NCBI GenBank assembly: GCA_023480735.1
Contig: JAMCXB010000052.1
Coordinates: forward strand, 1 to 64,000
Direction of reading: 5' to 3'
DNA length: 64,000 nucleotides
Source: Bacteroidota bacterium
GTDB lineage: Bacteria; Bacteroidota; Ignavibacteria; Kryptoniales; JAKASW01
In this document: in pieces, positions 1-64,000 of the stretch
Numbering within the stretch: the stretch's first letter is position 1
How the letters are laid out: each line of letters begins with the position of its first letter
Translations under genes and position numbers: made by a program
Notes under the pieces: model-generated
Seen by the model: only the letters and a program-made list of their open reading frames with translations
The model's database searches: none
Told to the model about the DNA's origin: nothing

Positions 1-114
1 GTAGATGGGAGAAGTCTGTTGGGAAGTGAAACTGCCTCAGATCATGGACGGGGTGAATCCCGATTTTATCGGGAGAGGGAGATTATTTCTCGGCTGCTGG
101 CAGTCATCAAGTGA
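1..114 (+). CDS. C-terminal end of a gene cut by the window edge
   Basis: Frame 1 is open from the first base and stops at TGA 112-114, giving at least 37 residues ending FYREREIISRLLAVIK. The piece is too short to name. It lies in the same direction as the two phage-like genes that follow, so it may be the tail of another mobile-element gene. It could equally be a chance open frame. The 171 bases between it and the next gene show no clear feature. Confidence 0.35.
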   Translation, partial: VDGRSLLGSETASDHGRGESRFYREREIISRLLAVIK

Positions 115-285
115 GCTTATTGGGGCGGGTGGGTGGGTCATTATTCGTTACTGATTACGGTGGTGAATGAGGGCCGTTGTTTCTAATTTATGTCGTGGTG
201 CATTCATTGATCTATCTTAAGGAAAAGGCATGACGGTGGAATCAGGGGTCTTTGACCTGGTCGGACTAGTTGGGGGTGTTCTTTG

Positions 286-1047
286 ATGAAGAAGAACTCA
301 CGGTCGCAGGCAATGCTGACAAGGTGGAAAGCAATGAAGGCGGATCCGAACTATCGCAAGAAATGGAAGCGCCGGGTCACGGCGGACAATATGGTCATTA
401 AAAACCCGCGTGGCTTTATTTTCAATGAGCATGATCTCCGTGAAGCCATCATGAAGTTCGCGAAGCGAGTGAAGTTCAAACCGAACAAGTTCACGAAAAC
501 TCTAACGCCATATAAGGGTGTGGCGAATGTTGTCATTGCCGGAAGACCACGAAGGGTTCATCAGGTCCTTATGTATTACTGGTACGGGAAAACGAAAAAG
601 GGATACGAGATCTACTTTAAGGATGGGAACCACAAGAACCTGCGCAAGAGCAACCTGGGGTATATCAAGAAAAACGAACACTTCTACAATACTCCAAAAG
701 GGTCCCGGCATTCACCGAAAACAGAATTCAAACCTGGAAATATGCCGGCAAGCTTCAAAGGGTTCGGTCACCGCAATGTCTACCGCGAACACGGAAGCGA
801 AACGGGGCGAGCTTACGCAACGATCGACAAAGTAGTAGGAATTCAGAAGCCGAGAGGGCGAAAAGCTGTTCGGAGATACCGGACAACATACGCCAGGTTC
901 AGGTTCGGGGTTGACCAGATTCCGGATGGCTATGTGGTCTATCACAAGGACGGAGACCCATTGAACGATGCGAAAAGCAATCTTGTCCTGATTTCGAGGG
1001 CGGAGCTTTTGAAAAGAAACAGGGGGAGAAAGAAGGGTCGACTGTAG
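286..1047 (+). CDS. HNH-type endonuclease-like protein with two tandem HNH-like units
   Basis: A basic protein of 253 residues that resembles phage HNH endonucleases. It has two units of the form aromatic-x-KDGxxxNxxxSNL: YFKDGNHKNLRKSNL near residues 110-125 and YHKDGDPLNDAKSNL near 220-235. Between them is the F-K-P-G-N-M-P linker common in phage HNH proteins. Only the second unit keeps the His before KDG; the first has Phe there, so it may be non-catalytic. The ATG at 286 is preferred over a TTG at 283 because of the GGGGGTG stretch upstream. The likely role is DNA cleavage or nicking, perhaps homing. The next gene starts 2 bases after the stop, so the two are probably co-translated. Confidence 0.7.
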   Translation: MKKNSRSQAMLTRWKAMKADPNYRKKWKRRVTADNMVIKNPRGFIFNEHDLREAIMKFAKRVKFKPNKFTKTLTPYKGVANVVIAGRPRRVHQVLMYYWYGKTKKGYEIYFKDGNHKNLRKSNLGYIKKNEHFYNTPKGSRHSPKTEFKPGNMPASFKGFGHRNVYREHGSETGRAYATIDKVVGIQKPRGRKAVRRYRTTYARFRFGVDQIPDGYVVYHKDGDPLNDAKSNLVLISRAELLKRNRGRKKGRL

Positions 1048-1049
1048 AA

Positions 1050-1622
1050 GTGTATATCCGAAGGTCTAACGCGCTCGCGTGGTCAAAACGGAATCGCAGG
1101 ATAGCTGCTCTCGTCAAGTCGGGAAAGACTCTCCGGGAGGTTGCGAATGAAATCAGTATATCGAGAGAAGGGGTCCGTAAGCTGATGCTGGAAATGGGAA
1201 TTACGACCGCTTACAGAGCGGCTGCCAACCGAAGACGGCGCAATCTTAGCACTACTGAGCTCAGGAAGATTAAGAGACTGTTTCAGGACAGAATGCCGAT
1301 CCCTGTAATTGCGGAGAAGCTTGAATTGGATATCCCTTATCTGAGTAAGGCGATAGCAGAGCACGGGCTCAAACGAAAGATTCGCTGCGCTATCTGCGGC
1401 GTGCAATTTGAAGTCAGCAGGAACTATGCCACAATGAAGTATTGCGTAACGTGCTCTGTGGAACGCATGCGTCAAAGGAACGCACAATTTCAGAGAGAGC
1501 ATTACAGGACCGATCCCGAGTTTAAAAGGAAGAAAACTGAGATCAACAACTCCTGGAAGCGGAGCGCGGCCGGAAAGAAATGGTTTGCGGAGCATCGAAA
1601 GAAATTGAAGGGAGCCTCTTAG
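1050..1622 (+). CDS. HTH and zinc-finger DNA-binding protein, phage-like
   Basis: A 190-residue basic protein starting at GTG 1050, two bases after the HNH gene's stop. Residues 12-50 (IAALVKSGKTLREVANEISI and onward) look like a helix-turn-helix of the kind found in resolvases and terminase small subunits. A second HTH-like stretch (IPVIAEKLELDIPYLSKAI) follows near residues 85-105. Residues 112-135 hold CAIC and CVTC pairs, a likely zinc ribbon. The tail is rich in Arg and Lys. A DNA-binding partner or specificity factor for the HNH protein fits the context. The exact family is not recognised. Confidence 0.6.
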   Translation: MYIRRSNALAWSKRNRRIAALVKSGKTLREVANEISISREGVRKLMLEMGITTAYRAAANRRRRNLSTTELRKIKRLFQDRMPIPVIAEKLELDIPYLSKAIAEHGLKRKIRCAICGVQFEVSRNYATMKYCVTCSVERMRQRNAQFQREHYRTDPEFKRKKTEINNSWKRSAAGKKWFAEHRKKLKGAS

Positions 1623-1664
1623 AAAGAAAAGCGGAAGAATTGCGTTTCGCGCGAACTTAGGGAG

Positions 1665-3632
1665 CTATCCTTTTTCAAACATCTGCTTTGCCAGCTCGAA
1701 CTCCCCTTCATAAGGCAGACCCAGCTGCGCCAGCATCTTCGGATCTGAAAGTGCCCAGCTGACGTAGTAGTATGCCAGCAGCTGATGTCCGGTAAAGACT
1801 TTATCAGGGATCAGGCCCACTTTATATCCTTCTTTGGATGGATCTATTCCGTGGGCACCCATGAGCGCAATCTCGGCAGCGATCATCTTTACGCGTTCCG
1901 GAGAAAGACTCTTCAAATGTCGGAGCGCAGTGACCATATACATGACCACCGCCATGTTGGTTCCTATGTTTTTCTGGGACTCTCGAAATTGTTTTTCTTG
2001 GGCATCCTTTTTAGGCTGATTTACCGTTACCTGCTCTAAAGCCGAGGCTACTTCCGTACGTAACTTCGCCGTGTTTCTGTATTCGTTCTCTTCAATGAGT
2101 GCAAAGTTGTTTTGAAGGCCTAGCTTCTTAGCCCACCGCTCAACCAGATTAAATTCGTCTCCGGGACGGTGATTCTTCATGACTTCCAAATGCTCCTGGT
2201 ACATCGCTCTTGCGAGCTTCAGTTCAGAATCCTTTGCCTTGTACTCCTTTATCGTATCCACCCCGAACAGGTCTTTAAGTCTGAAAGCTACAACCAGGTT
2301 GTAGACTTTGGTCTTCCACAGAACTGGCAGTGGCGTTACGTCCACTATTCGTTTGTCCGTTACGGCTTTTATTGCTTCGTTGTTCATCGCCACAAACGAG
2401 ACAAATTCATATGGCCTCAGCTCAGGGAACTTGTCATGAACAAAACTGTCGATGAAGAGCTCGATTGGTGTGTTGTAGACCTGGCGGTTCAGCCCGTCAA
2501 AGAGACCCGAGCAGAAGGCGGAAATGGACTCTTCAGAGTATCCGGATTTCTTCAGCCTGATGATGGTCGGGCCAAGTCCCCGCATGAATTCGGATTTCTG
2601 TTTTCCGCCGGACACGAACAATTTATAAGCGCCTGCGGCTCTGGCTTCAGAAGTGAGCTGAAGATTGACGAGCTCGTGCATTTGGAGATATTCGACGGCA
2701 GGATAATTGGGTTTGTACCGGATAACGTGCTCCTCCCTGCTGTAATTTTCAGCAAGCTCGAGTTTTGCGGGCGTAGGAATATTGTCATCCGGTATCAGAA
2801 GTACCCTCTTCTGGATCCTTTCTGACAAATCCGTTAGATAAGCGTTTACGACAGCGATGCCTTTTGTATGGCTTATTATCCTCTTGGATAAAGCAGTGGC
2901 CTGGTTCAGCGCATTCCGGTAAACCTCATCAGCTTCTTTGCACAACTTCATCGTTTGAATCGCGTTGTCGAATGCAGGCCTGAAGTTACCCTCTGCTTCT
3001 TCTATGAGGGAGAGTCCGAAATACGTGTTTGGATAGGTCTTGTTCTTAGCTGTTATAGTCTCGAAAAACTTCCTCGCATCCCTGTACCTACGTTGTTCCA
3101 TGAGGGTTGCGCCGATGTTATTCATGGCGATGATATTGTCCGGGTCACCTTTGAGAGCTTGCTCGAAGTATTTCACGGCTGTGTCGATATCGTTCTTGTA
3201 ACGGCCGAAAATATTCCCCATCATTACAAGCGCCCAGGTGTTCTTGGGATCCCAGCGGAGGGCATCAATCAGCTGGTTGACGGCTTCGTCCTGATTGCCT
3301 TCCATCGAGAGAATCTGTCCGTATACCCTGTGGTATTCGGAGTTCGTGGGGTTCGAAGAGAGGAGCTCATCAAGGAGTCTCTTGGCCTCTGGGAATCTTC
3401 TCTTATCGCTCAGTGAAAGTACTTTCCTGTATGTCGATTCTTCAGCAGCGATCCTGGGGACATCGATGTCTATGGTTACCCAGCCGTTTTCAATGGTGAC
3501 CTTGGGTTTGTAAGGACCGTAGGTGTAGAACCTCGTTAGCTCCTCACGAAGTACGTTGAGGTCTTCCCTGTTCGCTTTGGCGGCGGGAAAAAGTTCGAAA
3601 AGGAAGTTTTCGAGTTTGTGGATGATTTGCAC
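1665..3632 (-). CDS. TPR-repeat protein with a C-terminal domain holding a broken HExxH-like motif
   Basis: A 655-residue protein starting at GTG 3632. Residues about 70-250 form at least four tetratricopeptide repeats (for example WALVMMGNIFGRY, DPDNIIAMNNIGATLMEQRR), a protein-protein interaction scaffold. The C-terminal half has MHELVNLQL near residue 320. This resembles a zinc-peptidase helix, but the second His is replaced by Asn, so catalysis is doubtful. No signal peptide or membrane segment is visible, so it is probably cytoplasmic. It is the last gene of the long leftward block after two nucleases and a TIR protein, which suggests a sensor or scaffold in defence. That role is inference from position only. 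Confidence 0.6.
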   Translation of the reverse strand: MQIIHKLENFLFELFPAAKANREDLNVLREELTRFYTYGPYKPKVTIENGWVTIDIDVPRIAAEESTYRKVLSLSDKRRFPEAKRLLDELLSSNPTNSEYHRVYGQILSMEGNQDEAVNQLIDALRWDPKNTWALVMMGNIFGRYKNDIDTAVKYFEQALKGDPDNIIAMNNIGATLMEQRRYRDARKFFETITAKNKTYPNTYFGLSLIEEAEGNFRPAFDNAIQTMKLCKEADEVYRNALNQATALSKRIISHTKGIAVVNAYLTDLSERIQKRVLLIPDDNIPTPAKLELAENYSREEHVIRYKPNYPAVEYLQMHELVNLQLTSEARAAGAYKLFVSGGKQKSEFMRGLGPTIIRLKKSGYSEESISAFCSGLFDGLNRQVYNTPIELFIDSFVHDKFPELRPYEFVSFVAMNNEAIKAVTDKRIVDVTPLPVLWKTKVYNLVVAFRLKDLFGVDTIKEYKAKDSELKLARAMYQEHLEVMKNHRPGDEFNLVERWAKKLGLQNNFALIEENEYRNTAKLRTEVASALEQVTVNQPKKDAQEKQFRESQKNIGTNMAVVMYMVTALRHLKSLSPERVKMIAAEIALMGAHGIDPSKEGYKVGLIPDKVFTGHQLLAYYYVSWALSDPKMLAQLGLPYEGEFELAKQMFEKG

Positions 3633-3996
3633 TTAATTGGTACTCGCGGTTAAATGACGGGGATGCCCCGGAGGCGGATTGTTGTCGTTACTTCTTTGTG
3701 TGTCACATTTCATTGACGACCCTTGCAGATTACATGATTTCTCTCTCATTACCTATATAAAGTTCGACATAGGTGGGAAAAGAATCCAGCAGTAGCATGG
3801 ATGGATATCAGGAGCTTAGCCGACCAGCTAAATTGAAGCAGGCGGGTTGGGAATGACCTCCCCCGTATTTGTTGCACTGGGGTGTTAGTGATCCAGTCCT
3901 TATACCCTGTTCACCGGTGTACGAGGCAGTGTTCACTCTTTGCGCTTCATGATCTTTATTCTCTCTTTCGTAAAACTTCCGATCACTTGCACGATG
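3633..3996. other. 364-bp intergenic gap
   Basis: This gap lies between the TPR gene start and the end of the nuclease gene. It must hold the leftward promoter for the TPR gene if that gene is not read from upstream. I see no convincing terminator hairpin, repeat or RNA gene. A tiny + strand frame from ATG 3800 (about 19 codons) is probably chance. Confidence 0.4.
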
Positions 3997-5739
3997 TCAA
4001 CTGGAGATAGTTTCATTTAACTTCTTTGGATTCTTTTCATATTGAGCCATGACTTCCTCTGCATTCTGTAGCCAACGATGGAAGAAACAATCAGCCACAA
4101 TGTGGTCTTTCATCGGAAGGAAATGGATTTTCCCTTCGAATGACCTTCCACCGTTTATCGCATCTCGTACGCTTTCAACGTCAGCGGGGTCAGGCCTCGA
4201 ATCGAAGTAACTAGTCATCGGGCCTAAATCGATCCGCTTCCCTATTATATCAACCTCATAACCTTCAAATGTCACCTTGTTATTCAAGTTACTGCCCGAA
4301 GCAATCATTTGAGCCACGGGTGTGACCAACTCTTTTAGTTCCATGACAAAGGGCTCATATCTTAGTTGCCCTTTTCCAGTAGTCAAGATTTGATGGACGA
4401 AACTTATCGCGGAGAATTCATCTTCGTCCAAGGTTCGTAAAAAAATTGAAGGAAGACTTTCGTGGATAATTTCCTGGATGAACTTGAGTTTGCTACAAAT
4501 GTCAAGGGAAGCATGTACAGCCTCCTGAGTCAGTGATGATTTGACATTCCCAAAATCCAGACTCTTTGAGAAATCATTGTTGAGATAAACTTTTATCGTC
4601 TCGCTCCTGTGTAAGCAGTCGAGAGTAGATGCGTAATCGAAGCCATCAATAGCGTCCATCCGTTGTCCGTCGGGGTGCAAGTTGAAGGTGTGCTTTCCGG
4701 AAAAGGGGTCCCCAACCGACAATGTCAAGGAAAATTTCAGAAACTGTCCTGGCTGTCTTTCGTTGTTCAGGAGAACTTCTTCCGTCCCTCCACGAACACG
4801 TACAAGCTGCAAATCTCGGACTCGCTTTAGAAGGGCCATATCGCCGTCCAAGCAGTCTATTGTGGTAGGAATTGGTTTGCCCTCATGGGGACCCATTTCG
4901 ATCTCTTTTATTTCTTTCTCTACATCGAAATCTCGAAACGTAATATCGCCGAATTTGAATTCTACTTTCCTAAGCGTATTCGCGTCTAGCTTGACGCGGG
5001 TACCCTTAGTGATGAAATTCTTAAATTCATTCAGTTGCCTCCTGACTTCGTCGGAAGAGTCATTGAAGCCGAGAAGAATGTTGCTTTGAAAGGGCAACTT
5101 CTGAGCTGCTTCCGGAGATGTCGGGACAATGGAGATACCTGCTTTCCCTTCAGAATCAAATGTGTGGACTTGTTTGTAATACTTGTTGAATTGCCAATCG
5201 TTCAGACTCTCTCCCAGTTTCTTGTCTAAACGTAGCAGCGCGCCCAGGTTATTCCTATTACCATAAGTAACCGCCTCCGGAGGAACTATTTCTATGTCTT
5301 GGCCATAAATCTTGTCGATCCAACTTCGATAAACGTGATCATGCTTCGCCAGGAGTTCTCTAATTTTGGGCTCGCTCCATATCTGGATCTTCATCGGTTT
5401 CCATTCAGAACGTTTGCTGGTAACATATTTGTTGACCTTCGTGTCTGGTTTTTCCCAAGTGATCAGAGTCCAGCGTTTTGGATGCGGGCGCTTTAGCTTG
5501 CTCAGACTAACGCGAATTTTTGCCCTTATTTTCTCCATTCTTTGCGGGAATGTGCCGAGTGCATCAGGGTAATATATCTGAAAAAAGTGATCCCCATTTT
5601 GCGCTTTGCCATCGCATCCCTCATCGCCCATAGTGTCGTTTACTGGCTCAAAGTCGGGATACTCGGCCGCAAGGAGGATCTCACATAAATCTTGAAAAAT
5701 CCTACCGTCTTTGATATCTTTCAAATCCAACACTTTCAT
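3997..5739 (-). CDS. Mrr-like PD-(D/E)XK nuclease protein, predicted defence effector
   Basis: A 580-residue protein. Residues 12-60 match an N-terminal restriction-endonuclease fold: FQDLCEILLAAEYPDFEP, then GDEGCDG and FFQIYYP. This pattern of acidic residues followed by a Gln strand is typical of Mrr-like nucleases in which Q-x-Y replaces E-x-K. The remaining 450 residues are not recognised. They may sense or bind a target. ATG 5739 is preceded by a strong GGAGGCGG ribosome site. It is separated by 158 bases from the next nuclease gene and shares its direction with the whole defence block. The likely role is DNA cleavage on phage infection, an inference from family and neighbours. Confidence 0.6.
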   Translation of the reverse strand: MKVLDLKDIKDGRIFQDLCEILLAAEYPDFEPVNDTMGDEGCDGKAQNGDHFFQIYYPDALGTFPQRMEKIRAKIRVSLSKLKRPHPKRWTLITWEKPDTKVNKYVTSKRSEWKPMKIQIWSEPKIRELLAKHDHVYRSWIDKIYGQDIEIVPPEAVTYGNRNNLGALLRLDKKLGESLNDWQFNKYYKQVHTFDSEGKAGISIVPTSPEAAQKLPFQSNILLGFNDSSDEVRRQLNEFKNFITKGTRVKLDANTLRKVEFKFGDITFRDFDVEKEIKEIEMGPHEGKPIPTTIDCLDGDMALLKRVRDLQLVRVRGGTEEVLLNNERQPGQFLKFSLTLSVGDPFSGKHTFNLHPDGQRMDAIDGFDYASTLDCLHRSETIKVYLNNDFSKSLDFGNVKSSLTQEAVHASLDICSKLKFIQEIIHESLPSIFLRTLDEDEFSAISFVHQILTTGKGQLRYEPFVMELKELVTPVAQMIASGSNLNNKVTFEGYEVDIIGKRIDLGPMTSYFDSRPDPADVESVRDAINGGRSFEGKIHFLPMKDHIVADCFFHRWLQNAEEVMAQYEKNPKKLNETISS

Positions 5740-5897
5740 TCCGCCTCCAGAACCATTTGCTGCGCATTCCCTGGTGCCATGTAAAGCACAAAAATATTCC
5801 TCTCCGTGTTTAGAGTTTTCCTAACATACTGGACTTATGAGCGCCGTTAGTGATTGGACCTGATGTAAAGGAATTTAACACGTAAGTCGATGGAGGT

Positions 5898-6893
5898 TTA
5901 TTGACTGCTCATTCGTTTCACAAACTCTTCAAAAGTGACGCACCTATTTCTAGGTATCATTGCAGCGACCCAGTTCTTTCCTCGTCCTTTGCGCCTTGTA
6001 CCATCCTTCAAAAGGGGTTTTTCAAGTTTAACCGGATTATCCAAGAAGAAATATGTCTGTAGATTCTCCCCTTCCTTCAAGTCCAACTTAACCCCCTCAA
6101 TCCATTTCTCCACGAGCAGCTCGTCTTCGTTTGAGAATCTCAGTAAATCGTCTCTGAGGGCAAGGACATCGCTGGGCTTAGCAGTAAGGATGCCCAATAC
6201 CTTTGAAAGAAAGGAAAAGCCTTTCCCCTCCGGCTGTTTCGCCTTGGATGTGAAGTACGGCGAAAAGTAAAGCGGGCTGCCGAAAACAACGTCGCGCCTA
6301 TAGATATTAAACTCCCTGTACTGTCTCATTTCTTTCTTGAGACTCACGTCCTGTACCAGTATCTCCCTTTGATTTCTCATTTTGTATCCTCGATTGATAA
6401 ATGCCAGGAAGTCAGCTACTATCTTCTTCGTGTAGAACCGCTTTTCATCGAATAGATTTGCTATCTCAAGCCAACCGATGTTCCTTACTGTTAGTCCGCG
6501 CATGATTGCCTTCTTGTAATCATTCACCTGCGTGATGAAACAAAGGCACTTTTGCGGGACATCTGAGAAGGACCCTATATATTGAGTGCGTTGATCGCGG
6601 ACCTTATTCGATTGGATCTTGGCCTCAATTATTATGTGAAAACGCCCGGGCTGGAAGATCTCTATGTCGGTCCGACCCTCTTTCCTTTTCTTCTCGACAA
6701 TTATAGAAGTATGCCGGAAGTTTGATGGCGTGCTATTTACCGATATTCCCACATGCTTGAGGAAAAAATACAGAGCATCTCTTTCCTTGCTTAGCATGAA
6801 TGCAAGCGCCTTAGTAAGACCTTTCTCATCATAGCCGAGTAGGTCAAAAGGATTGATTGGATAATCTGAGTAGTTTTCACTTTTTAGCAACAT
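5898..6893 (-). CDS. PD-(D/E)XK nuclease superfamily protein
   Basis: A 331-residue protein with the classic nuclease core: GRTDIEIF near residues 71-78 supplies the Asp, and HIIIEAKI near 86-93 supplies E-x-K. This layout matches the PDDEXK family found in many defence and mobile-element proteins. The C-terminal half (about 190-331) is basic and not recognised. No membrane segment is seen. It sits between the TIR gene and the Mrr-like gene, all leftward. It could be an effector nuclease of a neighbouring system or a stand-alone defence gene. Substrate (DNA or RNA) cannot be told from sequence. Confidence 0.65.
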   Translation of the reverse strand: MLLKSENYSDYPINPFDLLGYDEKGLTKALAFMLSKERDALYFFLKHVGISVNSTPSNFRHTSIIVEKKRKEGRTDIEIFQPGRFHIIIEAKIQSNKVRDQRTQYIGSFSDVPQKCLCFITQVNDYKKAIMRGLTVRNIGWLEIANLFDEKRFYTKKIVADFLAFINRGYKMRNQREILVQDVSLKKEMRQYREFNIYRRDVVFGSPLYFSPYFTSKAKQPEGKGFSFLSKVLGILTAKPSDVLALRDDLLRFSNEDELLVEKWIEGVKLDLKEGENLQTYFFLDNPVKLEKPLLKDGTRRKGRGKNWVAAMIPRNRCVTFEEFVKRMSSQ

Positions 6894-7103
6894 GGAGGTG
6901 CCTTCACGACGATTTGTAGATCGGCAGATCCAGCAAAAAGGTTTGGTCGGGGGATCGAAACAACCGTATTTTGGAAATCAGAAGTCAATCAAGCAATACT
7001 CCGTTTTATACCCGAAAACACGTTGAGGTTTGGAATCGATGATGTGATTCTTTTGCTTCTATGGTTTTTGGTTGGTCATCCCCCATCGGGTTCAATACCA
7101 TTA

Positions 7104-8291
7104 CTACTTTGGCATCTCCAGGAGGGCAACCTTGTTTTCGTAGTCCGCTATGAGTTGGTCCGACAAGCGCTCTCTATATTTTTCTAGAATCCGGGAGATA
7201 TTGCTGACCGTTCGAGGGGAGTTCGATATCTGATCGTTTTTGCACGCGCCTTGCACAAGCGATACGAACTCTGAGTCGGAATAATTCGTGAATTCGGAGA
7301 GCAAGTTTGAGAACATGATGGATTGATCGAAGGAAATGCTGGTTGCAAGACTGTTGAAGAAGGCGGCGCGTACGCTGTCGGAGCTCTTTGAACCTGACAG
7401 TATGGCTTTGACTATGGACTGGGCGATGTCTCTTGACGTCTTCCTTTTGCAGTTAAGACATTGGTACTGTTCAAGAAACCCATATGGCTTTTCGTTGAAC
7501 TGGAGCGCGATGATTTTTGCCCTCCCTTGCCCTATTGCAATTCCCATTTCTTGATCGGTCCAGTTTGATCCTCGAAAGCCACCTGTCAAGAACGAGACGA
7601 TGACATCACAGTCTCGTAAATTCTTGATTATCTCCTCGCGCCAAACACTAGACACCGGAATATCTTTGTGAGCAACAAAGACTTCAAACCGTGTTTGTTC
7701 GAACATGTCCGCTACAGACATAACTCGTTTCTTGTCCGCGGTCGAATGGCTGAAGAATACATGAATTTTCTCTGAATGTGAGGTCTCGGACTTGACCTTA
7801 GAGATCCTGACAGCAAATCGCCGTTTCTTGAGGTTCGACTGCCTTATTATCGAGTCGATATGTGCAGAGAACGTCGAAGCAGCGGATAGGTAGATAGAAT
7901 CTAGAGGGATCGTCATCGAGTGTACTTGCTCGTGCCTTCCGGTGCTCGAGGCAAATGATGATGTGCCTCTTCTAGCTCTCTCCCTCATGCTATTTATTAC
8001 CTGGTTTAGCTCTGTGATCAATGCTCGGGTCTGTTCGTGAGTAATAGTATCGGTATTTGGTATTAGGATGTTCTCTACTGCATTGACGAAGGCGTTTCCT
8101 ACGGCTTTCACCGTGTCGGAGTAGATCTTGTTTCTACTGACGTAGGGTGTTGCTGACTTCTGAAATGACGGATCGCGTCCCAGAGCTGAAAATGACTTCG
8201 CCTGCTGGTCTACTAGCTCTCGTACAAGTCTCCCGAATTCTCTCTGCAGCACATCAAAGGCCTCTTGGAATGATTTCTCGTTATCCTTCAT
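7104..8291 (-). CDS. TIR-domain protein, predicted NAD-cleaving defence effector
   Basis: A 395-residue protein. A TIR domain spans about residues 175-310: it opens with KIHVFFSHSTADKK, continues with FEVFVAHKDIP and CDVIVSFLTGGFRGSNWTD, and has the Glu expected for catalysis in W-T-D-Q-E-M-G near residue 247. Bacterial TIR domains of this type cleave NAD+ or make cyclic ADP-ribose-like signals in abortive infection. The N-terminal 170 residues are helical and may sense or oligomerise. The C-terminal 80 residues are unknown. It follows the DUF499 gene by 165 bases with a stable hairpin in the gap, so it may be a separate transcription unit. Thoeris, Pycsar or CBASS partner genes are not seen next to it. 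Confidence 0.75.
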   Translation of the reverse strand: MKDNEKSFQEAFDVLQREFGRLVRELVDQQAKSFSALGRDPSFQKSATPYVSRNKIYSDTVKAVGNAFVNAVENILIPNTDTITHEQTRALITELNQVINSMRERARRGTSSFASSTGRHEQVHSMTIPLDSIYLSAASTFSAHIDSIIRQSNLKKRRFAVRISKVKSETSHSEKIHVFFSHSTADKKRVMSVADMFEQTRFEVFVAHKDIPVSSVWREEIIKNLRDCDVIVSFLTGGFRGSNWTDQEMGIAIGQGRAKIIALQFNEKPYGFLEQYQCLNCKRKTSRDIAQSIVKAILSGSKSSDSVRAAFFNSLATSISFDQSIMFSNLLSEFTNYSDSEFVSLVQGACKNDQISNSPRTVSNISRILEKYRERLSDQLIADYENKVALLEMPK

Positions 8292-8319
8292 CGCGCTATC
8301 ACCATTCCAATATTTACTA

Positions 8320-8373
8320 CGCTGGGTGTCCCTAAAGGCTTAACCAGGAATAAGTGCGAAAGGATACCCAGCG
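8320..8373. other. Long hairpin between TIR and DUF499 genes
   Basis: A 12-base arm at 8320-8331 (CGCTGGGTGTCC) pairs with 8362-8373 (GGATACCCAGCG) with one mismatch that is a G-U wobble in one RNA strand. A short inner stem (GCTTA with TAAGT) extends it. There is no T-run beside it, so it is not a plain terminator. It may attenuate read-through from the DUF499 operon into the TIR gene or be a recombination hairpin. Confidence 0.5.
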
Positions 8374-8456
8374 TTATGCGGAGGATGACCATATTGCTTT
8401 TCATTCTGCAACCTCTCGGATGATGCCGAAGCAACCATGACTGTAGTTTTCAGCCT

Positions 8457-11400
8457 TCATTCTTTCTCAAACCCATGACTCCCAAACTTCAAGGTTCTGC
8501 AATTCTCAGTGACTGTTCGGACAACCTGGTCTGAAGCGCCTGTGGGGATATCAGCCTCGACTTCCAGAGTGACGCGGACGTTCGCGCCGAGGAGACCTGA
8601 AAGATGGGAGATGACTTCTTCCGCAATCCGACCTGCATCGCGGCCAACACGCTCAGGATCAAGCGTCACTGTGCCATGGAACCGGTGGGGCAAATCTGCC
8701 GGAGGTGCCTTTGTCTGTTCCACCTCACTTTTGCCAGGGACACTGGAGTCAGTGCCGGCAGCGATAGCTGCCGCGCCGGTGGCCGCAGCGGCGGCTGCGG
8801 GAACTTCGGCATCGAGTTGACGCCTGGCTACGTCGCTTCTTACGAGTAGGCCTGCGCTGTCAAGGGTAAGTGTGAGCTGCTGCCCAGCACGCAGTCCAAC
8901 ATATCGGCTGGCGGTTTCATCGAAGCGCTCCGCAAATGCAAATGTATCCGTCTGCCACGTGATGAATGAGACTCCATCGCGGATCGCCTGGATGAGCACC
9001 TCCGGGCCGGTAAGCCTGGGAAGATAAAGGTAGCGTGCGAAGTCTTCGATGAGCTGTTTGATAGGAACGTGGTTCCCTCTCCAGAGAGGCACTTCATCGA
9101 GATATTTCCGAAGGATGGTCGAGCCGAGGCCGGTCACGAGGATATCACTGCTCCGGAGCTTCCTGGATGCCCGGACGGCGAGTGCATTTCCCCCGTTTGT
9201 GAGCCGAATAGACTGCCATTCGACCTGCGACTGAGGCGTTTTCTGCTCTGGTACTAAAAGCCACTGGTACACCTCAGGTATCTGCGCTGAGACAGCTGCG
9301 TCTGCCGCCTGCTTCTGAGTCTCGGCCTGTCGTGCCTGGTGCGGATCCAGGTTGAGTGTTTCTTTGTCTTCCACTATCGACTTCCATGCAAGGTACCTTC
9401 GCAGAGCCTCATCGAGGTCCTGCATGCGCGCTTGATCGGCAGCAAGGAAGACCAGGGTGTTACGATAAGTACGGGGTATGGTGCCGCGCATCTCTAAGAT
9501 GGATTTCGCCTCGGTCAATGCGGCGCTCTTCGGATCTTTGCTGTGTGGCTTCTCGGCCGGCAGCACTACGAGACGTGCATCAAGATCATCCGGGACATCG
9601 GCTGTCGACCGGGGAACCGGATGGACGCGTGAAAAATCCCCCTTGTTCCGGATATCCTCGCGCAGCGTTGATTCCAGCTCGTGAGATACTTTGTCGGTGT
9701 CCCGCTTGAATTGCTCGGCGCGATCTTCAGCGAGCTTGGTGACGGTCGGTTGTGTCCCGTACCAAAACCGGCTTCCGTCCTGATACAGAAAAGTAGCCGT
9801 GCTGGCGAGCCTTCGGAGTGCGTCACCGAAGATAGCGGGTGATTCTCCTGGCATGACGCAACCGAGTCTGATGCGTCTGTCTTCAAGCCCGCGGTGGGAG
9901 GCCCCGGCTGTGGGCGCTGAGCCGAGGTAAATGGTGCGTGCCACCCTCCGCGTCGCATGTAACTTGCCAAGGTTCGGCAGATCCGAATCTATACGGAGAG
10001 GCATGGAATTCGGACCGTCCACATCCTTTTCGATTATCGGCATCCAGTTGTCGGAGAGATAACGCGTAAGCTCGAACTGCACACGTTGATCATCAATGGG
10101 GATCATACATGGAAGGATAAGCGGGTTCTTATCTCCCTTCTCCCACAAGGTGTGGATTACTGTCGCCATCAGGCGCAGCACTCCGCGGGTGCGCTGGAAC
10201 TTGGCGAGGGTGGACCAGTCGGTATAGAGCCGATCGAAGATTTCGGGATGGATCGGGTAAGCAGCTTTTATCCGCTCTTCGTAGTCACGATTCTTGCACT
10301 CGGGCGGAAACTCTGCAGCCTGTGTCCTATACACTTCCGCAAAAGCCTGGGCGGTTATGTCTCGCTGCTTGAAGGCCTCTGAACCGGGCAAGGCTTCGAA
10401 AAGGCGCCGCCTCACTATTTCAAACCCTTCCTCCGCGGTGGCGGGACGCCATGATGACTCGACCCGGCCGACGACGTTGCGCAGGCGATCGAGCGCTTCC
10501 CTTCCACGGATGCCTCCAACCTCGACATCATCCGCCTGAATGTAAGGGGACACACCACCATCGGAAGCCGGCAGCGAAATAACCAGAAGGCAGTTCTTAG
10601 CTGCCTTGGCAGACTCGGTCAGCAGCTGCGCGAAAGTGAACTGCGTCCCAAAACTTCCAGCAGGCAGATCGCTCTCGTCGTGGAGCTGACGGGCATAAGC
10701 TACCCATTCATCGATCAAGACCAGCGAGGGACCATGTTCAACCAGCAATGTCCGCAGGACGTCGCCGGGGCTGGTGGCGTGCTCATCGTCTTTTGCAATC
10801 CTTTGAAATGCCCTTTTGCCCCCGAGTTGATAAGCGAGCTCGCCCCAGAGTGTGCGTACAACTGTTCCATCAGGCTTGACGGATGGATTGCCCGGAGAGA
10901 TCCTGTTGCCGACCAGCACAACCCGGTTTGCTTTCGGGATCTTCTTTACACCCGATTCCGCGAGCAGCCCTTCCACACCAGGCATCTCGCCAGCCGCAGT
11001 ACCGGAGAAAAGGTGGTAGAGGGCCAACATGGAGTGAGTTTTGCCGCCTCCAAAATTTGTTTGAAGCTGTACGACAGGATCGCCGGCTTCCCCGGATAGG
11101 CGCTGAAGGGAGCTAACCAACAAACGCTTGAGGCTCTCGGTCAGATACGTGCGGCGAAAGAACTCCCTGGGATTCCGGTACTCTTCACTTCCTTCGTCCA
11201 GATAGACCTGCCACAGGTCGGCGGCAAACTCGGCCTGCTGATAACGGCCGCTGGCAACGTCGGCATGAGGAGTGACCACCTCGCGCCACGGTTTCAACGC
11301 CCCCGTCGCGGCTCCCTCGATAAGGGATGCAGCAGCCTTGCGTTTCTCACCGCGCACCTGCTCGTCGAAACGGACCCGCAGCAATTCCATCTTCATCTTC

Positions 11401-11792
11401 TCGATCTCTTCGGCTTCGGGCGCCGAGACTGCGGCGAGCAGACGTGACGCAGAGTCAAGGACACGATACACGTCGTCACTAGAGAAGCTCTCCTGGTGCG
11501 CCCACTTGTTGCGCCAGTCGCGCAGCTCACTCACAAGGCTTCGCTCGGTGAAGCCGAGGGTGACTTTAAACACTTCGTTCCAAGACTCCCACATCAGCTT
11601 GAGAAGTGCAGAAACATCCCACTCGAGAACCGGCTTGCCCGAAATTATTCGGTCATCGTTTACATAGCGCGTGGCCTCCTGTTGGGCTGAATCGGCATAT
11701 TTGTTTTTGAGTTCACGCTCTATGAAAGGCCCAAGCCCTGTCTTCAGAAGTTCGAGAGCTTTGCCGACTCTTTCGTAATTGGTTGTAGCCAT
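8457..11792 (-). CDS. DUF499 P-loop ATPase with N-terminal Swt1-like HEPN domain
   Basis: A 1111-residue protein of the DUF499 family. The first 130 residues look like a Swt1-type HEPN domain with the R-D-W-R-N-K-W-A-H motif near residues 92-100; HEPN domains of this form can be RNases. Then comes the ATPase: Walker A FGGGKTH near 245 and Walker B LVLIDEWVAYARQL near 360. DUF499 proteins are known partners of DUF1156 methyltransferases in phage-defence clusters and are annotated as anti-phage associated. The start is 3 bases after the DUF1156 stop, so the two are tightly coupled. An Ala-rich linker (around residue 1005) precedes the C-terminal segment. The likely role is an ATP-driven control or effector subunit. 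Confidence 0.85.
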   Translation of the reverse strand: MATTNYERVGKALELLKTGLGPFIERELKNKYADSAQQEATRYVNDDRIISGKPVLEWDVSALLKLMWESWNEVFKVTLGFTERSLVSELRDWRNKWAHQESFSSDDVYRVLDSASRLLAAVSAPEAEEIEKMKMELLRVRFDEQVRGEKRKAAASLIEGAATGALKPWREVVTPHADVASGRYQQAEFAADLWQVYLDEGSEEYRNPREFFRRTYLTESLKRLLVSSLQRLSGEAGDPVVQLQTNFGGGKTHSMLALYHLFSGTAAGEMPGVEGLLAESGVKKIPKANRVVLVGNRISPGNPSVKPDGTVVRTLWGELAYQLGGKRAFQRIAKDDEHATSPGDVLRTLLVEHGPSLVLIDEWVAYARQLHDESDLPAGSFGTQFTFAQLLTESAKAAKNCLLVISLPASDGGVSPYIQADDVEVGGIRGREALDRLRNVVGRVESSWRPATAEEGFEIVRRRLFEALPGSEAFKQRDITAQAFAEVYRTQAAEFPPECKNRDYEERIKAAYPIHPEIFDRLYTDWSTLAKFQRTRGVLRLMATVIHTLWEKGDKNPLILPCMIPIDDQRVQFELTRYLSDNWMPIIEKDVDGPNSMPLRIDSDLPNLGKLHATRRVARTIYLGSAPTAGASHRGLEDRRIRLGCVMPGESPAIFGDALRRLASTATFLYQDGSRFWYGTQPTVTKLAEDRAEQFKRDTDKVSHELESTLREDIRNKGDFSRVHPVPRSTADVPDDLDARLVVLPAEKPHSKDPKSAALTEAKSILEMRGTIPRTYRNTLVFLAADQARMQDLDEALRRYLAWKSIVEDKETLNLDPHQARQAETQKQAADAAVSAQIPEVYQWLLVPEQKTPQSQVEWQSIRLTNGGNALAVRASRKLRSSDILVTGLGSTILRKYLDEVPLWRGNHVPIKQLIEDFARYLYLPRLTGPEVLIQAIRDGVSFITWQTDTFAFAERFDETASRYVGLRAGQQLTLTLDSAGLLVRSDVARRQLDAEVPAAAAAATGAAAIAAGTDSSVPGKSEVEQTKAPPADLPHRFHGTVTLDPERVGRDAGRIAEEVISHLSGLLGANVRVTLEVEADIPTGASDQVVRTVTENCRTLKFGSHGFEKE

Positions 11793-11795
11793 CGA

Positions 11796-14696
11796 TTACT
11801 GCCTTTCTTCCTCGTCAAGGATGGTCGCCTGGGTAGGACGCTGCCTAGCCCCCTCGCGAGCGAGCCGCTGGATTTCGGGCCAGCTCTGAACCAGTGCGTT
11901 GTAAGACAGCGCATCTGCTGCACGCTTCTTCCGCTCGGAAATCGTGTAAAGACGGTAGGCGAGCTCGCGAGCTGTTTCGGCTTTATCGCCAAGTTTTGCA
12001 GCTAGTTCTGCAGCTGCGCCATCGCCGCCGGATTGGAGCGTGCGAATCAAGTGGTGGACAATTTCCCACGAGGTCAGTCGCGTGTCGGTGTCCGGGTCCC
12101 AATCGCCGGCAAGCTCTGCTGGTTTCAAGAGTCTTACTTTGCCGCGCTTTGACTCGAGAAAGCCAGCCTCCACCATACCGGAGACACTGGTGTTCTTAGC
12201 CTTGGAGAGTGTCTCCGCTATACCGAACTCCCCTTCAGCGAAGCCGTTTTGCTCAAACCATGCCACTGCCCAACGACTATCAGAATCGAAATCGCCTTCC
12301 TGCTCAGCCAATACTTCGTCGAGGGTCTGGTTAATCAATGCCAATGCGTTGCGCACTGTCAGCGGATTGCCTTCAGCGTCGAGAACTTCAGAATAGCTTG
12401 TGTAAATCGCCATGCCGGGGCCAATCGCTGATTGTGCGAGGTCCACTGGCGCTATGTTGCCTCGTTGTAAATGTGCGAGTGCCTTCGGAAGTTCGCCTTT
12501 GAGTCGAGCCAAGAATTCACGCCTAGTTGTGGTGGTGACATTGGATGGACGCGGTCGACAAACGAGAACTATGCTCGAGGCAAGTGCGTTCGTATCGTTA
12601 GATATCACCCTACCCTGCTTCTCCGTCCGTATCGGCCAAGTCCCATTAATTGATAAACCAGCGCGAACCACCGCTTGCAGAAAAGTCTCCCAGCCTGTAC
12701 TGGCGGTCCCGATTGCACCTTGGCTTTCGGATTGCTTGAAGGCATAGTAAATGGTTAAAGGAAAAACAGGGTGAGCTTGCTCTGCCAATCTATGCATTGC
12801 CTGTGTCATGCCCTCAAGAAAGAACTTTTCAGCTTCCTCTTTGCCCGCGTGGCGGTAAGGTGATGCGATAAGTTCTTCCGCCTTCGGTACAGCAACTGTG
12901 CTAAACAAGTTTGGAAGAAAGGACTTCAAAGATCGGCGGAGCCAGACATAAAAGAAGTCCGATAGGTCGGCATATCCTATGTTGTCAAAATATGGCGGGT
13001 CGGTAGAGACGACACGATCAAGCGATAGCTCCTGGCTGACTGCATCTTCTTGGTAAACATGCCCTGGAAATTGAGAGACCTCGAGGTTCACAAAAACGCT
13101 GCTGACCCACTCGATCCCACCGATCCAATTTCCGCTCATTTTTTCGAGAAGGTTAACCTCAATGAAATCCCAAGACATTGGTACTGCTTGCCGAGAAAAT
13201 ATTTGGGCAACGCTTCCACCCTTCATGTTCCAGTGACAAATGGTGTTATTATAACTCGCGAGTCGACTAAGAGCACAGCCAAGGTAGACGGCCAGCGCTT
13301 CGGCGTAGGCCGTGGCACCCAAGCCACCTTCCTCCAGGTGGCGGTTGTCATTAGGTAGACCGGCAGCGAGTGAATCCGATCGAATGCGTCCCGCAGCTTC
13401 AATCACGAGATCAGAGAAGGTCATCAATGCAACGGTTTGCCGGGGGGTGAAAAGGTTGTACCATTTAGTCATACCGTATTCTTGCACACGGAAACCAAGC
13501 GCCTTCATAGGTATATCAGTATCAGGCGGGTCGGTCGGGGTGGCACTAGCGGCAATCGCTTCGTGGTCTCGTGTAGGCCCTAGATAGACTCTTCCGTGCT
13601 CAGTTTCCGCTACTATCGCCATCAAACGTTGCCCCATCCGTCCGGCTTTTGCCTCTGTTCGCAAATAATCAAAGGGCATTGGTGCACCAGACATCAAACA
13701 CAAGAAGTTGCTCCCGCTACTGCCTGATTTCGTACCACGTTCTGCAACATCCATGTCGTTTGGTATTCCAGTTTTTACCGTGAATTTATAATTCCCATTC
13801 ACTTTCTCAGGCTGGACATAGACTTCTTTTCCGTGCTTTGTCGATAACATGAAGGTTGAAGCAAGCGGTACGTGCACACTTCTGAAAGCGGGATCTGGGC
13901 TTTTGACCGTACGGACCCAGAGCCAGGCGATCACAGTTAGGTGCCTGCCAAGGAATGGCTTAAGGTCTGCCCTATCTTTCACGATCTCATCAGTGACTTC
14001 AATTTTGGGGTACAAGTGTCCGATTCGTTTTTCCGCCTCATCACGCATCCACTGTCCATAGTACCGTATGTCTTCGGCAAGTCCTTCTGCGCCACGCGAT
14101 CGTCGTGCAAAGAGTTGCTCTTCACTGTGTGCCTCAGGATTAACTGGGGGCCTCGCAATGAATTTCTGTGGGATTTCAATCATGGCTTTGTTGATGAGCA
14201 CTGCTACTGGATTTAGGTCACTTGCGTGTGGTTCTAGTCCCAGCCGTTGTGCCTCCAAGGGTAAGGACCCACCCCCTGCAAAAGGATCGTGAAAAGCGGG
14301 AAGCTTGTCCGGATTGAAAAGTTGGTTCGCGCGCGGATGATTCGAGTTTTCAGTGCATGTGCGCCGCCAAGATTTCCGGATTTCATCACGGGAGCGGTTG
14401 AGCACCTCTTCGTTCGTGGTGTTCTCCCACTTGACAAGGTCTTCGATTATACGAAAAAGTCGCTGTCGTTCTTTCTCCTGTTCTTCTTCCGTCGGAAAAC
14501 TCTCGGGGTGCGCGGAAGGGTCATCTACCATTTGGGCAAAGATCACAGCTCGTGCTGCAGCAAGGGGACGACGAGCCCACCAGTAATGTAAGGTCTGCGG
14601 ATGCCCTGGTCTTGGAACAGCTTTTTCGTCTCTAGCTGCTTGATTGATCGATTCGAGTGGTAATGCAACTTCGATTAGTTTCTTCTTATAGGTCAT
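11796..14696 (-). CDS. DUF1156 DNA methyltransferase, adenine/cytosine amino type
   Basis: A 966-residue protein. It opens with the DUF1156 signature (LIEVALPLESINQAARDEK, HYWWARRPLAAARAV). The S-adenosylmethionine motif DPFAGGGSLPLEAQRLG lies near residues 135-151 and the catalytic motif TDPPYFDNIGYADLSDFFY near 565-583. Motif order (SAM site first) fits alpha/gamma-type amino-methyltransferases. This family is found with DUF499 ATPases and helicases in defence islands, where methylation is thought to mark self DNA. It lies 297 bases after the DUF4062 gene; that gap holds operator-like repeats, so it may have its own promoter. DUF499 follows directly. Confidence 0.88.
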   Translation of the reverse strand: MTYKKKLIEVALPLESINQAARDEKAVPRPGHPQTLHYWWARRPLAAARAVIFAQMVDDPSAHPESFPTEEEQEKERQRLFRIIEDLVKWENTTNEEVLNRSRDEIRKSWRRTCTENSNHPRANQLFNPDKLPAFHDPFAGGGSLPLEAQRLGLEPHASDLNPVAVLINKAMIEIPQKFIARPPVNPEAHSEEQLFARRSRGAEGLAEDIRYYGQWMRDEAEKRIGHLYPKIEVTDEIVKDRADLKPFLGRHLTVIAWLWVRTVKSPDPAFRSVHVPLASTFMLSTKHGKEVYVQPEKVNGNYKFTVKTGIPNDMDVAERGTKSGSSGSNFLCLMSGAPMPFDYLRTEAKAGRMGQRLMAIVAETEHGRVYLGPTRDHEAIAASATPTDPPDTDIPMKALGFRVQEYGMTKWYNLFTPRQTVALMTFSDLVIEAAGRIRSDSLAAGLPNDNRHLEEGGLGATAYAEALAVYLGCALSRLASYNNTICHWNMKGGSVAQIFSRQAVPMSWDFIEVNLLEKMSGNWIGGIEWVSSVFVNLEVSQFPGHVYQEDAVSQELSLDRVVSTDPPYFDNIGYADLSDFFYVWLRRSLKSFLPNLFSTVAVPKAEELIASPYRHAGKEEAEKFFLEGMTQAMHRLAEQAHPVFPLTIYYAFKQSESQGAIGTASTGWETFLQAVVRAGLSINGTWPIRTEKQGRVISNDTNALASSIVLVCRPRPSNVTTTTRREFLARLKGELPKALAHLQRGNIAPVDLAQSAIGPGMAIYTSYSEVLDAEGNPLTVRNALALINQTLDEVLAEQEGDFDSDSRWAVAWFEQNGFAEGEFGIAETLSKAKNTSVSGMVEAGFLESKRGKVRLLKPAELAGDWDPDTDTRLTSWEIVHHLIRTLQSGGDGAAAELAAKLGDKAETARELAYRLYTISERKKRAADALSYNALVQSWPEIQRLAREGARQRPTQATILDEEERQ

Positions 14697-14794
14697 GAAG
14701 GGTTCTGCGTTTCCTATCTCTTGATTCCAAGAAGACGATATGGAGGTTTGTTAAATAGCTGAATCTGACATTTCGCCCAATCCATGGGATGGTT

Positions 14795-14990
14795 ATCGGA
14801 CGATTTTGCCGATTGAGCGGCTGGGCAATCTGACGATGGAATCATCTTTGTTCCCATAACCTTCTGTCCATTGCATCTATTTGAAGTGTATATTCATCGG
14901 CTTCTCCCAAAGACTGTACCTTCGATATCTGACAATTGGCCTCTATTATCGGATGATTTCTTCTAATCATCGGATGATTATCGGATGATT
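14795..14990. promoter_or_regulatory. Operator-like ATCGGATGATT repeats upstream of the DUF1156 gene
   Basis: The 11-mer ATCGGATGATT occurs at 14,948-14,958, 14,969-14,979 and 14,980-14,990, with a one-base variant (ATCGGACGATT) at 14,795-14,805. The middle copy extends to AATCATCGGATGATT, a 15-base palindrome around a central G (14,965-14,979). The cluster lies in the only sizeable gap inside the four-gene operon, 5' of the methyltransferase. It looks like a binding site array for a dimeric regulator. The winged-helix C-terminus of the DUF4062 protein just upstream is one candidate. Confidence 0.5.
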
Positions 14991-14993
14991 TAT

Positions 14994-16535
14994 TCAAACA
15001 GGCCTGACTTTCCCGGGTACGTATATCGCCCCGCGACCTGCACCTTTCGGCAGCAAGAGATGCAATTCTACAAGACCTACCAAATCACGGTGTGCAGTGT
15101 CCCTTACAATCCCTAATGTTTCGATGCACCAGCCCGTTGTCACGGAACCGGTTTCCAGCGCATGCACCAGAATCTTCTTCTGTCGATCATTCAACTGTGC
15201 CTCCAAAACCGGAGTGACCAGAAGACTTGTCTCCGGCACCCGTATACGGTCGAGGTTGGCACCCGGTCCCGGAAATGTGACCTGGAAATACCCTTCCAGG
15301 GTGCCGAGAATCGGCTGTTCTAACCCATGGTTGAGCATATTGTCTCGCATGCGGCGAAAGCCACTTCCACGCTCCTCAATCCGGTGAAAGTAGGACAGAC
15401 ACTGTGCCAATACAGGATTGCGCGAGCAGGGACGGTAGTTGCCTTTGCGTAGACTGGCAAGGGTAATCGGTTTGGGAGGAAGGCCCGGACTGGAAACAAC
15501 TACGTGATCCGAGAAGACTTCGAGCATAATCTTTCGGCCTGCGTCCTCGTATCGTCGGTGTGCCACTGCATTGACAAGGGCTTCGCGCAAAGCTTCAGTT
15601 GGATATTCATCGAGTCGCACCCTGTTAAGACCTACGACTTTCATCGGATGTCTGGTGTTCCGGTCGATGAATGCGAGAGCGCGATCGATTACCTGCGGCA
15701 TGGGCCCGCGGATGTCTTCATGGTCGCCGGGATCACCATCAGGTTCGGTGCCTTTGTAAGCATCTGCGAGGATCCGACACTGAGGAAAGACGGCGGACGG
15801 ATCCTTCGCGAGCAGTACGATGCCTGCAGCGGTTGCATATTGCTCGCCGGTAGTCGTATCCTGCCAGAGAAGTCCTCGAAGCGAAGCGGCGGACATCAGG
15901 TCAGCATCGGTCAGTTCACCAGGATTTCGTCTATCCGCGGCCGCGAGTAGGCTCTTGAGCACGGATGGATCGGTTTGGGACCAAAGCATTTGTGTCGTTC
16001 TCTGCGACTCGAACGGAGAAGTGGCTTCGATTGTCTGTTCTGCGATTTCATTCTCATCACCCGACGGAAGGATGCCGTTGTGTTCCTTGAGATACTGGAC
16101 GAGAGCAGCACGAACTTCCTTTTGAAGCTCGATCACGTTTCCGAATCGTTTGTACTTCAGCCCATCCTCGGTCAGTTCCTTGAGCAGTGAGTCTGTTCCG
16201 GCTTCACGCTTCAAATTCCGGTCTCCCTTGATAAATGCCAGAACCGGCAAATGCAATTCTTTGGCCTTACGGAACTCAGCATGTGTAATTGAAAGACCAC
16301 GGACGACGCTTCCGTACTCAGCTCCAACTATCAGAAGGTAGATTTGGCAGCCAGCGAGTTCCCTTAAACACCCTTCGGCAGCTTTTTCAGGAGACGCGGG
16401 TTCAAATTCATACAGGACAGGTACACAGTGAGAAGAGAGGAATGGATCGGTGTTCATGAGATTTTGAATAATAAGGCGCTCGTCTTCGAGTTCCTTCTGC
16501 ACGGAGCTCACAAACACGCGGAGCTTTGACGTCAT
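14994..16535 (-). CDS. DUF4062 / RecG-C-like HATPase protein with winged helix
   Basis: A 513-residue protein. Residues 5-100 match DUF4062 (LRVFVSSVQKELEDER, then YLLIVGAEYGS), a TIR-like or nucleotide-deoxyribosyltransferase-like fold. Residues about 300-420 match the HATPase_c_4 domain of AlbA/Schlafen-type regulators: REALVNAVAHRRYE near 315-328 and the EERGSGFRRMRD box near 380. The last 80 residues form a winged helix (DRQKKILVHALETG and onward). Its ATG overlaps the helicase stop by 4 bases (ATGA), so it belongs to the same operon. It probably senses a nucleotide or controls expression of the system; this role is inferred. Confidence 0.78.
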   Translation of the reverse strand: MTSKLRVFVSSVQKELEDERLIIQNLMNTDPFLSSHCVPVLYEFEPASPEKAAEGCLRELAGCQIYLLIVGAEYGSVVRGLSITHAEFRKAKELHLPVLAFIKGDRNLKREAGTDSLLKELTEDGLKYKRFGNVIELQKEVRAALVQYLKEHNGILPSGDENEIAEQTIEATSPFESQRTTQMLWSQTDPSVLKSLLAAADRRNPGELTDADLMSAASLRGLLWQDTTTGEQYATAAGIVLLAKDPSAVFPQCRILADAYKGTEPDGDPGDHEDIRGPMPQVIDRALAFIDRNTRHPMKVVGLNRVRLDEYPTEALREALVNAVAHRRYEDAGRKIMLEVFSDHVVVSSPGLPPKPITLASLRKGNYRPCSRNPVLAQCLSYFHRIEERGSGFRRMRDNMLNHGLEQPILGTLEGYFQVTFPGPGANLDRIRVPETSLLVTPVLEAQLNDRQKKILVHALETGSVTTGWCIETLGIVRDTAHRDLVGLVELHLLLPKGAGRGAIYVPGKVRPV

Positions 16536-19500
16536 CGTGGAGTCTCCGACTTACTCAACAGCTCAGCGAAGTCATAGTTCACGCTTGTAACACCGAAGTC
16601 CGGTTCGCGCCGGAAGGCATCCCGGATGTAATGGACTCTGTGTCCATTATTATCGATGAATTCAACTATCGCGAGGATGTAGTCCTCGGGCTTGTTAAGG
16701 GAATACAGGATTTCGTTCTTGGTGACAGTGACAGTCTGGGCTCCGCTGACACGCCCTTTGACTTCGATAAAGCGAAGCCGGCCAGTGGCGGATTCGCAGC
16801 TCTCGATATCATAACCGAGTTTGTCGAATTCACGGTCGGTCGGTTCGTAGCCGAGCCGGCGCTCAACGTCCATAATGATTTCACGCGCACGTCTCGCCGA
16901 TTCCTGAGTGTCGGATGGTGTTCCAGTCGGAGCGGGCTCACGACCAGCGATCTTTGAAATCAAACCCAGCGGTATAACAACCAATCCGCCCAGCACAGCC
17001 GGAGGAAGAGCCGATATCTGTCCTTCGCGGTCGAGCTCTGCCAGACGTTTCTGGAGCCGTGCCTGCAAATCGTCGGCACGACGACGCGCCTCCTGAGAAT
17101 TGAGGCGGGCGCCCGCCTTGCCTGCCTGCTCCTGGAGCTTCAGCTCCTCCGCTCGATGGTCCCAGTAGCTGATCTCTTTTGTAAGGCGGTCTTTGACTGC
17201 GGCCCGTGTTTTTTCAATCCACTCCAGGCGTCGGTTACGCACCTCAGCGACATGTTGAGGTACGACATTCGCGATGGCATGATCGAATGCCAGCTTCTCC
17301 AGGTCGCGGGTTATCCACGCGCACTCCGGACGGGCCAGGAGCTGGTCTACGGTCGGCTCATTTGTGGCCAGCGGCCGGTAATCAAGGTAGGGCGCGTACT
17401 GCAAATGACCCACTTTCCCTTCGGCATCTATCTCGACATAGAGCATTTGCTTCGATACGGTACGTCGTTCGCCGGTTCGCGTCAGGCTCGCGTCCTGAAT
17501 TGCATGTTCAAGGTAGAAGAGGACTCTGGGTGTTGTCCCGGTGTCGCGCTCGTCGACGAGCACAGTGCCGCGCCTGAGCAAGTCACGATGGCGTTCAAAT
17601 ATCAAATCGAGAACCGCGTCCAGAAGCGGATGCCCAGGACATATGAATGCGGCGAGTGGTTGTCCAGGAGGAGCGATCAATTCTTTCTCGAACGTGATGC
17701 GTTCGTACCGGGCAAGCACGGGATCTCCCATACCGATACTGCGGTCGCGGCTGCGGACGGGCGCGGGGACATGCGTTATTTCATAGCGGCGAGGCTCGCG
17801 CTGCCGCACAGTACCTCCCAACTGCTTGAACGCCTCCAGGAAAAAGGATTCAATGTAATGAGGCTGAAGACGACGGGCTTCGGCCCGCTCCATCTCTTCC
17901 CTGACGTGTGCCACCTTGCTGCTATCCATGGTGTCGTGCGCAAGCGCCCGCTCTTCGATGAGCTCTTCCAAATGCTGACGGTCCACAGCCTTGGCCACGG
18001 CCTCGGTCAGGCGAGCGCGGACATCCGGTCGGTCACCATAGCGCACAGCCTCGATGAGAAGGTCGCGGAGGGCCCGCCCTTCGAACTGCAGCTTCCCGAG
18101 CACATCGAAGACCTGTCCGCCGAGCGACTGTCGCGCCTGCTCCAGCTTTTCGAGAAGCGTCCGGTACACGTCACCTTCGCGTGTCTCTTCGGCGACCAGG
18201 TTCCACAGGTGGCAGACTTCCGTCTGGCCGATCCTGTGAATGCGGCCGAACCGCTGCTCGATGCGATTGGGATTCCACGGAAGATCATAGTTAACCATCA
18301 AATGCGCGCGCTGGAGGTTGATACCCTCGCCTGCTGCATCGGTCGCGATGAGCACCTGCACTTCCGGATCGTACAAGAACCTCTCCTGCGCTTTTCTCCG
18401 CTCCTCGCGTCCCATGCCGCCGTGTATCGTCACAAGCGCATCTGGTCGTCCGAGCAGAGACGAAATCCTTTGTTCAAGATAGTTGAGCGTGTCGCGATGC
18501 TCGCTGAAAATAACGAGCTTCTGATGCGGCGACGGCGACGGGGGCGCAATCGGACCGGAGCCGTAAGGAGCAGCCGGTTCGGCAACGCCGCTGCTCGAAT
18601 GTGTCGAGCCAAAGATATGCTCGGCAAGCACACGCGACAGTTGACTCCATTTGGTGTCATCACCTCTTCGCCGGACATCCATCGCCAGGGCTTCGAGCCG
18701 CATGAGGGTGGCTATCTCGGCCTTCAATTCAACGATAGTGCTGGCTGCCGTAGCCTGGTCGAGGACTTTTTCTTCAGTATTCTGAACCTCGTCTTCCGGC
18801 GCTTCGTCCAGGTCGTCGATATCATCTTGATCAAGCTGGACATCAGAGGCGAGGACCTCAACAGTTGGAGTGACGCGTTGCATGAGTTCCAGTTCACGCT
18901 GGCGCTTCTCCAACCGTTCACGCCGCCTCTTGAGCGACTGGTAGATTGCTTCGGGCGAAGAGGCAAGCCTGCGCTGCAAGATCGTCAGCGCGAAACCTAC
19001 GGTACCGGCACGCTTGTCGTTGGCAAGAGCTTCGGCCCGGTTGAATTCCTCGCGCACATAATCGGTAACCTCCTTATATAGCCGCGCCTCCTCGTCGGAG
19101 AGCTTATAGGGGACGGTATAAGCTATACGTTCGGGAAAAAGCGGGCGGCCGTCGAACTTCCGCAGATTCTCCTTGACCATTCGTCTCATGATATCGGAAA
19201 CGTCGACCTGATGAACACCGTCTCTGAACCGACCCTCGAAACGGTCGCCATCAAGCAATGCGAGGAAGAGCTGGAAGTCCTCTTCCTTTCCATTGTGAGG
19301 GGTCGCCGTCATGAGCAGGAAATGACGCGTAAGCCCTGATAGTAATTGTCCGAGCCGGTACCGTTTGGTGTACTTAGCTTCGTTGCCGAAAAAAGAGGCG
19401 GAGAGCTTATGAGCCTCGTCGCATACAATGAGGTCGTAGTGGCAATCGGGTGCGTTGAGCTTTACCTGTACATCCTCGTTCCTGGAAAGCTTATCGAGCC

Positions 19501-20110
19501 GCGCGATAGCAAGATCGTTTTCGAGGAACCAATTCCCTGTGCGCGCAGCCTCGAGTTTATCATTAGTAAGAATCTCGAATGGCATATTGAATCGCCGAAA
19601 GAGCTCGTCCTGCCACTGCTCCGCGAGACTTCCAGGGCACACGACCAGGCACCGGTTGAGGTCGCCGCGCGCGATCAACTCCTTTATATACAGGCCAGCC
19701 ATAATCGTCTTGCCTGCACCGGGGTCATCGGCGAGCAGAAACCGCAAAGGTTGACGCGGCAGCATCTCTTCGTACACTGCGGTGATTTGATGAGGCAGCG
19801 GCTCCACAAGGGAGGTGTGTACTGCCAGGACCGGATCAAAAAGATGGGCAAGCCTGATGCGGTGTGCCTCGGATACAAGTCGAAAGAGCCCGCCAGCACC
19901 GTCGAACGCCCATGGACGGCCCACCTCGACTAGTTCCAGGCGCGGCTCGTCGTGGCGATAGAGTATCTCCTCGGCAACACGTCCTTCCGGCGTCCGGTAG
20001 ATGAGCGTCAGCGCGTCGGAGCCATGCCATTGCACACTGACCACAGCTACCGCGGCGTCTGAGATGATTCCCCGAATGGCAGCGTTCGGCTGGAGCTCTT
20101 CAAGCTTCAT
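16532..20110 (-). CDS. SNF2-family helicase/translocase with C-terminal DUF3883
   Basis: A 1192-residue protein. Walker A DDPGAGKT lies near residue 128, the DEAH box (VCDEAHKL) near 232, and ATPHNGKEEDF near 270. The C-terminal helicase lobe has ATDAAGEGINLQ near 596 and QRFGRIHRIGQ near 621, as in SNF2/HepA translocases. A long coiled-coil region with E/R-rich stretches follows. The last 110 residues match DUF3883 (GYDIESCESATGRLRFIEVKG), a domain with a PD-(D/E)XK-like E-V-K. It is the first gene of the leftward SNF2 / DUF4062 / DUF1156 / DUF499 operon, by analogy the DNA-translocating arm of a methylation-coupled defence system. Confidence 0.88.
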   Translation of the reverse strand: MKLEELQPNAAIRGIISDAAVAVVSVQWHGSDALTLIYRTPEGRVAEEILYRHDEPRLELVEVGRPWAFDGAGGLFRLVSEAHRIRLAHLFDPVLAVHTSLVEPLPHQITAVYEEMLPRQPLRFLLADDPGAGKTIMAGLYIKELIARGDLNRCLVVCPGSLAEQWQDELFRRFNMPFEILTNDKLEAARTGNWFLENDLAIARLDKLSRNEDVQVKLNAPDCHYDLIVCDEAHKLSASFFGNEAKYTKRYRLGQLLSGLTRHFLLMTATPHNGKEEDFQLFLALLDGDRFEGRFRDGVHQVDVSDIMRRMVKENLRKFDGRPLFPERIAYTVPYKLSDEEARLYKEVTDYVREEFNRAEALANDKRAGTVGFALTILQRRLASSPEAIYQSLKRRRERLEKRQRELELMQRVTPTVEVLASDVQLDQDDIDDLDEAPEDEVQNTEEKVLDQATAASTIVELKAEIATLMRLEALAMDVRRRGDDTKWSQLSRVLAEHIFGSTHSSSGVAEPAAPYGSGPIAPPSPSPHQKLVIFSEHRDTLNYLEQRISSLLGRPDALVTIHGGMGREERRKAQERFLYDPEVQVLIATDAAGEGINLQRAHLMVNYDLPWNPNRIEQRFGRIHRIGQTEVCHLWNLVAEETREGDVYRTLLEKLEQARQSLGGQVFDVLGKLQFEGRALRDLLIEAVRYGDRPDVRARLTEAVAKAVDRQHLEELIEERALAHDTMDSSKVAHVREEMERAEARRLQPHYIESFFLEAFKQLGGTVRQREPRRYEITHVPAPVRSRDRSIGMGDPVLARYERITFEKELIAPPGQPLAAFICPGHPLLDAVLDLIFERHRDLLRRGTVLVDERDTGTTPRVLFYLEHAIQDASLTRTGERRTVSKQMLYVEIDAEGKVGHLQYAPYLDYRPLATNEPTVDQLLARPECAWITRDLEKLAFDHAIANVVPQHVAEVRNRRLEWIEKTRAAVKDRLTKEISYWDHRAEELKLQEQAGKAGARLNSQEARRRADDLQARLQKRLAELDREGQISALPPAVLGGLVVIPLGLISKIAGREPAPTGTPSDTQESARRAREIIMDVERRLGYEPTDREFDKLGYDIESCESATGRLRFIEVKGRVSGAQTVTVTKNEILYSLNKPEDYILAIVEFIDNNGHRVHYIRDAFRREPDFGVTSVNYDFAELLSKSETPR

Positions 20111-20362
20111 CCAATGGTCCTGCTATAGATATATAAAATGTTCTGAGACATATTCGGTCTGCTCGTGCGGCCACCGTCGAGTCCGGCAGATGTTCCCCTA
20201 TGATGACACCAAGAATCAATTCGAATGCAAATGTAAAGGCGTTTCTTCAATTTCTCCGGCAGCCCGCGAATTAGTTCTGAGTCTGAGTTAAAGTATCGGA
20301 TTGGGGAGAAAAAAACAATTGAAGGAGCCTGGCAAATGCGCCGGCATTTAGTCTATCTGTGC

Positions 20363-21187
20363 CTAATCCTCAGCAATTACATGGAGCCTATTTGTGCCGA
20401 TTGTTTCCCAGCGTTGATCCGAGATTTCTCGACCCTCTAGAACATCGTAGACATAGGGAGGCAATTTCTCAGTTACATATCGGTCCAGCTCCTGAGACGA
20501 GATGTCCTCGTTGTTGTTCAGTGGTTGTGCAAATGCGTTGGTCAGAAAGGCGAACGCGTTTGTAGGAAGATCTGGGGCGGAGCGGGAAGGAAACGCGATA
20601 TGGGGCGTGAATCCCCTGGAGCATACAAGGCAGTGCCAAGGGTATGACAATCTATTAATTTTCTGGGCGGTTTTCCTTTTGCCTAGTATGGGACGGACTA
20701 CTGTGGCGGGCGCGATCGTGCAGCCATATAAGGTCGGGTCCATCGAGAGTGAGCGGCAATTCCAAGTAGCTGGGTGGTTGTGGGTGTCCCAGAAGTTGTA
20801 AAAGACATAAACAGGGAACCTGGGGGGAGAAGAAGCGTTGGCGCTCTGAATCAGGAGGTCTAATTGGCGACCATTGGGATTGCGCTTGTTTAGTTCTCGG
20901 TACGCCATCTTAGATGCGTCGAGTTTTTTTGCTTGAACTCTTAACCCAAGGCCTCGATGGCCTGAAATGAGCCACCACTCCCAGTCTGCGCCGTTGGTGG
21001 CTTCTTTACGCTTGCCATATTTCCGTGTTATGACCCTAGAAGGATTCTTGATTTGTATATCCACCAAGTTTATGTCCGTCAAGGTTTCCTCTCCGATTGA
21101 AATTCCGGTTCGGTCTTGCAGCGATAATCTGTTCCACGTCGCTTTGGATTGTTCCATGAAGCTCTGGCAAAGTCTGTTGCTGGTCAT
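20363..21187 (-). CDS. DUF6615-like protein, possible PD-(D/E)XK variant nuclease
   Basis: A 274-residue protein with the DUF6615-type signature: GEETLTDINLVDI near residues 31-43 and TNGADWEWWLISGH near 64-77, then LGLRVQAKKLD near 81-91. The order Glu/Asp, Asp-Trp-Glu and Q-A-K resembles a PD-(D/E)XK core in which Gln replaces the last acidic residue. That reading is mine, not established. Residues 183-195 hold CLVC and related Cys/His, without a clear zinc site. It has 175 bases to the preceding gene and may be an accessory of the GHKL-methyltransferase group or a separate defence gene. Confidence 0.55.
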   Translation of the reverse strand: MTSNRLCQSFMEQSKATWNRLSLQDRTGISIGEETLTDINLVDIQIKNPSRVITRKYGKRKEATNGADWEWWLISGHRGLGLRVQAKKLDASKMAYRELNKRNPNGRQLDLLIQSANASSPPRFPVYVFYNFWDTHNHPATWNCRSLSMDPTLYGCTIAPATVVRPILGKRKTAQKINRLSYPWHCLVCSRGFTPHIAFPSRSAPDLPTNAFAFLTNAFAQPLNNNEDISSQELDRYVTEKLPPYVYDVLEGREISDQRWETIGTNRLHVIAED

Positions 21188-21362
21188 GTTATTGTCACTC
21201 TAGAATGGATCCTGCGAAGTTGAATGTAAAAGTTCTGTTCCGAATGTCTGGACGCGACTCAGACAGACTTCGGAGTGACTGTAAAAGGGTACATATACTC
21301 CCGTGTGGGACCGAACAATTATGTTTAATATTAGTAGTCGAACACAAATTCGGTGTCACACT

Positions 21363-22013
21363 TTACTTTTGGTAACCTATAATGATGTTGTCGATTGTCT
21401 TCGGGATGTTAGCATTCCAGATGCTATCTGCAAATTCATCGAGAGAAACCCTATTAGCAAATCTTCTGCACTCCTCTTGAATATTTGAGAACTTGTCGTA
21501 TTGCTTCTCTATGCTAGCGGGGACACTGGTGCTCTTGTGAAAATATGAGAGGGTGTACTTCCGGTCGATCGGAACGAAAAGGTTGGGAAGAAAAAAATGC
21601 AAGGTTTTTGAGCAAGTCACGAGCCTTGGTTTTGAGTCTGAGACCAAGATAAGATTGAAGAACAGCTCTCGTACATCTTCTGAAAACAGATCTTTCATAA
21701 CGGCTTCAGACAACTGTTCGAGGCGGAAGCTTGCTAAGTTGATGAAATGGTCTCTTTGCGCGTAAAGAGATTGCTTGAAAGTGTTCCAATTGGAGAGTCT
21801 CGCTCCTCTCGAATTCATATTCCATGCAACGAGAGTAACGTACACAAGCTCAATAAAATCATCTCTGAACTTGGCTTCGATATCGACCTCGGATGCTAGT
21901 TTTCGATATAGGTACCAGCCCGGATCATATTGGCGATATAACCTTTTCGTTTTAGTCAAAGATCGAGTAATGAGTTTTCGGTTGTCAATAAATCGCTGCA
22001 AGCCTCTCTTCAT
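21363..22013 (-). CDS. Unknown protein with SKTLHFFLP-x-LFVPIDRKYT signature
   Basis: A 216-residue basic, helical protein of a widespread but unnamed type. The conserved core is SKTLHFFLPNLFVPIDRKYTL near residues 133-153, which I recall from hypothetical proteins in mobile regions as S-K-x-L-H-x-L-L-P-D-L-x-P-P-I-D-R. No known catalytic motif, membrane segment or HTH is visible. It lies directly downstream of the DNA methyltransferase in the leftward group, 165 bases apart, and could be a specificity or control factor. The function is unknown. Confidence 0.55.
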   Translation of the reverse strand: MKRGLQRFIDNRKLITRSLTKTKRLYRQYDPGWYLYRKLASEVDIEAKFRDDFIELVYVTLVAWNMNSRGARLSNWNTFKQSLYAQRDHFINLASFRLEQLSEAVMKDLFSEDVRELFFNLILVSDSKPRLVTCSKTLHFFLPNLFVPIDRKYTLSYFHKSTSVPASIEKQYDKFSNIQEECRRFANRVSLDEFADSIWNANIPKTIDNIIIGYQK

Positions 22014-22178
22014 CGTCTAGTCATCTACTCTTAGAGTTGCGCATTTTCTTGTATTTCGCAAAACAATTTTCCGGCTCTGATTTACGATTTCGGCGGCATC
22101 GATAGAGCGTCGTTCCGGAATGACCATCATATCCTCCTTTAGTAGGATGGAACCTCCGGCGGAGACTCAAATGCGCCC

Positions 22179-23402
22179 TTAAGATTTGTGAAAGATCATT
22201 ACTTTTTCTTTCCGCATTCGCTTTTGCAGGTCATGCCCGGAACTAGATAGACTCGGAGGGGGCAAATAACGTCGCGCATCTGGAATCGCACGGCTTTTCG
22301 TGGCAACTAGTTCCAACCCAGCATCTTCTGCCAACTTTCTGATTATCCGGGCTGTGGGAACCCGAACGCCGCGGACGTTGGAATCAGCGACAACCAGAAT
22401 TGCTGTGCCTGCATCTACCAATACCCTGGCAATTTCAGAGGTTACTTTTCGCATGTCTTGAACATATTGCAGTAGGATGCGATGGGTCTTCGAGTCATAT
22501 CTGCCGGGTGGAGAGATGATGTCCGTGTTAGGAAAATTCACGGGAATGACCAAGCCGTGGGTGTTCACCGCGTGCTCAGATCCAACGCTTTTCGACCTAA
22601 TCTCCCTCAACTGCTCGATGGTGTACCCCATCCAAACGAGGGAAAGTTTGTGACCGCGCATGTAATCGATCGCATTCAAGTATGGCGGTGACGTAATTAC
22701 TATGTCGACAGAGCGATCTGAGAGTGGAAGCTGTCTCGCGTCTGCCTGTTGTACCGTAGCTTGAGGATATTTCATTTTTAATTCTTGGAAAGAGTGTCGA
22801 GCTAGAATAGTTTGGACTGAGCGTTCATACCAATCGAATGGTTTCTTCGGGGCTATCTTGTAGACGCGATGCGGTCTGCTGTGGGAAATGTCAGCACCAA
22901 GCGACACGCCACCTCCCTTTGTAATGATTAGGCGGGAGAATGCACACCATAGCAAGTTTGTAGTAATCGATTGTTTTTGACTGAGCAGAGAAATAGACAA
23001 AGCGGCGAGTTGCTTCCGGTTGCTAGGATTAAACCAGAATCTTATGAAAGCGCGGGTCTCTTCGTCTGCGGTTTCAGGATATGCTTTGCTCATTGGAATG
23101 GTTTTGTAAATGAGCCTAGCTCGAGTGACTACGTCGTCAAGGACTGTTTGTATTTCAGATAGATTTGGCGTAGTTGAAGCCACCCGTGCTACGAGGACAG
23201 CCAATGGATCAAAATCGAAACCTATTGCTCGATGACCAATGCTTCTTGCGACAACCAAAGTGGTTCCGGAGCCGGCCATAGGGTCAAGTACGGTTAATTT
23301 TCTTGAATGGTTCACGAGTCGCTCCCACGCGATACTTGCTGACATCCTAGCCGGAAACGGATGAATTGGGAGTTGAGAGATTTTGGGTAGAAGATAAACC
23401 AC
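22179..23402 (-). CDS. DNA methyltransferase with TSPPY motif (N4-cytosine or N6-adenine)
   Basis: A 407-residue methyltransferase. The SAM-binding motif VLDPMAGSGTTLVVA is near residues 39-53 and the catalytic TSPPYLNAIDYMRGHKLSLVW near 234-254. S-P-P-Y is most often seen in N4-cytosine enzymes, though N6-adenine cannot be excluded. It starts at GTG 23,402, which overlaps the stop of the GHKL-nuclease gene by one base (TAGTG), so translation is coupled. The pair looks like a restriction-modification unit: this enzyme would mark self DNA against the nuclease of the upstream protein. Confidence 0.8.
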   Translation of the reverse strand: MVYLLPKISQLPIHPFPARMSASIAWERLVNHSRKLTVLDPMAGSGTTLVVARSIGHRAIGFDFDPLAVLVARVASTTPNLSEIQTVLDDVVTRARLIYKTIPMSKAYPETADEETRAFIRFWFNPSNRKQLAALSISLLSQKQSITTNLLWCAFSRLIITKGGGVSLGADISHSRPHRVYKIAPKKPFDWYERSVQTILARHSFQELKMKYPQATVQQADARQLPLSDRSVDIVITSPPYLNAIDYMRGHKLSLVWMGYTIEQLREIRSKSVGSEHAVNTHGLVIPVNFPNTDIISPPGRYDSKTHRILLQYVQDMRKVTSEIARVLVDAGTAILVVADSNVRGVRVPTARIIRKLAEDAGLELVATKSRAIPDARRYLPPPSLSSSGHDLQKRMRKEKVMIFHKS

Positions 23403-25867
23403 TATTTGAAGGCCTCAAGGTATATGTTGAGAAATTCGGGGGGGATGGAGTCAGTGGCCTTTGCCAGTTTAGCAATGATTCTCTCTGGCGGAGCCTGGAT
23501 TTCGACAATTTCACCACGTAGCGTAAGAAGACCATTCACTAGCCTTTCGATACTCAGTACCAACGTCTTGAGACTTTCCTTTGTCATATTCTTCAGCGTG
23601 GGATTGCTCATTCTTATGGCACTAAGGTCGGGCGGTTCTAAATCCTCCTTCATCAATTTGTAGACGGTGTCGAGTAGTTCTTTGATAGGCTCTGGCTTAA
23701 TCGCTCTCTTGGACCATTGATCGATCAAGTCACTGGTTTCTTTCGCGGTCCTGCATTTGTCGAAAAGATCACGCATGTCAAGAAACCCTATTTGCTTAGG
23801 TGAGGCAATTAAGACCAATTTCATGAGATCTCTTGCGCGTATAAGGGTCACGCCGAACTGCGTGGCTTCCTTGGACGCAGCAGAGCCGGGATCATCCCCT
23901 CCTTCAAAATCGATCGCAACCACAACAGAGTAATCTGCCTTATAGTCTTCTTGGTGACGCTTAATCCCTGAGATATGTGCAGTAATCGCTTTTATCTTCT
24001 CCTTGGATGTGCTCTTGGCGTCGTACACAATCTTGAAGTCTTCTCTTTTTCCGGTACTTGGATCCCTGACACCAAGGATGGCGACAGCTGTACCATCTGG
24101 TTTTCCATTTACACCAATTTGGGTGGTTTCAAAACCTAGCGACGAGAATGCATTGAAGGTCGCAGTCTCGAGGTTCTGTGAATCGGCTAGTGAAGCCTGA
24201 AGCAATTGGGCCACTAATGGGGCGTTAGGTTTATCTCGTTGTGTCAACTCCCTCAGCATCTCATCTCTTCTCCACATTATATCTCGCACAGTGTCCTGTG
24301 GAACTCCTAGTTCGATGAGGTGAGCTTCCGTGAGTATTTCAGTGATAGCGATTAATTGGAAAGGAAGGGTTGACTTAAGCTCATCCATGAAATTCGCAAA
24401 GAAAGGATGGAGCAGATTGACATCAACCTTTCTGTTCATAAGATCGAGTTTCGCAATAGGGTCATCCGGTGAAAGGGGGGTCCATTCGACTTCCTTTATT
24501 ATTCCTTCCTCGCTAGTGAGATCATCTTCCAATGCTTTGAGGAAATCCGCTTGCTCGTGCGCGTCTAATTTCTTTGAAATATCCGTTAGGACAAGAGTGT
24601 CTATTTGGCCACTGAAGAACATTCTCGCTATTACGAGGAGCGGCCTCCGTGATAAGCTCATAGAAGTACGACCGAGTTTGTGCTTCGCCTGTTTTTCTTT
24701 TTCCTCCTGGGCCAGTTGATTGTTGTAATAAGAACGCACCTCCTCAAACTTACTCTGCATGTATCTCTTGAGCTCAGTCAGGGCCGGGGAGTCCATGATG
24801 GCCTCGCGTGTTGACCTTAAATGCTCGTCCAGTGAATCCACATTCAGAATCATTCGAAACCTGGCAAAGGCACCATGGCTCAGAGCAGCCATGCCGAAGA
24901 GAGGATCATCGAGGTTTATTAATCGCTTCCTCACCATAACAAAAAAACCGTTACTTCTACCGAACTCCTCAGATTTTCCTGTCGTGAGTAAATCGTGATA
25001 GAGTTCAACGTGACCATGAATTCCCTTCAAAGAAGGGAGATTCACACAGGGGGTTCCATCCGGAAGGGTCAACCGCTCAATGCTCAACTTCTCTGCAGTT
25101 TTGTCATTTTGTCCGATTATCCAGGTGTTCCAGGGCTCCTTGTCTATCTTACTAGATTCAACGATTGCGCCATTAAAAACCAAATTAAAATTCGGATTGA
25201 GAGGAAGGGCGGTTCGGAGAACCCAGTTTAAGCGGCCCTCCTTTATCTCTGCGGCGTAAGGAGTGAGGTCCGTCATCGCTGCGAAGGTCCATGAGGTTAC
25301 TGAACCAGCTCCCCACATCTCGAAAGGCACCAAAGTCACACCGTTCTTTTCTATTAGTGGTTTCAGTATGTCTCGCGCCTCATCCTCTGTCAGTTCGCGT
25401 TCGTCCATGGAAATTGGCTGGTAATTCTCTGAGTCTTTCTTTATACCACCGTAGTCCATGGTAACCGCCAAGAATTTCGCGGCCTTCTTGCATATGTATG
25501 TGAGCTTTCTGCAAAGTACAAACGTAGCTAGTTTGCCGATCCCAAATTTACCGATGGGTGGCCTGTCTTTTGCGTCGTAGGAACCTGTGCGTTTGTTGGA
25601 GGCCGCCACAGTCCAGAGTAGTTTCAAACCATCGCTGTCCATGCTTTCGCCATTATCACACACCCACATCACCGAATCCTTAGAAGTCTTGTCAGGCGGA
25701 ACGTAGATCGACACTTGTGTAGCAAAAGCATCGTATGAATTAGACACCAATTCCTCGAAAGCCTTGTTAGGGCTAGAGTAAAGGCCTTCCGAAAAAAGCT
25801 CCAAGAAACGATAGTTTATGCGAACTTGGATTTCACCGACCTTTGTGCCTGCGGATTCGAGTGTCAT
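23402..25867 (-). CDS. MORC/MutL-like GHKL ATPase fused to a FokI-like nuclease domain
   Basis: An 821-residue two-part protein. Residues 1-250 are a GHKL (Hsp90/MutL-type) ATPase: FEELVSNSYDAF near 37-48 (N box), CDNGESMD near 71-78 (G1 box) and PIGKFGIGKLATFVL near 103-117 (G2 box). Around residues 575-690 is a nuclease core: G-K-P-D-G near 585-589 and IVYDAKST near 612-619. This KPDG...DAK spacing resembles the FokI cleavage domain (KPDG...DTK). Prokaryotic MORC/MutL-like ATPases are known from restriction-modification operons. ATP-driven clamp closure on DNA followed by cleavage is a fair model. It is translated with the methyltransferase gene that overlaps its stop. Confidence 0.75.
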   Translation of the reverse strand: MTLESAGTKVGEIQVRINYRFLELFSEGLYSSPNKAFEELVSNSYDAFATQVSIYVPPDKTSKDSVMWVCDNGESMDSDGLKLLWTVAASNKRTGSYDAKDRPPIGKFGIGKLATFVLCRKLTYICKKAAKFLAVTMDYGGIKKDSENYQPISMDERELTEDEARDILKPLIEKNGVTLVPFEMWGAGSVTSWTFAAMTDLTPYAAEIKEGRLNWVLRTALPLNPNFNLVFNGAIVESSKIDKEPWNTWIIGQNDKTAEKLSIERLTLPDGTPCVNLPSLKGIHGHVELYHDLLTTGKSEEFGRSNGFFVMVRKRLINLDDPLFGMAALSHGAFARFRMILNVDSLDEHLRSTREAIMDSPALTELKRYMQSKFEEVRSYYNNQLAQEEKEKQAKHKLGRTSMSLSRRPLLVIARMFFSGQIDTLVLTDISKKLDAHEQADFLKALEDDLTSEEGIIKEVEWTPLSPDDPIAKLDLMNRKVDVNLLHPFFANFMDELKSTLPFQLIAITEILTEAHLIELGVPQDTVRDIMWRRDEMLRELTQRDKPNAPLVAQLLQASLADSQNLETATFNAFSSLGFETTQIGVNGKPDGTAVAILGVRDPSTGKREDFKIVYDAKSTSKEKIKAITAHISGIKRHQEDYKADYSVVVAIDFEGGDDPGSAASKEATQFGVTLIRARDLMKLVLIASPKQIGFLDMRDLFDKCRTAKETSDLIDQWSKRAIKPEPIKELLDTVYKLMKEDLEPPDLSAIRMSNPTLKNMTKESLKTLVLSIERLVNGLLTLRGEIVEIQAPPERIIAKLAKATDSIPPEFLNIYLEAFK

Positions 25868-25998
25868 TGTTGGAGCCTCTTGATTAGAAAATTAACTTAA
25901 CAAATTTATCTCGCTGCTGCATAAGTCTCAAGCTTGTCTTGAGATGCATAGATACTTGTTCATGGGGATCAAAGCTGAAGTAATAAGAAGGTTGGTGG

Positions 25999-26997
25999 CT
26001 AGCTTGCATTGCTCTTCCTTGGTTTCAAAGTGAAAAAGCTTCTGAATATTCGGAAAACCAAGTATGCAAGGAACCCGAGTGATGACATGAGTATGTAGAA
26101 CTCCTTATTCGACGCACCGATAGAGAGGATTTTCGATAGTGAGAAAACGGCTAGCCCAAGGGCATATAGAGGTCCCATGTTGAAATAGTCTCGATCATTG
26201 GCAGAATAGACAAGCTCACGGATGTCGGAAGAGCCTAAGAACCCCTTTGTGGCAGCGGTATGGAGGAACGTCTTCATTTGAAACGGGTTGCCCTGGCTTA
26301 CTTTCAGGATTTGACTTCTGAACAGATTCCGGTCAAATGCCCTGATCTTGTACTGTTCTATGAAGTAATCGATTAGTTTACCCGAGTCATCATCGGGGAG
26401 ACCGCGAGCAGGAACCACCGCGAACGTATCGAATATTCTCTTAAGAACGGGCTGTTGTTTGACGGATAGAGATGAGCCACAGATAACGGCGACCTCGAGA
26501 AGTCTTTCGAGAAATATGTGGTGGGATGGGGTGACCGTATCAAGGCTGTCAACGAAGAGGATGTGCTTTCGGCCGGAAGTCGATATAGCTTTGAGTATAG
26601 CCTGAGGAAGCTCGTTCTCCTTGATTGCGTTCACAGCCTTGAGTTGTTCAAGTCTCATGAGTTCGGAGGCAAGACACCTCATGAATTTGCTGAGGGGGGC
26701 TGGAGAATCGATGTAGATGCAGAGTCCAGGCTCTGAAAAGCGCGGTAATTTGGCAAGATCAATGTGGTGAACCGTTCCGTTGAGGATGGAAAGTGCCTCC
26801 TGCATGAGGCGGGTCTTCCCTATCCCGCGATCGCCGGTTATGAGTGTGTGGCGGTTTTGAAGGAGGTTGGTGATGATTTGTTTTAGCTCTTGCGAGCGGC
26901 CGATGAAGAAGGGATCCTGGCGAAGGTCTCGAAGTGGAGACCGGGTGACACCGAGACTGGGAGACGGGGAGATTCGGAGATTCATAAGCACGACCAT
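25999..26997 (-). CDS. STAND/AAA-like ATPase with C-terminal membrane helices
   Basis: A 332-residue protein. After a repeat-derived N-terminus, the ATPase starts at FFIGRSQELKQI near residue 31. Walker A TGDRGIGKTRLMQ lies near 54-66 and a Walker B-like HILFVDSLD near 145-153. Residues 270-320 hold two or three hydrophobic stretches (YALGLAVFSLSKILSI, FYILMSSLGFLAYLVFRIF), so the protein is probably tethered to the inner membrane. It has 131 bases to the GHKL gene. It may be a membrane-linked sensor for the neighbouring system, by inference only. A downstream ATG at 26,985 is a possible alternative start. Confidence 0.6.
   Translation of the reverse strand: MVVLMNLRISPSPSLGVTRSPLRDLRQDPFFIGRSQELKQIITNLLQNRHTLITGDRGIGKTRLMQEALSILNGTVHHIDLAKLPRFSEPGLCIYIDSPAPLSKFMRCLASELMRLEQLKAVNAIKENELPQAILKAISTSGRKHILFVDSLDTVTPSHHIFLERLLEVAVICGSSLSVKQQPVLKRIFDTFAVVPARGLPDDDSGKLIDYFIEQYKIRAFDRNLFRSQILKVSQGNPFQMKTFLHTAATKGFLGSSDIRELVYSANDRDYFNMGPLYALGLAVFSLSKILSIGASNKEFYILMSSLGFLAYLVFRIFRSFFTLKPRKSNAS
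26941..26984. repeat. GGGAGAC-type minisatellite copy inside the ATPase gene
   Basis: Short tandem units of the GAGACTGGGAGAC kind lie in frame near the start of the 25,999-26,997 gene and encode RISPSPSLGVTRSP on the minus strand. Copies of the same unit occur at 27,922-27,986 and 36,306-36,358, in frame in other element genes. Confidence 0.65.
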
Positions 26998-27139
26998 TAG
27001 ACGTCCGCATAGAAGTGAGGGGCGAGACCAGAATAGTCAAACCGGGGAGTCCGAGACGAATGAAGAGTGTGGAGACGTTGTGAGCTATTAACTGCAAGGC
27101 GTATCATTTTGTGATACTTTTTGCAGACGATAGCTTCTC

Positions 27140-27295
27140 GTTCTTTCGTCTTGACACGAAAGAACCAAAGGGTCAAGACTGCAGAAAAAATGGCTGGAAA
27201 TTCCTCCGCTCCGCTGAAACAAATAAAATACTGAGGAGACATACGGAATAGAGTAACTCCATATTTGTTTCTGAACGCTTCGCTCCGAAATTTCC
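27140..27295. repeat. Structured pseudoknot element, copy 1 (divergent)
   Basis: GTTCTTTCGT (27,140-27,149) pairs perfectly with ACGAAAGAAC (27,156-27,165). The 6-base loop CTTGAC (27,150-27,155) is complementary to GTCAAG at 27,172-27,177, allowing an H-type pseudoknot. Downstream, GGAAATT (27,196-27,202) pairs with AATTTCC (27,289-27,295), enclosing AACAAATA (27,218-27,225) with TATTTGTT (27,262-27,269). The fold matches the two copies at 30,357 and 33,753 though the bases differ. The minus strand here carries a 102-codon open frame that I regard as a by-product. The element lies 5' of the ATPase gene. A small GTATCA/TGATAC hairpin with a T-run precedes it (27,111-27,125). Confidence 0.7.
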
Positions 27296-27321
27296 TGGTC
27301 GTCATTTTTTCTGGATGTCGA

Positions 27322-29052
27322 TTATTTGATTCTGCTCGAAGACTCGTTGAGGAGATTTAGCACGATAGAGTATGAGGACTTGCCCTGGCTTTTAGGAGTG
27401 GAACGAAGTTCCACGACGATGCCATCGGCGGGCGATGTGATGACACGTTTGTTCTGGTTAGCGGCCGATTCAACGCGTAAGCGATTGATGGTTCTCTGAA
27501 TGTTGCGAAGATCCTGCTCGTATTTCTCCCCTGTGGATTCGAGAATCTTGTTGGCCTTGTCCAGATTAGATTGGGTAGCAGATTTGTTCTTCTCGGCGAT
27601 GTCAAGTTCTGTCCTTGAAGCAAGCGATTTATTGTAGAGATCGAGTTTCAGATTGTAGGCCTGAATCGAATTCTCCAGCTTTTCCTCTGCGGAGCGAACC
27701 GACGAACGCAGCCTGACAAGGGCGATTTCTTGTCGAGACTGCAGCGAAGCTTTACGGCTCGCCAAAGAAGAGATCGTGTTCAAAACCTTCAGCTCTGAGT
27801 CGGTGCTGATCTTCGCGAGTATGGTTCCAGCTTTGACGGTGTCACCCGGCCTGACGGCGAGGGACAGTTCGGCGGTGCCTCCGGTGGTGTCGACAGCGGA
27901 GAAATCACCGAGGGGAACGATGAGGAGACGGGGAGACTGGGAGATGGGGAGACTGGGAGAATTGGAGACAAGGTGACTTGGAGACGAATGGGACTCTTCG
28001 GATAGGGTTTTGACGGTAAGCTGGCCTTTAAGGATTAGAGTGTTTTCTATAGAGAGCCGGAGAATATCGTCATAAGAGGCGTGGTCGAATTTCACTATGG
28101 AACCGTAAGAAGATATCGTATTGAACCTATCGAAGTTCTGGGGAAGCTCGACACGCTGGTCGGCTTCCAGCGAACCGAAGAACCTTGTCTCAGCGATCTG
28201 AGATGTGAAGTTCTTCAATGAGGATAGGAGCTGCCCGGATAAGTTGATCGAAATGACCGATGTCTTAGCGTCCGGTCCGGGCACACAGACTATCGAGTTG
28301 CTTATGAAGTTGTCACTGGCCGGGTTTTCGCCAAGTGTGTAGACATTCGTGCCTGATGAGAAAAGGAGCGTGTTAGGATCCCTTATGCCGACAAGCTCGA
28401 ACCGGCCGTTGATGCGATCGTGTGTCAGCGTGTTGACGGCGTCGATATCGGCGTAAACGATATGGGATGTTGATAGTTCGTAGTAGTCGCGAAGAGCGGC
28501 CTGTGGTGTTTTCTGAGTAACGCGGATAAGTCGCTCAAATCCGCTCGATGCAAAAATGTACAGCGGGATAAGAAGCGCCGCAAAAAAGAAGAATAAGATC
28601 GTGTCGGCCTTCGAGCCGGACTTCATACGGTAGCTGTAAGGCGACCGGGGGTCGTAGGGGAAGACGCAATCACGAGTTGAAATCGGATAGAACATCTTAA
28701 CGCCCTGGACCGTGCAGGAGTCGAGTATGATGTGAGAGAAGTAAGCCATGGAAAACAAGGAGAGGGTATGGGGGGAAAAAAGGTTTACGTGTTCCAGTAA
28801 GTAAACAATGAGAATAGCGCATAGCGCAAAGAGCGTGGAGTGCGTCAGAGACCGATGACCGAATATTCGCTCGATTGGCTCGCTGACAAAGAAGAAAATC
28901 CGTCCAAGCCAGCTTGTGGGTAGATCGATATCCGGAAGGATGGAAACAAAGGCGGTGATGATTGCGCTGCGCCAGTCGAGCGGGACCCCGGATGGAGTAA
29001 GGATAAGGAGATAAAGTGATTCGGCGAAGGCAATGTGAGTGGGAGAGGTCAA
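27322..29052 (-). CDS. YdjM-like membrane hydrolase fused to an HlyD-like adaptor domain
   Basis: A 576-residue protein starting at TTG 29,052. Residues 1-180 match the YdjM/DUF457 family of membrane-bound, putatively metal-dependent hydrolases: SPTHIAFAE at the start, SILPDIDLP near 36-44, GHRSLTHS near 64-71 and YFSHIILD near 104-111, with several membrane helices. After one more hydrophobic segment (about 150-170) the protein is extracytoplasmic. The C-terminal 200 residues are HlyD-like: a lipoyl-type half (VRPGDTVKAGTILAKIS), a long coiled coil, and the matching half (VITSPADGIVVELRS). This fusion is unusual. A QSP-rich repeat (27,922-27,986) forms the linker. With the TolC-like gene nearby it suggests an envelope or export function. 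Confidence 0.68.
   Translation of the reverse strand: MTSPTHIAFAESLYLLILTPSGVPLDWRSAIITAFVSILPDIDLPTSWLGRIFFFVSEPIERIFGHRSLTHSTLFALCAILIVYLLEHVNLFSPHTLSLFSMAYFSHIILDSCTVQGVKMFYPISTRDCVFPYDPRSPYSYRMKSGSKADTILFFFFAALLIPLYIFASSGFERLIRVTQKTPQAALRDYYELSTSHIVYADIDAVNTLTHDRINGRFELVGIRDPNTLLFSSGTNVYTLGENPASDNFISNSIVCVPGPDAKTSVISINLSGQLLSSLKNFTSQIAETRFFGSLEADQRVELPQNFDRFNTISSYGSIVKFDHASYDDILRLSIENTLILKGQLTVKTLSEESHSSPSHLVSNSPSLPISQSPRLLIVPLGDFSAVDTTGGTAELSLAVRPGDTVKAGTILAKISTDSELKVLNTISSLASRKASLQSRQEIALVRLRSSVRSAEEKLENSIQAYNLKLDLYNKSLASRTELDIAEKNKSATQSNLDKANKILESTGEKYEQDLRNIQRTINRLRVESAANQNKRVITSPADGIVVELRSTPKSQGKSSYSIVLNLLNESSSRIK
27922..27986. repeat. GGGAGACTG minisatellite in the linker of the fusion gene
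   Basis: About six tandem units of GGGAGACTG / GGGAGATGG type. Read on the minus strand they encode SPSLPISQSP, the linker before the HlyD-like domain. In frame, with no stop. Confidence 0.75.
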
Positions 29053-29058
29053 AGCACA

Positions 29059-29092
29059 CCCTCACCTTAATCCTCTCCCATCAAGGGAGAGG
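29059..29092. repeat. REP-like palindrome, CCTCTCCC/GGGAGAGG type
   Basis: CCCTCACC is followed by CCTCTCCC, a 5-base loop and GGGAGAGG. It lies in the 46-bp gap between two element genes and may also act as a weak hairpin between them. A second, better copy is at 29,655-29,689. Confidence 0.7.
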
Positions 29093-29098
29093 AGGCTG

Positions 29099-30292
29099 CT
29101 AGCGAACGACCCTTTTCCATAGGCTTTCCAGAAACTTGAGTTCGTCGGGAGTGAAGCCGGAGTAGTCATGAGAATAGCTATCAGCGAGGATGCGAGCGAG
29201 CTTCTCACGGGCTTTGCGTTTGTTGATCGCGAGGTATCGGGTGGCATCGACGGTGGCACTGATAAGGACCTGGGCGTCCTCTTCCCTTTCGATTGCAGGC
29301 TGGTCTGGCGCAGGGTCGGCGTTGATGAACTGCCTGAGATCAGAAGAGGCTTCGGGAGAAGAGCTCGCTAGCGCACGGTTTAGTACGCGCGCGGCGCGAG
29401 CTCGCCCGAGGAGAGCGACGAGAGCTGAACGTAGTTCAGCGAAAAGAGCGATGAGCTGCGGGGATGCGGGCTGTGTCGCCGGCAGCGAAGGCGGGTCGTC
29501 CGGAACCAGTTCCTTAGAGGAATCCATCGTCGGCTCGTCTCGGTCAGCCGGCAAAGGAAGCGTGGATTTGTGAGGCCGAGTGTGAGTTGTAGACGATGCC
29601 AAAATTGACTGGAGAATGGAATCAAGTGAGTGCTCGGACTCTTTGCAAACACCGCCCTCACCCAAGCCCTCTCCCAAAACGGGAGAGGGATGCGCATTGC
29701 TTTGGGAAACAGCCGCTTTGTTCTTGTCGATGTCATAGAGCAGGAGGCGGTTTGAAGATCTCAGTTGAGCATTGGTGAAGCGAGCGAATACTGTGGAGAC
29801 ACTTGTGGTGTTATGGTTCACGTCAAGGACGGTTATCACCGGCTCAGCAACGTTAGTGAAATCGTCTAGTTCGAGATAAGCACTTTCAAAGTCAACTGCT
29901 TCCATGGCTGACACGATTTGTTTTCTCGTCATACCGTCAGGTTTGAGCTTGAGTGATGGGGTGTAGCGGATTGTGTCCCGGAACTTGCTTAGCTGTTCCA
30001 TTGGCACCTTGTAAAGAGAGACACTGGCCGAGCTGTCTGCCTTGTGGGTGCGAAACATCTGCAAGACTGCCGTGACGTCGAGCGCGAACCGGAGGTCAGG
30101 TGTCATCCGGAACGAGCCGAAGATTTCGTTGGACTGGAACATGAGGATGTCGTAGAAATGGTTTTGAGAATCCTGAAGATATGAAGTCATGACATACCCG
30201 GAAACATCGGGTGTTTGTGATTGAATGAGCAGCAGCGGATCTATATTTGCGGCGGGAACAGGCCCGAGTATTTTGACTGCGGAATCGATCAT
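29099..30292 (-). CDS. Unknown element protein with a REP-derived insertion
   Basis: A 397-residue protein I do not recognise. The N-terminal 190 residues look like a compact mixed alpha/beta domain (for example ANIDPLLLIQSQTPDVSGYV). Residues about 202-213 (SPVLGEGLGEGG) come from a palindromic repeat inserted in frame. A Pro/Ser/Ala-rich linker follows, then a helical C-terminal domain (about 275-397) ending DELKFLESLWKRVVR. No signal peptide or membrane helix is seen. It is the first gene of a two-gene unit with the YdjM-HlyD fusion and sits just downstream of the structured element at 30,357. Confidence 0.55.
   Translation of the reverse strand: MIDSAVKILGPVPAANIDPLLLIQSQTPDVSGYVMTSYLQDSQNHFYDILMFQSNEIFGSFRMTPDLRFALDVTAVLQMFRTHKADSSASVSLYKVPMEQLSKFRDTIRYTPSLKLKPDGMTRKQIVSAMEAVDFESAYLELDDFTNVAEPVITVLDVNHNTTSVSTVFARFTNAQLRSSNRLLLYDIDKNKAAVSQSNAHPSPVLGEGLGEGGVCKESEHSLDSILQSILASSTTHTRPHKSTLPLPADRDEPTMDSSKELVPDDPPSLPATQPASPQLIALFAELRSALVALLGRARAARVLNRALASSSPEASSDLRQFINADPAPDQPAIEREEDAQVLISATVDATRYLAINKRKAREKLARILADSYSHDYSGFTPDELKFLESLWKRVVR
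29655..29689. repeat. REP-like palindrome inside a coding region
   Basis: CCCTCACCC, then CCCTCTCCC, a 5-base loop and GGGAGAGGG. It is in frame in the 29,099-30,292 gene and encodes SPVLGEGLGEGG. Same family as 29,059-29,092. Confidence 0.75.
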
Positions 30293-30356
30293 GTATGTAG
30301 GGCACTTTGCTAACCCTCAGGATAGAGAGTTACGAAATAGTTGTGAGTATTTTCCT

Positions 30357-30580
30357 GTTCACTTTCTTTTGCCACCCGAAAGAAAGTGAACCGAAAGAAA
30401 AGGGTGCCCGTGAAAATGGTCCCGACCCACAGGCGGTGGATCGGGACCGTCACGTTCCCTGTACAGGGAGGCGATTTCAATACACTGTGGCAAGTCTGGA
30501 ACGATGGAGATCGCGAAATCGCCTCTTGAAGAGCCTTGCAAGTTTCGGTTTAAGGAAACGTGACTCCATTTTCGCAAGGG
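30357..30580. repeat. Structured pseudoknot element, copy 2
   Basis: A 13-bp hairpin pairs GTTCACTTTCTTT (30,357-30,369) with 30,379-30,391. Its loop CACCC (30,373-30,377) matches GGGTG at 30,402-30,406 (pseudoknot). Further stems are GGTCCCGA (30,418-30,425) with 30,441-30,448; CACGTTCCC (30,451-30,459) with GGAAACGTG (30,554-30,562, one mismatch); GAGGCGATTTC (30,468-30,478) with 30,515-30,525; and GAAAATGG (30,412-30,419) with CCATTTTC (30,566-30,573). It is nearly the same as the copy at 33,753. It lies 64 bases 5' of the unknown 397-residue gene. No convincing gene is present in the 385-base gap. Confidence 0.85.
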
Positions 30581-30677
30581 AAGACAAATATGGTGGAAAC
30601 CACTTGGAGATCGTCGGGCCACAAAGCGACTATACCAGCTGCGAGCATTCTTGTTCGTCATTTTTCCCGGATGCCAT

Positions 30678-31745
30678 TTATGGAGCAGTTGCGGATTTTG
30701 AGGAGCCGGAACTGAAGCGATCGAGGCCCTTACCTTCAGCGTTCCATTCGACAGTGAAGTATGATGAGTCACCCTTGGCGTAGAACTTAAGCACCGAGGT
30801 GCCAGCGATCTTCTGTTTCCGACTGACAGCAATCTTCCCTTCCGTCTGGTAAATCCACTGTATAGTGGGATGCTGTTGGAGCTTTGCGATGACTTCTGGG
30901 GCCGGATGTCCATAGCTGTTGTTGCGGCCGAGGCTGATGAAGACGCACGTCGGAGAGAGCGCCGAGATAAACGTTGGATTTGTTGACGAGCGGCTGCCGT
31001 GGTGATTGAGTTTCATTGCCTCAGCGTGTCCAACGACACCTGCTACGGGCGTTTCCAGGTCGACGGCATCTCCAACGTCATAGCCAGTCAGGTCTCCGCC
31101 GCTGAAGTAAGTAAACATCGTTCGTGGTTCGTAGTTCGTGGTCGATTGCCTGAGGGTATCTACGAAAGTGATGGTGAATGCGATGGAAAGAGAGTTCTCG
31201 TCCATATGGCTCAAAGCTGATAGGTCATGGCTCATAGCCTGGCCCCGTTCGCATTTGCCGGCCGCAGCAATAAAATGGAGAATGATATCCGGAGCTATCT
31301 GGTAGGTCAGCCCGGGTTGTACAGCTATCCTTGGGCGGATCCCTACCGACGAAACGTAATCAGCGTAGGTTTTGGACTTTGGGACGGGATGCTCGGTTCC
31401 GCGATCGAAGATGGTGTCGACGTCAAGGGCATTTAGGACCTCACCAAGTCCCCCAATGTGATCAGCGTGATAGTGCGATGCGATGAGATAATTGATATGG
31501 GAAATTCTGAGCGATTTCAGATACGGAATCACCGTCGATTTGCCCATGCCGTTGTTGCCAGCGTCGACCAGGATTGTCCTCCAGCGAGTCTGTATGAACG
31601 TACAGTCGCCCTGGCCAACGTCAATGTGATGGATGATCAGGTCCTGGGCGGAACAGAAGCCAGAGGTCAGAAACAGGAGGAAGGAAATCAGAGGACAGAA
31701 GTCAGATGTCAGCAGAATTGATGACAGACGGTAGAGCTTCCTCAT
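30678..31745 (-). CDS. ComEC/Rec2-like metallo-beta-lactamase-fold hydrolase, exported
   Basis: A 355-residue MBL-fold protein like the C-terminal nuclease-type domain of ComEC. Motifs are HHIDVGQGDCTFI near 39-51, the metal site SHYHADHIGG near 90-99, FSGGDLTGYD near 217-226 and LNHHGSRSS near 246-254. An N-terminal hydrophobic stretch ends at FCSAQ near 34, so it is probably exported. Three repeat-derived segments interrupt it: TSDFCPLISFL-type in the signal region, SHDLSALSH, and TTNYEPRT in a surface loop before the FSGGD motif. It overlaps the TolC-like gene by 4 bases. Substrate may be DNA or a nucleotide; that is inference from family. Confidence 0.75.
   Translation of the reverse strand: MRKLYRLSSILLTSDFCPLISFLLFLTSGFCSAQDLIIHHIDVGQGDCTFIQTRWRTILVDAGNNGMGKSTVIPYLKSLRISHINYLIASHYHADHIGGLGEVLNALDVDTIFDRGTEHPVPKSKTYADYVSSVGIRPRIAVQPGLTYQIAPDIILHFIAAAGKCERGQAMSHDLSALSHMDENSLSIAFTITFVDTLRQSTTNYEPRTMFTYFSGGDLTGYDVGDAVDLETPVAGVVGHAEAMKLNHHGSRSSTNPTFISALSPTCVFISLGRNNSYGHPAPEVIAKLQQHPTIQWIYQTEGKIAVSRKQKIAGTSVLKFYAKGDSSYFTVEWNAEGKGLDRFSSGSSKSATAP
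31119..31239. repeat. Two short repeat tracts inside the MBL gene
   Basis: 31,119-31,146 is a tandem TTCGTGGTTCGTAG-type tract that encodes TTNYEPRT. 31,206-31,239 is a GGCTCAAAGCTGATAGG-type tract that encodes AMSHDLSALSH. Both are in frame on the minus strand and sit between conserved MBL motifs. Confidence 0.6.
31653..31712. repeat. CAGAGGTCAGAA-type repeat forming the MBL signal peptide
   Basis: Repeated units of AGAAGCCAGAGGTCAGAA / GAGGACAGAAGTCAGATG. On the minus strand they encode residues about 11-31 of the MBL protein, the hydrophobic core of its export signal. Confidence 0.6.
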
Positions 31746-32428
31746 GGGATTGCACTCCTTTCTTTCTCAGGAACAAAGGGCGACGAATCCAGCAAAGTCG
31801 AAAGACGGGAATGAAGATCAGATCGCTTCATCTTCTGAGTTGATATCTGAAGATATGTGTCGGCAACGTCCATTTTGGCTTGAACGAGCTCTTCGAATGA
31901 GATTTTGGCAGCATTGTATTTGAGTTCTGCCGCTTCTAGGAGTTTTGTACGGTATTGCCACTTCAGCTGCAAAGAGGAAATCATGGAATCTAAGATTGCA
32001 ATCTGCGTCATGAGAGAAAGGATCTCCTGCCTGAGCTCGACACTCCTTTTCCGGAGAATTACTTTCGACTGCTCCGCCCTGACAGCGGCCTGCTGATGAG
32101 GCACGGAATTCAATATTCGGTCGAGGTCGAGGCTGATGACAGCGCTGAAAGCATCCGAGGGAAAGCTCCAGGGATGAGTCGGATCGAGGAAAAGAACAGA
32201 GCTTTGTCCAACCCGCGCCGAGACCGATACCCGCGGAATAAGGGTGTGCAGGAAATTGGTCTGAGCAACTTCAATATCAGCGAGATCCGCGTTGAGCTCG
32301 AGAAGCTTGATTTCAAGGGAGCTTGTGACAGCCGAATCAATCGCAGCTGATGTCAGCTGCGATTGGGCAAGCGCAAGCATTGGGAGGAACATGAGATTAC
32401 CAATGAAATACTTCAACAGTCGCCTCAA
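31742..32428 (-). CDS. TolC-like outer membrane efflux protein, half-length
   Basis: A 228-residue exported protein (signal MRRLLKYFIGNLMFLPMLALAQ; start TTG 32,428). The mature part has the long alpha-helical pattern of outer-membrane efflux proteins: LEIKLLELNADLADIEVAQ, then LRQEILSLMTQIAILDSMISS, then AAELKYNAAKISFEELVQAKMDVADTYL. TolC family proteins usually have two such repeats and about 420-480 residues; here there is one, so it may be a truncated or minimal form. It overlaps the MBL gene by 4 bases and the FlgD-like gene by 32. It may pair with the HlyD-like domain encoded downstream at 27,322-29,052. Confidence 0.65.
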   Translation of the reverse strand: MRRLLKYFIGNLMFLPMLALAQSQLTSAAIDSAVTSSLEIKLLELNADLADIEVAQTNFLHTLIPRVSVSARVGQSSVLFLDPTHPWSFPSDAFSAVISLDLDRILNSVPHQQAAVRAEQSKVILRKRSVELRQEILSLMTQIAILDSMISSLQLKWQYRTKLLEAAELKYNAAKISFEELVQAKMDVADTYLQISTQKMKRSDLHSRLSTLLDSSPFVPEKERSAIP

Positions 32429-32741
32429 ACTTCTTTCCTTTCGCGATTACCTGGCCGATGTAGATGCCTGTCGGCACAAACGTCCATTCGTCGTTGTCTC
32501 CCTTCCAGCCGTGGGAATGAGAACCCTTGGAGAGCGATAGGTCGACTGCGACAGTCTTAACGACATTGCGGTCCTGGTCGAGGATATTTACCGATACCGT
32601 TGCAGGCTGGTTAAGAGAGTAAGACAACTTGGTGTTCTGTCTGAACGAATCGAAGAGCGGCGGCTCGAACCGGCAAGAAGAGACGAGCAGGTCATCAGGG
32701 CTTATGGGCTGAGAGCAGCAAGAGAAAAGCGCAATGAGCAT
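32397..32741 (-). CDS. Small lipoprotein with FlgD-like Ig fold
   Basis: With ATG 32,741 the product is 114 residues starting MLIALFSCCSQ, a clear lipobox. A longer frame runs to 32,840 but lacks a good signal. The body (SYSLNQPATVSVNILDQDRN, then TVAVDLSLSKGSHSHGWKG, WTFVPTGIYIGQVIA) matches the FlgD-type Ig domain that also appears in C-terminal sorting modules of FCB-group exported proteins. It is probably anchored in the envelope. It lies between a larger lipoprotein gene and the TolC-like gene, overlapping the latter, so it is part of the envelope cargo operon. Confidence 0.6.
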   Translation of the reverse strand: MLIALFSCCSQPISPDDLLVSSCRFEPPLFDSFRQNTKLSYSLNQPATVSVNILDQDRNVVKTVAVDLSLSKGSHSHGWKGDNDEWTFVPTGIYIGQVIAKGKKFEATVEVFHW

Positions 32742-32854
32742 GGTGCAGAGCGAGGTTGGGAGTGCAATCCCTGGCCAGGCGAGTTGCTGCTCCCGGCTAA
32801 GGAGGCTGAGTCGTGCGAATATGAATGACCTGCCCGTCATCTGGAGGGTAACTC

Positions 32855-33724
32855 CTATGGATATCTCTCGATTGTCTTGACGACCGAATGATCTGCCTGA
32901 CCAAGGGTCGTGGTCTTCACCCAGCTCGCGAGCTCACCGTTCGTGAAAGTGTAGCTCTGGGTATAAAATCCACCATATGGCGGAGGAGTTGCCTGGCCCG
33001 TGGCACGTTTGCTGAGCAGAACGCCGGTTGCCTGATCATATGTCGCCGACACGATCTGTCCAGCAAGAGGATCCGCGCTCCGGACCACCCGCGTGCCTTT
33101 CGACACATCGATTGTGACAGCGGGGCTTGTGAACCTGAAAGTCTCACTGAGAGTGACAGATCCCTTGGTCCTGCTCACATGGGCTTCGATTGTCGAATCT
33201 GTACCTGAGGAGAACTGAGGCTGAATGATAGACTCGGTTCGCTGTTCGGGTGTGCCGGCGCTAAACTGGTTCCAGGAAATGTACCTGTCAGTTACCGACG
33301 CGATTCCTCTGGTGTTGCTGGGGGCGTATTTTGAGGACTTCGTTATCAGCAAGAGCCCTTTCGGGTAAGCGTGTTTTTCAGTGACGACGACGCAATGCAG
33401 GACGCCGTTAATAGTGGCGGTGTCGCCATAGACAAAGATTGAGTCTGCAGCAACCTTTCCGACTTTGTCCGGATCTCGTTCCGACATCGTCGGAACGGAC
33501 ATTACGATCGGCTGAGACCGTGTGGGTGCAGCCTTATGCAGCGATGCGCCCGAAAGCATCGACTGATGGATGAACTCGAAGTCGTCAAGGACTTCGTTCA
33601 TGATGGACAGCGCCTCATCCTTCGAGAGCGTTGGAGGCTTGGTGCTTGTATCCGTCATGTGGTTGTTTGATTTCTCGCAACCGGAGATAATCAGGAGAGC
33701 GAGAATGGGTATGATAATTCTCAT
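32855..33724 (-). CDS. Lipoprotein of unknown function, first gene of the envelope cargo operon
   Basis: A 289-residue protein with a lipoprotein signal (MRIIIPILALLIISGCEKS). The mature part is mainly beta-rich (for example TINGVLHCVVVTEKHAYPKG, SVTLSETFRFTSPAVTIDV) and not recognised. A ribosome site (GAAAGGATATC) precedes ATG 33,724. Only 28 bases separate this ATG from the structured element at 33,753, so that element is likely in or near its 5' leader. The genes after it encode a small lipoprotein, a TolC-like protein and the MBL protein, with short spacing or overlap. Confidence 0.6.
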   Translation of the reverse strand: MRIIIPILALLIISGCEKSNNHMTDTSTKPPTLSKDEALSIMNEVLDDFEFIHQSMLSGASLHKAAPTRSQPIVMSVPTMSERDPDKVGKVAADSIFVYGDTATINGVLHCVVVTEKHAYPKGLLLITKSSKYAPSNTRGIASVTDRYISWNQFSAGTPEQRTESIIQPQFSSGTDSTIEAHVSRTKGSVTLSETFRFTSPAVTIDVSKGTRVVRSADPLAGQIVSATYDQATGVLLSKRATGQATPPPYGGFYTQSYTFTNGELASWVKTTTLGQADHSVVKTIERYP

Positions 33725-33752
33725 GTTGATATCCTTTCTTCATTAGTCTGTT

Positions 33753-33977
33753 GTTCACTTTCTTTTGTCACCCGAAAGAAAGTGAACCGAAAGAAAAGGG
33801 TGCCCGTGAAAATGGTCCCGATCCACCAGTTGTGTATCGGGACCGTCACGTTCCCTGTGAAGGGAGGCGATTTTAATACAAGGTTGTAAACACAGGACGG
33901 TTGAAACTCCCAAAATCGCCTCTTGAAGAGATTTGCGAGATTCTGTAGACGGGAACGTGACTCCATTTTCGCAAGGG
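33753..33977. repeat. Structured pseudoknot element, copy 3
   Basis: Same architecture as copy 2. The 13-bp hairpin is 33,753-33,765 with 33,775-33,787. Loop CACCC (33,769-33,773) pairs with GGGTG (33,798-33,802). GGTCCCGAT (33,814-33,822) pairs with ATCGGGACC (33,836-33,844). CACGTTCCC (33,847-33,855) pairs with GGGAACGTG (33,951-33,959), perfect here. GAGGCGATTTT (33,864-33,874) pairs with AAAATCGCCTC (33,912-33,922). GAAAATGG (33,808-33,815) pairs with CCATTTTC (33,963-33,970). Compared with copy 2, the tip of the GAGGCG stem changes from C-G to T-A. Minus-strand open frames across it are not believed to be genes. Confidence 0.85.
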
Positions 33978-34055
33978 TCAACAAGGCGAAGCCGACTGTG
34001 TCTCGACTGGTCGAGTGTAACTGAAGCGAAAGGCAGGGGCGGAGTTCTGCCGCGG

Positions 34056-34268
34056 TCATTCGGGGACATCTTTGTCTCTTTCGTGTGTTGGTCTTTGAAT
34101 CGAAGACTGATTCCGGTCTAGAAAGCCGTTGTGATTCCTCCTGACCGACTGCATCGGTTGGTTACACTGTTTGCAAAATGCTTTTACGGCGGTCTTGATG
34201 TCTATTACAACCGACGTCTTCCTGTGACACTGCGGACACTCAAAAACAACTATTCTAAGGGGCGGCAT
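34056..34268 (-). CDS. Small zinc-ribbon protein
   Basis: 70 residues from ATG 34,268 (MPPLRIVVFECPQCHRK). Two CxxC pairs (CPQC, CKQC) about 25 residues apart form a likely zinc ribbon. The tail is polar and basic. It follows the 68-residue gene by 7 bases in the same leftward unit. A DNA- or RNA-binding accessory of the mobile element is possible. A longer frame to 34,352 overlaps its neighbour and is less likely. Confidence 0.55.
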   Translation of the reverse strand: MPPLRIVVFECPQCHRKTSVVIDIKTAVKAFCKQCNQPMQSVRRNHNGFLDRNQSSIQRPTHERDKDVPE

Positions 34269-34275
34269 GATGGAC

Positions 34276-34482
34276 TTAACCTTCCTTTTTGATATCGTTG
34301 CCTGATCTAAACGAAACGAGAATGGTGGTAGCCTGCGATGAAATAAGCTCACGGGTCAGCTCCTCGTTGGAAACATGCGGGAAAACGAGCGTGACATTGA
34401 CTCGAATAATGCTGTTCTTGTCGGCAGCCGTTGCAACTTTGCTGACAATGGCATCGATCCAGTTAGATGGGGCATCTGTCAT
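34276..34482 (-). CDS. Small conserved-looking protein of unknown function
   Basis: 68 residues. Its ATG overlaps the stop of the upstream gene by 4 bases (ATGA), which supports it as real. The sequence is mixed (NSIIRVNVTLVFPHVSNEELTRELI) with no recognised motif. It is part of the small leftward unit with the recombinase-like and zinc-ribbon genes. Confidence 0.5.
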   Translation of the reverse strand: MTDAPSNWIDAIVSKVATAADKNSIIRVNVTLVFPHVSNEELTRELISSQATTILVSFRSGNDIKKEG

Positions 34483-34946
34483 TTTGCACCTTTCAAGGTT
34501 TCAGTCCTGGGGGAAAGTTGGCCTGGCAGCGCCCGCCTGATCTCGTTCAGCATTATCACGATGTCCGTGTGTGAAATCGGCGTCTGCTTCCTGATACGGA
34601 GGAATATTGTCCTCTTCTGTGACCCTCGCAGCATGAGGTAGTGATGCAGAGATTTCACAGTTGGGGCGTCGAGCGAGATCTGAATTGGCTGATTCCTGAT
34701 GACTTCAATGGAGTGTGTTACTATTCCAGCCGGTTCGTGCCTGGGAACGGGTAGGCGCTTTATCTGTCCGGCATCGAGACTGGCGACCTCGCGGAATGAC
34801 AAACCAACCTTCAGGAGACGGATGATGGCGGTGTCACGAGCAAACTTGAGTTGCCTGAAAAAGTCATCTGAGTCATTCGTCTCCAGGTATCTTGTCGTCA
34901 AATGATCAAGCATTTGGTCGTAATCAGGTTTCATCCTAGACCACAC
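34479..34946 (-). CDS. Degenerate tyrosine-recombinase-like protein
   Basis: 155 residues that resemble the first half of a phage integrase catalytic domain: ARDTAIIRLLKVGLSFREVASLDAGQI near 35-61, then a beta pair and LDAPTVKSLHHYLMLRG, IFLRIRKQTPISHTDIVIMLNEI. The first catalytic Arg expected in G-L-R-x-S-E is Ser here, and the H-x-x-R...Y half is absent. It is therefore probably not an active recombinase; it may bind DNA. ATG 34,934 is an alternative start. Similarity is by eye and moderate. Confidence 0.45.
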   Translation of the reverse strand: MWSRMKPDYDQMLDHLTTRYLETNDSDDFFRQLKFARDTAIIRLLKVGLSFREVASLDAGQIKRLPVPRHEPAGIVTHSIEVIRNQPIQISLDAPTVKSLHHYLMLRGSQKRTIFLRIRKQTPISHTDIVIMLNEIRRALPGQLSPRTETLKGAK

Positions 34947-34979
34947 TCGTTGTCAAATATTTCCAGTCCGTCGATTTCA

Positions 34980-35162
34980 TTAGATCGACCGGATCTGATC
35001 GAAAAAAATCCTTCTTAGAGAGCCCTGACCAGGGAGAGCCCCCACTTTACCACCCACTTTACCAGCATCTTTACCACACTTTACCACGGAGTTTACCAGC
35101 GACTTTACCGCCATCGAAATGTTGATTCCGGAAATTGAATTGCGCACGTTACGCCTCGTCAT
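34980..35162 (-). CDS. Doubtful 60-residue frame across a 12-bp direct repeat array
   Basis: The frame encodes xGKV-type tetrapeptide repeats (DAGKVGGKVG) because the DNA has six TGGTAAA units. It overlaps the 3' end of the 35,149 gene by 14 bases. Its reality is uncertain; the DNA repeats may be the functional feature. Confidence 0.3.
   Translation of the reverse strand: MTRRNVRNSISGINISMAVKSLVNSVVKCGKDAGKVGGKVGALPGQGSLRRIFFDQIRSI
35046..35110. repeat. Iteron-like array of six TTTACCA units, 12-bp period
   Basis: TTTACCA (minus strand TGGTAAA) starts at 35,046, 35,058, 35,070, 35,080 and 35,092, with TTTACCG at 35,104. Spacing is 12, 12, 10, 12 and 12 bases, near one helical turn. It lies downstream of the replication protein and DnaC-like genes. 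It could be a binding array for an element protein or a coding repeat. Confidence 0.65.
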
Positions 35163-35451
35163 TGTTGATCAGCGTGTTCTCCACCTCGGAGAGGAAACCG
35201 TAGACGAGCCTGAGCCTCTCTTCCATGTAGCGAAGGGCATGGTTCATCGCATCAGCTGAAGCGGATATCTGAAGAGCGGTTCTTGCCGCTCCCAGCTGAT
35301 CGATGTTCCCAGCCTGGACGTTGCGCAGGAGCTGCCGGGCTTCACCGAGAGTGTGGCTGATCTTGCGACCTATGTCGTTGTCGACGTCCGAGATTTCCTC
35401 GTACACGAGGCTCATGCGCGCGCACATTGCCTGCCGCAGAGAATTATTCAT
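35149..35451 (-). CDS. Small helical protein following the DnaC-like gene
   Basis: 100 residues from ATG 35,451, which has a strong AAGGGGGG ribosome site 6 bases upstream; the longer frame to 35,538 is unlikely. It is almost all helix (SLRQAMCARMSLVYEEISDV, ALRYMEERLRLVYGFLSEVE) and may be a coiled coil. It overlaps the DnaC-like stop by 8 bases. No family is recognised. Confidence 0.55.
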   Translation of the reverse strand: MNNSLRQAMCARMSLVYEEISDVDNDIGRKISHTLGEARQLLRNVQAGNIDQLGAARTALQISASADAMNHALRYMEERLRLVYGFLSEVENTLINNDEA

Positions 35452-36388
35452 CGTTACCCCCCTTTTTATCAGATTCCTGAACTCTATTTGACGGCTTGTA
35501 CAGCTTCGGCCTGAAGTCTTCGTCGACCGACTGGACATTGAGGACGAGGCCTCCGGAGAGGCGGCTGCTTATCCGCGGATCGATGGCAGCGATGCCCGAA
35601 AGCGTAACATTGCTCGTAACTACCGTTATGCGCCCCTGCCATTCCCTCTCGTCGATTATGGCGAGGGCTATCCTTCGGGCAAACTCAATTCCCTCGTGAG
35701 GATCCTTTGACGAGAAGAGGTCATCGTAGACCAGGAAATCAGGCTTTGACAGCGATTCTATCGCATCGCTTTCAGCGAATGCGCCATACGTGGAGTAACC
35801 TTTTCGGATATCGAGAAGGAACGGACCTTCCTTCCGGAATTTCCCGACGCGTCCCGTGTCCACGTAGAAGCGTCTCAAAGCAGCTATCGAGAGATGTGTC
35901 TTGCCGATACCGGTGTAAGGAGAAAGAATTGCCAGGAATGCCCGAGGGCGCTCGGCCCAGTTCTTCACGGCACTGAAGAACTGTTTGTTGCTCGCAGTCA
36001 GCTGGTAGTTTTCAAACGAACGGTTTGAAAACTCCTCCGAGACACCGGCAGCGATGAGGCTCTTCTCGGCGTGCTCGTTCCTCCAGCTCAGCTTGACCTT
36101 CGCATATTCGATCTGGAAGTGTTTGAAGCACAGCTTCTCGTGTGTTGCGTTGTATAGGGTCCACTCTTCGATGTCAGGGCTATGCGATGGTTCGTCGGCA
36201 AGGATGATATTCCCGCAAACAGCGCACGGGGGCGCGGACCGTATGCGTTCCTCTCGTTTGATACGAATCCGTTCCATTGTGGCCGACAGGGCTTCCGAAA
36301 AAGGACCCGGAGACTCGGGGACTGGGAGACCGGGAGACTGGGAGGCACTGGGATCTGGTGATAGATCCGTTTCAGACGACGACTTCAT
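35444..36388 (-). CDS. DnaC/IstB-like helicase-loader ATPase of a mobile element
   Basis: A 314-residue protein. Residues 55-90 hold two Cys/His pairs (CAVCGN and later CFKH), possibly zinc-binding. The AAA+ domain has Walker A PYTGIGKTHLSIAALRRF near 158-175 and Walker B FLVYDDLFSS near 220-229, with VVTSNVTLSG as the sensor region. This is the pattern of phage DnaC-type helicase loaders. A QSP-rich stretch near residues 12-30 comes from a minisatellite (36,306-36,358). It overlaps the replication-protein gene by 17 bases, so together they form a replication module for the element. Confidence 0.78.
   Translation of the reverse strand: MKSSSETDLSPDPSASQSPGLPVPESPGPFSEALSATMERIRIKREERIRSAPPCAVCGNIILADEPSHSPDIEEWTLYNATHEKLCFKHFQIEYAKVKLSWRNEHAEKSLIAAGVSEEFSNRSFENYQLTASNKQFFSAVKNWAERPRAFLAILSPYTGIGKTHLSIAALRRFYVDTGRVGKFRKEGPFLLDIRKGYSTYGAFAESDAIESLSKPDFLVYDDLFSSKDPHEGIEFARRIALAIIDEREWQGRITVVTSNVTLSGIAAIDPRISSRLSGGLVLNVQSVDEDFRPKLYKPSNRVQESDKKGGNDE
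36306..36358. repeat. GGGAGACTG minisatellite inside the DnaC-like gene
   Basis: Tandem CGGAGACTCGGGGACTGGGA-like units, in frame, encode SASQSPGLPVPESPGP near the N-terminus. Same family as the tracts at 26,941 and 27,922. Confidence 0.7.
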
Positions 36389-37241
36389 TGGGGTGAACCT
36401 TTCCGATTGTGGTTTTAGCCGGTTGATGACCTGAATCGTCGAGTTGTGATTTCATCTGCAGGAGAAGGGTCGTGTACTTCTCTCGCAGTTTCTGACCTGA
36501 GAGAATATTCGACCGCCAGAACGAACTAGTTTGAGCGAAGACGATGACTTGTCTTATTTCTTCCGGCGGCCGGTGGTCAAGCCTTAAGAGGCGATCTATC
36601 TGTAAAGCCCATCGCTGAAGGGAGGGTGCTTCAGCTGCTGGGTCGTTAGCCAGGAACTTCTCGTCGTTCTTCCGGATCTCATTTAAGAGAAGCTTTGAGA
36701 GCTCATACTCAATCGAATCCAATGAAAAGACATTTCTTTTCTTCTTATCGTTCTTCCCATTCTTATTATTCTTGTTTGTAGACACGAGTGGGACAGATGT
36801 GGGACACGGGTGGGACACGAGTGAGTCAGGAAGCGGGTCAGCTTGGTTAGGATTGTCCTGGTATCTCGAATAATTGTTGACGGTTACGACGGTGAACCTG
36901 CGGGACACGGAGCGGGACAGAATTCCGAGTTTCTCGAGGAGTACGAGCTTCCTATGTGCGGTTCTCTCATTCACCCCCGTTTCCTTAGCAGCTTTACGCT
37001 GCCCGAATATGAACTGCCCTCTTTCGACAGTAAGCTCTCCTTCCTCCGATTGAGGAAAGAGGACTCTGCCCGGCTTATGGTTTGCCTTTGCAAGGCAGTA
37101 CAGAAACAGGTGCAGCAGCTCGCTGTCCTGGAACACGGGATGGAGAAGTATTGAGCGATGGATTTTCACCCAGCCCCCGCTAAAGAGTTCTTCCGGTTCA
37201 AGTTGCTTCAAGACCTCTCGGTCTCCCTTGTTTGCGCTCAC
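36372..37241 (-). CDS. Phage-type replication initiator-like protein
   Basis: A 289-residue protein starting at GTG 37,241. Residues 20-125 look like the N-terminal winged-helix domain of phage replisome organisers: WVKIHRSILLHPVFQD, then FGQRKAAKETGVNERTAHRKLVLLEKLGIL. A Lys/Asn-rich linker follows, then a C-terminal helical domain (about 170-270). Together with the DnaC-like loader that it overlaps, it probably starts replication of the excised element. Its start overlaps the excisionase-like gene by 44 bases. Confidence 0.7.
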   Translation of the reverse strand: MSANKGDREVLKQLEPEELFSGGWVKIHRSILLHPVFQDSELLHLFLYCLAKANHKPGRVLFPQSEEGELTVERGQFIFGQRKAAKETGVNERTAHRKLVLLEKLGILSRSVSRRFTVVTVNNYSRYQDNPNQADPLPDSLVSHPCPTSVPLVSTNKNNKNGKNDKKKRNVFSLDSIEYELSKLLLNEIRKNDEKFLANDPAAEAPSLQRWALQIDRLLRLDHRPPEEIRQVIVFAQTSSFWRSNILSGQKLREKYTTLLLQMKSQLDDSGHQPAKTTIGKVHPNEVVV

Positions 37242-37515
37242 GGGAAATCATCTGGTCAACCTCAATTTTGATCTTGTCAGCGTCGACCGGATCAACCCGG
37301 GACGTCCCCATCCAGTTATCGATCTCCTCACGCTTGAAAACCACGCGCCGTCCCTTGCGGTAAAACGGAATAGCACCCCGGTAGGCCAGCTTTCTCAGTG
37401 TTACTACAGCGAAAGTTGTGTACTCCGCGGCCTGCTCGATTGAAAGCCAGGTGCGGGTTGAAAGGGCGTCGGTGGATTCAATCATGGCTGACCTCGGGCT
37501 CACCGTCATCGACAT
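37198..37515 (-). CDS. Excisionase-family HTH protein
   Basis: 105 residues. The core TWLSIEQAAEYTTFAVVTLRKLAYRGAIPFYRKGRRVVFKREEIDNWM matches the MerR-like HTH_17 excisionase domain (about residues 22-70). The role is control of excision direction or local DNA architecture with the integrase. ATG 37,509 or 37,485 are possible starts. It overlaps the Cro-like gene (37,478-37,753) and the replication gene, so it is the second gene of the leftward early operon. Confidence 0.75.
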   Translation of the reverse strand: MSMTVSPRSAMIESTDALSTRTWLSIEQAAEYTTFAVVTLRKLAYRGAIPFYRKGRRVVFKREEIDNWMGTSRVDPVDADKIKIEVDQMISRERKQGRPRGLEAT

Positions 37516-37753
37516 CGAAGATCTGCTGCAGCTGACACCCCAGCAGCTTCCTGATTCGGAGGCCTTCCCTCAGTGTCGGCTCTCCCGTCCCCGCGCAAAG
37601 GCGATAGAAGCGGTCGTAGTTTATGCCGACCTGTTTCGCTACCCAGGCCATACCAATGCCGTGTTCATCGAGGTAGTAGCGGAGCTTGGTCATGCAGTTG
37701 GCAGGATGCGGAGACGCAACCGAAGTGGCGGAAGAAGTCTTTGATTTCGTCAT
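37478..37753 (-). CDS. Cro/XRE-like HTH regulator
   Basis: 91 residues. RYYLDEHGIGMAWVAKQVGINYDRFYRLCAGTGEPTLREGLRIRKLLG (about 25-72) is an XRE-type helix-turn-helix. It is the first leftward gene, facing the CI-like repressor across a 153-base gap, the layout of a lysis-lysogeny switch. It probably represses or activates the early operon. M21 (MTKLRYYLDEHG) could be the real start. Confidence 0.65.
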   Translation of the reverse strand: MTKSKTSSATSVASPHPANCMTKLRYYLDEHGIGMAWVAKQVGINYDRFYRLCAGTGEPTLREGLRIRKLLGCQLQQIFDVDDGEPEVSHD

Positions 37754-37906
37754 AGATGCCTCCTATAACAGCGGAACCGTATTGCATACCATACAGACGA
37801 CAAGGAACAATTTAAAGTCGCATCTTCCCCGATGCAAGAAAATAATTGCAAATGATTTTGCATTTATAAAACACAATTTGTATTATATCCAATACCACCC
37901 GGAAGA
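37754..37906. promoter_or_regulatory. Divergent control region between Cro-like and CI-like genes
   Basis: The gap between two opposed regulators should hold both promoters and operators. It is AT-rich. The dyad TGCAAATGATTTTGCA (37,847-37,862) and the pair GCATC / GATGC (37,820-37,834) are operator candidates. Confidence 0.5.
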
Positions 37907-38401
37907 GTGGCCGAACCGTGCGAAGAGGCGGTTAAAACCGCAGAAGGAATGAAGCGAGTCATGGAGAAATTATCCCAACATTTGCGGCAGGTCCGGGAAA
38001 AACTCAACCTGTCGACACACCAGGTGGCCGATGAATCGAAGCGGCGGCATCCCAGGGACAAACAGCGCCAGATCTCGTTTCCGTACCTGTCCAGCATGGA
38101 GAGGGGCGAAGTTAAGGAGTTTTCGCCACTGAAACTGAAAACACTGGCCGAAATATACGGCGAGAATTACCTGTATCTCCTGTACCTGGCCGGAATACTC
38201 CCAAAGCATATTACTGTCGATTCTCCTCTCAGCGAGCTGGAAAAGTTCGTATACGACGAACTGCTTGAAAGCGGACTCCTGCGCAGCGCAGCCAAGTCGA
38301 AGGCGCTGGCGAAAATCGATCCCAAGACAAAGAATGCCATGAGGCTGTCAATCCGGGCAGCAGCAAAGGCAGTTCTGGATGCGATCTTGAACAGCGAGTA
38401 A
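37907..38401 (+). CDS. CI-like XRE repressor
   Basis: Up to 164 residues from GTG 37,907; ATG 37,961 (MEKLSQHLRQVREKLNLS) is the more likely start by alignment to XRE repressors, with AAGGA upstream. The HTH (LRQVREKLNLSTHQVADES) and YLSSMERGEVKEFSPLKLKTLAEIYG are typical. The C-terminal part lacks a recognisable LexA-type protease, so release may instead depend on the ImmA-like peptidase encoded next. It is the probable master repressor of the element. Confidence 0.7.
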   Translation: MAEPCEEAVKTAEGMKRVMEKLSQHLRQVREKLNLSTHQVADESKRRHPRDKQRQISFPYLSSMERGEVKEFSPLKLKTLAEIYGENYLYLLYLAGILPKHITVDSPLSELEKFVYDELLESGLLRSAAKSKALAKIDPKTKNAMRLSIRAAAKAVLDAILNSE

Positions 38402-38430
38402 ATATGAGCAGCGATTGAAGGGGGAGCAGA

Positions 38431-38934
38431 ATGAGGGCTGTTGAACGGGCGATACGACTGGTAGTGTCAGAACATCCAAGTCTCGGAGTGAAGGCGATCT
38501 GCGACGAGGAAGGAATCGAGGTGCGTCACGACGAGATGGGAGGGGCCTATTTTGGGCTTTACACTAATCTCTACGGGAAAGCCGTAATCAACGTGAGGCC
38601 CGACCTCAACGTTCAGGAGAACCTCGAGGTGATAAGCCACGAACTCTATCACCATTTTTCACTCCGGCTTTCCGAGAACCCCCTCCCCCATAATCTCATC
38701 ATGGAAAAGAGGTGCGCAAGCCCGTTCCTCAGATTCTACATGCGAAAGGAGGAGCACGAGGCGGACCTATTTGCGGCCTTCTTCCTTTGCCCGGATGTTT
38801 CCGACTGCGAGACCTATCACGACATTATGCGGAAATACAACCGCAGCAAACAGGTCGCCAAGCTGCGGATGGTTGCGGAGCAGATGATAATCTATGGAGG
38901 AGGTGAAAATGGCTTATCTGAGAAAAAAGGGTAA
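38431..38934 (+). CDS. ImmA/IrrE-family metallopeptidase
   Basis: 167 residues. The zinc-peptidase motif ISHELYHH lies near residues 68-75, and the third ligand region EEHEADLFAAFFLCP near 107-121. In ICE and phage systems such ImmA proteases cut the neighbouring repressor after DNA damage. It starts 29 bases after the repressor and overlaps the integrase gene by 26 bases, so the three form one rightward operon. Confidence 0.8.
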   Translation: MRAVERAIRLVVSEHPSLGVKAICDEEGIEVRHDEMGGAYFGLYTNLYGKAVINVRPDLNVQENLEVISHELYHHFSLRLSENPLPHNLIMEKRCASPFLRFYMRKEEHEADLFAAFFLCPDVSDCETYHDIMRKYNRSKQVAKLRMVAEQMIIYGGGENGLSEKKG

Positions 38935-39940
38935 GAACTACTTCGTGGTCTTTTATTACCGAGGAAAGCGATACGAAAAGTCATGCAAGACAAGTCACCG
39001 ACAGGTGGCAGAAGCTGTTCGGAGACATGTAGAGGAAGAAGTCGCAAGCAGGACCTTTAAGATTGAGAATATAGAGCAGGCAAACCTGAAACTGCTGGAT
39101 GAGTACATCGAGGAGTATCTTGCATATTCGCGGACAAGCAAGTCAAAGAAAACCTTAGAACTTGATACATTGGCTACGCGGAATTTGAGGGAATACACTG
39201 GTAACGTCCCACTCGATAGCATCACAACTCAACAAATGGAGCGGCTCAAGGCAGCACTGCTGACAAAATACTCTCCGACTTCGGTAAACATGATCGTCCG
39301 CTCACTAAGAGCTGCCTTTGCCAAAGGGATGCTCTGGAAATATATCGGCTTAAATCCGATGAAAGGCGTTGATTATATCCGTCTTCCTGAAGAGGAGGGG
39401 CCTTTTTTGTCTAAAGAGGATATCGAGAAGCTACGCGGGGTAATGAATCCGGGTCTATACTGTGATTTTATCGAGACTGCACTTTACACGGGCATGCGAA
39501 TTGGCGAGATAAGGAATTTAAGTTGGAATGATATTGATTTCTTAAAGATGAAAATTCGTGTGAGGAACACCGAGTCATTCTCGACCAAGTCGAAGAAAGA
39601 ACGGACCGTGCCCCTGCATCCAAGGCTCGTCGAGATTCTGTCACTCCGGTCACGAGTGGACCATTCCCCCTTGGTATTCCTGAGGTCCGATCTGAAGCAA
39701 GTTGACCCGGGTACTGCGAACAAAGAGTTCAGGAAGTATTGTAAGAAGGCTGGACTAGATCCACGGTTTCACTTCCACACATTGCGACACACCTTTGCTT
39801 CGCACCTGGCGATTAACGGAGTTAGTCTATACTTTATTCAGAAAATCCTAGGGCACCAGTCAATTGAAACGACAACCCGAACGTACGCGCATCTCCAACC
39901 TGAGCCGCTCGTGCATGCGGTAAAGCAGCTAAATTATTAA
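38909..39940 (+). CDS. int: Tyrosine integrase
   Basis: 343 residues from ATG 38,909, which directly follows a GGAGGAGGTG ribosome site. It has an N-terminal Arm-type domain (LRKKGKNYFVVFYYRGKRYEK), a SAM-like core-binding domain, and the catalytic domain with Arg in ALYTGMRIGEIRNL, H-T-L-R-H-T-F-A-S-H, L-G-H-Q-S-I-E-T-T and the Tyr in R-T-Y-A-H-L. All catalytic residues are present. It ends 105 bases from the 3' end of tRNA-Lys, the usual place for a tRNA-targeting integrase. Confidence 0.92.
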   Translation: MAYLRKKGKNYFVVFYYRGKRYEKSCKTSHRQVAEAVRRHVEEEVASRTFKIENIEQANLKLLDEYIEEYLAYSRTSKSKKTLELDTLATRNLREYTGNVPLDSITTQQMERLKAALLTKYSPTSVNMIVRSLRAAFAKGMLWKYIGLNPMKGVDYIRLPEEEGPFLSKEDIEKLRGVMNPGLYCDFIETALYTGMRIGEIRNLSWNDIDFLKMKIRVRNTESFSTKSKKERTVPLHPRLVEILSLRSRVDHSPLVFLRSDLKQVDPGTANKEFRKYCKKAGLDPRFHFHTLRHTFASHLAINGVSLYFIQKILGHQSIETTTRTYAHLQPEPLVHAVKQLNY

Positions 39941-40003
39941 GAAGCATAGTGCCATATTCGTGGAATGGAAGTGACGGGCGTCAAGGGTAAGGGAAAGGAC
40001 AAA

Positions 40004-40043
40004 TAAAAAATCCCGCAATCCAAATCGTCTTGCGGGATTTTTC
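40004..40043. terminator. Bidirectional intrinsic terminator between integrase and tRNA-Lys
   Basis: AAATCCCGCAA (40,008-40,018) pairs perfectly with TTGCGGGATTT (40,030-40,040), with T-runs on both sides. It serves the integrase operon (+) and the tRNA (-). Confidence 0.9.
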
Positions 40044-40045
40044 AG

Positions 40046-40066
40046 TGAGGCTGGTTGGGATCGAAC
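40046..40066. other. Putative attachment site in the tRNA-Lys 3' end
   Basis: The 3' part of the tRNA gene next to the integrase is the expected crossover region. I found no second copy of this stretch in the window, so the exact core and the far attachment site are not visible. Confidence 0.45.
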
Positions 40067-40118
40067 CAACGACCCTCTGCTTAAAAGGCAGATGCTCTAA
40101 CCACTGAGCTACAGCCCC
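40046..40118 (-). tRNA. tRNA-Lys (anticodon TTT)
   Basis: The minus strand folds as a cloverleaf. The acceptor GGGGCTG (40,112-40,118) pairs with CAGCCTC. The D arm is AGCTCAGTGGTTAGAGC, the anticodon loop is CTTTTAA with anticodon TTT between TCTGC and GCAGA stems, and the T arm is GGTTCGATCC. The discriminator base is A and CCA is not encoded. Its 3' end faces the integrase, so it is the probable attB of the element. Confidence 0.96.
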
Positions 40119-40143
40119 AGAGTCTGAAAGAACACTATAAAAT

Positions 40144-40347
40144 TTAAGACGATATTGATTCTCTTTCAAGGTGGCGGCGGAGAAAAGTGGATTCAGTGTC
40201 CATAGGAGGCCTTCCAGGCCCGCAAATTTGATTCTTCATCTCTTCCAGCCACGATGAGACGTACCGGACAATTCCTGATGTAGGTATAACTGTAATTCCC
40301 GGAGCCCAGGCATAATCAGGGTCATAATATAGAGGCTTTAGATTCAT
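40144..40347 (-). CDS. Small hypothetical protein upstream of tRNA-Lys
   Basis: 67 residues (MNLKPLYYDPDYAWAPGITV and onward). A GAGGGG ribosome-like site lies 6 bases before ATG 40,347. No motif, signal or membrane helix is recognised. It is on the host side of the tRNA, downstream of a repeat-rich region. Confidence 0.4.
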   Translation of the reverse strand: MNLKPLYYDPDYAWAPGITVIPTSGIVRYVSSWLEEMKNQICGPGRPPMDTESTFLRRHLERESISS

Positions 40348-40360
40348 CGTAACCCCTCAC

Positions 40361-40447
40361 TTATGGTTTCTCGCCAAGCCGCTCGCAAAGCGAACCGCTC
40401 GTCAACATTTCTTTCCGTTCTTGGCGCCTTTGCGAGAGAAATAACCC
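40361..40447. repeat. Palindromic interspersed repeat, TTCTCGCC...GGCGCCTTTGCGAGAGAA type
   Basis: TTTCTCGCCAAG with CGCAAAG on the left roughly mirrors TTGGCG and CTTTGCGAGAGAAA on the right, with a central spacer. I recall this kind of unit as commonly scattered between genes in many bacteria. It lies 5' of the cstA-like gene. Confidence 0.55.
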
Positions 40448-40540
40448 TTTCAATGAGGCATTACGATTCATCACTGCTCACATATTTACATTTATCCGCC
40501 GATTATTTAAAATCATGGATAAATTCAGGAGGTGCTTGCA

Positions 40541-42376
40541 ATGAACGCGATGCCACTTATTATCCTCACCCTTGTTGTGTTCGTGATAGTCTATCGATTC
40601 TACTACAGTTTCATCGCGGCGAAGGTCGCCGTTCTTGACGACTCACGTGAGACTCCGGCACACCGACTCTATGATGGTCATAACTATTATCCCATGAGCA
40701 AATGGGTTTTGTTCGGCCATCATTTTGCCGCCATAGCGGGTGCAGGACCGCTTGTGGGGCCGGTCCTTGCCGCTCAATTCGGCTTCCTGCCCGGTTTCCT
40801 CTGGCTTCTGCTCGGGGTTGTGATCGCAGGAGCAGTGCAGGATTTCATCATATTCGCGGCTTCGGTGCGCCATGATGGGAAGTCGCTTGCAGAGATTGCC
40901 CGTTCAGAGATAAGCCCTCTCAGCGGAGTCGTGGCATCCCTGGCAATTCTTATAATTATAGTCGTCGCCCTCGCAGGCCTCGGCATCGTGGTCGTCAATG
41001 CTCTCGCAGAAAGCTCATGGGGAACGTTCGCTATCGGCATGACAATACCGATTGCCCTCTTCATGGGCCTGTGGATGTTCAAGTTCAGGAGAGGTAAGAC
41101 CGCAGAAGCCACCATAACAGGCATAATTCTTCTGGCACTTGCGGTGGTGGTCGGGAAATACGTTCCGGAGTCTTCCTTCGCTCCATATTTCTCTTTCGAC
41201 CATCATACCCTCACGCTGCTGATGGCAGGTTACGGCTTCATCGCATCGGTCCTGCCGGTCTGGCTCCTTCTTTCACCGCGTGACTATCTTAGCTCGTTCA
41301 TGAAGCTGGGTGTCGTCGCTTTCCTCGCCCTCGGGATAATCATCGTGGCGCCGACACTGAAGATGCCTGCATTTACGATGTACGTTCATGGCGGCGGGCC
41401 AATAATTCCCGGCAAGCTCTTTCCCTATTTATTCATCACGATTGCATGCGGAGCAATTTCGGGTTTCCACGCACTGGTCAGTTCAGGAACGTCCCCAAAG
41501 ATGGTCTCAAAGGAGTCTCATATAAGGACGATCGCTTTTACCGCGATGCTGGCCGAAGGATTTGTCGGCATTCTGGCATTGATTGCAGCGACGAGTTTGT
41601 ATCCGCACGACTATTTCGCGATCAATGTACCGATAGATAAATTCGCAGCTCTCGCCGGGCAGCTGAAGATCATGGGCTTTTCTGTTTCTAATCTGGCGGC
41701 GCTTTCCAAGGAAGTAGGCGAGCAGTTGGCCGGAAGAACGGGAGGTGCCGTATCGCTCGCGGTCGGGATGGCGCAAATCTTCTCGTCCATTCCTGGCCTG
41801 CGCGGCTTGATGGCTTATTGGTACCATTTCGCGATAATGTTCGAAGCGCTTTTCATCCTGACAACCATCGATGCCGGGACAAGAATTGGAAGGTTTGTCC
41901 TTCAGGAAGCGCTTGGAAAGGTCTACAAGCCGTTCGGAAGGACCAGCTGGATTCCCGGCACCATAATTACCAGCGCAATCATCGTTTTCGGGTGGGCATA
42001 TTTCATTTACACGGGAAGCATTTCCACCATCTGGCCGATGTTCGGAGCGGCGAACCAGCTTCTGGCTACGATTGCTCTTGCGATTGGGACAACGTACATT
42101 ATCAATCGCGGCAGAGCCAGGTATGCCTGGGTCACTCTTGTCCCGATGGTTTTCGTGGGAACAACGACTTTAACCGCCGGATGGATGAACATGACAAACA
42201 TTTATTATCCGATGATTTCAAAACCGGCAAGCGAGGTCCCCGGCTACCTGAACCTAATTCTCACTGCAGTCATAATGGCAAGCGCGGTCATAATCCTGGT
42301 GGATGCGGTTCCAAAATGGTTTAAGACGGTCAGAGGGACCCGTCCGATTCTCGCGGAGGAAGTGATCTCAAAGTAG
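40541..42376 (+). CDS. cstA: CstA-family carbon starvation transporter
   Basis: 611 residues with about 16 membrane helices. The family signatures are [16 protein letters not shown], the motif [35 protein letters not shown] near 46-80, and [14 protein letters not shown]. CstA proteins import peptides or pyruvate under carbon limitation across the inner membrane. ATG 40,541 is chosen because AGGAGGTG lies 7 bases before it; an upstream GTG at 40,532 overlaps that site. It is a single gene, followed by repeat DNA. Confidence 0.92.
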
Positions 42377-42390
42377 GAAAATGATTCCAA

Positions 42391-42557
42391 ACACAAAGAC
42401 ACTGAGACACGGAGTAAACAGGAAAGAGACTCTTCTCCGTGCCTCTTGTGCCTGCACACCGAAGTGGCTCCTAAGGTCTGTTCCGGCCTGCCTATGCCGA
42501 AGCGAAGCATCGGCTTCGCGCAGGCAGGCACACAGGTGTGCCTCTCGTGGTTTAGAT
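42391..42557. repeat. ACACTGAGACACGGAG repeat with a nested hairpin insertion
   Basis: Left part ACACAAAGACACTGAGACACGG and right part CTCTCGTGGTTTAG mirror each other and match the copy at 47,550-47,651. A hairpin with GCCTGCCT (42,486-42,493) and AGGCAGGC (42,522-42,529) sits inside, suggesting one repeat inserted in another. Confidence 0.65.
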
Positions 42558-42565
42558 TGTCTATC

Positions 42566-43315
42566 ATGAAGCGATTTTTTATACATGTTTACGAGCTGAC
42601 GGCTTTTTCGCTCCGGTTCTTCAAGGAGGTTTTTTTGCCTCCTTACGAATTCGGAGAGTTCGCCGACCATTTACAGAATTTCGGCTCGCGTTCGTTTCCG
42701 CTCGTAAGCGTGATAGGCCTGTTGATGGGGCTTATCCTCGCACTTCAAACGAAACCGACACTCGCGAGATTCGGAGCGGAGTCTTTTCTCCCGGCGATGG
42801 TCGCGATATCTGTCGTACGCGAACTGGGACCCGTGATAACCGCGCTCGTTGTTGCCGGGAGGGTCTCAAGCGGCATCGGCGCCGAGATCGGGTCAATGAA
42901 GGTCACGGAGCAGATCGACGCACTCGAAGTATCTTCAGTCGATCCGTACCGCTTCCTTGTCGTCCCGCGTGTGCTCGCCGGAACTATTGCCCTACCGCTT
43001 CTGACGGCATACGCGGATCTGCTCGCGGTACTGGGAGCATACGTCTTCATGTTCATTTCAGGAGGAATGGGCTGGCAGCTTTTCGTTACCTCGACAGTCT
43101 CGTCTCTATCTATTTCCGACATCGTCCCGGGAATAGGGAAGACTTTTTTCTTCGGTTACATTATCTCGATTGTCGGTTCATACTTCGGTTTCAGGGCGAC
43201 CGGCGGAACGGAAGGAGTCGGCAAGGCGGCAACGTCGGCCGTCGTCTTCGCGTCGTTTCTCATCCTGATTATGGATTTCGTGCTTGTTAAGGTCGGGATA
43301 CTTTTATTTGAATAG
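42566..43315 (+). CDS. mlaE: MlaE-like ABC permease for lipid transport
   Basis: 249 residues from ATG 42,566 (MKRFFIHVYELTAFSLRF). A longer frame from 42,446 is translated repeat DNA and is rejected. It has the MlaE core: GLLMGLILALQTKPTLARFGAESFLPAMVAISVVRELGPVITALVVAGRVSSGIGAEIGSM, with five or six membrane helices. With the ATPase and MCE protein that follow it forms an inner-membrane complex for phospholipid traffic to or from the outer membrane. The ATPase gene starts about 145 bases later across a repeat. Confidence 0.9.
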   Translation: MKRFFIHVYELTAFSLRFFKEVFLPPYEFGEFADHLQNFGSRSFPLVSVIGLLMGLILALQTKPTLARFGAESFLPAMVAISVVRELGPVITALVVAGRVSSGIGAEIGSMKVTEQIDALEVSSVDPYRFLVVPRVLAGTIALPLLTAYADLLAVLGAYVFMFISGGMGWQLFVTSTVSSLSISDIVPGIGKTFFFGYIISIVGSYFGFRATGGTEGVGKAATSAVVFASFLILIMDFVLVKVGILLFE

Positions 43316-43326
43316 AAGGCGGTCAC

Positions 43327-43440
43327 AATTGGAAGGATGGAATCGCGGAATAATGGAATGGTTAAGTTGTTCGGAAACTTACGGGTTTCGACGATCCCCA
43401 TTTCCTCATATTCCAATGTTCCAACATTCCAATATTCCGT
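43327..43440. repeat. GGAATAATGGAATGG / CCAATGTTCCAACATTCC repeat
   Basis: Left arm GGAATCGCGGAATAATGGAATGG mirrors the right arm with CCAATGTTCCAACATTCC. A related half copy is at 47,499-47,541. It is read as a false N-terminal extension of the MlaF gene. Confidence 0.65.
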
Positions 43441-43459
43441 TTTGCTTCCCTACAAGGCA

Positions 43460-44185
43460 ATGATCGAGATAATTAACCTTCACAAATCTTTCGGAGACCT
43501 GGCTGTTCTGTCAGGGCTTACTCTTTCTGTCGCGAGGGGCGAAACCTTTTCGATACTTGGAAAGAGCGGCACGGGAAAAAGCGTGACGCTGAAATGCCTT
43601 GTCGGGCTGCTCGAGCCGGATGCCGGAGAAGTGGTTGTGGATTCGACGCGCGTAGATATTTACAGTCGCAAGGCCCTTTCTGAAATCCGCAAGAAGACGG
43701 GATTCCTTTTCCAGAGCGGCGCCCTCTACGATTCCATGAGCGTCCTCGACAACCTCACTTTCAATCTGTCACGGCACCACAAGGTCACTCACGCCGAGGC
43801 TAAAGAGAAATCCGAGCATTATCTGACACTCGTCGGACTGAGTGAGGCGATCGGCAAGATGCCTTCCGAGTTATCCGGCGGAATGAGGAAACGGGCGGCG
43901 CTCGCACGCGCCCTAGTGATCGAACCTCAAATCCTCCTGTACGATGAGCCGACGACCGGGCTCGATCCGATAACCTCAGCCGGGATCAGTGAACTCATCA
44001 GGGATATGCAAGGACGGTTCGGCATGACCGCAATAGTCGTAACGCACGACATCCTCTGTGCCGGGATAGTCAGCGACAGGGCTGGCGTTTTGAAGGATGG
44101 CTTGTTAAAATACACTGGAACGTTGAATGAGCTCGCGGAGATTGAAGACGAGGAGGTCAAAGGCTTCTTCCGGAATCCGCTTTAG
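43460..44185 (+). CDS. mlaF: MlaF-like ABC ATPase
   Basis: 241 residues from ATG 43,460 (MIEIINLHKSFGDLAVL). The preceding 41 codons of open frame are a repeat. Walker A GKSGTGKSVTLKCLVGL lies near residues 34-50, the signature LSGGMRKRAALARAL near 139-153 and Walker B LLYDEPTTGLDP near 159-170. The R-K-R-A after LSGGM is typical of MCE-associated ATPases. It powers the MlaE permease. Confidence 0.9.
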   Translation: MIEIINLHKSFGDLAVLSGLTLSVARGETFSILGKSGTGKSVTLKCLVGLLEPDAGEVVVDSTRVDIYSRKALSEIRKKTGFLFQSGALYDSMSVLDNLTFNLSRHHKVTHAEAKEKSEHYLTLVGLSEAIGKMPSELSGGMRKRAALARALVIEPQILLYDEPTTGLDPITSAGISELIRDMQGRFGMTAIVVTHDILCAGIVSDRAGVLKDGLLKYTGTLNELAEIEDEEVKGFFRNPL

Positions 44186-44231
44186 TTTCTACGGCAAGTG
44201 AAGGTAATAATATGTACAGGAACATCTTACC

Positions 44232-45305
44232 TTGAAAAAGACTCATATTGCACTGCTCGGGCTATTTATATCGGTTGGCGTGGTAATCCTTGTCTTCGGG
44301 ATTTTCTTAGTAGGCGAGCAACAGGGCGTCTTCACAAAATCGGTAGATATCTATGCCAGGTTTAATTCGGTCGAGGGCCTGAGAAAGGGGGCCGCAGTGA
44401 GGCTCCTCGGTATCGACGTCGGAACCGTGTCCGAAATCCGCATCTGGAACAACGTGGCGCTCGTCAAAATGAGGATTTTTTCCGACTCCAGAAAGTTCAT
44501 CAAAGACAATTCGCGTGCTATGCTTGAAACGGAAGGACTTGTCGGTAACAAGTTCGTAATCCTGACTCCGGGCACCGAGGGCGCCCCATCGGTTCAACAG
44601 CTTGACACGCTAAACTCCATCGAAGAGCCGCAGCTATCGCAGATCATATCGGAGACCCGCGAGACAATTGCAAGCGTGAAAAACATGGTAGACCAGTTTT
44701 CAGGAATCCTGAAGGATGTTCGCGAAGGCAAAGGCACACTCGGAAAGCTTGTGACGGATGAGAGTGTCTATTTCGCCCTGAAGCGGGCTACCTATGAAGC
44801 CGATTCAAGCCTGAAGAAAGTTTCGGACAAGTTCACCGATATGGCAAATGTGGTCAGCGGGCTGAGCATATCGTTCAATCGCCTCGCCGACAAAACCGAT
44901 TCCGTGCTGTCGAATGTAAATCTGGTGGTGAAGAACTTTGATACTACGGCTTCGAGCATAAAGCTGATGACAAGTCAGCTCGACACGGGCCACGGCCTCG
45001 TCGCCTCGCTTCTGCACGACCGCTCCGTCTACGACACCACGCTAATGATCGTCTCGACGACTTTGTCCGCAGTAAAGGAGGCACAAATCGGCCTTCAGAA
45101 GTTCACTGGGAACATGGAAGCCTTGCGGCACAACTGGCTGTTCAGCAGCTACTTTGCCGGGCAGGCTCAGGACGAGTATACAAAGAAGGAACAAGAGCTT
45201 AAGCAGATTGAGACACAGATACAGGCAAGAACCGACCAGCTTGAGAATATGGAGAAGCGGCTTAGAGAAATTCAGCAGAAGCTTGACAAGGCAGGCGGCG
45301 GGTAG
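44232..45305 (+). CDS. mlaD: MCE-domain substrate-binding protein (MlaD-like)
   Basis: 357 residues, start TTG 44,232 (an upstream ATG runs into a stop). One N-terminal membrane helix (IALLGLFISVGVVILVFGIFLV) is followed by the MCE domain (about 37-115: VDIYARFNSVEGLRKGAAVRLLGIDVGTVSEI, MRIFSDSRKFIKDNSRAML, LVGNKFVILTPG). A long coiled coil then runs to the end. It hands lipids to the MlaFE transporter in the periplasm. MlaB and MlaC are not in the window. Confidence 0.88.
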   Translation: MKKTHIALLGLFISVGVVILVFGIFLVGEQQGVFTKSVDIYARFNSVEGLRKGAAVRLLGIDVGTVSEIRIWNNVALVKMRIFSDSRKFIKDNSRAMLETEGLVGNKFVILTPGTEGAPSVQQLDTLNSIEEPQLSQIISETRETIASVKNMVDQFSGILKDVREGKGTLGKLVTDESVYFALKRATYEADSSLKKVSDKFTDMANVVSGLSISFNRLADKTDSVLSNVNLVVKNFDTTASSIKLMTSQLDTGHGLVASLLHDRSVYDTTLMIVSTTLSAVKEAQIGLQKFTGNMEALRHNWLFSSYFAGQAQDEYTKKEQELKQIETQIQARTDQLENMEKRLREIQQKLDKAGGG

Positions 45306-45321
45306 AGTGATTGGAATGAAA

Positions 45322-45700
45322 ACTCCTCGACGCAAGCGTCGAGGTATCTTTCTGTCATGCCAGCGAACGCTGGCACTCAGTTTCTGGATTCCGGCTGGAG
45401 TTCACCCCGCCCAAAGCGGGGCCGGAATGACGCCGCAAGCGGCGGGAAATTCAACCCTGAGAGACTAAACGAATTTATAACTCGGTATGGTACGAGGCTA
45501 CGGGAGACATTTGTAACCGTTGACGCTGAAAAGTTTCGCTTCCGTCCTCTGCAACTGGGGAAACAGAAGTAAATTGCAAAGGTACAGATTGGCCGCCGCG
45601 AGGTGTAGCCGCAGACCTGCCGCAGATGAATGAGGAAGAGAGCACCGGATCGAGAAGATGCCCGACAGCGTTAGCTGGCATGGGCTGAAGCTCTCCTGAA
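45322..45700. repeat. Cluster of palindromic repeats including a CTGGATTCCGG/CCGGAATGACG unit
   Basis: CCTCGACGC / GCGTCGAGG is a strong hairpin (45,327-45,346), possibly the mla terminator. Then come GCCAGCGAACGCTGGC, GATTCCGG...CACCCCG...CGGGGCCGGAATGACG, and an inverted GCCCGACAGCGTTAGCTGGC at 45,660-45,680. The right part touches the 3' end of the 45,671 gene. Translated frames here are artefacts of the repeat. Confidence 0.65.
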
Positions 45701-46051
45701 CCTCAAATTGGCAAGAACCCCTTTGGTGCCCAGTATGATCAGGGTAATCCCACCTGCCAATAACGCAGCTGAGAAATCCGTTTGAAGTGGAGCCGTCTTG
45801 CTCGTCACGTCGCCTCCCAGAATTCCGATCGTGCTTAACATTTCCCATAGAGTGAGTCCTCCTATCTCCAGGAGGATTAACCCAACCACAACGTTTGCAA
45901 TTGACTCGAGCATCGGGAGCTTAGATGGCTCTGCCGGGATTTTCTTTCCCAATTTCTCGTATTCGATCTGCAATTCGGTTTTGTGACGCCTCTGTTGCTG
46001 GTCGAAAAACGCGGATACTATGACCGCGGTGATGAATATCGATGTAAACAT
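45671..46051 (-). CDS. Small membrane protein, DUF6249-like
   Basis: 126 residues. It starts with a hydrophobic helix (FTSIFITAVIVSAFF), then the cytosolic segment RHKTELQIEYEKLGKKIPAEPS, then two more helices (VVVGLILLEIGGLTLW, ALLAGGITLIILGTKGVL). The helix / H-x-T-E-x-x-x-x-Y-E-K-x-G-K-x-x-P / helix layout is like DUF6249 proteins found beside ECF sigma genes. It starts 3 bases after the neighbouring membrane gene's stop. The last residues come from repeat DNA. Confidence 0.6.
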   Translation of the reverse strand: MFTSIFITAVIVSAFFDQQQRRHKTELQIEYEKLGKKIPAEPSKLPMLESIANVVVGLILLEIGGLTLWEMLSTIGILGGDVTSKTAPLQTDFSAALLAGGITLIILGTKGVLANLRFRRASAHAS

Positions 46052-46054
46052 GTT

Positions 46055-46405
46055 TTACCCTTTCTTCAGAAGCTTCATGTCTCTTGTTGCCATCATGAAC
46101 AGGAGAATTGCAACTACTGTCAATTCAGCCATTAAGACGACGACGGGGCAGGCGAAGCGGACCCCTATTCTGCCGACGAAAACGATTCCTCCGAAGTCCA
46201 GAATCATCAGAAGCACCGCCGTGATCATTGTTGTAGCGACTTTTCCCCAATTTTGAGGCCTGTACGGTTTCGGCTCGACATTCTTTATCAAATCCAGGAG
46301 AGCCTTCTTGTGCCTTACTTCCCGTTCACGGTATTCCCAGATTCCCCACGCGGCGATCAGGGCAATCATGACAACTACTTGAATCACACTGCTCTCATAG
46401 TCCAT
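46055..46405 (-). CDS. Small membrane protein next to the ECF sigma gene
   Basis: 116 residues with an N-terminal helix (VIQVVVMIALIAAWGIWEY), a basic cytosolic segment (REREVRHKKALLDLIKNVE) and two further helices. It resembles its downstream neighbour in layout and they form a two-gene operon facing away from the sigma factor gene. The pair may be the sigma factor's target or part of the signal path; this is inference. Confidence 0.6.
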   Translation of the reverse strand: MDYESSVIQVVVMIALIAAWGIWEYREREVRHKKALLDLIKNVEPKPYRPQNWGKVATTMITAVLLMILDFGGIVFVGRIGVRFACPVVVLMAELTVVAILLFMMATRDMKLLKKG

Positions 46406-46430
46406 TTTCTTCTCCTTGCTTCAACACATT

Positions 46431-46487
46431 AGACCGCTCCAGGCAATTTTTTCTTTCACTGAAAGAAAATTACCTTGGAGGAAGTCT
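46431..46487. promoter_or_regulatory. 57-bp imperfect palindrome upstream of the ECF sigma gene
   Basis: AGACCGCTCCAGGCAATTTT plus TTCTTTC on the left mirrors GAAAGAAAATTACCTTGGAG plus GAAGTCT on the right, around a 3-base centre. It fills the gap between two divergent transcription units. It may be an operator, an RNA hairpin in the sigma leader, or a small inserted palindrome. Confidence 0.6.
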
Positions 46488-46532
46488 AATATCGTGTATG
46501 CAGCACAAATCCTATTGGCAGGTGCGAACAGA

Positions 46533-47072
46533 ATGGGCATGAGAAAATCGAGAACTGATGACACATTCAAAGGCGTCGTTGATCTCTACTCCGGGCGTGT
46601 GTTCAATCTCGCGTTGAGGATGCTTGGCAGCCACGAAGATGCGGAGGAAGCGACTCAGGACGTTTTCATGAGAGTACATGGATCATTGGAAGACTTTCGG
46701 GGCGATTCGAGCCTGTCGACATGGATCTGGCGCATCACGACCAACGTTTGCTTGACAAGAAGAAAGAAGAAGAATATCGATGCTGTCAGCATTGACAACA
46801 GCGAAATTGACCCGCCGGACGGCAGAATCGAAAACTCTTCAAGGCAGGAAAAGTCGGTTTACGCCCATGAAAGCCGCGAGATAGTCGATAGATGCATACC
46901 TATGTTGCCGCCGAATGAATCGGCGGTCATAACGCTGTTCTACTTCGAAGAATTATCTTACGAAGAAATATCCGGCCTCCTGAATATGCCGGTGGGTACG
47001 GTGTCAACTGCCCTGCACAGAGGGCGACAAAGGCTGGGAGAAATGCTAAGAGAAAGGAAAGATGAGCTATGA
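46533..47072 (+). CDS. ECF RNA polymerase sigma factor
   Basis: 179 residues from ATG 46,533 (AGGTG 9 bases upstream). Region 2 is FKGVVDLYSGRVFNLALRMLGSHEDAEEATQDVFMRVHGSLEDFRGDSSLSTWIWRIT; region 4 is MLPPNESAVITLFYFEELSYEEISGLLNMPVGTVSTALHRGRQRL. It is followed, with a 4-base ATGA overlap, by a zinc-finger membrane anti-sigma gene. It directs transcription in response to an envelope or other signal. Confidence 0.88.
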   Translation: MGMRKSRTDDTFKGVVDLYSGRVFNLALRMLGSHEDAEEATQDVFMRVHGSLEDFRGDSSLSTWIWRITTNVCLTRRKKKNIDAVSIDNSEIDPPDGRIENSSRQEKSVYAHESREIVDRCIPMLPPNESAVITLFYFEELSYEEISGLLNMPVGTVSTALHRGRQRLGEMLRERKDEL

Positions 47073-47497
47073 CTTGTGAGGATTTTAGAAACGAAATAGA
47101 TAATAAGGCGGATTCGAGGCAGGCAATAAGCCCGGAAGATCTTCCGCCGCAGACGCGTTCTCATCTGGATGGCTGCGCATCCTGTGCGCAGTACCTCGAA
47201 TCGGTCAGCACGGTTGATCAGATTCTAAGAAATACACAGAGTGTCGAGATTCCAAGTGAACTTTATGATACACTCTTAACCATTGGATACGAGCAGCGTC
47301 CGAATTCAGCGCTCGCATCAATCAGACCCATGGTCATCTATATACTGAGAATACTTTTGCCTGCATTGGCATTATGGATAGTAGCTTTGTTCATGCCAGC
47401 AGTAACACGCGTCGTGGTTGAAATGATACTGATGGTCTTCGCGATGACTTTGGTGTTTGAGAAGCTCGGCAGAAGGCTGGTAACGGACAGGGTGTGA
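47069..47497 (+). CDS. Membrane anti-sigma factor with zf-HC2 domain
   Basis: 142 residues. The zinc anti-sigma motif is M-T-C-E-D-F at the start plus H-L-D-G-C-A-S-C near residues 31-38 (H-x3-C-x2-C). Residues 88-130 hold two hydrophobic segments (MVIYILRILLPALALWIVALF, VVVEMILMVFAMTLVF), so it is membrane-bound. It should hold the preceding sigma factor inactive until signalled. Confidence 0.82.
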   Translation: MTCEDFRNEIDNKADSRQAISPEDLPPQTRSHLDGCASCAQYLESVSTVDQILRNTQSVEIPSELYDTLLTIGYEQRPNSALASIRPMVIYILRILLPALALWIVALFMPAVTRVVVEMILMVFAMTLVFEKLGRRLVTDRV

Positions 47498-47498
47498 A

Positions 47499-47651
47499 CG
47501 CGGAATATTAGAGGCATGGAATAAGGGAATGATGGAATAGCGGGTCTTCTTCATGTCTTTCGTGTCTCTCGTGGTTTAATTCTAAACACAAGAGACACTG
47601 AGACACAGAGCAAACAAGGGCGACTTCTCTCTGTGCCTCTCGCGGTCTGAT
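47499..47651. repeat. Two interspersed repeats downstream of the anti-sigma gene
   Basis: 47,499-47,541 is the GGAATATTAGAGGCATGGAATAA-type unit. 47,550-47,651 is the ACACTGAGACACAGAG / CTCTGTGCCTCTCGCGG palindrome also seen at 42,391. No gene lies in this 210-bp gap. Confidence 0.6.
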
Positions 47652-47707
47652 TTCCATTTCCGCCACGTTTTGGATTTGCACATGTGGAAAACTAACTTCA
47701 ATGAGAC

Positions 47708-48220
47708 ATGCAGAAGTCTTTGGTCTTGTTAGTCCTCTCTTTTTCGCTATCCGCATGCACACATGGGCTGGAACCGATAAGCGTTCAGCCCGGATTCAGC
47801 GGGACTGTCCGGTTTATTTCTTCCTGGCCGCCGCCGGATAGCATCTATGATATCAGAGTCGTAGCATTCTATCACTACCCTCCCCAAAACATTATCGGCG
47901 ATGTCCTGTCAGGTAATGCCAGAGTTTATCCGTCAATAGGCACAAGCGCTCCGACTTTCTTTGTCGACACCTTGTCTTACAATTTTACCCTGGACTCGGC
48001 TGCCGTCTTCCAGTATGTAGTTGTAGCAATGCAGTACGGTCCGAACCTGCTTTCCGACTGGAAAGTCGTCGGTGCGTATGGATTTTCGCACGGAGTCGGC
48101 TCACCAAAAGCGGTCGTTGTGAAGTCAAACAATTTCGTAAACGGAATCGATATCGATGTTGATTTTAAGAATACGCCTCCTACTCCCGGCGGCGCTTCTG
48201 CTTCTACTGCTTCAAAGTAA
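47708..48220 (+). CDS. Exported lipoprotein preceding a TonB receptor
   Basis: 170 residues with a lipoprotein signal (MQKSLVLLVLSFSLSACTHG). The mature part is beta-rich (FSGTVRFISSWPPPDSIYDIRVVAF, VFQYVVVAMQYGPNLLSDWKV) and not recognised beyond an Ig-like look. It overlaps the TonB-dependent receptor gene by 65 bases, unusually long, so the two are co-expressed. It may be a surface partner of that receptor. Confidence 0.65.
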   Translation: MQKSLVLLVLSFSLSACTHGLEPISVQPGFSGTVRFISSWPPPDSIYDIRVVAFYHYPPQNIIGDVLSGNARVYPSIGTSAPTFFVDTLSYNFTLDSAAVFQYVVVAMQYGPNLLSDWKVVGAYGFSHGVGSPKAVVVKSNNFVNGIDIDVDFKNTPPTPGGASASTASK

Positions 48221-50375
48221 GAGTGCTGCCCAGTCAACACTCGACGGCGTCGTTCGGTCTGCGGAGGATTCGAGCGCGATAGCAGGCGCGACCGTACTGC
48301 TCCAATCTCGGGATTCGCAAAAGCCGCAAAAGCTCGGCACGCTGACCGGAACAGACGGAAGTTTCTCCCTCAGAGACATTAGCGGAGGGAGATACTTCGT
48401 CTCCGTTTCTATGATCGGGTTCAGGCCATCCAACGAAACCATTTCGCTGGCAGGAAAAGAATCGAGAAGAATAGGATTCTATTTACAGCCTTCACCCTTC
48501 CAAACCCAGCAGGTTATTGTAACCGCAAGTAAGCGGAGACAATTGCTTGCGGATGTTCCTGTCAGTGTGAGTCTCGTCAGTTCGGCTTCGATCGAGAGGA
48601 GGAACATCATATCGCTCGATGACGCCCTCCGTTATGTCCCGGGCGTGAACGTCGTTCAGGACCAGGTGAACATACGTGGTTCGAGCGGATATGCGCGCGG
48701 GATCGGAAGCCGCGTACTGCTCCTCGTCGACGGGATACCTATGCTCACGGGCGACACGGGCGAGGCCGTGTGGGAGTCGATTCCGATATCGGACCTCGAG
48801 CGTGTGGAAATTCTCAAGGGAGCGGGCTCCGCCCTCTACGGCTCCAACGCGCTAGGCGGTGTCATCGATGTGATAACGAAGGATAACATGGACGTTAACT
48901 CGACCTACGTGAAGATGTACGGCGGTTTCTACGAACGGCCGAGATACGACGAGTGGCGGTGGTCCGGCAGGACAAGATTCTTTCAGGGTATGTCGGTAGC
49001 GCATTCCCAGCCGCTCGGACTCGGTGACTTCGGAGTCACGGCATCGTTAAGCTTCAAGAAAGATGACGGGTATATCCAAAACGACTACTTCCGAAGGTTT
49101 AATTTCTTCGCGAAGACCGCCGGCAGCATCGGACAAAATCAAAACCTGAAAGTATTCGCAGACGTGTTCAACCAGCACTCCGGCAATTTTCTCTACTGGG
49201 AAGATCTCAACCATGCACTCCAACCGAGTCCGGAGACGCTGGGACAATGGGTCAACTCGACAAGAGCCAACATTGCGGGGATATACACACATGTGCTGAG
49301 CAGCGACTTCCTGTACATAGTCCGCGGCAGTTACTATTTCAACCACTGGTACGACAACTTCGGGGAGACTCCAACCGGAATCGGAGACTCTTCCACTTCC
49401 AATTTAGGTTACCTTGAATTTCAGTGTACATGGAATTATGACCCCGCGACGGTTCTCACTTTCGGGATTGACGGCCAGGCAGATTTCATGAGCTCCAATC
49501 TGTTCACAAGCAGGGAAAGCGGCTCCGGCGCAGCGTTTGCTCAGGCCGAACGACAATTCAATCGTTTGCATGCCACGGTCGGTGCGCGCTATGACTTTGA
49601 AAGCATACAAGGGAAAGCGGTCTTCGGCCAGCTTAGTCCGAAGCTGGGACTGGTTTACGACCTCGGCGGCGAAGCATCGCTTAGAGGCTCCGTCGGAACG
49701 GGGTTTCGAGCACCGAGCTTAGCCGAGACTTATGCGACCACACAGACAGGTGGAGTCGAGATAATCGCTAATCCGAATCTTCTTCCTGAAAAGAGTCTTT
49801 CCGAAGAAATCGGCGCGAGGGTGCCCGTATGGTACTTTGCGATGATCGACGCCGCAATTTTCCAGAACGACTACTGGAACATGATAGAGCCCGAATTCAC
49901 TCCGGGCGGGCAAATAGAGTTTCAGAATGTTACCCGCGCCCGAATACAAGGATACGAGATCGACGCTTCGACAGACGCCGGTACCGATTTTCTGACGCTG
50001 AAGGCGAGCTATACGTACATCTACCCGCTGGACTTGACGACTCACGAGATCTTGAAGTACAGGTCGCGAAAGCTCTTTTACGTCTCTGCTGATTTTCAGA
50101 AATCCATCTACAGGGCTTCTGTGGACTTCAGGTACATCAGCGCTTTCGAGAACTATGACAGGCAGCTTGTCGAACTAGGAATCGTGAAGAACGGCAACAG
50201 CCGCGTGCCGGCATACGTAACCGACATCCGGGCGGGTGTTGACCTGACGTCAATCGGATATCCCGTTCAACTCAGCTTCATTATCAACAATGCTCTTGAA
50301 GACTACTACGTCGAAATGATCGGCAACATGACACCGATAAGGAATTACTCGCTGGTCCTGTCTACAAATTTCTGA
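48156..50375 (+). CDS. TonB-dependent outer membrane receptor
   Basis: 739 residues. A signal peptide (LLLPAALLLLLLQSKSAAQ) is followed by a CarboxypepD_reg-like domain (TLDGVVRSAEDSSAIAGATVLLQS, about 27-110), the plug (SVSLVSSASIERRN, VNIRGSSGYARGIGSRVLLLVDGIP, GAGSALYGSNALGGVIDVIT) and a beta-barrel ending with YSLVLSTNF. The last residue is Phe, as in outer membrane barrels. It takes up a siderophore, vitamin or similar ligand using TonB energy; the substrate is not evident. Confidence 0.9.
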   Translation: MLILRIRLLLPAALLLLLLQSKSAAQSTLDGVVRSAEDSSAIAGATVLLQSRDSQKPQKLGTLTGTDGSFSLRDISGGRYFVSVSMIGFRPSNETISLAGKESRRIGFYLQPSPFQTQQVIVTASKRRQLLADVPVSVSLVSSASIERRNIISLDDALRYVPGVNVVQDQVNIRGSSGYARGIGSRVLLLVDGIPMLTGDTGEAVWESIPISDLERVEILKGAGSALYGSNALGGVIDVITKDNMDVNSTYVKMYGGFYERPRYDEWRWSGRTRFFQGMSVAHSQPLGLGDFGVTASLSFKKDDGYIQNDYFRRFNFFAKTAGSIGQNQNLKVFADVFNQHSGNFLYWEDLNHALQPSPETLGQWVNSTRANIAGIYTHVLSSDFLYIVRGSYYFNHWYDNFGETPTGIGDSSTSNLGYLEFQCTWNYDPATVLTFGIDGQADFMSSNLFTSRESGSGAAFAQAERQFNRLHATVGARYDFESIQGKAVFGQLSPKLGLVYDLGGEASLRGSVGTGFRAPSLAETYATTQTGGVEIIANPNLLPEKSLSEEIGARVPVWYFAMIDAAIFQNDYWNMIEPEFTPGGQIEFQNVTRARIQGYEIDASTDAGTDFLTLKASYTYIYPLDLTTHEILKYRSRKLFYVSADFQKSIYRASVDFRYISAFENYDRQLVELGIVKNGNSRVPAYVTDIRAGVDLTSIGYPVQLSFIINNALEDYYVEMIGNMTPIRNYSLVLSTNF

Positions 50376-50440
50376 ATCATACTCATCCGTGTCGGGGCGG
50401 ACCACCTGAATCACAAACACTACTGGACGCAGCCTGCCGG

Positions 50441-51481
50441 CTAGTGCCCTTCCAGGAATTTATTTATTACTTGGTTGACCGTATCGATTTCGCAGCCGGG
50501 ACCGAGATGTCCGCAGTCGTTATTCAATTCGAAGGTCTCTGCGTGTATCAGCTTCGCAAATTCAATTGCAGGATTGGGGTTAACCATATGGTCCTGCAAA
50601 TTCACAATCGACAATACCTTCGCTTTGACTTTTGACGCCGCTTCTTTCATATCGTCGTTATACGGAGCGGACACATTATGAGCTATCATCGCTTTGAGCT
50701 GGCTTCTCCAGTCATAGACGTTGAATTCCTTTGAGAAGCTTTTCTGATACTCTTTGATATCGCCGTGAAACTTTTCAGGCTCCATCTTTGTGGCATAAAA
50801 CTCCGGAGTTCTAATATTCAACTCCGTAATGTCGGCTATGGCTTTCATTATATCCGTTTCGGGAGCATGGCATTTGAGTTCGGTATGGATAATCTCCAGC
50901 TCCGTGTTCCAAAGCAGGAGGTCGTAGAAAGTAAGTTTGGGAGACCCGACCCACGCGACAGCCTTATCCATGAAAGCTGGGTAGGATACGATCCATTGAA
51001 ACGTCTGCATGCCGCCCATCGATCCGCCGATTACGCAGAACAGGTGTCTCAAACCGAGCACCTTCGTGACAAATTCATACTGGCTGTTTACCATGTCCCT
51101 GATATCAAACTGCGGGAATTGCAGGTCGGGCTGAAGCTTACTGTTCGAAGGCGAGGATGACACGCCGTCACCTAAAGCGTCGATGCCGATTACAAAATAC
51201 TTGGTACTGTCGGCCATCTTGCCCGGCCCTATGAATCCGGCGAGTCCTGCCGAGTTGCCGCCGAACCAGGTCGGAAACAGCATCGCGTTCGATTTATTGG
51301 CGTTCAGCTTCCCGTAGGTTCTGTAACCTATTTCGCAGTCCCTTATCACCCGTCCGTTTTCAAGTTTGAAGTCACCCAGCTCCGCGAATTTTTGCACCGA
51401 CTGCGCCGGAAGGGTGTCGAACAGAAGTAAGACAAAAAGCACTGAAACAGAGAATCGCTTAAACGTTTGCATCCCATTCAT
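50441..51481 (-). CDS. Exported alpha/beta hydrolase of the MetX (homoserine acetyltransferase-like) family
   Basis: 346 residues from ATG 51,481, which overlaps the upstream stop as ATGA. A signal peptide (FKRFSVSVLFVLLLFDTLPAQ) precedes the enzyme. The nucleophile elbow G-G-S-M-G-G-M-Q, Asp in VNLQDHMVNP and His in NDCGHLGPG give a complete Ser-Asp-His triad. MetX enzymes are cytosolic; an exported form suggests a different acyl or ester substrate. It is co-translated with the Ntn hydrolase gene before it. Confidence 0.75.
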   Translation of the reverse strand: MNGMQTFKRFSVSVLFVLLLFDTLPAQSVQKFAELGDFKLENGRVIRDCEIGYRTYGKLNANKSNAMLFPTWFGGNSAGLAGFIGPGKMADSTKYFVIGIDALGDGVSSSPSNSKLQPDLQFPQFDIRDMVNSQYEFVTKVLGLRHLFCVIGGSMGGMQTFQWIVSYPAFMDKAVAWVGSPKLTFYDLLLWNTELEIIHTELKCHAPETDIMKAIADITELNIRTPEFYATKMEPEKFHGDIKEYQKSFSKEFNVYDWRSQLKAMIAHNVSAPYNDDMKEAASKVKAKVLSIVNLQDHMVNPNPAIEFAKLIHAETFELNNDCGHLGPGCEIDTVNQVINKFLEGH

Positions 51482-52869
51482 TTCTTTGCTGAGAAAAGTG
51501 TCCACGGATATGCCATCATGTTGTGCAGGTATCCCGCCATCCATTTATATCTCGGGTGTGCCGCGAAGAATTTAGATGCGATAAAATTCTCACTGCAGGG
51601 ATGGCCCATATGTGCCCAGAACTCGAGCTTATTTGCAAGGTTGGTGGTCGTAACTTTCGCTTGCACCGATCCGCCGGGGAAATACGGCGACCAGCCCCAT
51701 TGAGGAATACCCAGCGGATCTTCGTCATTATGGCCGCAAAGCGACCGTGAGCCGGGGAAGTCCTTTCCCCTGACGACGTCATAATGATCCGCCAGAAACG
51801 ACTCCGCAAGCTTCGCGTCGACCTTCCCCTTGTATTCCTTCAACAGCTCTTCCCACCTTCTCTTTCGGGCATTCATGGAACTATTGCGGTCGTTCACCCT
51901 GAATGTCGTCTCATCTCTGATTACCTGAGGGTCGCTCGGGAAATTCGCACCGCAATACGCCCCGTCTTTAGTCTTCCAGACCCGGTAATGCTTAAGGCCC
52001 AGTTCCAGCCGAGCGATCTCGTTTGTCTTCGTATCGCCTACAAGCCAGTCGTTTGCGTATGCGCCGTTGTTTCCGCTCGTCATGATCCGTACAAAGTCAT
52101 CGATGCTGTTTGCATACTGCTCCGCTTCCCTGGCCCTCATGAACTCCGGGATACCATTGGGATCGAATCCTTTGAATTGTGCTATCGTGGTTTCCGTAAT
52201 AAGAATCCCCGCGCTGTTTTCGGCGAAGTCGTCGCCGCTGTCGATAAATCCGGGAAATGCGTCCATCATTATCCTGTTCCCTTTTTCGGGAACGATATCC
52301 TCGATGATGTTCCACCTTTCGCCGACCAGATAGTTCACCCAGGTGTTCTGTGCCATGACGATTTTGCCGTCCGAAGTGTAGCTTCCTGTGGCAATGAATG
52401 CGCTGCAGTGCCCGGGAGCCTTGTCGTCTCCAGCGCTGGAAATTCTTCCGGCTCTCAAAGCGGGGAGGTAATACTGCGCAAGCTCCATCCAGCCGTTTAA
52501 AGCGGTAATGTCTATCTTGTCATACTTCTTTCCGCGTGCGCGCAGCCCCTCCGCTATGCCTTCGATTTCCTCCCGGTATTCATTCGTGAGTTTAGGCCAG
52601 AACATCTCCGTCGCCTTTTCACGATACCAGCTCCAGTCTTTCCTTGTCCCCACTCGCAGATAAAACTTCAACGCACGCAATGCGTCGTCGATTTCCGGGG
52701 CAAGAAGATAACCGTCCTGAAAACCTATTTCATTTGGCGAGCCCTGAAGGTGTACAAATACCCAACCCGCTTTGTCATAACGGTAGCCGTTCTTGAGTCT
52801 GGGATCCGTCTTCGCCTGCACGGTGCCGACGAGCAGCAACAGAGCTAACAGGGTATACTTGATTCTCAT
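51478..52869 (-). CDS. Exported Ntn hydrolase, C45 / phospholipase B-like
   Basis: 463 residues from ATG 52,869 (MRIKYTLLALLLLVGTVQA signal); a GTG at 52,896 is an alternative start. The likely N-terminal nucleophile is the Cys in GHCSAFIATGSYTSDGKIVMAQNTW near residues 152-176, with ETTIAQFKGFD further on. This matches C45/acyltransferase and phospholipase B-like Ntn hydrolases, which free themselves by cutting before the Cys. It probably cleaves amide or ester bonds outside the cytoplasm, together with the MetX-like enzyme that overlaps it. Confidence 0.7.
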   Translation of the reverse strand: MRIKYTLLALLLLVGTVQAKTDPRLKNGYRYDKAGWVFVHLQGSPNEIGFQDGYLLAPEIDDALRALKFYLRVGTRKDWSWYREKATEMFWPKLTNEYREEIEGIAEGLRARGKKYDKIDITALNGWMELAQYYLPALRAGRISSAGDDKAPGHCSAFIATGSYTSDGKIVMAQNTWVNYLVGERWNIIEDIVPEKGNRIMMDAFPGFIDSGDDFAENSAGILITETTIAQFKGFDPNGIPEFMRAREAEQYANSIDDFVRIMTSGNNGAYANDWLVGDTKTNEIARLELGLKHYRVWKTKDGAYCGANFPSDPQVIRDETTFRVNDRNSSMNARKRRWEELLKEYKGKVDAKLAESFLADHYDVVRGKDFPGSRSLCGHNDEDPLGIPQWGWSPYFPGGSVQAKVTTTNLANKLEFWAHMGHPCSENFIASKFFAAHPRYKWMAGYLHNMMAYPWTLFSAKK

Positions 52870-52902
52870 TTTCCTTGGTTTGATCCGGATGAACACCGGT
52901 AA

Positions 52903-53598
52903 TCAATTGTTGTTTTTCTTCGGTGGGTTTCTGAAGATATTGTCGGGAACGGGCCAGGCATCCGGGAAACCGTGACCGGCAATGTAGCTGACCGCCCGGT
53001 TTGCCTCATACCTCGCGTGAAAATCTCCTACGCGGACTTTATAGTAGGGAGAATCGTAAACGATGTACACATTGAAATCCTTCAGAAGCGAATCGGCCTT
53101 CGCTTTCGCCGTGATCGCTTCCAGAAGGTTTTGAGTCGATAGAAGCTGCACACGAAAACCGGGCAGAGTATTCAATCCGGCTTCACTTGAAATTATGTCC
53201 AGCGTGTCCCTCCTCACCACAAGTGTATCCGGTCTTATTGCGAAAGTATCCAGAACAAGAGTATCGCTCTTGATTAACAACGTGTCTCTTACAACCAACG
53301 TGTCCATCCCTATTCTCACTGTATCTCTTATTACAGCGAGTGTGTCGATCCGGCTCAACGACGTATCTCTTTCGGCTGCCGAAGTGTCGTGTCCCATTTG
53401 TGAGATATTTCTCGGACCGAAAAGTCTGTCGATCCCTCTCAGCAGCGTGTCCCTCGGCAGAGTCAACTGGACATCAGCAAGAGCGGAGTCTTTCGTAGGA
53501 GCTATACATTGCTGTGCGACCTGCCCGACCACCGGATTCGCACATAGAAGGAACCCGGCAAAAATATAAATAACTATTCTGCTCCTGGATAGAAGCAT
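52903..53598 (-). CDS. SPOR-domain protein with RDTL repeats
   Basis: 231 residues from ATG 53,598 (GGAG 9 bases upstream); the longer frame to 53,682 is less likely. A signal or anchor (IVIYIFAGFLLCANPVVGQ) is followed by many short D-T-L units (RDTVRIGMDTLVVRDTLLIKSD), then a SPOR domain at the C-terminus (GFRVQLLSTQNLLEAITAKA, YKVRVGDFHARYEANRAV). SPOR domains bind denuded peptidoglycan. The repeat part is probably a flexible beta-type spacer. Confidence 0.72.
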   Translation of the reverse strand: MLLSRSRIVIYIFAGFLLCANPVVGQVAQQCIAPTKDSALADVQLTLPRDTLLRGIDRLFGPRNISQMGHDTSAAERDTSLSRIDTLAVIRDTVRIGMDTLVVRDTLLIKSDTLVLDTFAIRPDTLVVRRDTLDIISSEAGLNTLPGFRVQLLSTQNLLEAITAKAKADSLLKDFNVYIVYDSPYYKVRVGDFHARYEANRAVSYIAGHGFPDAWPVPDNIFRNPPKKNNN

Positions 53599-53682
53599 TA
53601 CAGAGATCTCCGAGATTGTGGTATAATCATATACAATCATTCCGCTGTCAAAAAATTTACAGGCGTTTTGTTTCCAAAACAA

Positions 53683-53925
53683 GTGAACCGTACGAATTAG
53701 CCAACCCGGCAGGAAAAGGACCTTCGCTTAATGCTGCTCTCCTCCAGGCTCCTTCTCTCTCAAATGGGCAAAATAGTGGGACATTAAATTTCCTTACATG
53801 GATAGATGGCTTCATTCACATTCTTGTCCATGCGCCGGAAACAAGCAAACTGGCAGATCAAACATAAACAACGACTAGCCGGGTGCACTCGGTAATGAGC
53901 GCTCACTGCAATCCGTTGGATTATA
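53683..53925. other. Intergenic region without visible gene
   Basis: Between the SPOR gene and the terminator of the next gene I see no gene, repeat or RNA. It holds the probable promoter for the SPOR gene. Confidence 0.4.
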
Positions 53926-53962
53926 ACAAAAGAGGGCGGACGAATCTCTCCGCCCGCCCTCC
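53926..53962 (-). terminator. Intrinsic terminator for the 53,988 gene
   Basis: On the minus strand GAGGGCGGGCGGA and TCCGCCCTC form a stem followed by TTTTGTTAT. Confidence 0.85.
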
Positions 53963-53987
53963 GTGTAGAAGGTCGATAGGGACGACC

Positions 53988-56327
53988 TTACTTCAAAAGC
54001 AGCATCTTCTTCACCGCCGTAAAGTGTGGCGTTGACAATCTGTAGAAGTAAACGCCAGACGGCAGCATTTCACCGTTCTCGTTCCGTGCATTCCAGGTAA
54101 TCAGATGGGATCCTGCGCCCAGGTCACCACTCAAGAGTGTAGCGACCCTTTCGCCGAGGATGTTGAAGACGGCAATCGTTACATGCTCTTCCTGAGGAAT
54201 GCTGAACGCAATTTGCGTCGTCGGGTTGAACGGGTTAGGATAATTCTGATCCAGCGTGTAATTCGTCGGCTGAATCGGCCTCTGTTGAACTGCGGTCGGA
54301 GTCTCGGGAGATACCGTGAAATTCGACGTAGACGGTGCGGGAGCCCCGGTTGTAGTGTAAGTCGGAGAGCTCGTGCTCGTTGAGCTTGACGTATAGCCGG
54401 CCGCCTCCGTGAATACATCATAGGTACCCGGCGCCAATCCTGCAATCGTGTAGTCACCGTTACTACCGCTCACTCCGTAGCCGACCACGTTACCGTTCGC
54501 ATCAGTCGCGTACACAATGGCACCGCTTAATCCCATCATACCGCTTCCTGTTGTTGAAGAGGTCGAGACATTACCGTTGATAGACGTGTACCCTGTTGCT
54601 GACGACGGCAGAGGCATGACGTATATGTCTATTCCGCTCGTCGAGTTGCCGCTTATGGGAACCGCAGTGGCCTGGCTCCATCTGACCGTCGGGCCGGTGG
54701 TGCTGTAGAACGAAGGTGCGTACGAACCGAGCGGTATCGCGAGGATCTTGTAGTATCCCGGAGGCAGGTTATTGAGCGTGTAAGCGCCAGTGCTGTCTGC
54801 GTCGGCGAAATACGCCCCGGCGACGTGCATCTTCAGTGTGTCACGGTAGTTCCATACATCTCTGAACGCGATTATCCTGGCAGCAACTCCGGAACCAGTC
54901 GTAGAATCGAATACGGACCCGGAGATTTGTCCAAGAACAACCGGGGGAAGTGGAGACAAAGCAAAGTTAATTCCGGTTGTGTCGGTGTTGAGCGCTATGA
55001 TGTCAGCCGACAGAAAGTCCGGTTCGTTGTTGTAGAACAATCTATGATAGCCCGTAGCCTTCACGAAAGCGATGTAGGCACCCTTCGGCAACGTATCGCT
55101 GTAGACGCCGTTGCTGTCGGTGTATGTTTTGAAAACATACGGCGAGTTACCATCGAGTCTGAAGTCGCGATCCGTATTGCGCTCCTGGTACATATTCTGG
55201 AACATGTCGCGATAATTGTCGCCGCTCTCCCACTCGTTCTGATTGTCTCTGGCCATATTGAACGTGAATTCCGCACGGGCAAACACAACCAGCGCACCTT
55301 TGACGGCAGCGCCCGTGGTTGTGTCGGTCACGGTTCCGGAAACCGTGTATTTCGGCAGCACAGAGAAACGGTTCTGCAGCTGGAAGTTCGCTACCTGTGT
55401 CGTGGTATCCACGACAACGACCGGAGTCGCATTCGCCATGCTGTAGACATTGTCGTACCATTCGGGCAGGTAGTTCGAATTAACCGGAACGGCTCTGACA
55501 TAGTATTTTCCCGCATCCACATTGTGGATCGCGTAATAGCCGGTCGAGTCCGTCCTTGCACTGTAATCAAAGTGCATATCCATATCCCTTTGATAGAGCC
55601 TGACAACGACATTCGAAATCGGAGCTCCCGTGCTGTCAGTTACCGTCCCCGCAATTGTTCCGCGGACTCCGGCGACACGGATAGCATACTCCTGTACCGC
55701 ATGGCCTCCGGCGCTCGAGGTAACCTCTATCTCCACCTCATACCAACCCCGCACCTGCGGGATCCATGAAATAAAGCCAGTGGAATCGATAGTCATTAAC
55801 TTCGGATGATCACCGAGCCGATAAGTCAACACTGCGGTCGAGTCAGTGGACACTGCTTTCACCTGGTACTCATATAGCGAGTCCACGGTCGCGCTGACAG
55901 GCGGCTCGGATGTAATTGTAACCTTGTCCCTTCCGAAATTATCGAAACCTGCATATACTTTTGCCATTGAGCTTATCCGGACCTGACCTGAATCATTGAA
56001 TGCCTTCACCATATACACAAAAATATTTGCAGGCGGCGGCGTAGCCGAGTCCTGGTAAGTAGTTGCAGTCGTCGAATCAATTTGACTGAAGTTAAAGCTG
56101 AAATTCGAATCAAGGCTGTTCACGCCTACCTGGGCGCGATAAACGAGGTAGTAGGAAGCCGTGAAAGCCTCAGGCTGTTCCCAGGATAGAGTGACCCCGC
56201 CGGTGCTCAACTCGGCATGAAGCGAAAAACCCGATCCCATCATCTGCGCGTTGGCAGAAGTGAAGCTTAAGAGCATAACCGCCAGTGCCCCCAGGGAAAA
56301 CGAGTACAATTTTTTATTCATAGACAC
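53988..56327 (-). CDS. Exported multi-domain protein with carboxypeptidase-regulatory repeats and C-terminal sorting signal
   Basis: 779 residues. Signal peptide FSLGALAVMLLSFTSANAQ, a fibronectin-like N-terminal domain, a cadherin-like Ig segment (DKVTITSEPPVSATVDSLYEY), then four CarboxypepD_reg-like units (GTIAGTVTDSTGAPISNVVV, TVSGTVTDTTTGAAVKGALV, QISGSVFDSTTGSGVAARII, SINGNVSTSSTTGSGMMG). The C-terminal 90 residues carry the sorting module (LDQNYPNPFNPTTQIAF to AVKKMLLLK), as in type IX-like secreted proteins of the FCB group. A stand-alone gene with its own terminator; probably surface-attached or secreted. Confidence 0.82.
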   Translation of the reverse strand: MSMNKKLYSFSLGALAVMLLSFTSANAQMMGSGFSLHAELSTGGVTLSWEQPEAFTASYYLVYRAQVGVNSLDSNFSFNFSQIDSTTATTYQDSATPPPANIFVYMVKAFNDSGQVRISSMAKVYAGFDNFGRDKVTITSEPPVSATVDSLYEYQVKAVSTDSTAVLTYRLGDHPKLMTIDSTGFISWIPQVRGWYEVEIEVTSSAGGHAVQEYAIRVAGVRGTIAGTVTDSTGAPISNVVVRLYQRDMDMHFDYSARTDSTGYYAIHNVDAGKYYVRAVPVNSNYLPEWYDNVYSMANATPVVVVDTTTQVANFQLQNRFSVLPKYTVSGTVTDTTTGAAVKGALVVFARAEFTFNMARDNQNEWESGDNYRDMFQNMYQERNTDRDFRLDGNSPYVFKTYTDSNGVYSDTLPKGAYIAFVKATGYHRLFYNNEPDFLSADIIALNTDTTGINFALSPLPPVVLGQISGSVFDSTTGSGVAARIIAFRDVWNYRDTLKMHVAGAYFADADSTGAYTLNNLPPGYYKILAIPLGSYAPSFYSTTGPTVRWSQATAVPISGNSTSGIDIYVMPLPSSATGYTSINGNVSTSSTTGSGMMGLSGAIVYATDANGNVVGYGVSGSNGDYTIAGLAPGTYDVFTEAAGYTSSSTSTSSPTYTTTGAPAPSTSNFTVSPETPTAVQQRPIQPTNYTLDQNYPNPFNPTTQIAFSIPQEEHVTIAVFNILGERVATLLSGDLGAGSHLITWNARNENGEMLPSGVYFYRLSTPHFTAVKKMLLLK

Positions 56328-56483
56328 CTCTACTTTTTATTAATACTAGGTACAATAGGTATGCCACAACGATTGGCTAAAAACGGAGGTGAAAAGGCGA
56401 TCTTCTTCGATTATCTGAAAATTTCGACATGCAAGGATTGCACTTTACCTGCAACCCATGCGGGAGGAGAAGTAGGAGTAATG

Positions 56484-57386
56484 CTAGAAACTTATTCGCA
56501 AGTCCAGACTAGCCCCCCTGTTTTCAGGTGAGTAATTCATCCTGAAATATGGAGGAAGTCTCAGGAAAGCGTCAAGTTCAGAGTACGCATATATCAGCAC
56601 AAATGCTGAGACTGAATAGAACTCAGATTTATAGTAGGCATCGTATTTCTTGTAGGTACTCGAAGCCAGATCAGGGGTGGAGGCGTTGAGGTATTTTGTG
56701 CGCGCATCGCGGCGGAGAAAGTCAAAGGCGATTGACGATATGGCGGTAACGGCCCCCGCGCCCAAGAGGATGTAACCCTTGGTCTCTCTTCCTTCATACA
56801 CCTGTTCCCAGCCCGGGAAGAGAATTGCCCTGAAAGTGGGACCGCGCGACTCCCCCGACTGGATCAGACCTCTCGGGATTACCTTGTTTTCCGAAGGAGA
56901 GAGTTCCTTGTCCGAACTCGAACGGAATTGTTCCTTTGCTGTATTGAAGACCTCCAGGATCTTCGGAGAAGTCATCACAGGATCCAGAGTCAATGACGAG
57001 TCAATCCTCAGTGCGTTTACAAAATGCTCTATCGCCGGTTGATTTTTTCCCTCTGCAACGAGTGAAAAAGCGAGATATTTTTCCAGCAGTACGCGGGCGG
57101 AATCACTTACCGTCCTATCCTCAAGCATTCGGCGCGCTTCAAGTTCGGCGGAGATATAAGAACCGTTGTCGAAGAGCGATTTTATCGATCCTATGGTTGA
57201 ATCTGCCCTGCTCAGAGTCTGGGCAGAAGTAACGGACGAAAATCCGAAGAGGAATGCAAAGAAAAGGGAGACTCCAAGGAGACCAGCGGCAGCGCCGCTC
57301 CGTGCGATAGAAGAAACACATATCCGATTATCTGGATTTGCCGCCGAACAAATTTCAAGTTTACATGCAAGCCACAAAGGATTCAC
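56484..57386 (-). CDS. TPR-like exported protein with DUF5683-type domain
   Basis: 300 residues. The first 55 residues include a hydrophobic signal (GLLGVSLFFAFLFGFSSVTSAQ). The middle (about 60-140) is TPR-like. The C-terminal part (TFRAILFPGWEQVYEGRETKGYILLGAGAV, then two membrane-like stretches) looks like DUF5683, common in Bacteroidota and relatives. The true start may be further inside, since the first 30 residues are unusual for a signal. Function unknown; probably envelope. Confidence 0.6.
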   Translation of the reverse strand: MNPLWLACKLEICSAANPDNRICVSSIARSGAAAGLLGVSLFFAFLFGFSSVTSAQTLSRADSTIGSIKSLFDNGSYISAELEARRMLEDRTVSDSARVLLEKYLAFSLVAEGKNQPAIEHFVNALRIDSSLTLDPVMTSPKILEVFNTAKEQFRSSSDKELSPSENKVIPRGLIQSGESRGPTFRAILFPGWEQVYEGRETKGYILLGAGAVTAISSIAFDFLRRDARTKYLNASTPDLASSTYKKYDAYYKSEFYSVSAFVLIYAYSELDAFLRLPPYFRMNYSPENRGASLDLRISF

Positions 57387-57427
57387 TTGTATGAGTTAAT
57401 CGACCAGCGTTATCGTGAGCAATGTCG

Positions 57428-58735
57428 TTATTTAATCAGGACCATTTTTCGATAAATACTCCCGTTTGGAGTTTGCAACCTGTAAATATAAGTACCGCTC
57501 GCCATATTCGCACCATCGAACGAAACTGTGTGTTTCCCACCATACAAGTAGCCGTTCACAAGCGTCCTCACCTTTTCGCCGAGCATATTGTAAATGTCGA
57601 TGCTTACTCTTGCCCCGGGCGGAGGGACGTTAAACTCTATCGTCGTCGTCGGATTGAACGGATTAGGATAGTTTTGGGAAAGAGTGAAATTTGCCGGGAG
57701 CGAGTTCGGAATTTGCCTCACCGCAGTCAGCGGAGAAATTGTCCCCACCGAAGAAAGGGGAATAACCCCGCTCCTGAAGTCAGGAGAAAGGCCCCCGAAA
57801 AGATAAACCTGACCGTTGTCTGCGACCGTTGCAACGAACCCTACCCTTGCTGTATCCAGCGTTATCGTTGTCGGAGAATCCCCCTCCTCTCCTTCACCGC
57901 CCAAATTCAGCAACTCCACACTCGTGCTAGCCGCGTCAGTTTGGCCAAGCCCGGATATCACATATACAGAATCCCCTTTCTCTGCCACTCCAAAAAGCAT
58001 CCTGGGATTTCTCAAGGATATAGATATTTTTTCTGTTCCATCTCCAGGGACATATTTCTCAATCACGTTCAGTAGGCCTTGAAGTCCGTAGTTGCCTCCA
58101 AATATATATATAGCATTCCTTACCCTGACAGCTTTGTGATAGACCCGTCCCAACACCATAGGAAAAGTCTTGCTCCAAGTTCCGCTCCGGACTGAGTAAA
58201 CCTCAACTTCGCTGTACGGACCGCTCGAATTTCCGCCGCCGCCAAACACAAGTATACTGCTGTCACCGTATGCGGTAGCAGCAGCCCCTTCACGCGCCAA
58301 TAACATGCTGTCCGTGTAGTGCCACGTGTTACTTGACGGGTCATAGACTTCTACGCTATTCAGGACATTTCCGCGATTGTCCACACCCCCCATGACATAA
58401 ATCGAGTCGTCTACGGCGACCGCGGACGCGTAGACCCGAGGCGTCAGAAGGGGAGCGACGGTGGTATCCCAGGTTAGACTTCGCAGGTCAAACGCCTGAA
58501 CGATCTTTGTCCCTCTCATGTATCTAGGGCTCTGCATTCCGTGCAAACCTTGCATGCTCGCAGACGCACCTCCGATGAGGTAGAGCGTATTCCCCAGCCT
58601 GGCGGAGCACATCCCAACCCGCGGAAAAGGCATGTCCGGCGGCCGCATTTGCTGCGAAATCGCAGAATTCTGCAGCAAAGTCCACGTACAGGCCAATGCC
58701 AACAGAGGAACCAGTCGATTTTTTTTCATACTCAT
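57428..58735 (-). CDS. Kelch-repeat exported protein with C-terminal sorting signal
   Basis: 435 residues from ATG 58,735 (MSMKKNRLVPLLALACTWTLL signal). Residues about 45-330 form Kelch-type beta-propeller blades (LGNTLYLIGGASAS, VDDSIYVMGGVDNRG, YGDSSILVFGGGG, VRNAIYIFGGNYG, NGQVYLFGG). The end (LSQNYPNPFNPTTTIEFNVP to YRKMVLIK) is the FCB sorting module. A longer frame to 58,765 adds ten residues before the signal. It is secreted or surface-held; the ligand is unknown. It follows the kinase gene by 41 bases. Confidence 0.8.
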   Translation of the reverse strand: MSMKKNRLVPLLALACTWTLLQNSAISQQMRPPDMPFPRVGMCSARLGNTLYLIGGASASMQGLHGMQSPRYMRGTKIVQAFDLRSLTWDTTVAPLLTPRVYASAVAVDDSIYVMGGVDNRGNVLNSVEVYDPSSNTWHYTDSMLLAREGAAATAYGDSSILVFGGGGNSSGPYSEVEVYSVRSGTWSKTFPMVLGRVYHKAVRVRNAIYIFGGNYGLQGLLNVIEKYVPGDGTEKISISLRNPRMLFGVAEKGDSVYVISGLGQTDAASTSVELLNLGGEGEEGDSPTTITLDTARVGFVATVADNGQVYLFGGLSPDFRSGVIPLSSVGTISPLTAVRQIPNSLPANFTLSQNYPNPFNPTTTIEFNVPPPGARVSIDIYNMLGEKVRTLVNGYLYGGKHTVSFDGANMASGTYIYRLQTPNGSIYRKMVLIK

Positions 58736-58776
58736 TGCCGAATCTAATCGACGGATATACTGCAACCACCGTGCCG

Positions 58777-60390
58777 TCAGTTTTCATCTCCTTTCAGGAA
58801 GCTGAAATTCAACCGCAGCGTGTCGCCGGGCTTCACGTTAAGATCCCGCAGGATATCATGAAATGCCGGATTCTCAATTCTAAGATGGCGGGTACCGGCG
58901 GACACGATAATCGGCTTGGTTGAGGGAGTTGTTTCGCGCAATTGATCATCAACATAGACATGCCCCCAAGGATCGACGTGCACGAAGATGTACCCTGCAT
59001 CGCCAAGAAAGTCAGCATCGACATTGGCAAGCACTCTGGAACGCACACGAACCTCCTTGACGATAGGTACAAAGTCCGGATTGTTGAAGGTAACCGTGTG
59101 CGTACCTGCGGGCACTTTTATAGATCCAAAGATAGGAGTCATCCCGGCGTACTCATTGTCGATGAATATCTTTGCCCACGGAGTGCATGCTATGGAAATA
59201 TATCCAGAGTCCGCCGCAACGAGTGGACTCACACTACCAACCTTGTCTTTGGTCTCTGAGTTGAATGTAGGGACCTGCTTGACTCCCGAAGGGCTGCCTC
59301 CGGCAATTTCGTTTTTCCTGACAGAAGATTCCTTGGCCGCTCCGGCAGCCGTCGATGTTCTTACAGGACTGCTTCCCCTGTCTGCAACCTGGCCTGAGGC
59401 AGTATCAGCCGCAACTAAGCCCGGTCGGTTGCCCTCTACTACTTGAGCAGGATGCCTGAACAAGAATGACAACCCCAGGACAAGCACAAACACTATAGCG
59501 ATTCCGGCGGCCAGCAGCTTCTTTCTCTTCGACTCCGCTCCGCTTCCCTTTCCGGATGATTGGCGCTGTCCTGCACCGCCATCTGCAATTCCAGTCGCGG
59601 CCTCCGGCGACAAGAATTGAAGCACTTCGTTTGCCGAGGCAAACCGCTCGTTCTTGTCAGGTGCGAGAAGACGCTTCAGAAATGCCAGCACATGAGGAGA
59701 AACGTTCAGCGCATCGAGAGAGTCCGGGTCAAAAGCCTGTATTTTGTTTATGCATTCGGCGTACGATCTTCCGGCAAGTATCCTCTCTCCCGTAATGATT
59801 TCGACTAGAGTCACACCGAGTGAAAATAAATCCGTCCTGTTGTCAACTGTTTCGCCCCGCGATTGTTCCGGCGACATATATGCCGGAGTTCCGATAAGAG
59901 TTCCATCTATTGTCAGGGAAGGAGATCCGGACAAGGATGCCAATCCAAAATCGGTCACCTTGATTATACCGGCCGCCGAAACCAGTATGTTGCCCGGCTT
60001 AATATCCCGGTGTATGACTCCCCTCTCGTGGGCATAAGCCAGGGCATTAAGAACGGAGACGGCGACTCTCATGAGCATTTGCTCAGAACGGATATTCTGA
60101 TCGAGAAGGGCTTCGTCCAGTGATTTTCCCTCGACATATTCCATTACTATTGCCGGCGCACCTTCGACCTCTGTGAGATCATAGACCTGAACGATGTTCT
60201 CCGAATGAAGTATTGCGCATGCCTTAGCTTCCCGGGAGAATCGTGCGACCAGTTCTTTATCCTTGAAAAGATGTTTATGAAGAACCTTTAAGAGGACTGT
60301 CCTGTCGAGGACATTCTGGTGGGCTTTGTATACGCTTGTAGTCGGACTCTGACTTATCAGCTCTAGTACTGTAAAGCTATCTTCCGCCAA
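58777..60390 (-). CDS. Ser/Thr protein kinase with two PEGA domains
   Basis: 537 residues. Kinase domain 1-265: VLLKVLHKHL (Lys), VIHRDIKPGNILV near 128-140, VTDFGLASL near 147-155 and GTPAYMSPEQSRG near 166-178. A membrane helix (LLAAGIAIVFVLVLGLSFLF) lies near 292-311. Outside are two PEGA domains (GYISIACTPWAKIFIDNEYAG, GYIFVHVDPWGHVYVDDQLRE). This is a typical Hanks-type receptor kinase. It overlaps the sigma-54 activator gene by 14 bases; the kinase may act on that regulator, which is inference. Confidence 0.88.
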   Translation of the reverse strand: MAEDSFTVLELISQSPTTSVYKAHQNVLDRTVLLKVLHKHLFKDKELVARFSREAKACAILHSENIVQVYDLTEVEGAPAIVMEYVEGKSLDEALLDQNIRSEQMLMRVAVSVLNALAYAHERGVIHRDIKPGNILVSAAGIIKVTDFGLASLSGSPSLTIDGTLIGTPAYMSPEQSRGETVDNRTDLFSLGVTLVEIITGERILAGRSYAECINKIQAFDPDSLDALNVSPHVLAFLKRLLAPDKNERFASANEVLQFLSPEAATGIADGGAGQRQSSGKGSGAESKRKKLLAAGIAIVFVLVLGLSFLFRHPAQVVEGNRPGLVAADTASGQVADRGSSPVRTSTAAGAAKESSVRKNEIAGGSPSGVKQVPTFNSETKDKVGSVSPLVAADSGYISIACTPWAKIFIDNEYAGMTPIFGSIKVPAGTHTVTFNNPDFVPIVKEVRVRSRVLANVDADFLGDAGYIFVHVDPWGHVYVDDQLRETTPSTKPIIVSAGTRHLRIENPAFHDILRDLNVKPGDTLRLNFSFLKGDEN

Positions 60391-61861
60391 TGCCCCATTC
60401 CTTCAGACGATATTGAAGCCATCGAAGAGAGACGCCAAGTTTCTCGGCGCTTCTGGTGCGATTGCCGCCCGTCTCTGCGAGAGTCTTTTCGACAAGCTTT
60501 CGCTCAAACTCCTCAAGCGTGAGACCGCTCCTCAGCAGCTCTTCTTCCGAATATTGCTGGAGCCTCAGGTCCCCTTCCTTCAGCTCCTCGTCAAGCGAGA
60601 GAACAACCGCCCTCTCAATCACATTCTGAAGTTCGCGCACGTTTCCATACCAGGGATGCTCCAGCAGCCTAGACATCGCAGAGGGATGAATACTCCTTAC
60701 TTTTCGTCCGTGAGTTTCACAGGCTTTTTTCATGAAGTAGTTGATCAATGGAGCTATGTCTTCCAGCCTGTCGCGCAAAGGCGGGATGTGTATCTCCACG
60801 ATATTGAGCCTGAAATACAAATCCTCGCGGAAGTTTCCGTTCTTAATCTCGTCGAGCAAATTTTTGTTCGTGGCTGCAATGACCCTTATGTCGACTTTCC
60901 TCGTCTCGACGTCGCCGAGTCTCCTGATCTCCCTTTCCTGCAGGACGCGAAGAAGCTTAGCCTGAAGAGCCATCGGCAAATCGCCTGCCTCGTCAAGAAG
61001 CAGTGTCCCTCCCTCGGCATACTCCAAAAGGCCCTTCTTATCGGCGTTAGCACCGGTGAAAGCGCCCCGCTTGTACCCAAATAATTCGCTTTCGAGGAGC
61101 TGTTCAGGTATCGCAGAACAGTTTATAGCCATGAATGGCTTGTCTCTTCGTCGTCCCTGGCTGTGAATTGCGCGAGCGATCAGTTCCTTGCCCGTCCCGC
61201 TTTCTCCTGTGATCAGGACGGAAACGTCCGTGTCGACGACTCGCTGCACCAGGTCCAGTACGGTCTTCCATCCCTTGCTCTTTCCGACCATTCCGGGGAA
61301 GAGATTCGTGCTGCTCACTTCGTTCTTTAAACGATCGTTCTCAGTTTTGAGATTGTCATACCTTTTTGCGTTCTCGACTGCGACAGCCGCAAGGTTGCCG
61401 AAAACCGCGAGAAACTTAGTCGTTTCGGCGTTGAACTTTCCGCGCGACCTCGTACTGTCCAGATAGATCGCTCCGGTTGTCCTATCCTGCAGGCGAAGCG
61501 GTACGCAAATTATAGACAGTAATTGCTGAGCAACGATGCTCCGTGAGGCTTCGAACCTTTCATCGCTCAGGGCATCGAAAGTCAATACGGGTTCGCCGGT
61601 TGTCAGGACCTTGTTTATCACTGAAGAAGAAGCAGCCGATTCCTCCACGTCTTTCTCGCTGCTGAAGTTCTTTGCCGCAACGACGTTGAAGTTGTTCTCT
61701 GCCGAATCGTCAAGCAGGACGATGAATCCCCGCTCCGCGTCGAGATGAGACATCGCAATTTCGATGACACTGTCCAAAAGCTCCTGCCGGTCGAGAATCG
61801 AATTGATCTTCTGCGCTATTTCATAAAGAACCGCAAAATTATCTTTGGCTTGTTCTGGCAT
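60377..61861 (-). CDS. GAF-domain sigma-54-dependent activator
   Basis: 494 residues. The GAF domain spans about 20-165 (LDSVIEIAMSHLDAERGFIVLLDD). The AAA+ domain spans about 195-430: GESGTGKELIARAIHSQG, ELFGYKRGAFTGAN (sigma-54 contact) and GTLLLDEAGDLP. The C-terminus is a Fis-type HTH (LAETGGNRTRSAEKLGVSLRWLQYRLKEWG). It senses a small ligand or a kinase signal and activates sigma-54 promoters. No receiver domain is present. It precedes the kinase gene with overlap; flgN-flgM lie nearby. Confidence 0.9.
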   Translation of the reverse strand: MPEQAKDNFAVLYEIAQKINSILDRQELLDSVIEIAMSHLDAERGFIVLLDDSAENNFNVVAAKNFSSEKDVEESAASSSVINKVLTTGEPVLTFDALSDERFEASRSIVAQQLLSIICVPLRLQDRTTGAIYLDSTRSRGKFNAETTKFLAVFGNLAAVAVENAKRYDNLKTENDRLKNEVSSTNLFPGMVGKSKGWKTVLDLVQRVVDTDVSVLITGESGTGKELIARAIHSQGRRRDKPFMAINCSAIPEQLLESELFGYKRGAFTGANADKKGLLEYAEGGTLLLDEAGDLPMALQAKLLRVLQEREIRRLGDVETRKVDIRVIAATNKNLLDEIKNGNFREDLYFRLNIVEIHIPPLRDRLEDIAPLINYFMKKACETHGRKVRSIHPSAMSRLLEHPWYGNVRELQNVIERAVVLSLDEELKEGDLRLQQYSEEELLRSGLTLEEFERKLVEKTLAETGGNRTRSAEKLGVSLRWLQYRLKEWGIGGR

Positions 61862-61871
61862 GCTTTCTCTC

Positions 61872-62855
61872 TTAAGGCACCACGAAGGATGCTTCTTTTG
61901 AACGTGAACTGTTGCCGAAATCGTCTACCACCGCCGCAGTCCAAAAGTACGTCCCACTGGGCAGTGTTCCGGGATATGTATACGACACGTCCGAAGAGCT
62001 CAAACCGGACATAGACCAGACGACCGTTTGAGTACCTCCTGCAAGGCTGACCACCTGCAGCTGATATGTGTAATTATACGATATACTCGGCGGGTTCCAA
62101 TCGAAGGCGGGAGTTGCCGTGGTGGTATCAAGACTGGTGGGAAACGTCGGAGTCGCTTCCGGTTCGATTATTCTCGAGACATAGAAACCCGCACTCTGTC
62201 CCACTGCACCGGCTCTGTCCACGGCTGATACGATGAGTTCTTTCCCGACAAGCCACTGCAGATCCTGGTTAGGCAGCTGCGTGGCGTCTATATTTGCCTG
62301 AAAATCCTTGTCGGTCAGGGAGTAGTTCATCGTGAAAGCAAGGGAATCTACCTGCACATAGATAGAGTCGATATCTCCGATGCCGTCAGGGTCCACGACA
62401 TTCGCCGTAACCAGCGCGGAATAAACCGGGCCCGGCCACCACTGGTCTATTTTACTCGTTACGACTCCCGCATTGCCCACCTGCGGTAACGCATCAATAT
62501 GAATCTCTTCATCATACGTCTTCCCGGTCTGGAGAGCAATATTCAGTGTGTCGGAGAGATATGAGGGCTTGGTTACAATGATAGTGGCGTTTCCGGACGG
62601 AGCATTTGAAAACTTAAAACTTCCGTCGGAGGCGGTATACTGGGCTTCACCGGTCTGTTCGATCGTAACCAGTGCTTGAGGGATTCCCGTGTACGGCGGG
62701 CTCAACGACAATACTTTTCCCGTCAAAACACCGGTCGGACTATAATTCGGTGACATTGGGTCAAGGGGATTGCCGTGCGGAGCATCCGGTGCACATCCGG
62801 AAATAATCAGGCACAGTGTAACCAGCATCAAAAGGGGGCGCGTCTTTCTCCTCAT
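61872..62855 (-). CDS. Exported lipoprotein with carboxypeptidase-regulatory and Ig-like domains
   Basis: 327 residues with a lipobox (LVTLCLIISGCAPD). A CarboxypepD_reg-like domain (GVLTGKVLSLSPPYTGIPQALVTIEQTGEAQYTASDGSFKF) spans about 42-115, and a fibronectin-like domain (ATPAFDWNPPSISYNYTYQLQVVSL) lies at about 245-327. No enzyme motif. It begins the leftward unit with the sigma-54 activator and kinase (10 bases to the activator). Confidence 0.7.
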   Translation of the reverse strand: MRRKTRPLLMLVTLCLIISGCAPDAPHGNPLDPMSPNYSPTGVLTGKVLSLSPPYTGIPQALVTIEQTGEAQYTASDGSFKFSNAPSGNATIIVTKPSYLSDTLNIALQTGKTYDEEIHIDALPQVGNAGVVTSKIDQWWPGPVYSALVTANVVDPDGIGDIDSIYVQVDSLAFTMNYSLTDKDFQANIDATQLPNQDLQWLVGKELIVSAVDRAGAVGQSAGFYVSRIIEPEATPTFPTSLDTTTATPAFDWNPPSISYNYTYQLQVVSLAGGTQTVVWSMSGLSSSDVSYTYPGTLPSGTYFWTAAVVDDFGNSSRSKEASFVVP

Positions 62856-62886
62856 CTCCTTCTACTCTTACAGGTTTAGTTTATCA

Positions 62887-62985
62887 ATGAAGGTGCGCAA
62901 AATCAAGGTTAGAGCAGGTAAGAAAAAGACCGTTTCATCCCGCGGCTCGCGCAAGAACCGGGAGAACCGCAGGATCCGGGAATGA
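62887..62985 (+). CDS. Possible 32-residue basic peptide
   Basis: MKVRKIKVRAGKKKTVSSRG and onward, very rich in Lys and Arg. Its stop overlaps the ATG of the next small frame as ATGA. Only 31 bases separate it from the divergent lipoprotein gene, so there is little room for a promoter. Tentative. Confidence 0.3.
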   Translation: MKVRKIKVRAGKKKTVSSRGSRKNRENRRIRE

Positions 62986-63194
62986 CTGCTTATCCGGCCG
63001 GCATGGATTTGCGGCCCGAGGAAATTCCAGCGCCTGCAACTGCCGGAAGATTCAGATCTGCAAGAAATCGGATTGAACGCGCCTCTGCTTTCATCGATAC
63101 TCGAAAGCTCTCGACACAACACGGTATTACGGAAGGCATAGGTTTCATAAAGCGAGTTTGGAGTGTCAAGAATGACCTATGGATTAGCATTTGA
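62982..63194 (+). CDS. Possible 70-residue protein coupled to the basic peptide
   Basis: Starts in the ATGA overlap and ends before the flgM terminator. The sequence (MTAYPAGMDLRPEEIPAPAT, then FRSARNRIERASAFIDTRKL) has no recognised motif. The coupling argues for a real gene; length and composition argue for caution. Confidence 0.35.
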   Translation: MTAYPAGMDLRPEEIPAPATAGRFRSARNRIERASAFIDTRKLSTQHGITEGIGFIKRVWSVKNDLWISI

Positions 63195-63195
63195 C

Positions 63196-63226
63196 AGAAA
63201 AAAGCCGGGATCTAACTCCCGGCTTA
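63196..63226 (-). terminator. Intrinsic terminator of the flgN-flgM operon
   Basis: On the minus strand AAGCCGGGAG pairs with ATCCCGGCTT, followed by TTTTTTC. Confidence 0.9.
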
Positions 63227-63285
63227 AAACTCACTACATCCTCCTCCTGAGGATTAGTTGGTCCAAAAAAGGCTAAAGGATGGAA

Positions 63286-63549
63286 CTATTTGGATTGAAT
63301 CACTTTCACGAGCGAATTGGCTACCGAATTAAGAACTTCATCGGAGTTATAGAACCCACTCTCAACCTTTCCCCGTATGTCGGAAAGTCTGTTCTGCATT
63401 TGGACTTCATGTAGCTTCTTCGCCTCGGATGAAAGCTCCACCTTATCGCTAACATTTTGAGACGTATTTTCTTCCGATGAATCCACTTTTTTCTTGACTT
63501 CCTTCGTGTTACCCAGACTGGGCATCGGATCAATTGGACTAATAGCCAT
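63286..63549 (-). CDS. flgM: FlgM-like anti-sigma-28 factor
   Basis: 87 residues from ATG 63,549 (GGAGGG 5 bases upstream; the frame to 63,591 is an overrun). The C-terminal half DKVELSSEAKKLHEVQ, then RLSDIRGKVESGFYNSDEVLNSVANSLVKVI matches FlgM. It binds the flagellar sigma factor until the hook is complete and is then exported. It overlaps flgN by 11 bases. Confidence 0.88.
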   Translation of the reverse strand: MAISPIDPMPSLGNTKEVKKKVDSSEENTSQNVSDKVELSSEAKKLHEVQMQNRLSDIRGKVESGFYNSDEVLNSVANSLVKVIQSK

Positions 63550-63898
63550 AGCGCCCTCCTTGTATCTTATAAGCGGCAATATCCCTGGCACCTTTTACCT
63601 TCGCCAATTCTTTCAATAACGATGATAATTTGGCGTTAATGCCGCCTATCGCTTCTAAAGTATCATTTTCAATATTCTTCACTACCAAGTTCATCTCATC
63701 CTTTATATCGGAACTTGCCAACGAAACTTTAGCGTCCCTAAGCTCCCTGAGGGCCTCTATCAATGCGACCCGTTCACCTGTAAGCCTGACAGATTCCCCA
63801 AGATTGCCCTCAGCCACACCCGCCTTTATCCTGGCAGCATTGGCAGACAATCCTTTGAGGATTTCCATCACCTGCTTTTCCGCATTCTTATCATTCAT
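63539..63898 (-). CDS. flgN: FlgN-like flagellar chaperone
   Basis: 119 residues, all helix and coiled coil (AEKQVMEILKGLSANAARIKAG, VRLTGERVALIEALRELRDA, NAKLSSLLKELAKVKGARDIAAY), the pattern of FlgN, which escorts hook-filament junction proteins. The placing directly before flgM supports this. Upstream genes lie outside the window; 63,899-64,000 shows no gene. Confidence 0.65.
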   Translation of the reverse strand: MNDKNAEKQVMEILKGLSANAARIKAGVAEGNLGESVRLTGERVALIEALRELRDAKVSLASSDIKDEMNLVVKNIENDTLEAIGGINAKLSSLLKELAKVKGARDIAAYKIQGGRYGY

Positions 63899-64000
63899 AT
63901 TGGCGACCGATATAATAAGGGCGTCTTCTCATGAAAATTCAAACCACCATTCCACTGGACTGCATTCCGCTCCAAATATTGTTCAGATTAGACTGGGTTT

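What the first reader, a model, noticed from the sequence alone, without database searches (positions are those of the whole stretch)
30357..30580. Repeat family with a conserved H-type pseudoknot and nested stems
In each of three copies the loop of the first hairpin is complementary to a segment 6-10 bases past the hairpin: CACCC with GGGTG in two copies and CTTGAC with GTCAAG in the third. Nested palindromes follow. Loop-tail pairing kept with different bases points to a selected fold, not chance. I do not recognise it as a named RNA family. It could be a leader RNA, a free ncRNA, or a ssDNA hairpin substrate for a transposase.
Basis: partly seen in the sequence, partly recalled or inferred. 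Interest (0 to 1): 0.85.

Follow-up and report, generated by a model that had tools for sequence, protein, structure and literature searches.

The report
Mobile DNA repeats with triplex-pseudoknot hairpin
This stretch is one copy of a small gene-less repeat that spreads through bacterial genomes and whose single strand is built to fold into a hairpin locked by a loop-tail pseudoknot and, very probably, a third DNA strand; related repeats in several phyla change all three strands in step, which suggests that selection keeps the fold.

Summary
Window 30356-30580 and 33752-33977 are two copies of a ~226-bp intergenic repeat (type A); 27138-27315 is a diverged relative (type B). Both recur in the Bacteroidota genus (type A in 13/13 genomes, B in 12/13). 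Covariation supports the whole fold, including the loop-tail pseudoknot, against shuffle and slide controls. No Rfam family matches. Presence/absence between syntenic genomes, type B nested in type A, and CTAG-flanked B-A composites (one inside a gene) show mobility.

The linker between hairpin and pseudoknot tail is the mirror image of the hairpin's purine arm and covaries with it (fixed-register permutation z=5.3; weaker, p=0.08, if register is free). That is the signature of an antiparallel purine-motif triple helix capped by the pseudoknot. The same hairpin module occurs in other Bacteroidota, in Pseudomonadota and Fusobacteriota plasmids, and in viral contigs. Purine triplexes do not form in RNA, and G-T mismatches are no commoner than A-C, so selection probably acts on single-stranded DNA.

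Best filing: a pseudoknot-capped variant of known intrastrand-triplex repeats (BoxC/PIT/TM_ECO), inside a non-autonomous mobile element. The mobilising enzyme is unknown; RAYT shows no association.

The parts
30356..30580 (+). type A element, copy 1 (the finding)
   Evidence: nhmmer 208 bits over the whole model; 19-copy alignment A1
30357..30391 (+). P1 hairpin: pyrimidine arm 30357-30370, purine arm 30378-30391
   Evidence: 97% of cells paired, 4 pairs with double-sided changes
30373..30377 (+). pseudoknot 5' strand CACCC in the P1 loop
   Evidence: pairs with 30402-30406; 4 of 5 pairs covary
30392..30401 (+). linker CGAAAGAAAA, mirror of the purine arm; proposed third strand of the triplex
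   Evidence: permutation z=5.3 in fixed register; free register p=0.08
30402..30406 (+). pseudoknot 3' strand GGGTG
30407..30580 (+). closed arm: P2 30407-30419/30566-30580, P3 30420-30425/30441-30446, P4 30449-30459/30554-30564, P5 30468-30478/30515-30525
   Evidence: 83-96% of cells paired per helix, with double-sided changes
33752..33977 (+). type A element, copy 2; absent from the syntenic site in relative G002
   Evidence: nhmmer 220 bits; presence/absence
27138..27315 (+). type B element: P1 27140-27148/27157-27165, PK 27150-27155/27172-27177, closing stem 27182-27194/27301-27313
   Evidence: nhmmer 154 bits

Best explanation
A non-autonomous, gene-less mobile DNA repeat whose functional form is a folded single DNA strand. 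When the strand is exposed (for example on a lagging-strand template), P1 snaps into a hairpin with a pyrimidine 5' arm and a purine 3' arm. The purine linker folds back up the major groove, antiparallel to the purine arm, giving A.A-T and G.G-C triads. The tail GGGTG/GGGCG then pairs with the loop CACCC/CGCCC and locks the triplex as an H-type pseudoknot, while the rest of the element closes into one long branched hairpin whose ends coincide with the element ends. The locked knot probably marks or protects the element end for an unidentified host or trans-acting recombination or replication process that copies and inserts it. Shown: the covarying helices and pseudoknot, mobility and copy spread, and the mirror relation in fixed register. 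Inferred: that the triplex forms in cells, that DNA rather than RNA is the selected form, and the mobilisation step.
For: Mirror rule: arm AAAAGAAAG with linker GAAAGAAAA, AAAGGAAAA/AAAAGGAAA, AAGAGAAAA/AAAAGAGAA in type A. It recurs in other taxa: Pasteurella AAAGAAAA/AAAAGAAA, Variovorax AAGAAAA/AAAAGAA, viral contigs AAGAGAAA/AAAGAGAA found with a pattern blind to the linker. Permutation: mirror z=5.3, 0 of 20000; direct-copy z=-0.3 (39 distinct arm/linker pairs). Pseudoknot and helix covariation. G-T 21 against A-C 19 mismatched cells in type A helices, so no RNA-strand preference. Both strands fold well as DNA, z -5.7 and -6.1. PMC4666352 states that purine-motif triplexes cannot form in RNA. 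Mobility: type A in 13/13 genus genomes, 1-12 copies each, presence/absence at two syntenic sites, B inside A (L022), CTAG-bounded composite inside an ORF with frame restored on joining the flanks.
Against: When the register is left free, the mirror is longer in 22 and a direct copy in 11 of 58 pairs (p=0.08), so much of the discrimination rests on the fixed register. The A-rich sequences carry little information. The window's own copy 1 has a G.T pair at the loop and scores 7 for mirror and 8 for direct. No experiment shows the fold, and the related TM_ECO triplex was not detected in vivo (PMC4666352). No enzyme is identified. Exact insertion junctions of solo A and B copies could not be resolved.
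Confidence: 0.5

Rival explanations
1. A structured RNA (leader, sRNA or mRNA-stability element) carried on a repeat: the fold is selected at RNA level, with P1 and the tail as an ordinary H-type pseudoknot whose A-rich loop lies in the minor groove.
For: Low MFE and strong helix covariation; intergenic position; A-rich pseudoknot loops are common in RNA (own knowledge).
Against: G.U is no commoner than A.C (21 against 19 cells) and very rare in type B P1 (1 cell). The linker G positions follow the arm, which A-minor contacts would not require. Copies lie in both orientations to flanking genes (type A tends to be antisense, 12 against 4, not independent loci). No Rfam match.
Confidence: 0.2
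2. The elements are ssDNA hairpin substrates of a Y1 transposase (RAYT or IS200/IS605), an enlarged REP/REPIN-like family.
For: Y1_Tnp genes in 12 of 13 genus genomes and rare in the sister family; divergent A/B pairs resemble REPIN pairs.
Against: No type A copy, composite end or A/B-like hairpin within 1.5 kb of the 30 Y1 loci examined. Across 395 Bacteroidota, Y1 is in 17/29 motif-positive and 191/366 other genomes, Fisher p=0.57, and motif-rich genomes such as G365, G100, G266, G282 and G238 lack a Y1 match at E<=1e-10.
Confidence: 0.1
3. The linker is an alternative Watson-Crick partner of the pyrimidine arm (a strand-exchange switch), not a third strand.
For: Because the tracts are nearly symmetric, the linker can also pair with the 5' arm over about 7 bases; with free register the mirror advantage is only p=0.08.
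Against: Direct-copy match in fixed register shows no signal (z=-0.3) while the mirror does (z=5.3). Asymmetric cases favour the mirror (L200 8 against 5, L211 7 against 5, L245 7 against 5).
Confidence: 0.1
4. Passive non-B DNA: instability motifs and repeat debris spread by recombination, with no dedicated role.
For: Holder et al. link triplex repeats to local instability and found no other role (PMC4666352); many fragments and nested copies are seen.
Against: Covariation of every helix and of the pseudoknot across many copies implies purifying selection on the fold, at least for the element's own spread.
Confidence: 0.1

Closest known systems
Class II (Y-R-R) purine-motif intrastrand triplex repeats: BoxC / PIT / TM_ECO (Holder et al. 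2015, PMC4666352)
   Same: Pyrimidine arm, purine arm, second purine arm in mirror register on one strand; intergenic; multi-copy; inverted pairs of two subtypes (type A always with type B in E. coli; B-reverse with A-forward here).
   Different: A/T-rich sequence; loop-tail pseudoknot cap not mentioned in that paper (0 hits for 'pseudoknot'); part of a ~180-230-nt element with a conserved closed arm; demonstrably mobile; taxonomic spread includes Bacteroidota and Fusobacteriota.
REP/REPIN repeats with RAYT (Y1) transposases
   Same: Small intergenic hairpin repeats, often in inverted pairs, non-autonomous.
   Different: No Y1 linkage in cis or across genomes; ten times longer; no GTAG-type tag seen; pseudoknot and mirror linker.
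MITEs
   Same: Short, gene-less, mobile; the composite has CTAG at both ends, like a 4-bp target duplication.
   Different: Solo A and B ends are not terminal inverted repeats; the composite ends share only a short internal CTCAGAC motif.
H-type pseudoknot RNAs
   Same: Topology: stem, loop-tail pairing, A-rich third loop.
   Different: Wobble pairs no commoner than A-C mismatches, mirror-covarying loop 3, no transcript evidence.

Membership tests
Class II intrastrand purine triplex (ITxF) | Y-R-R order on one strand with the second purine tract antiparallel (mirror) to the first, 8 or more triads | tested here: met
   8-9 of 8-9 mirror matches in the main variants; permutation z=5.3 in fixed register; register-free test weaker
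Class II intrastrand purine triplex (ITxF) | Loops of 1-6 nt (the published search setting) | tested here: inconclusive
   First loop is 6-8 nt here, depending on whether the closing G-C counts
Class II intrastrand purine triplex (ITxF) | Triplex forms in vitro (CD/NMR) | not testable with these tools
   Needs synthetic DNA
TM_ECO / BoxC / PIT | Consensus CCCTCNCCC N3-6 GGGNGAGGG N3 GGGNGAGGG | tested here: not met
   The finding is A/T-rich; a true TM_ECO match lies separately at window 29655-29689 (-)
REP/RAYT | Linked or co-occurring Y1 transposase | tested here: not met
Classical MITE (solo A or B) | Terminal inverted repeats | tested here: not met
   Left TGTTC... and right ...CGCAAGGG ends are not complementary
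Classical MITE (solo A or B) | Target site duplication | tested here: inconclusive
   Solo copies: syntenic sites too diverged. Composite: CTAG at both ends in several copies
Any Rfam RNA family | Covariance model match | tested here: not met
   None at gathering score; none sensible at E<=10
H-type pseudoknot | Loop-tail helix conserved by compensatory change | tested here: met
   4 of 5 pairs in type A; C-G/U-A 9:9 in type B

The most novel reading that the evidence does not exclude
A widespread class of pseudoknot-capped intrastrand DNA triplexes, present in at least three bacterial phyla, is under natural selection as a folded single-stranded DNA 'knot' that drives or protects a family of mobile repeats. 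This would be evolutionary (covariation) evidence that an intrastrand DNA triplex works in living cells.
Probability: 0.35. Interest if true: 0.85.

Novelty: new variant of a known kind. Interest (0 to 1): 0.62.

Why it matters
Whether intrastrand DNA triplexes form in vivo is open: Holder et al. found a stable triplex in vitro but no in vivo support. Here nature has supplied three-strand covariation plus a pseudoknot cap, which turns the question into a direct mutational test on synthetic DNA and in culturable laboratory hosts. It also adds a mobile, gene-less element family with an unknown mobiliser.

Tried and rejected
Rfam at gathering score and at E<=10: nothing relevant. Blastn of the full 261-nt element in phages and plasmids: nothing at 1e-5; the short P1 query found plasmid and chromid copies. 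RAYT/Y1 as mobiliser: rejected as a general partner. Direct-repeat reading of the linker: no signal in fixed register. GG-variant stem outside the genus: not found. Viral-contig pattern CTTTCYYTTG... gave mostly chance or coding matches lacking a linker. Literature search for the motif sequence: no relevant paper. Orientation to genes: no decisive bias.

Full report
Observation. The described feature is real and the coordinates are right to within a base. Window 30356-30580 (+) is a ~225-nt element (type A) with a near copy at 33752-33977; the third 'copy' is a diverged relative (type B) at 27138-27315. All three have a hairpin whose loop is complementary to a tail 10 (A) or 6 (B) bases past it. 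The host is a 2.8-Mb Bacteroidota genome, G000. Named public contigs carrying the type A 3' end are all 'Bacteroidetes bacterium' MAGs.

Family. Type A occurs in all 13 genomes of the genus (1-12 copies each) and in none of 28 genomes outside it by blastn. Type B is found in 12 of 13. Nineteen type A copies support a 60-pair model: P1, pseudoknot, P2-P5. 94% of cells pair, 21 pairs have double-sided changes (shuffled 11.3, 0/500), and slid controls pair 39-57%. Type B behaves likewise: 92.6%, 23 of 51 pairs, 0/500. Pseudoknot pairs change together: CACCC/GGGTG, CGCCC/GGGCG, CGTCC/GGACG; CTTGAC/GTCAAG against CTTGAT/ATCAAG 9:9. The shuffle control does not remove relatedness, but the slide control and recurrence in separate families do not share that weakness.

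The third strand. The linker between P1 and the pseudoknot tail repeats the purine arm backwards, not complemented. In type A: AAAAGAAAG/GAAAGAAAA, AAAAGAAAA/AAAAGAAAA, AAAGGAAAA/AAAAGGAAA, AAGAGAAAA/AAAAGAGAA. Type B does the same, often with one extra base before the tail. Counting both tracts from the loop/tail junction, 39 distinct arm/linker pairs give a mirror score above all 20000 permutations (z=5.3), while the direct-copy score is at expectation (z=-0.3). If the register is left free, the mirror is longer in 22 pairs and the direct copy in 11 (p=0.08). The claim therefore leans on the fixed register that the capped fold imposes. Mirror symmetry of a purine third strand is the signature of the antiparallel purine-motif (reverse-Hoogsteen) triplex. 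The fold-back runs antiparallel to the purine arm and delivers the tail to the loop, so the pseudoknot would lock the triplex.

Breadth. The exact stem TTTCTTTTG-N4-9-CAAAAGAAA is in 29 of 395 Bacteroidota genomes and 17 of 170 genera, up to 14 copies; the reversed control pattern hits once. Copies in other Bacteroidota keep loop-tail complementarity. Plasmids or chromids of Ilyobacter (Fusobacteriota), Caballeronia (18 places on one replicon), Variovorax, Pasteurella and Burkholderia carry the module, as do viral contigs of unknown host. Most of these show both the mirror linker and a loop-tail complement; the Burkholderia cepacia copy has the mirror linker but no clear loop-tail complement.

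DNA or RNA. In type A helices, G-T and A-C cells are equally rare (21 and 19 of 1126). Selection on one RNA strand should tolerate G-U and not A-C. Both strands fold well below shuffles as DNA (z -5.7, -6.1). Holder et al. state, citing Semerad and Maher, that purine-motif triplexes cannot form in RNA (PMC4666352). Orientation to flanking genes is mixed. Together these favour single-stranded DNA as the selected form; they do not prove it.

Mobility. In syntenic G002 the site of window 33752-33977 is empty, and G002 has an extra type A copy at C1:10661-10889 where the window has only about 60 nt. A type B copy sits inside a type A copy (L022). Divergent B-reverse/A-forward pairs are frequent. 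In G004 they lie in a ~670-bp composite bounded by CTAG (C71 and C6 99.4% identical, C41 89%). A 463-bp version interrupts an ORF at G000:C28:2041-2503; joining the flanks at a single CTAG keeps the frame (...GYD-LESNN...). At G004:C65 two composite ends meet at one CTAG. No transposase was found with these ends. Y1/RAYT genes are common in the genus, but none of the 30 Y1 loci examined has an element or composite end within 1.5 kb, and Y1 is not associated with the motif across the phylum (17/29 against 191/366, p=0.57).

Known or new. The nearest published kind is the class II intrastrand triplex repeat (BoxC/PIT/TM_ECO; PMC4666352). It is stable in vitro, not shown in vivo, intergenic, linked to instability, and in E. 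coli also arranged as inverted pairs of two subtypes. That paper does not mention pseudoknots and reports no association of TM_ECO with mobile elements. The present family meets the Y-R-R mirror criterion but not the TM_ECO consensus, and adds a covarying pseudoknot cap, a conserved closed arm and demonstrable mobility. I file it as a new variant of a known kind. A search for the motif sequence in the paper library found nothing relevant; subscription papers are not held, so earlier description cannot be excluded.

Shown: family, fold covariation, pseudoknot, mirror relation in fixed register, spread and mobility. Inferred: triplex formation in cells, DNA as the functional form, protection or marking of the element end, and an unknown mobilising process.

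Noticed in passing
L110 (G004:C71) 7963-8632; L111 6301-6964; L006 2041-2503: CTAG-bounded composite element carrying type B (reverse) and type A (forward); left ends 100% identical at several G004 loci, one insertion inside an ORF in G000; no autonomous partner found.
   Followed up: partly
window 29655-29689 (-): A perfect TM_ECO/BoxC-type triplex motif (CCCTCTCCC-GTTTT-GGGAGAGGG-CTT-GGGTGAGGG) inside the predicted 397-aa ORF.
   Followed up: no
window 29059-29092 (-): A second G/C-rich TM-like motif (CCTCTCCC...GGGAGAGG...GGTGAGGG), at the intergenic site where relative G002 has a type A insertion instead.
   Followed up: no
window 30654-30683: Fragment resembling the 3' end of type B (TTCGTCATTTTTCCCGGATGCCATTTATGG) just past the type A copy.
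   Followed up: no
L028, L029, L015: Small REP-like inserts (for example tgccgctccgacat...atgcggcatggcgcc) sit inside type A copies.
   Followed up: no
L157 (G127:C1:806399-807369), L115 (G003:C81): Tandem arrays of the elements at ~290-nt spacing, in L157 between sulfate-assimilation-type genes.
   Followed up: no
genus genomes: Up to 11 Y1-transposase matches per genome in this genus, nearly none in the sister family.
   Followed up: partly
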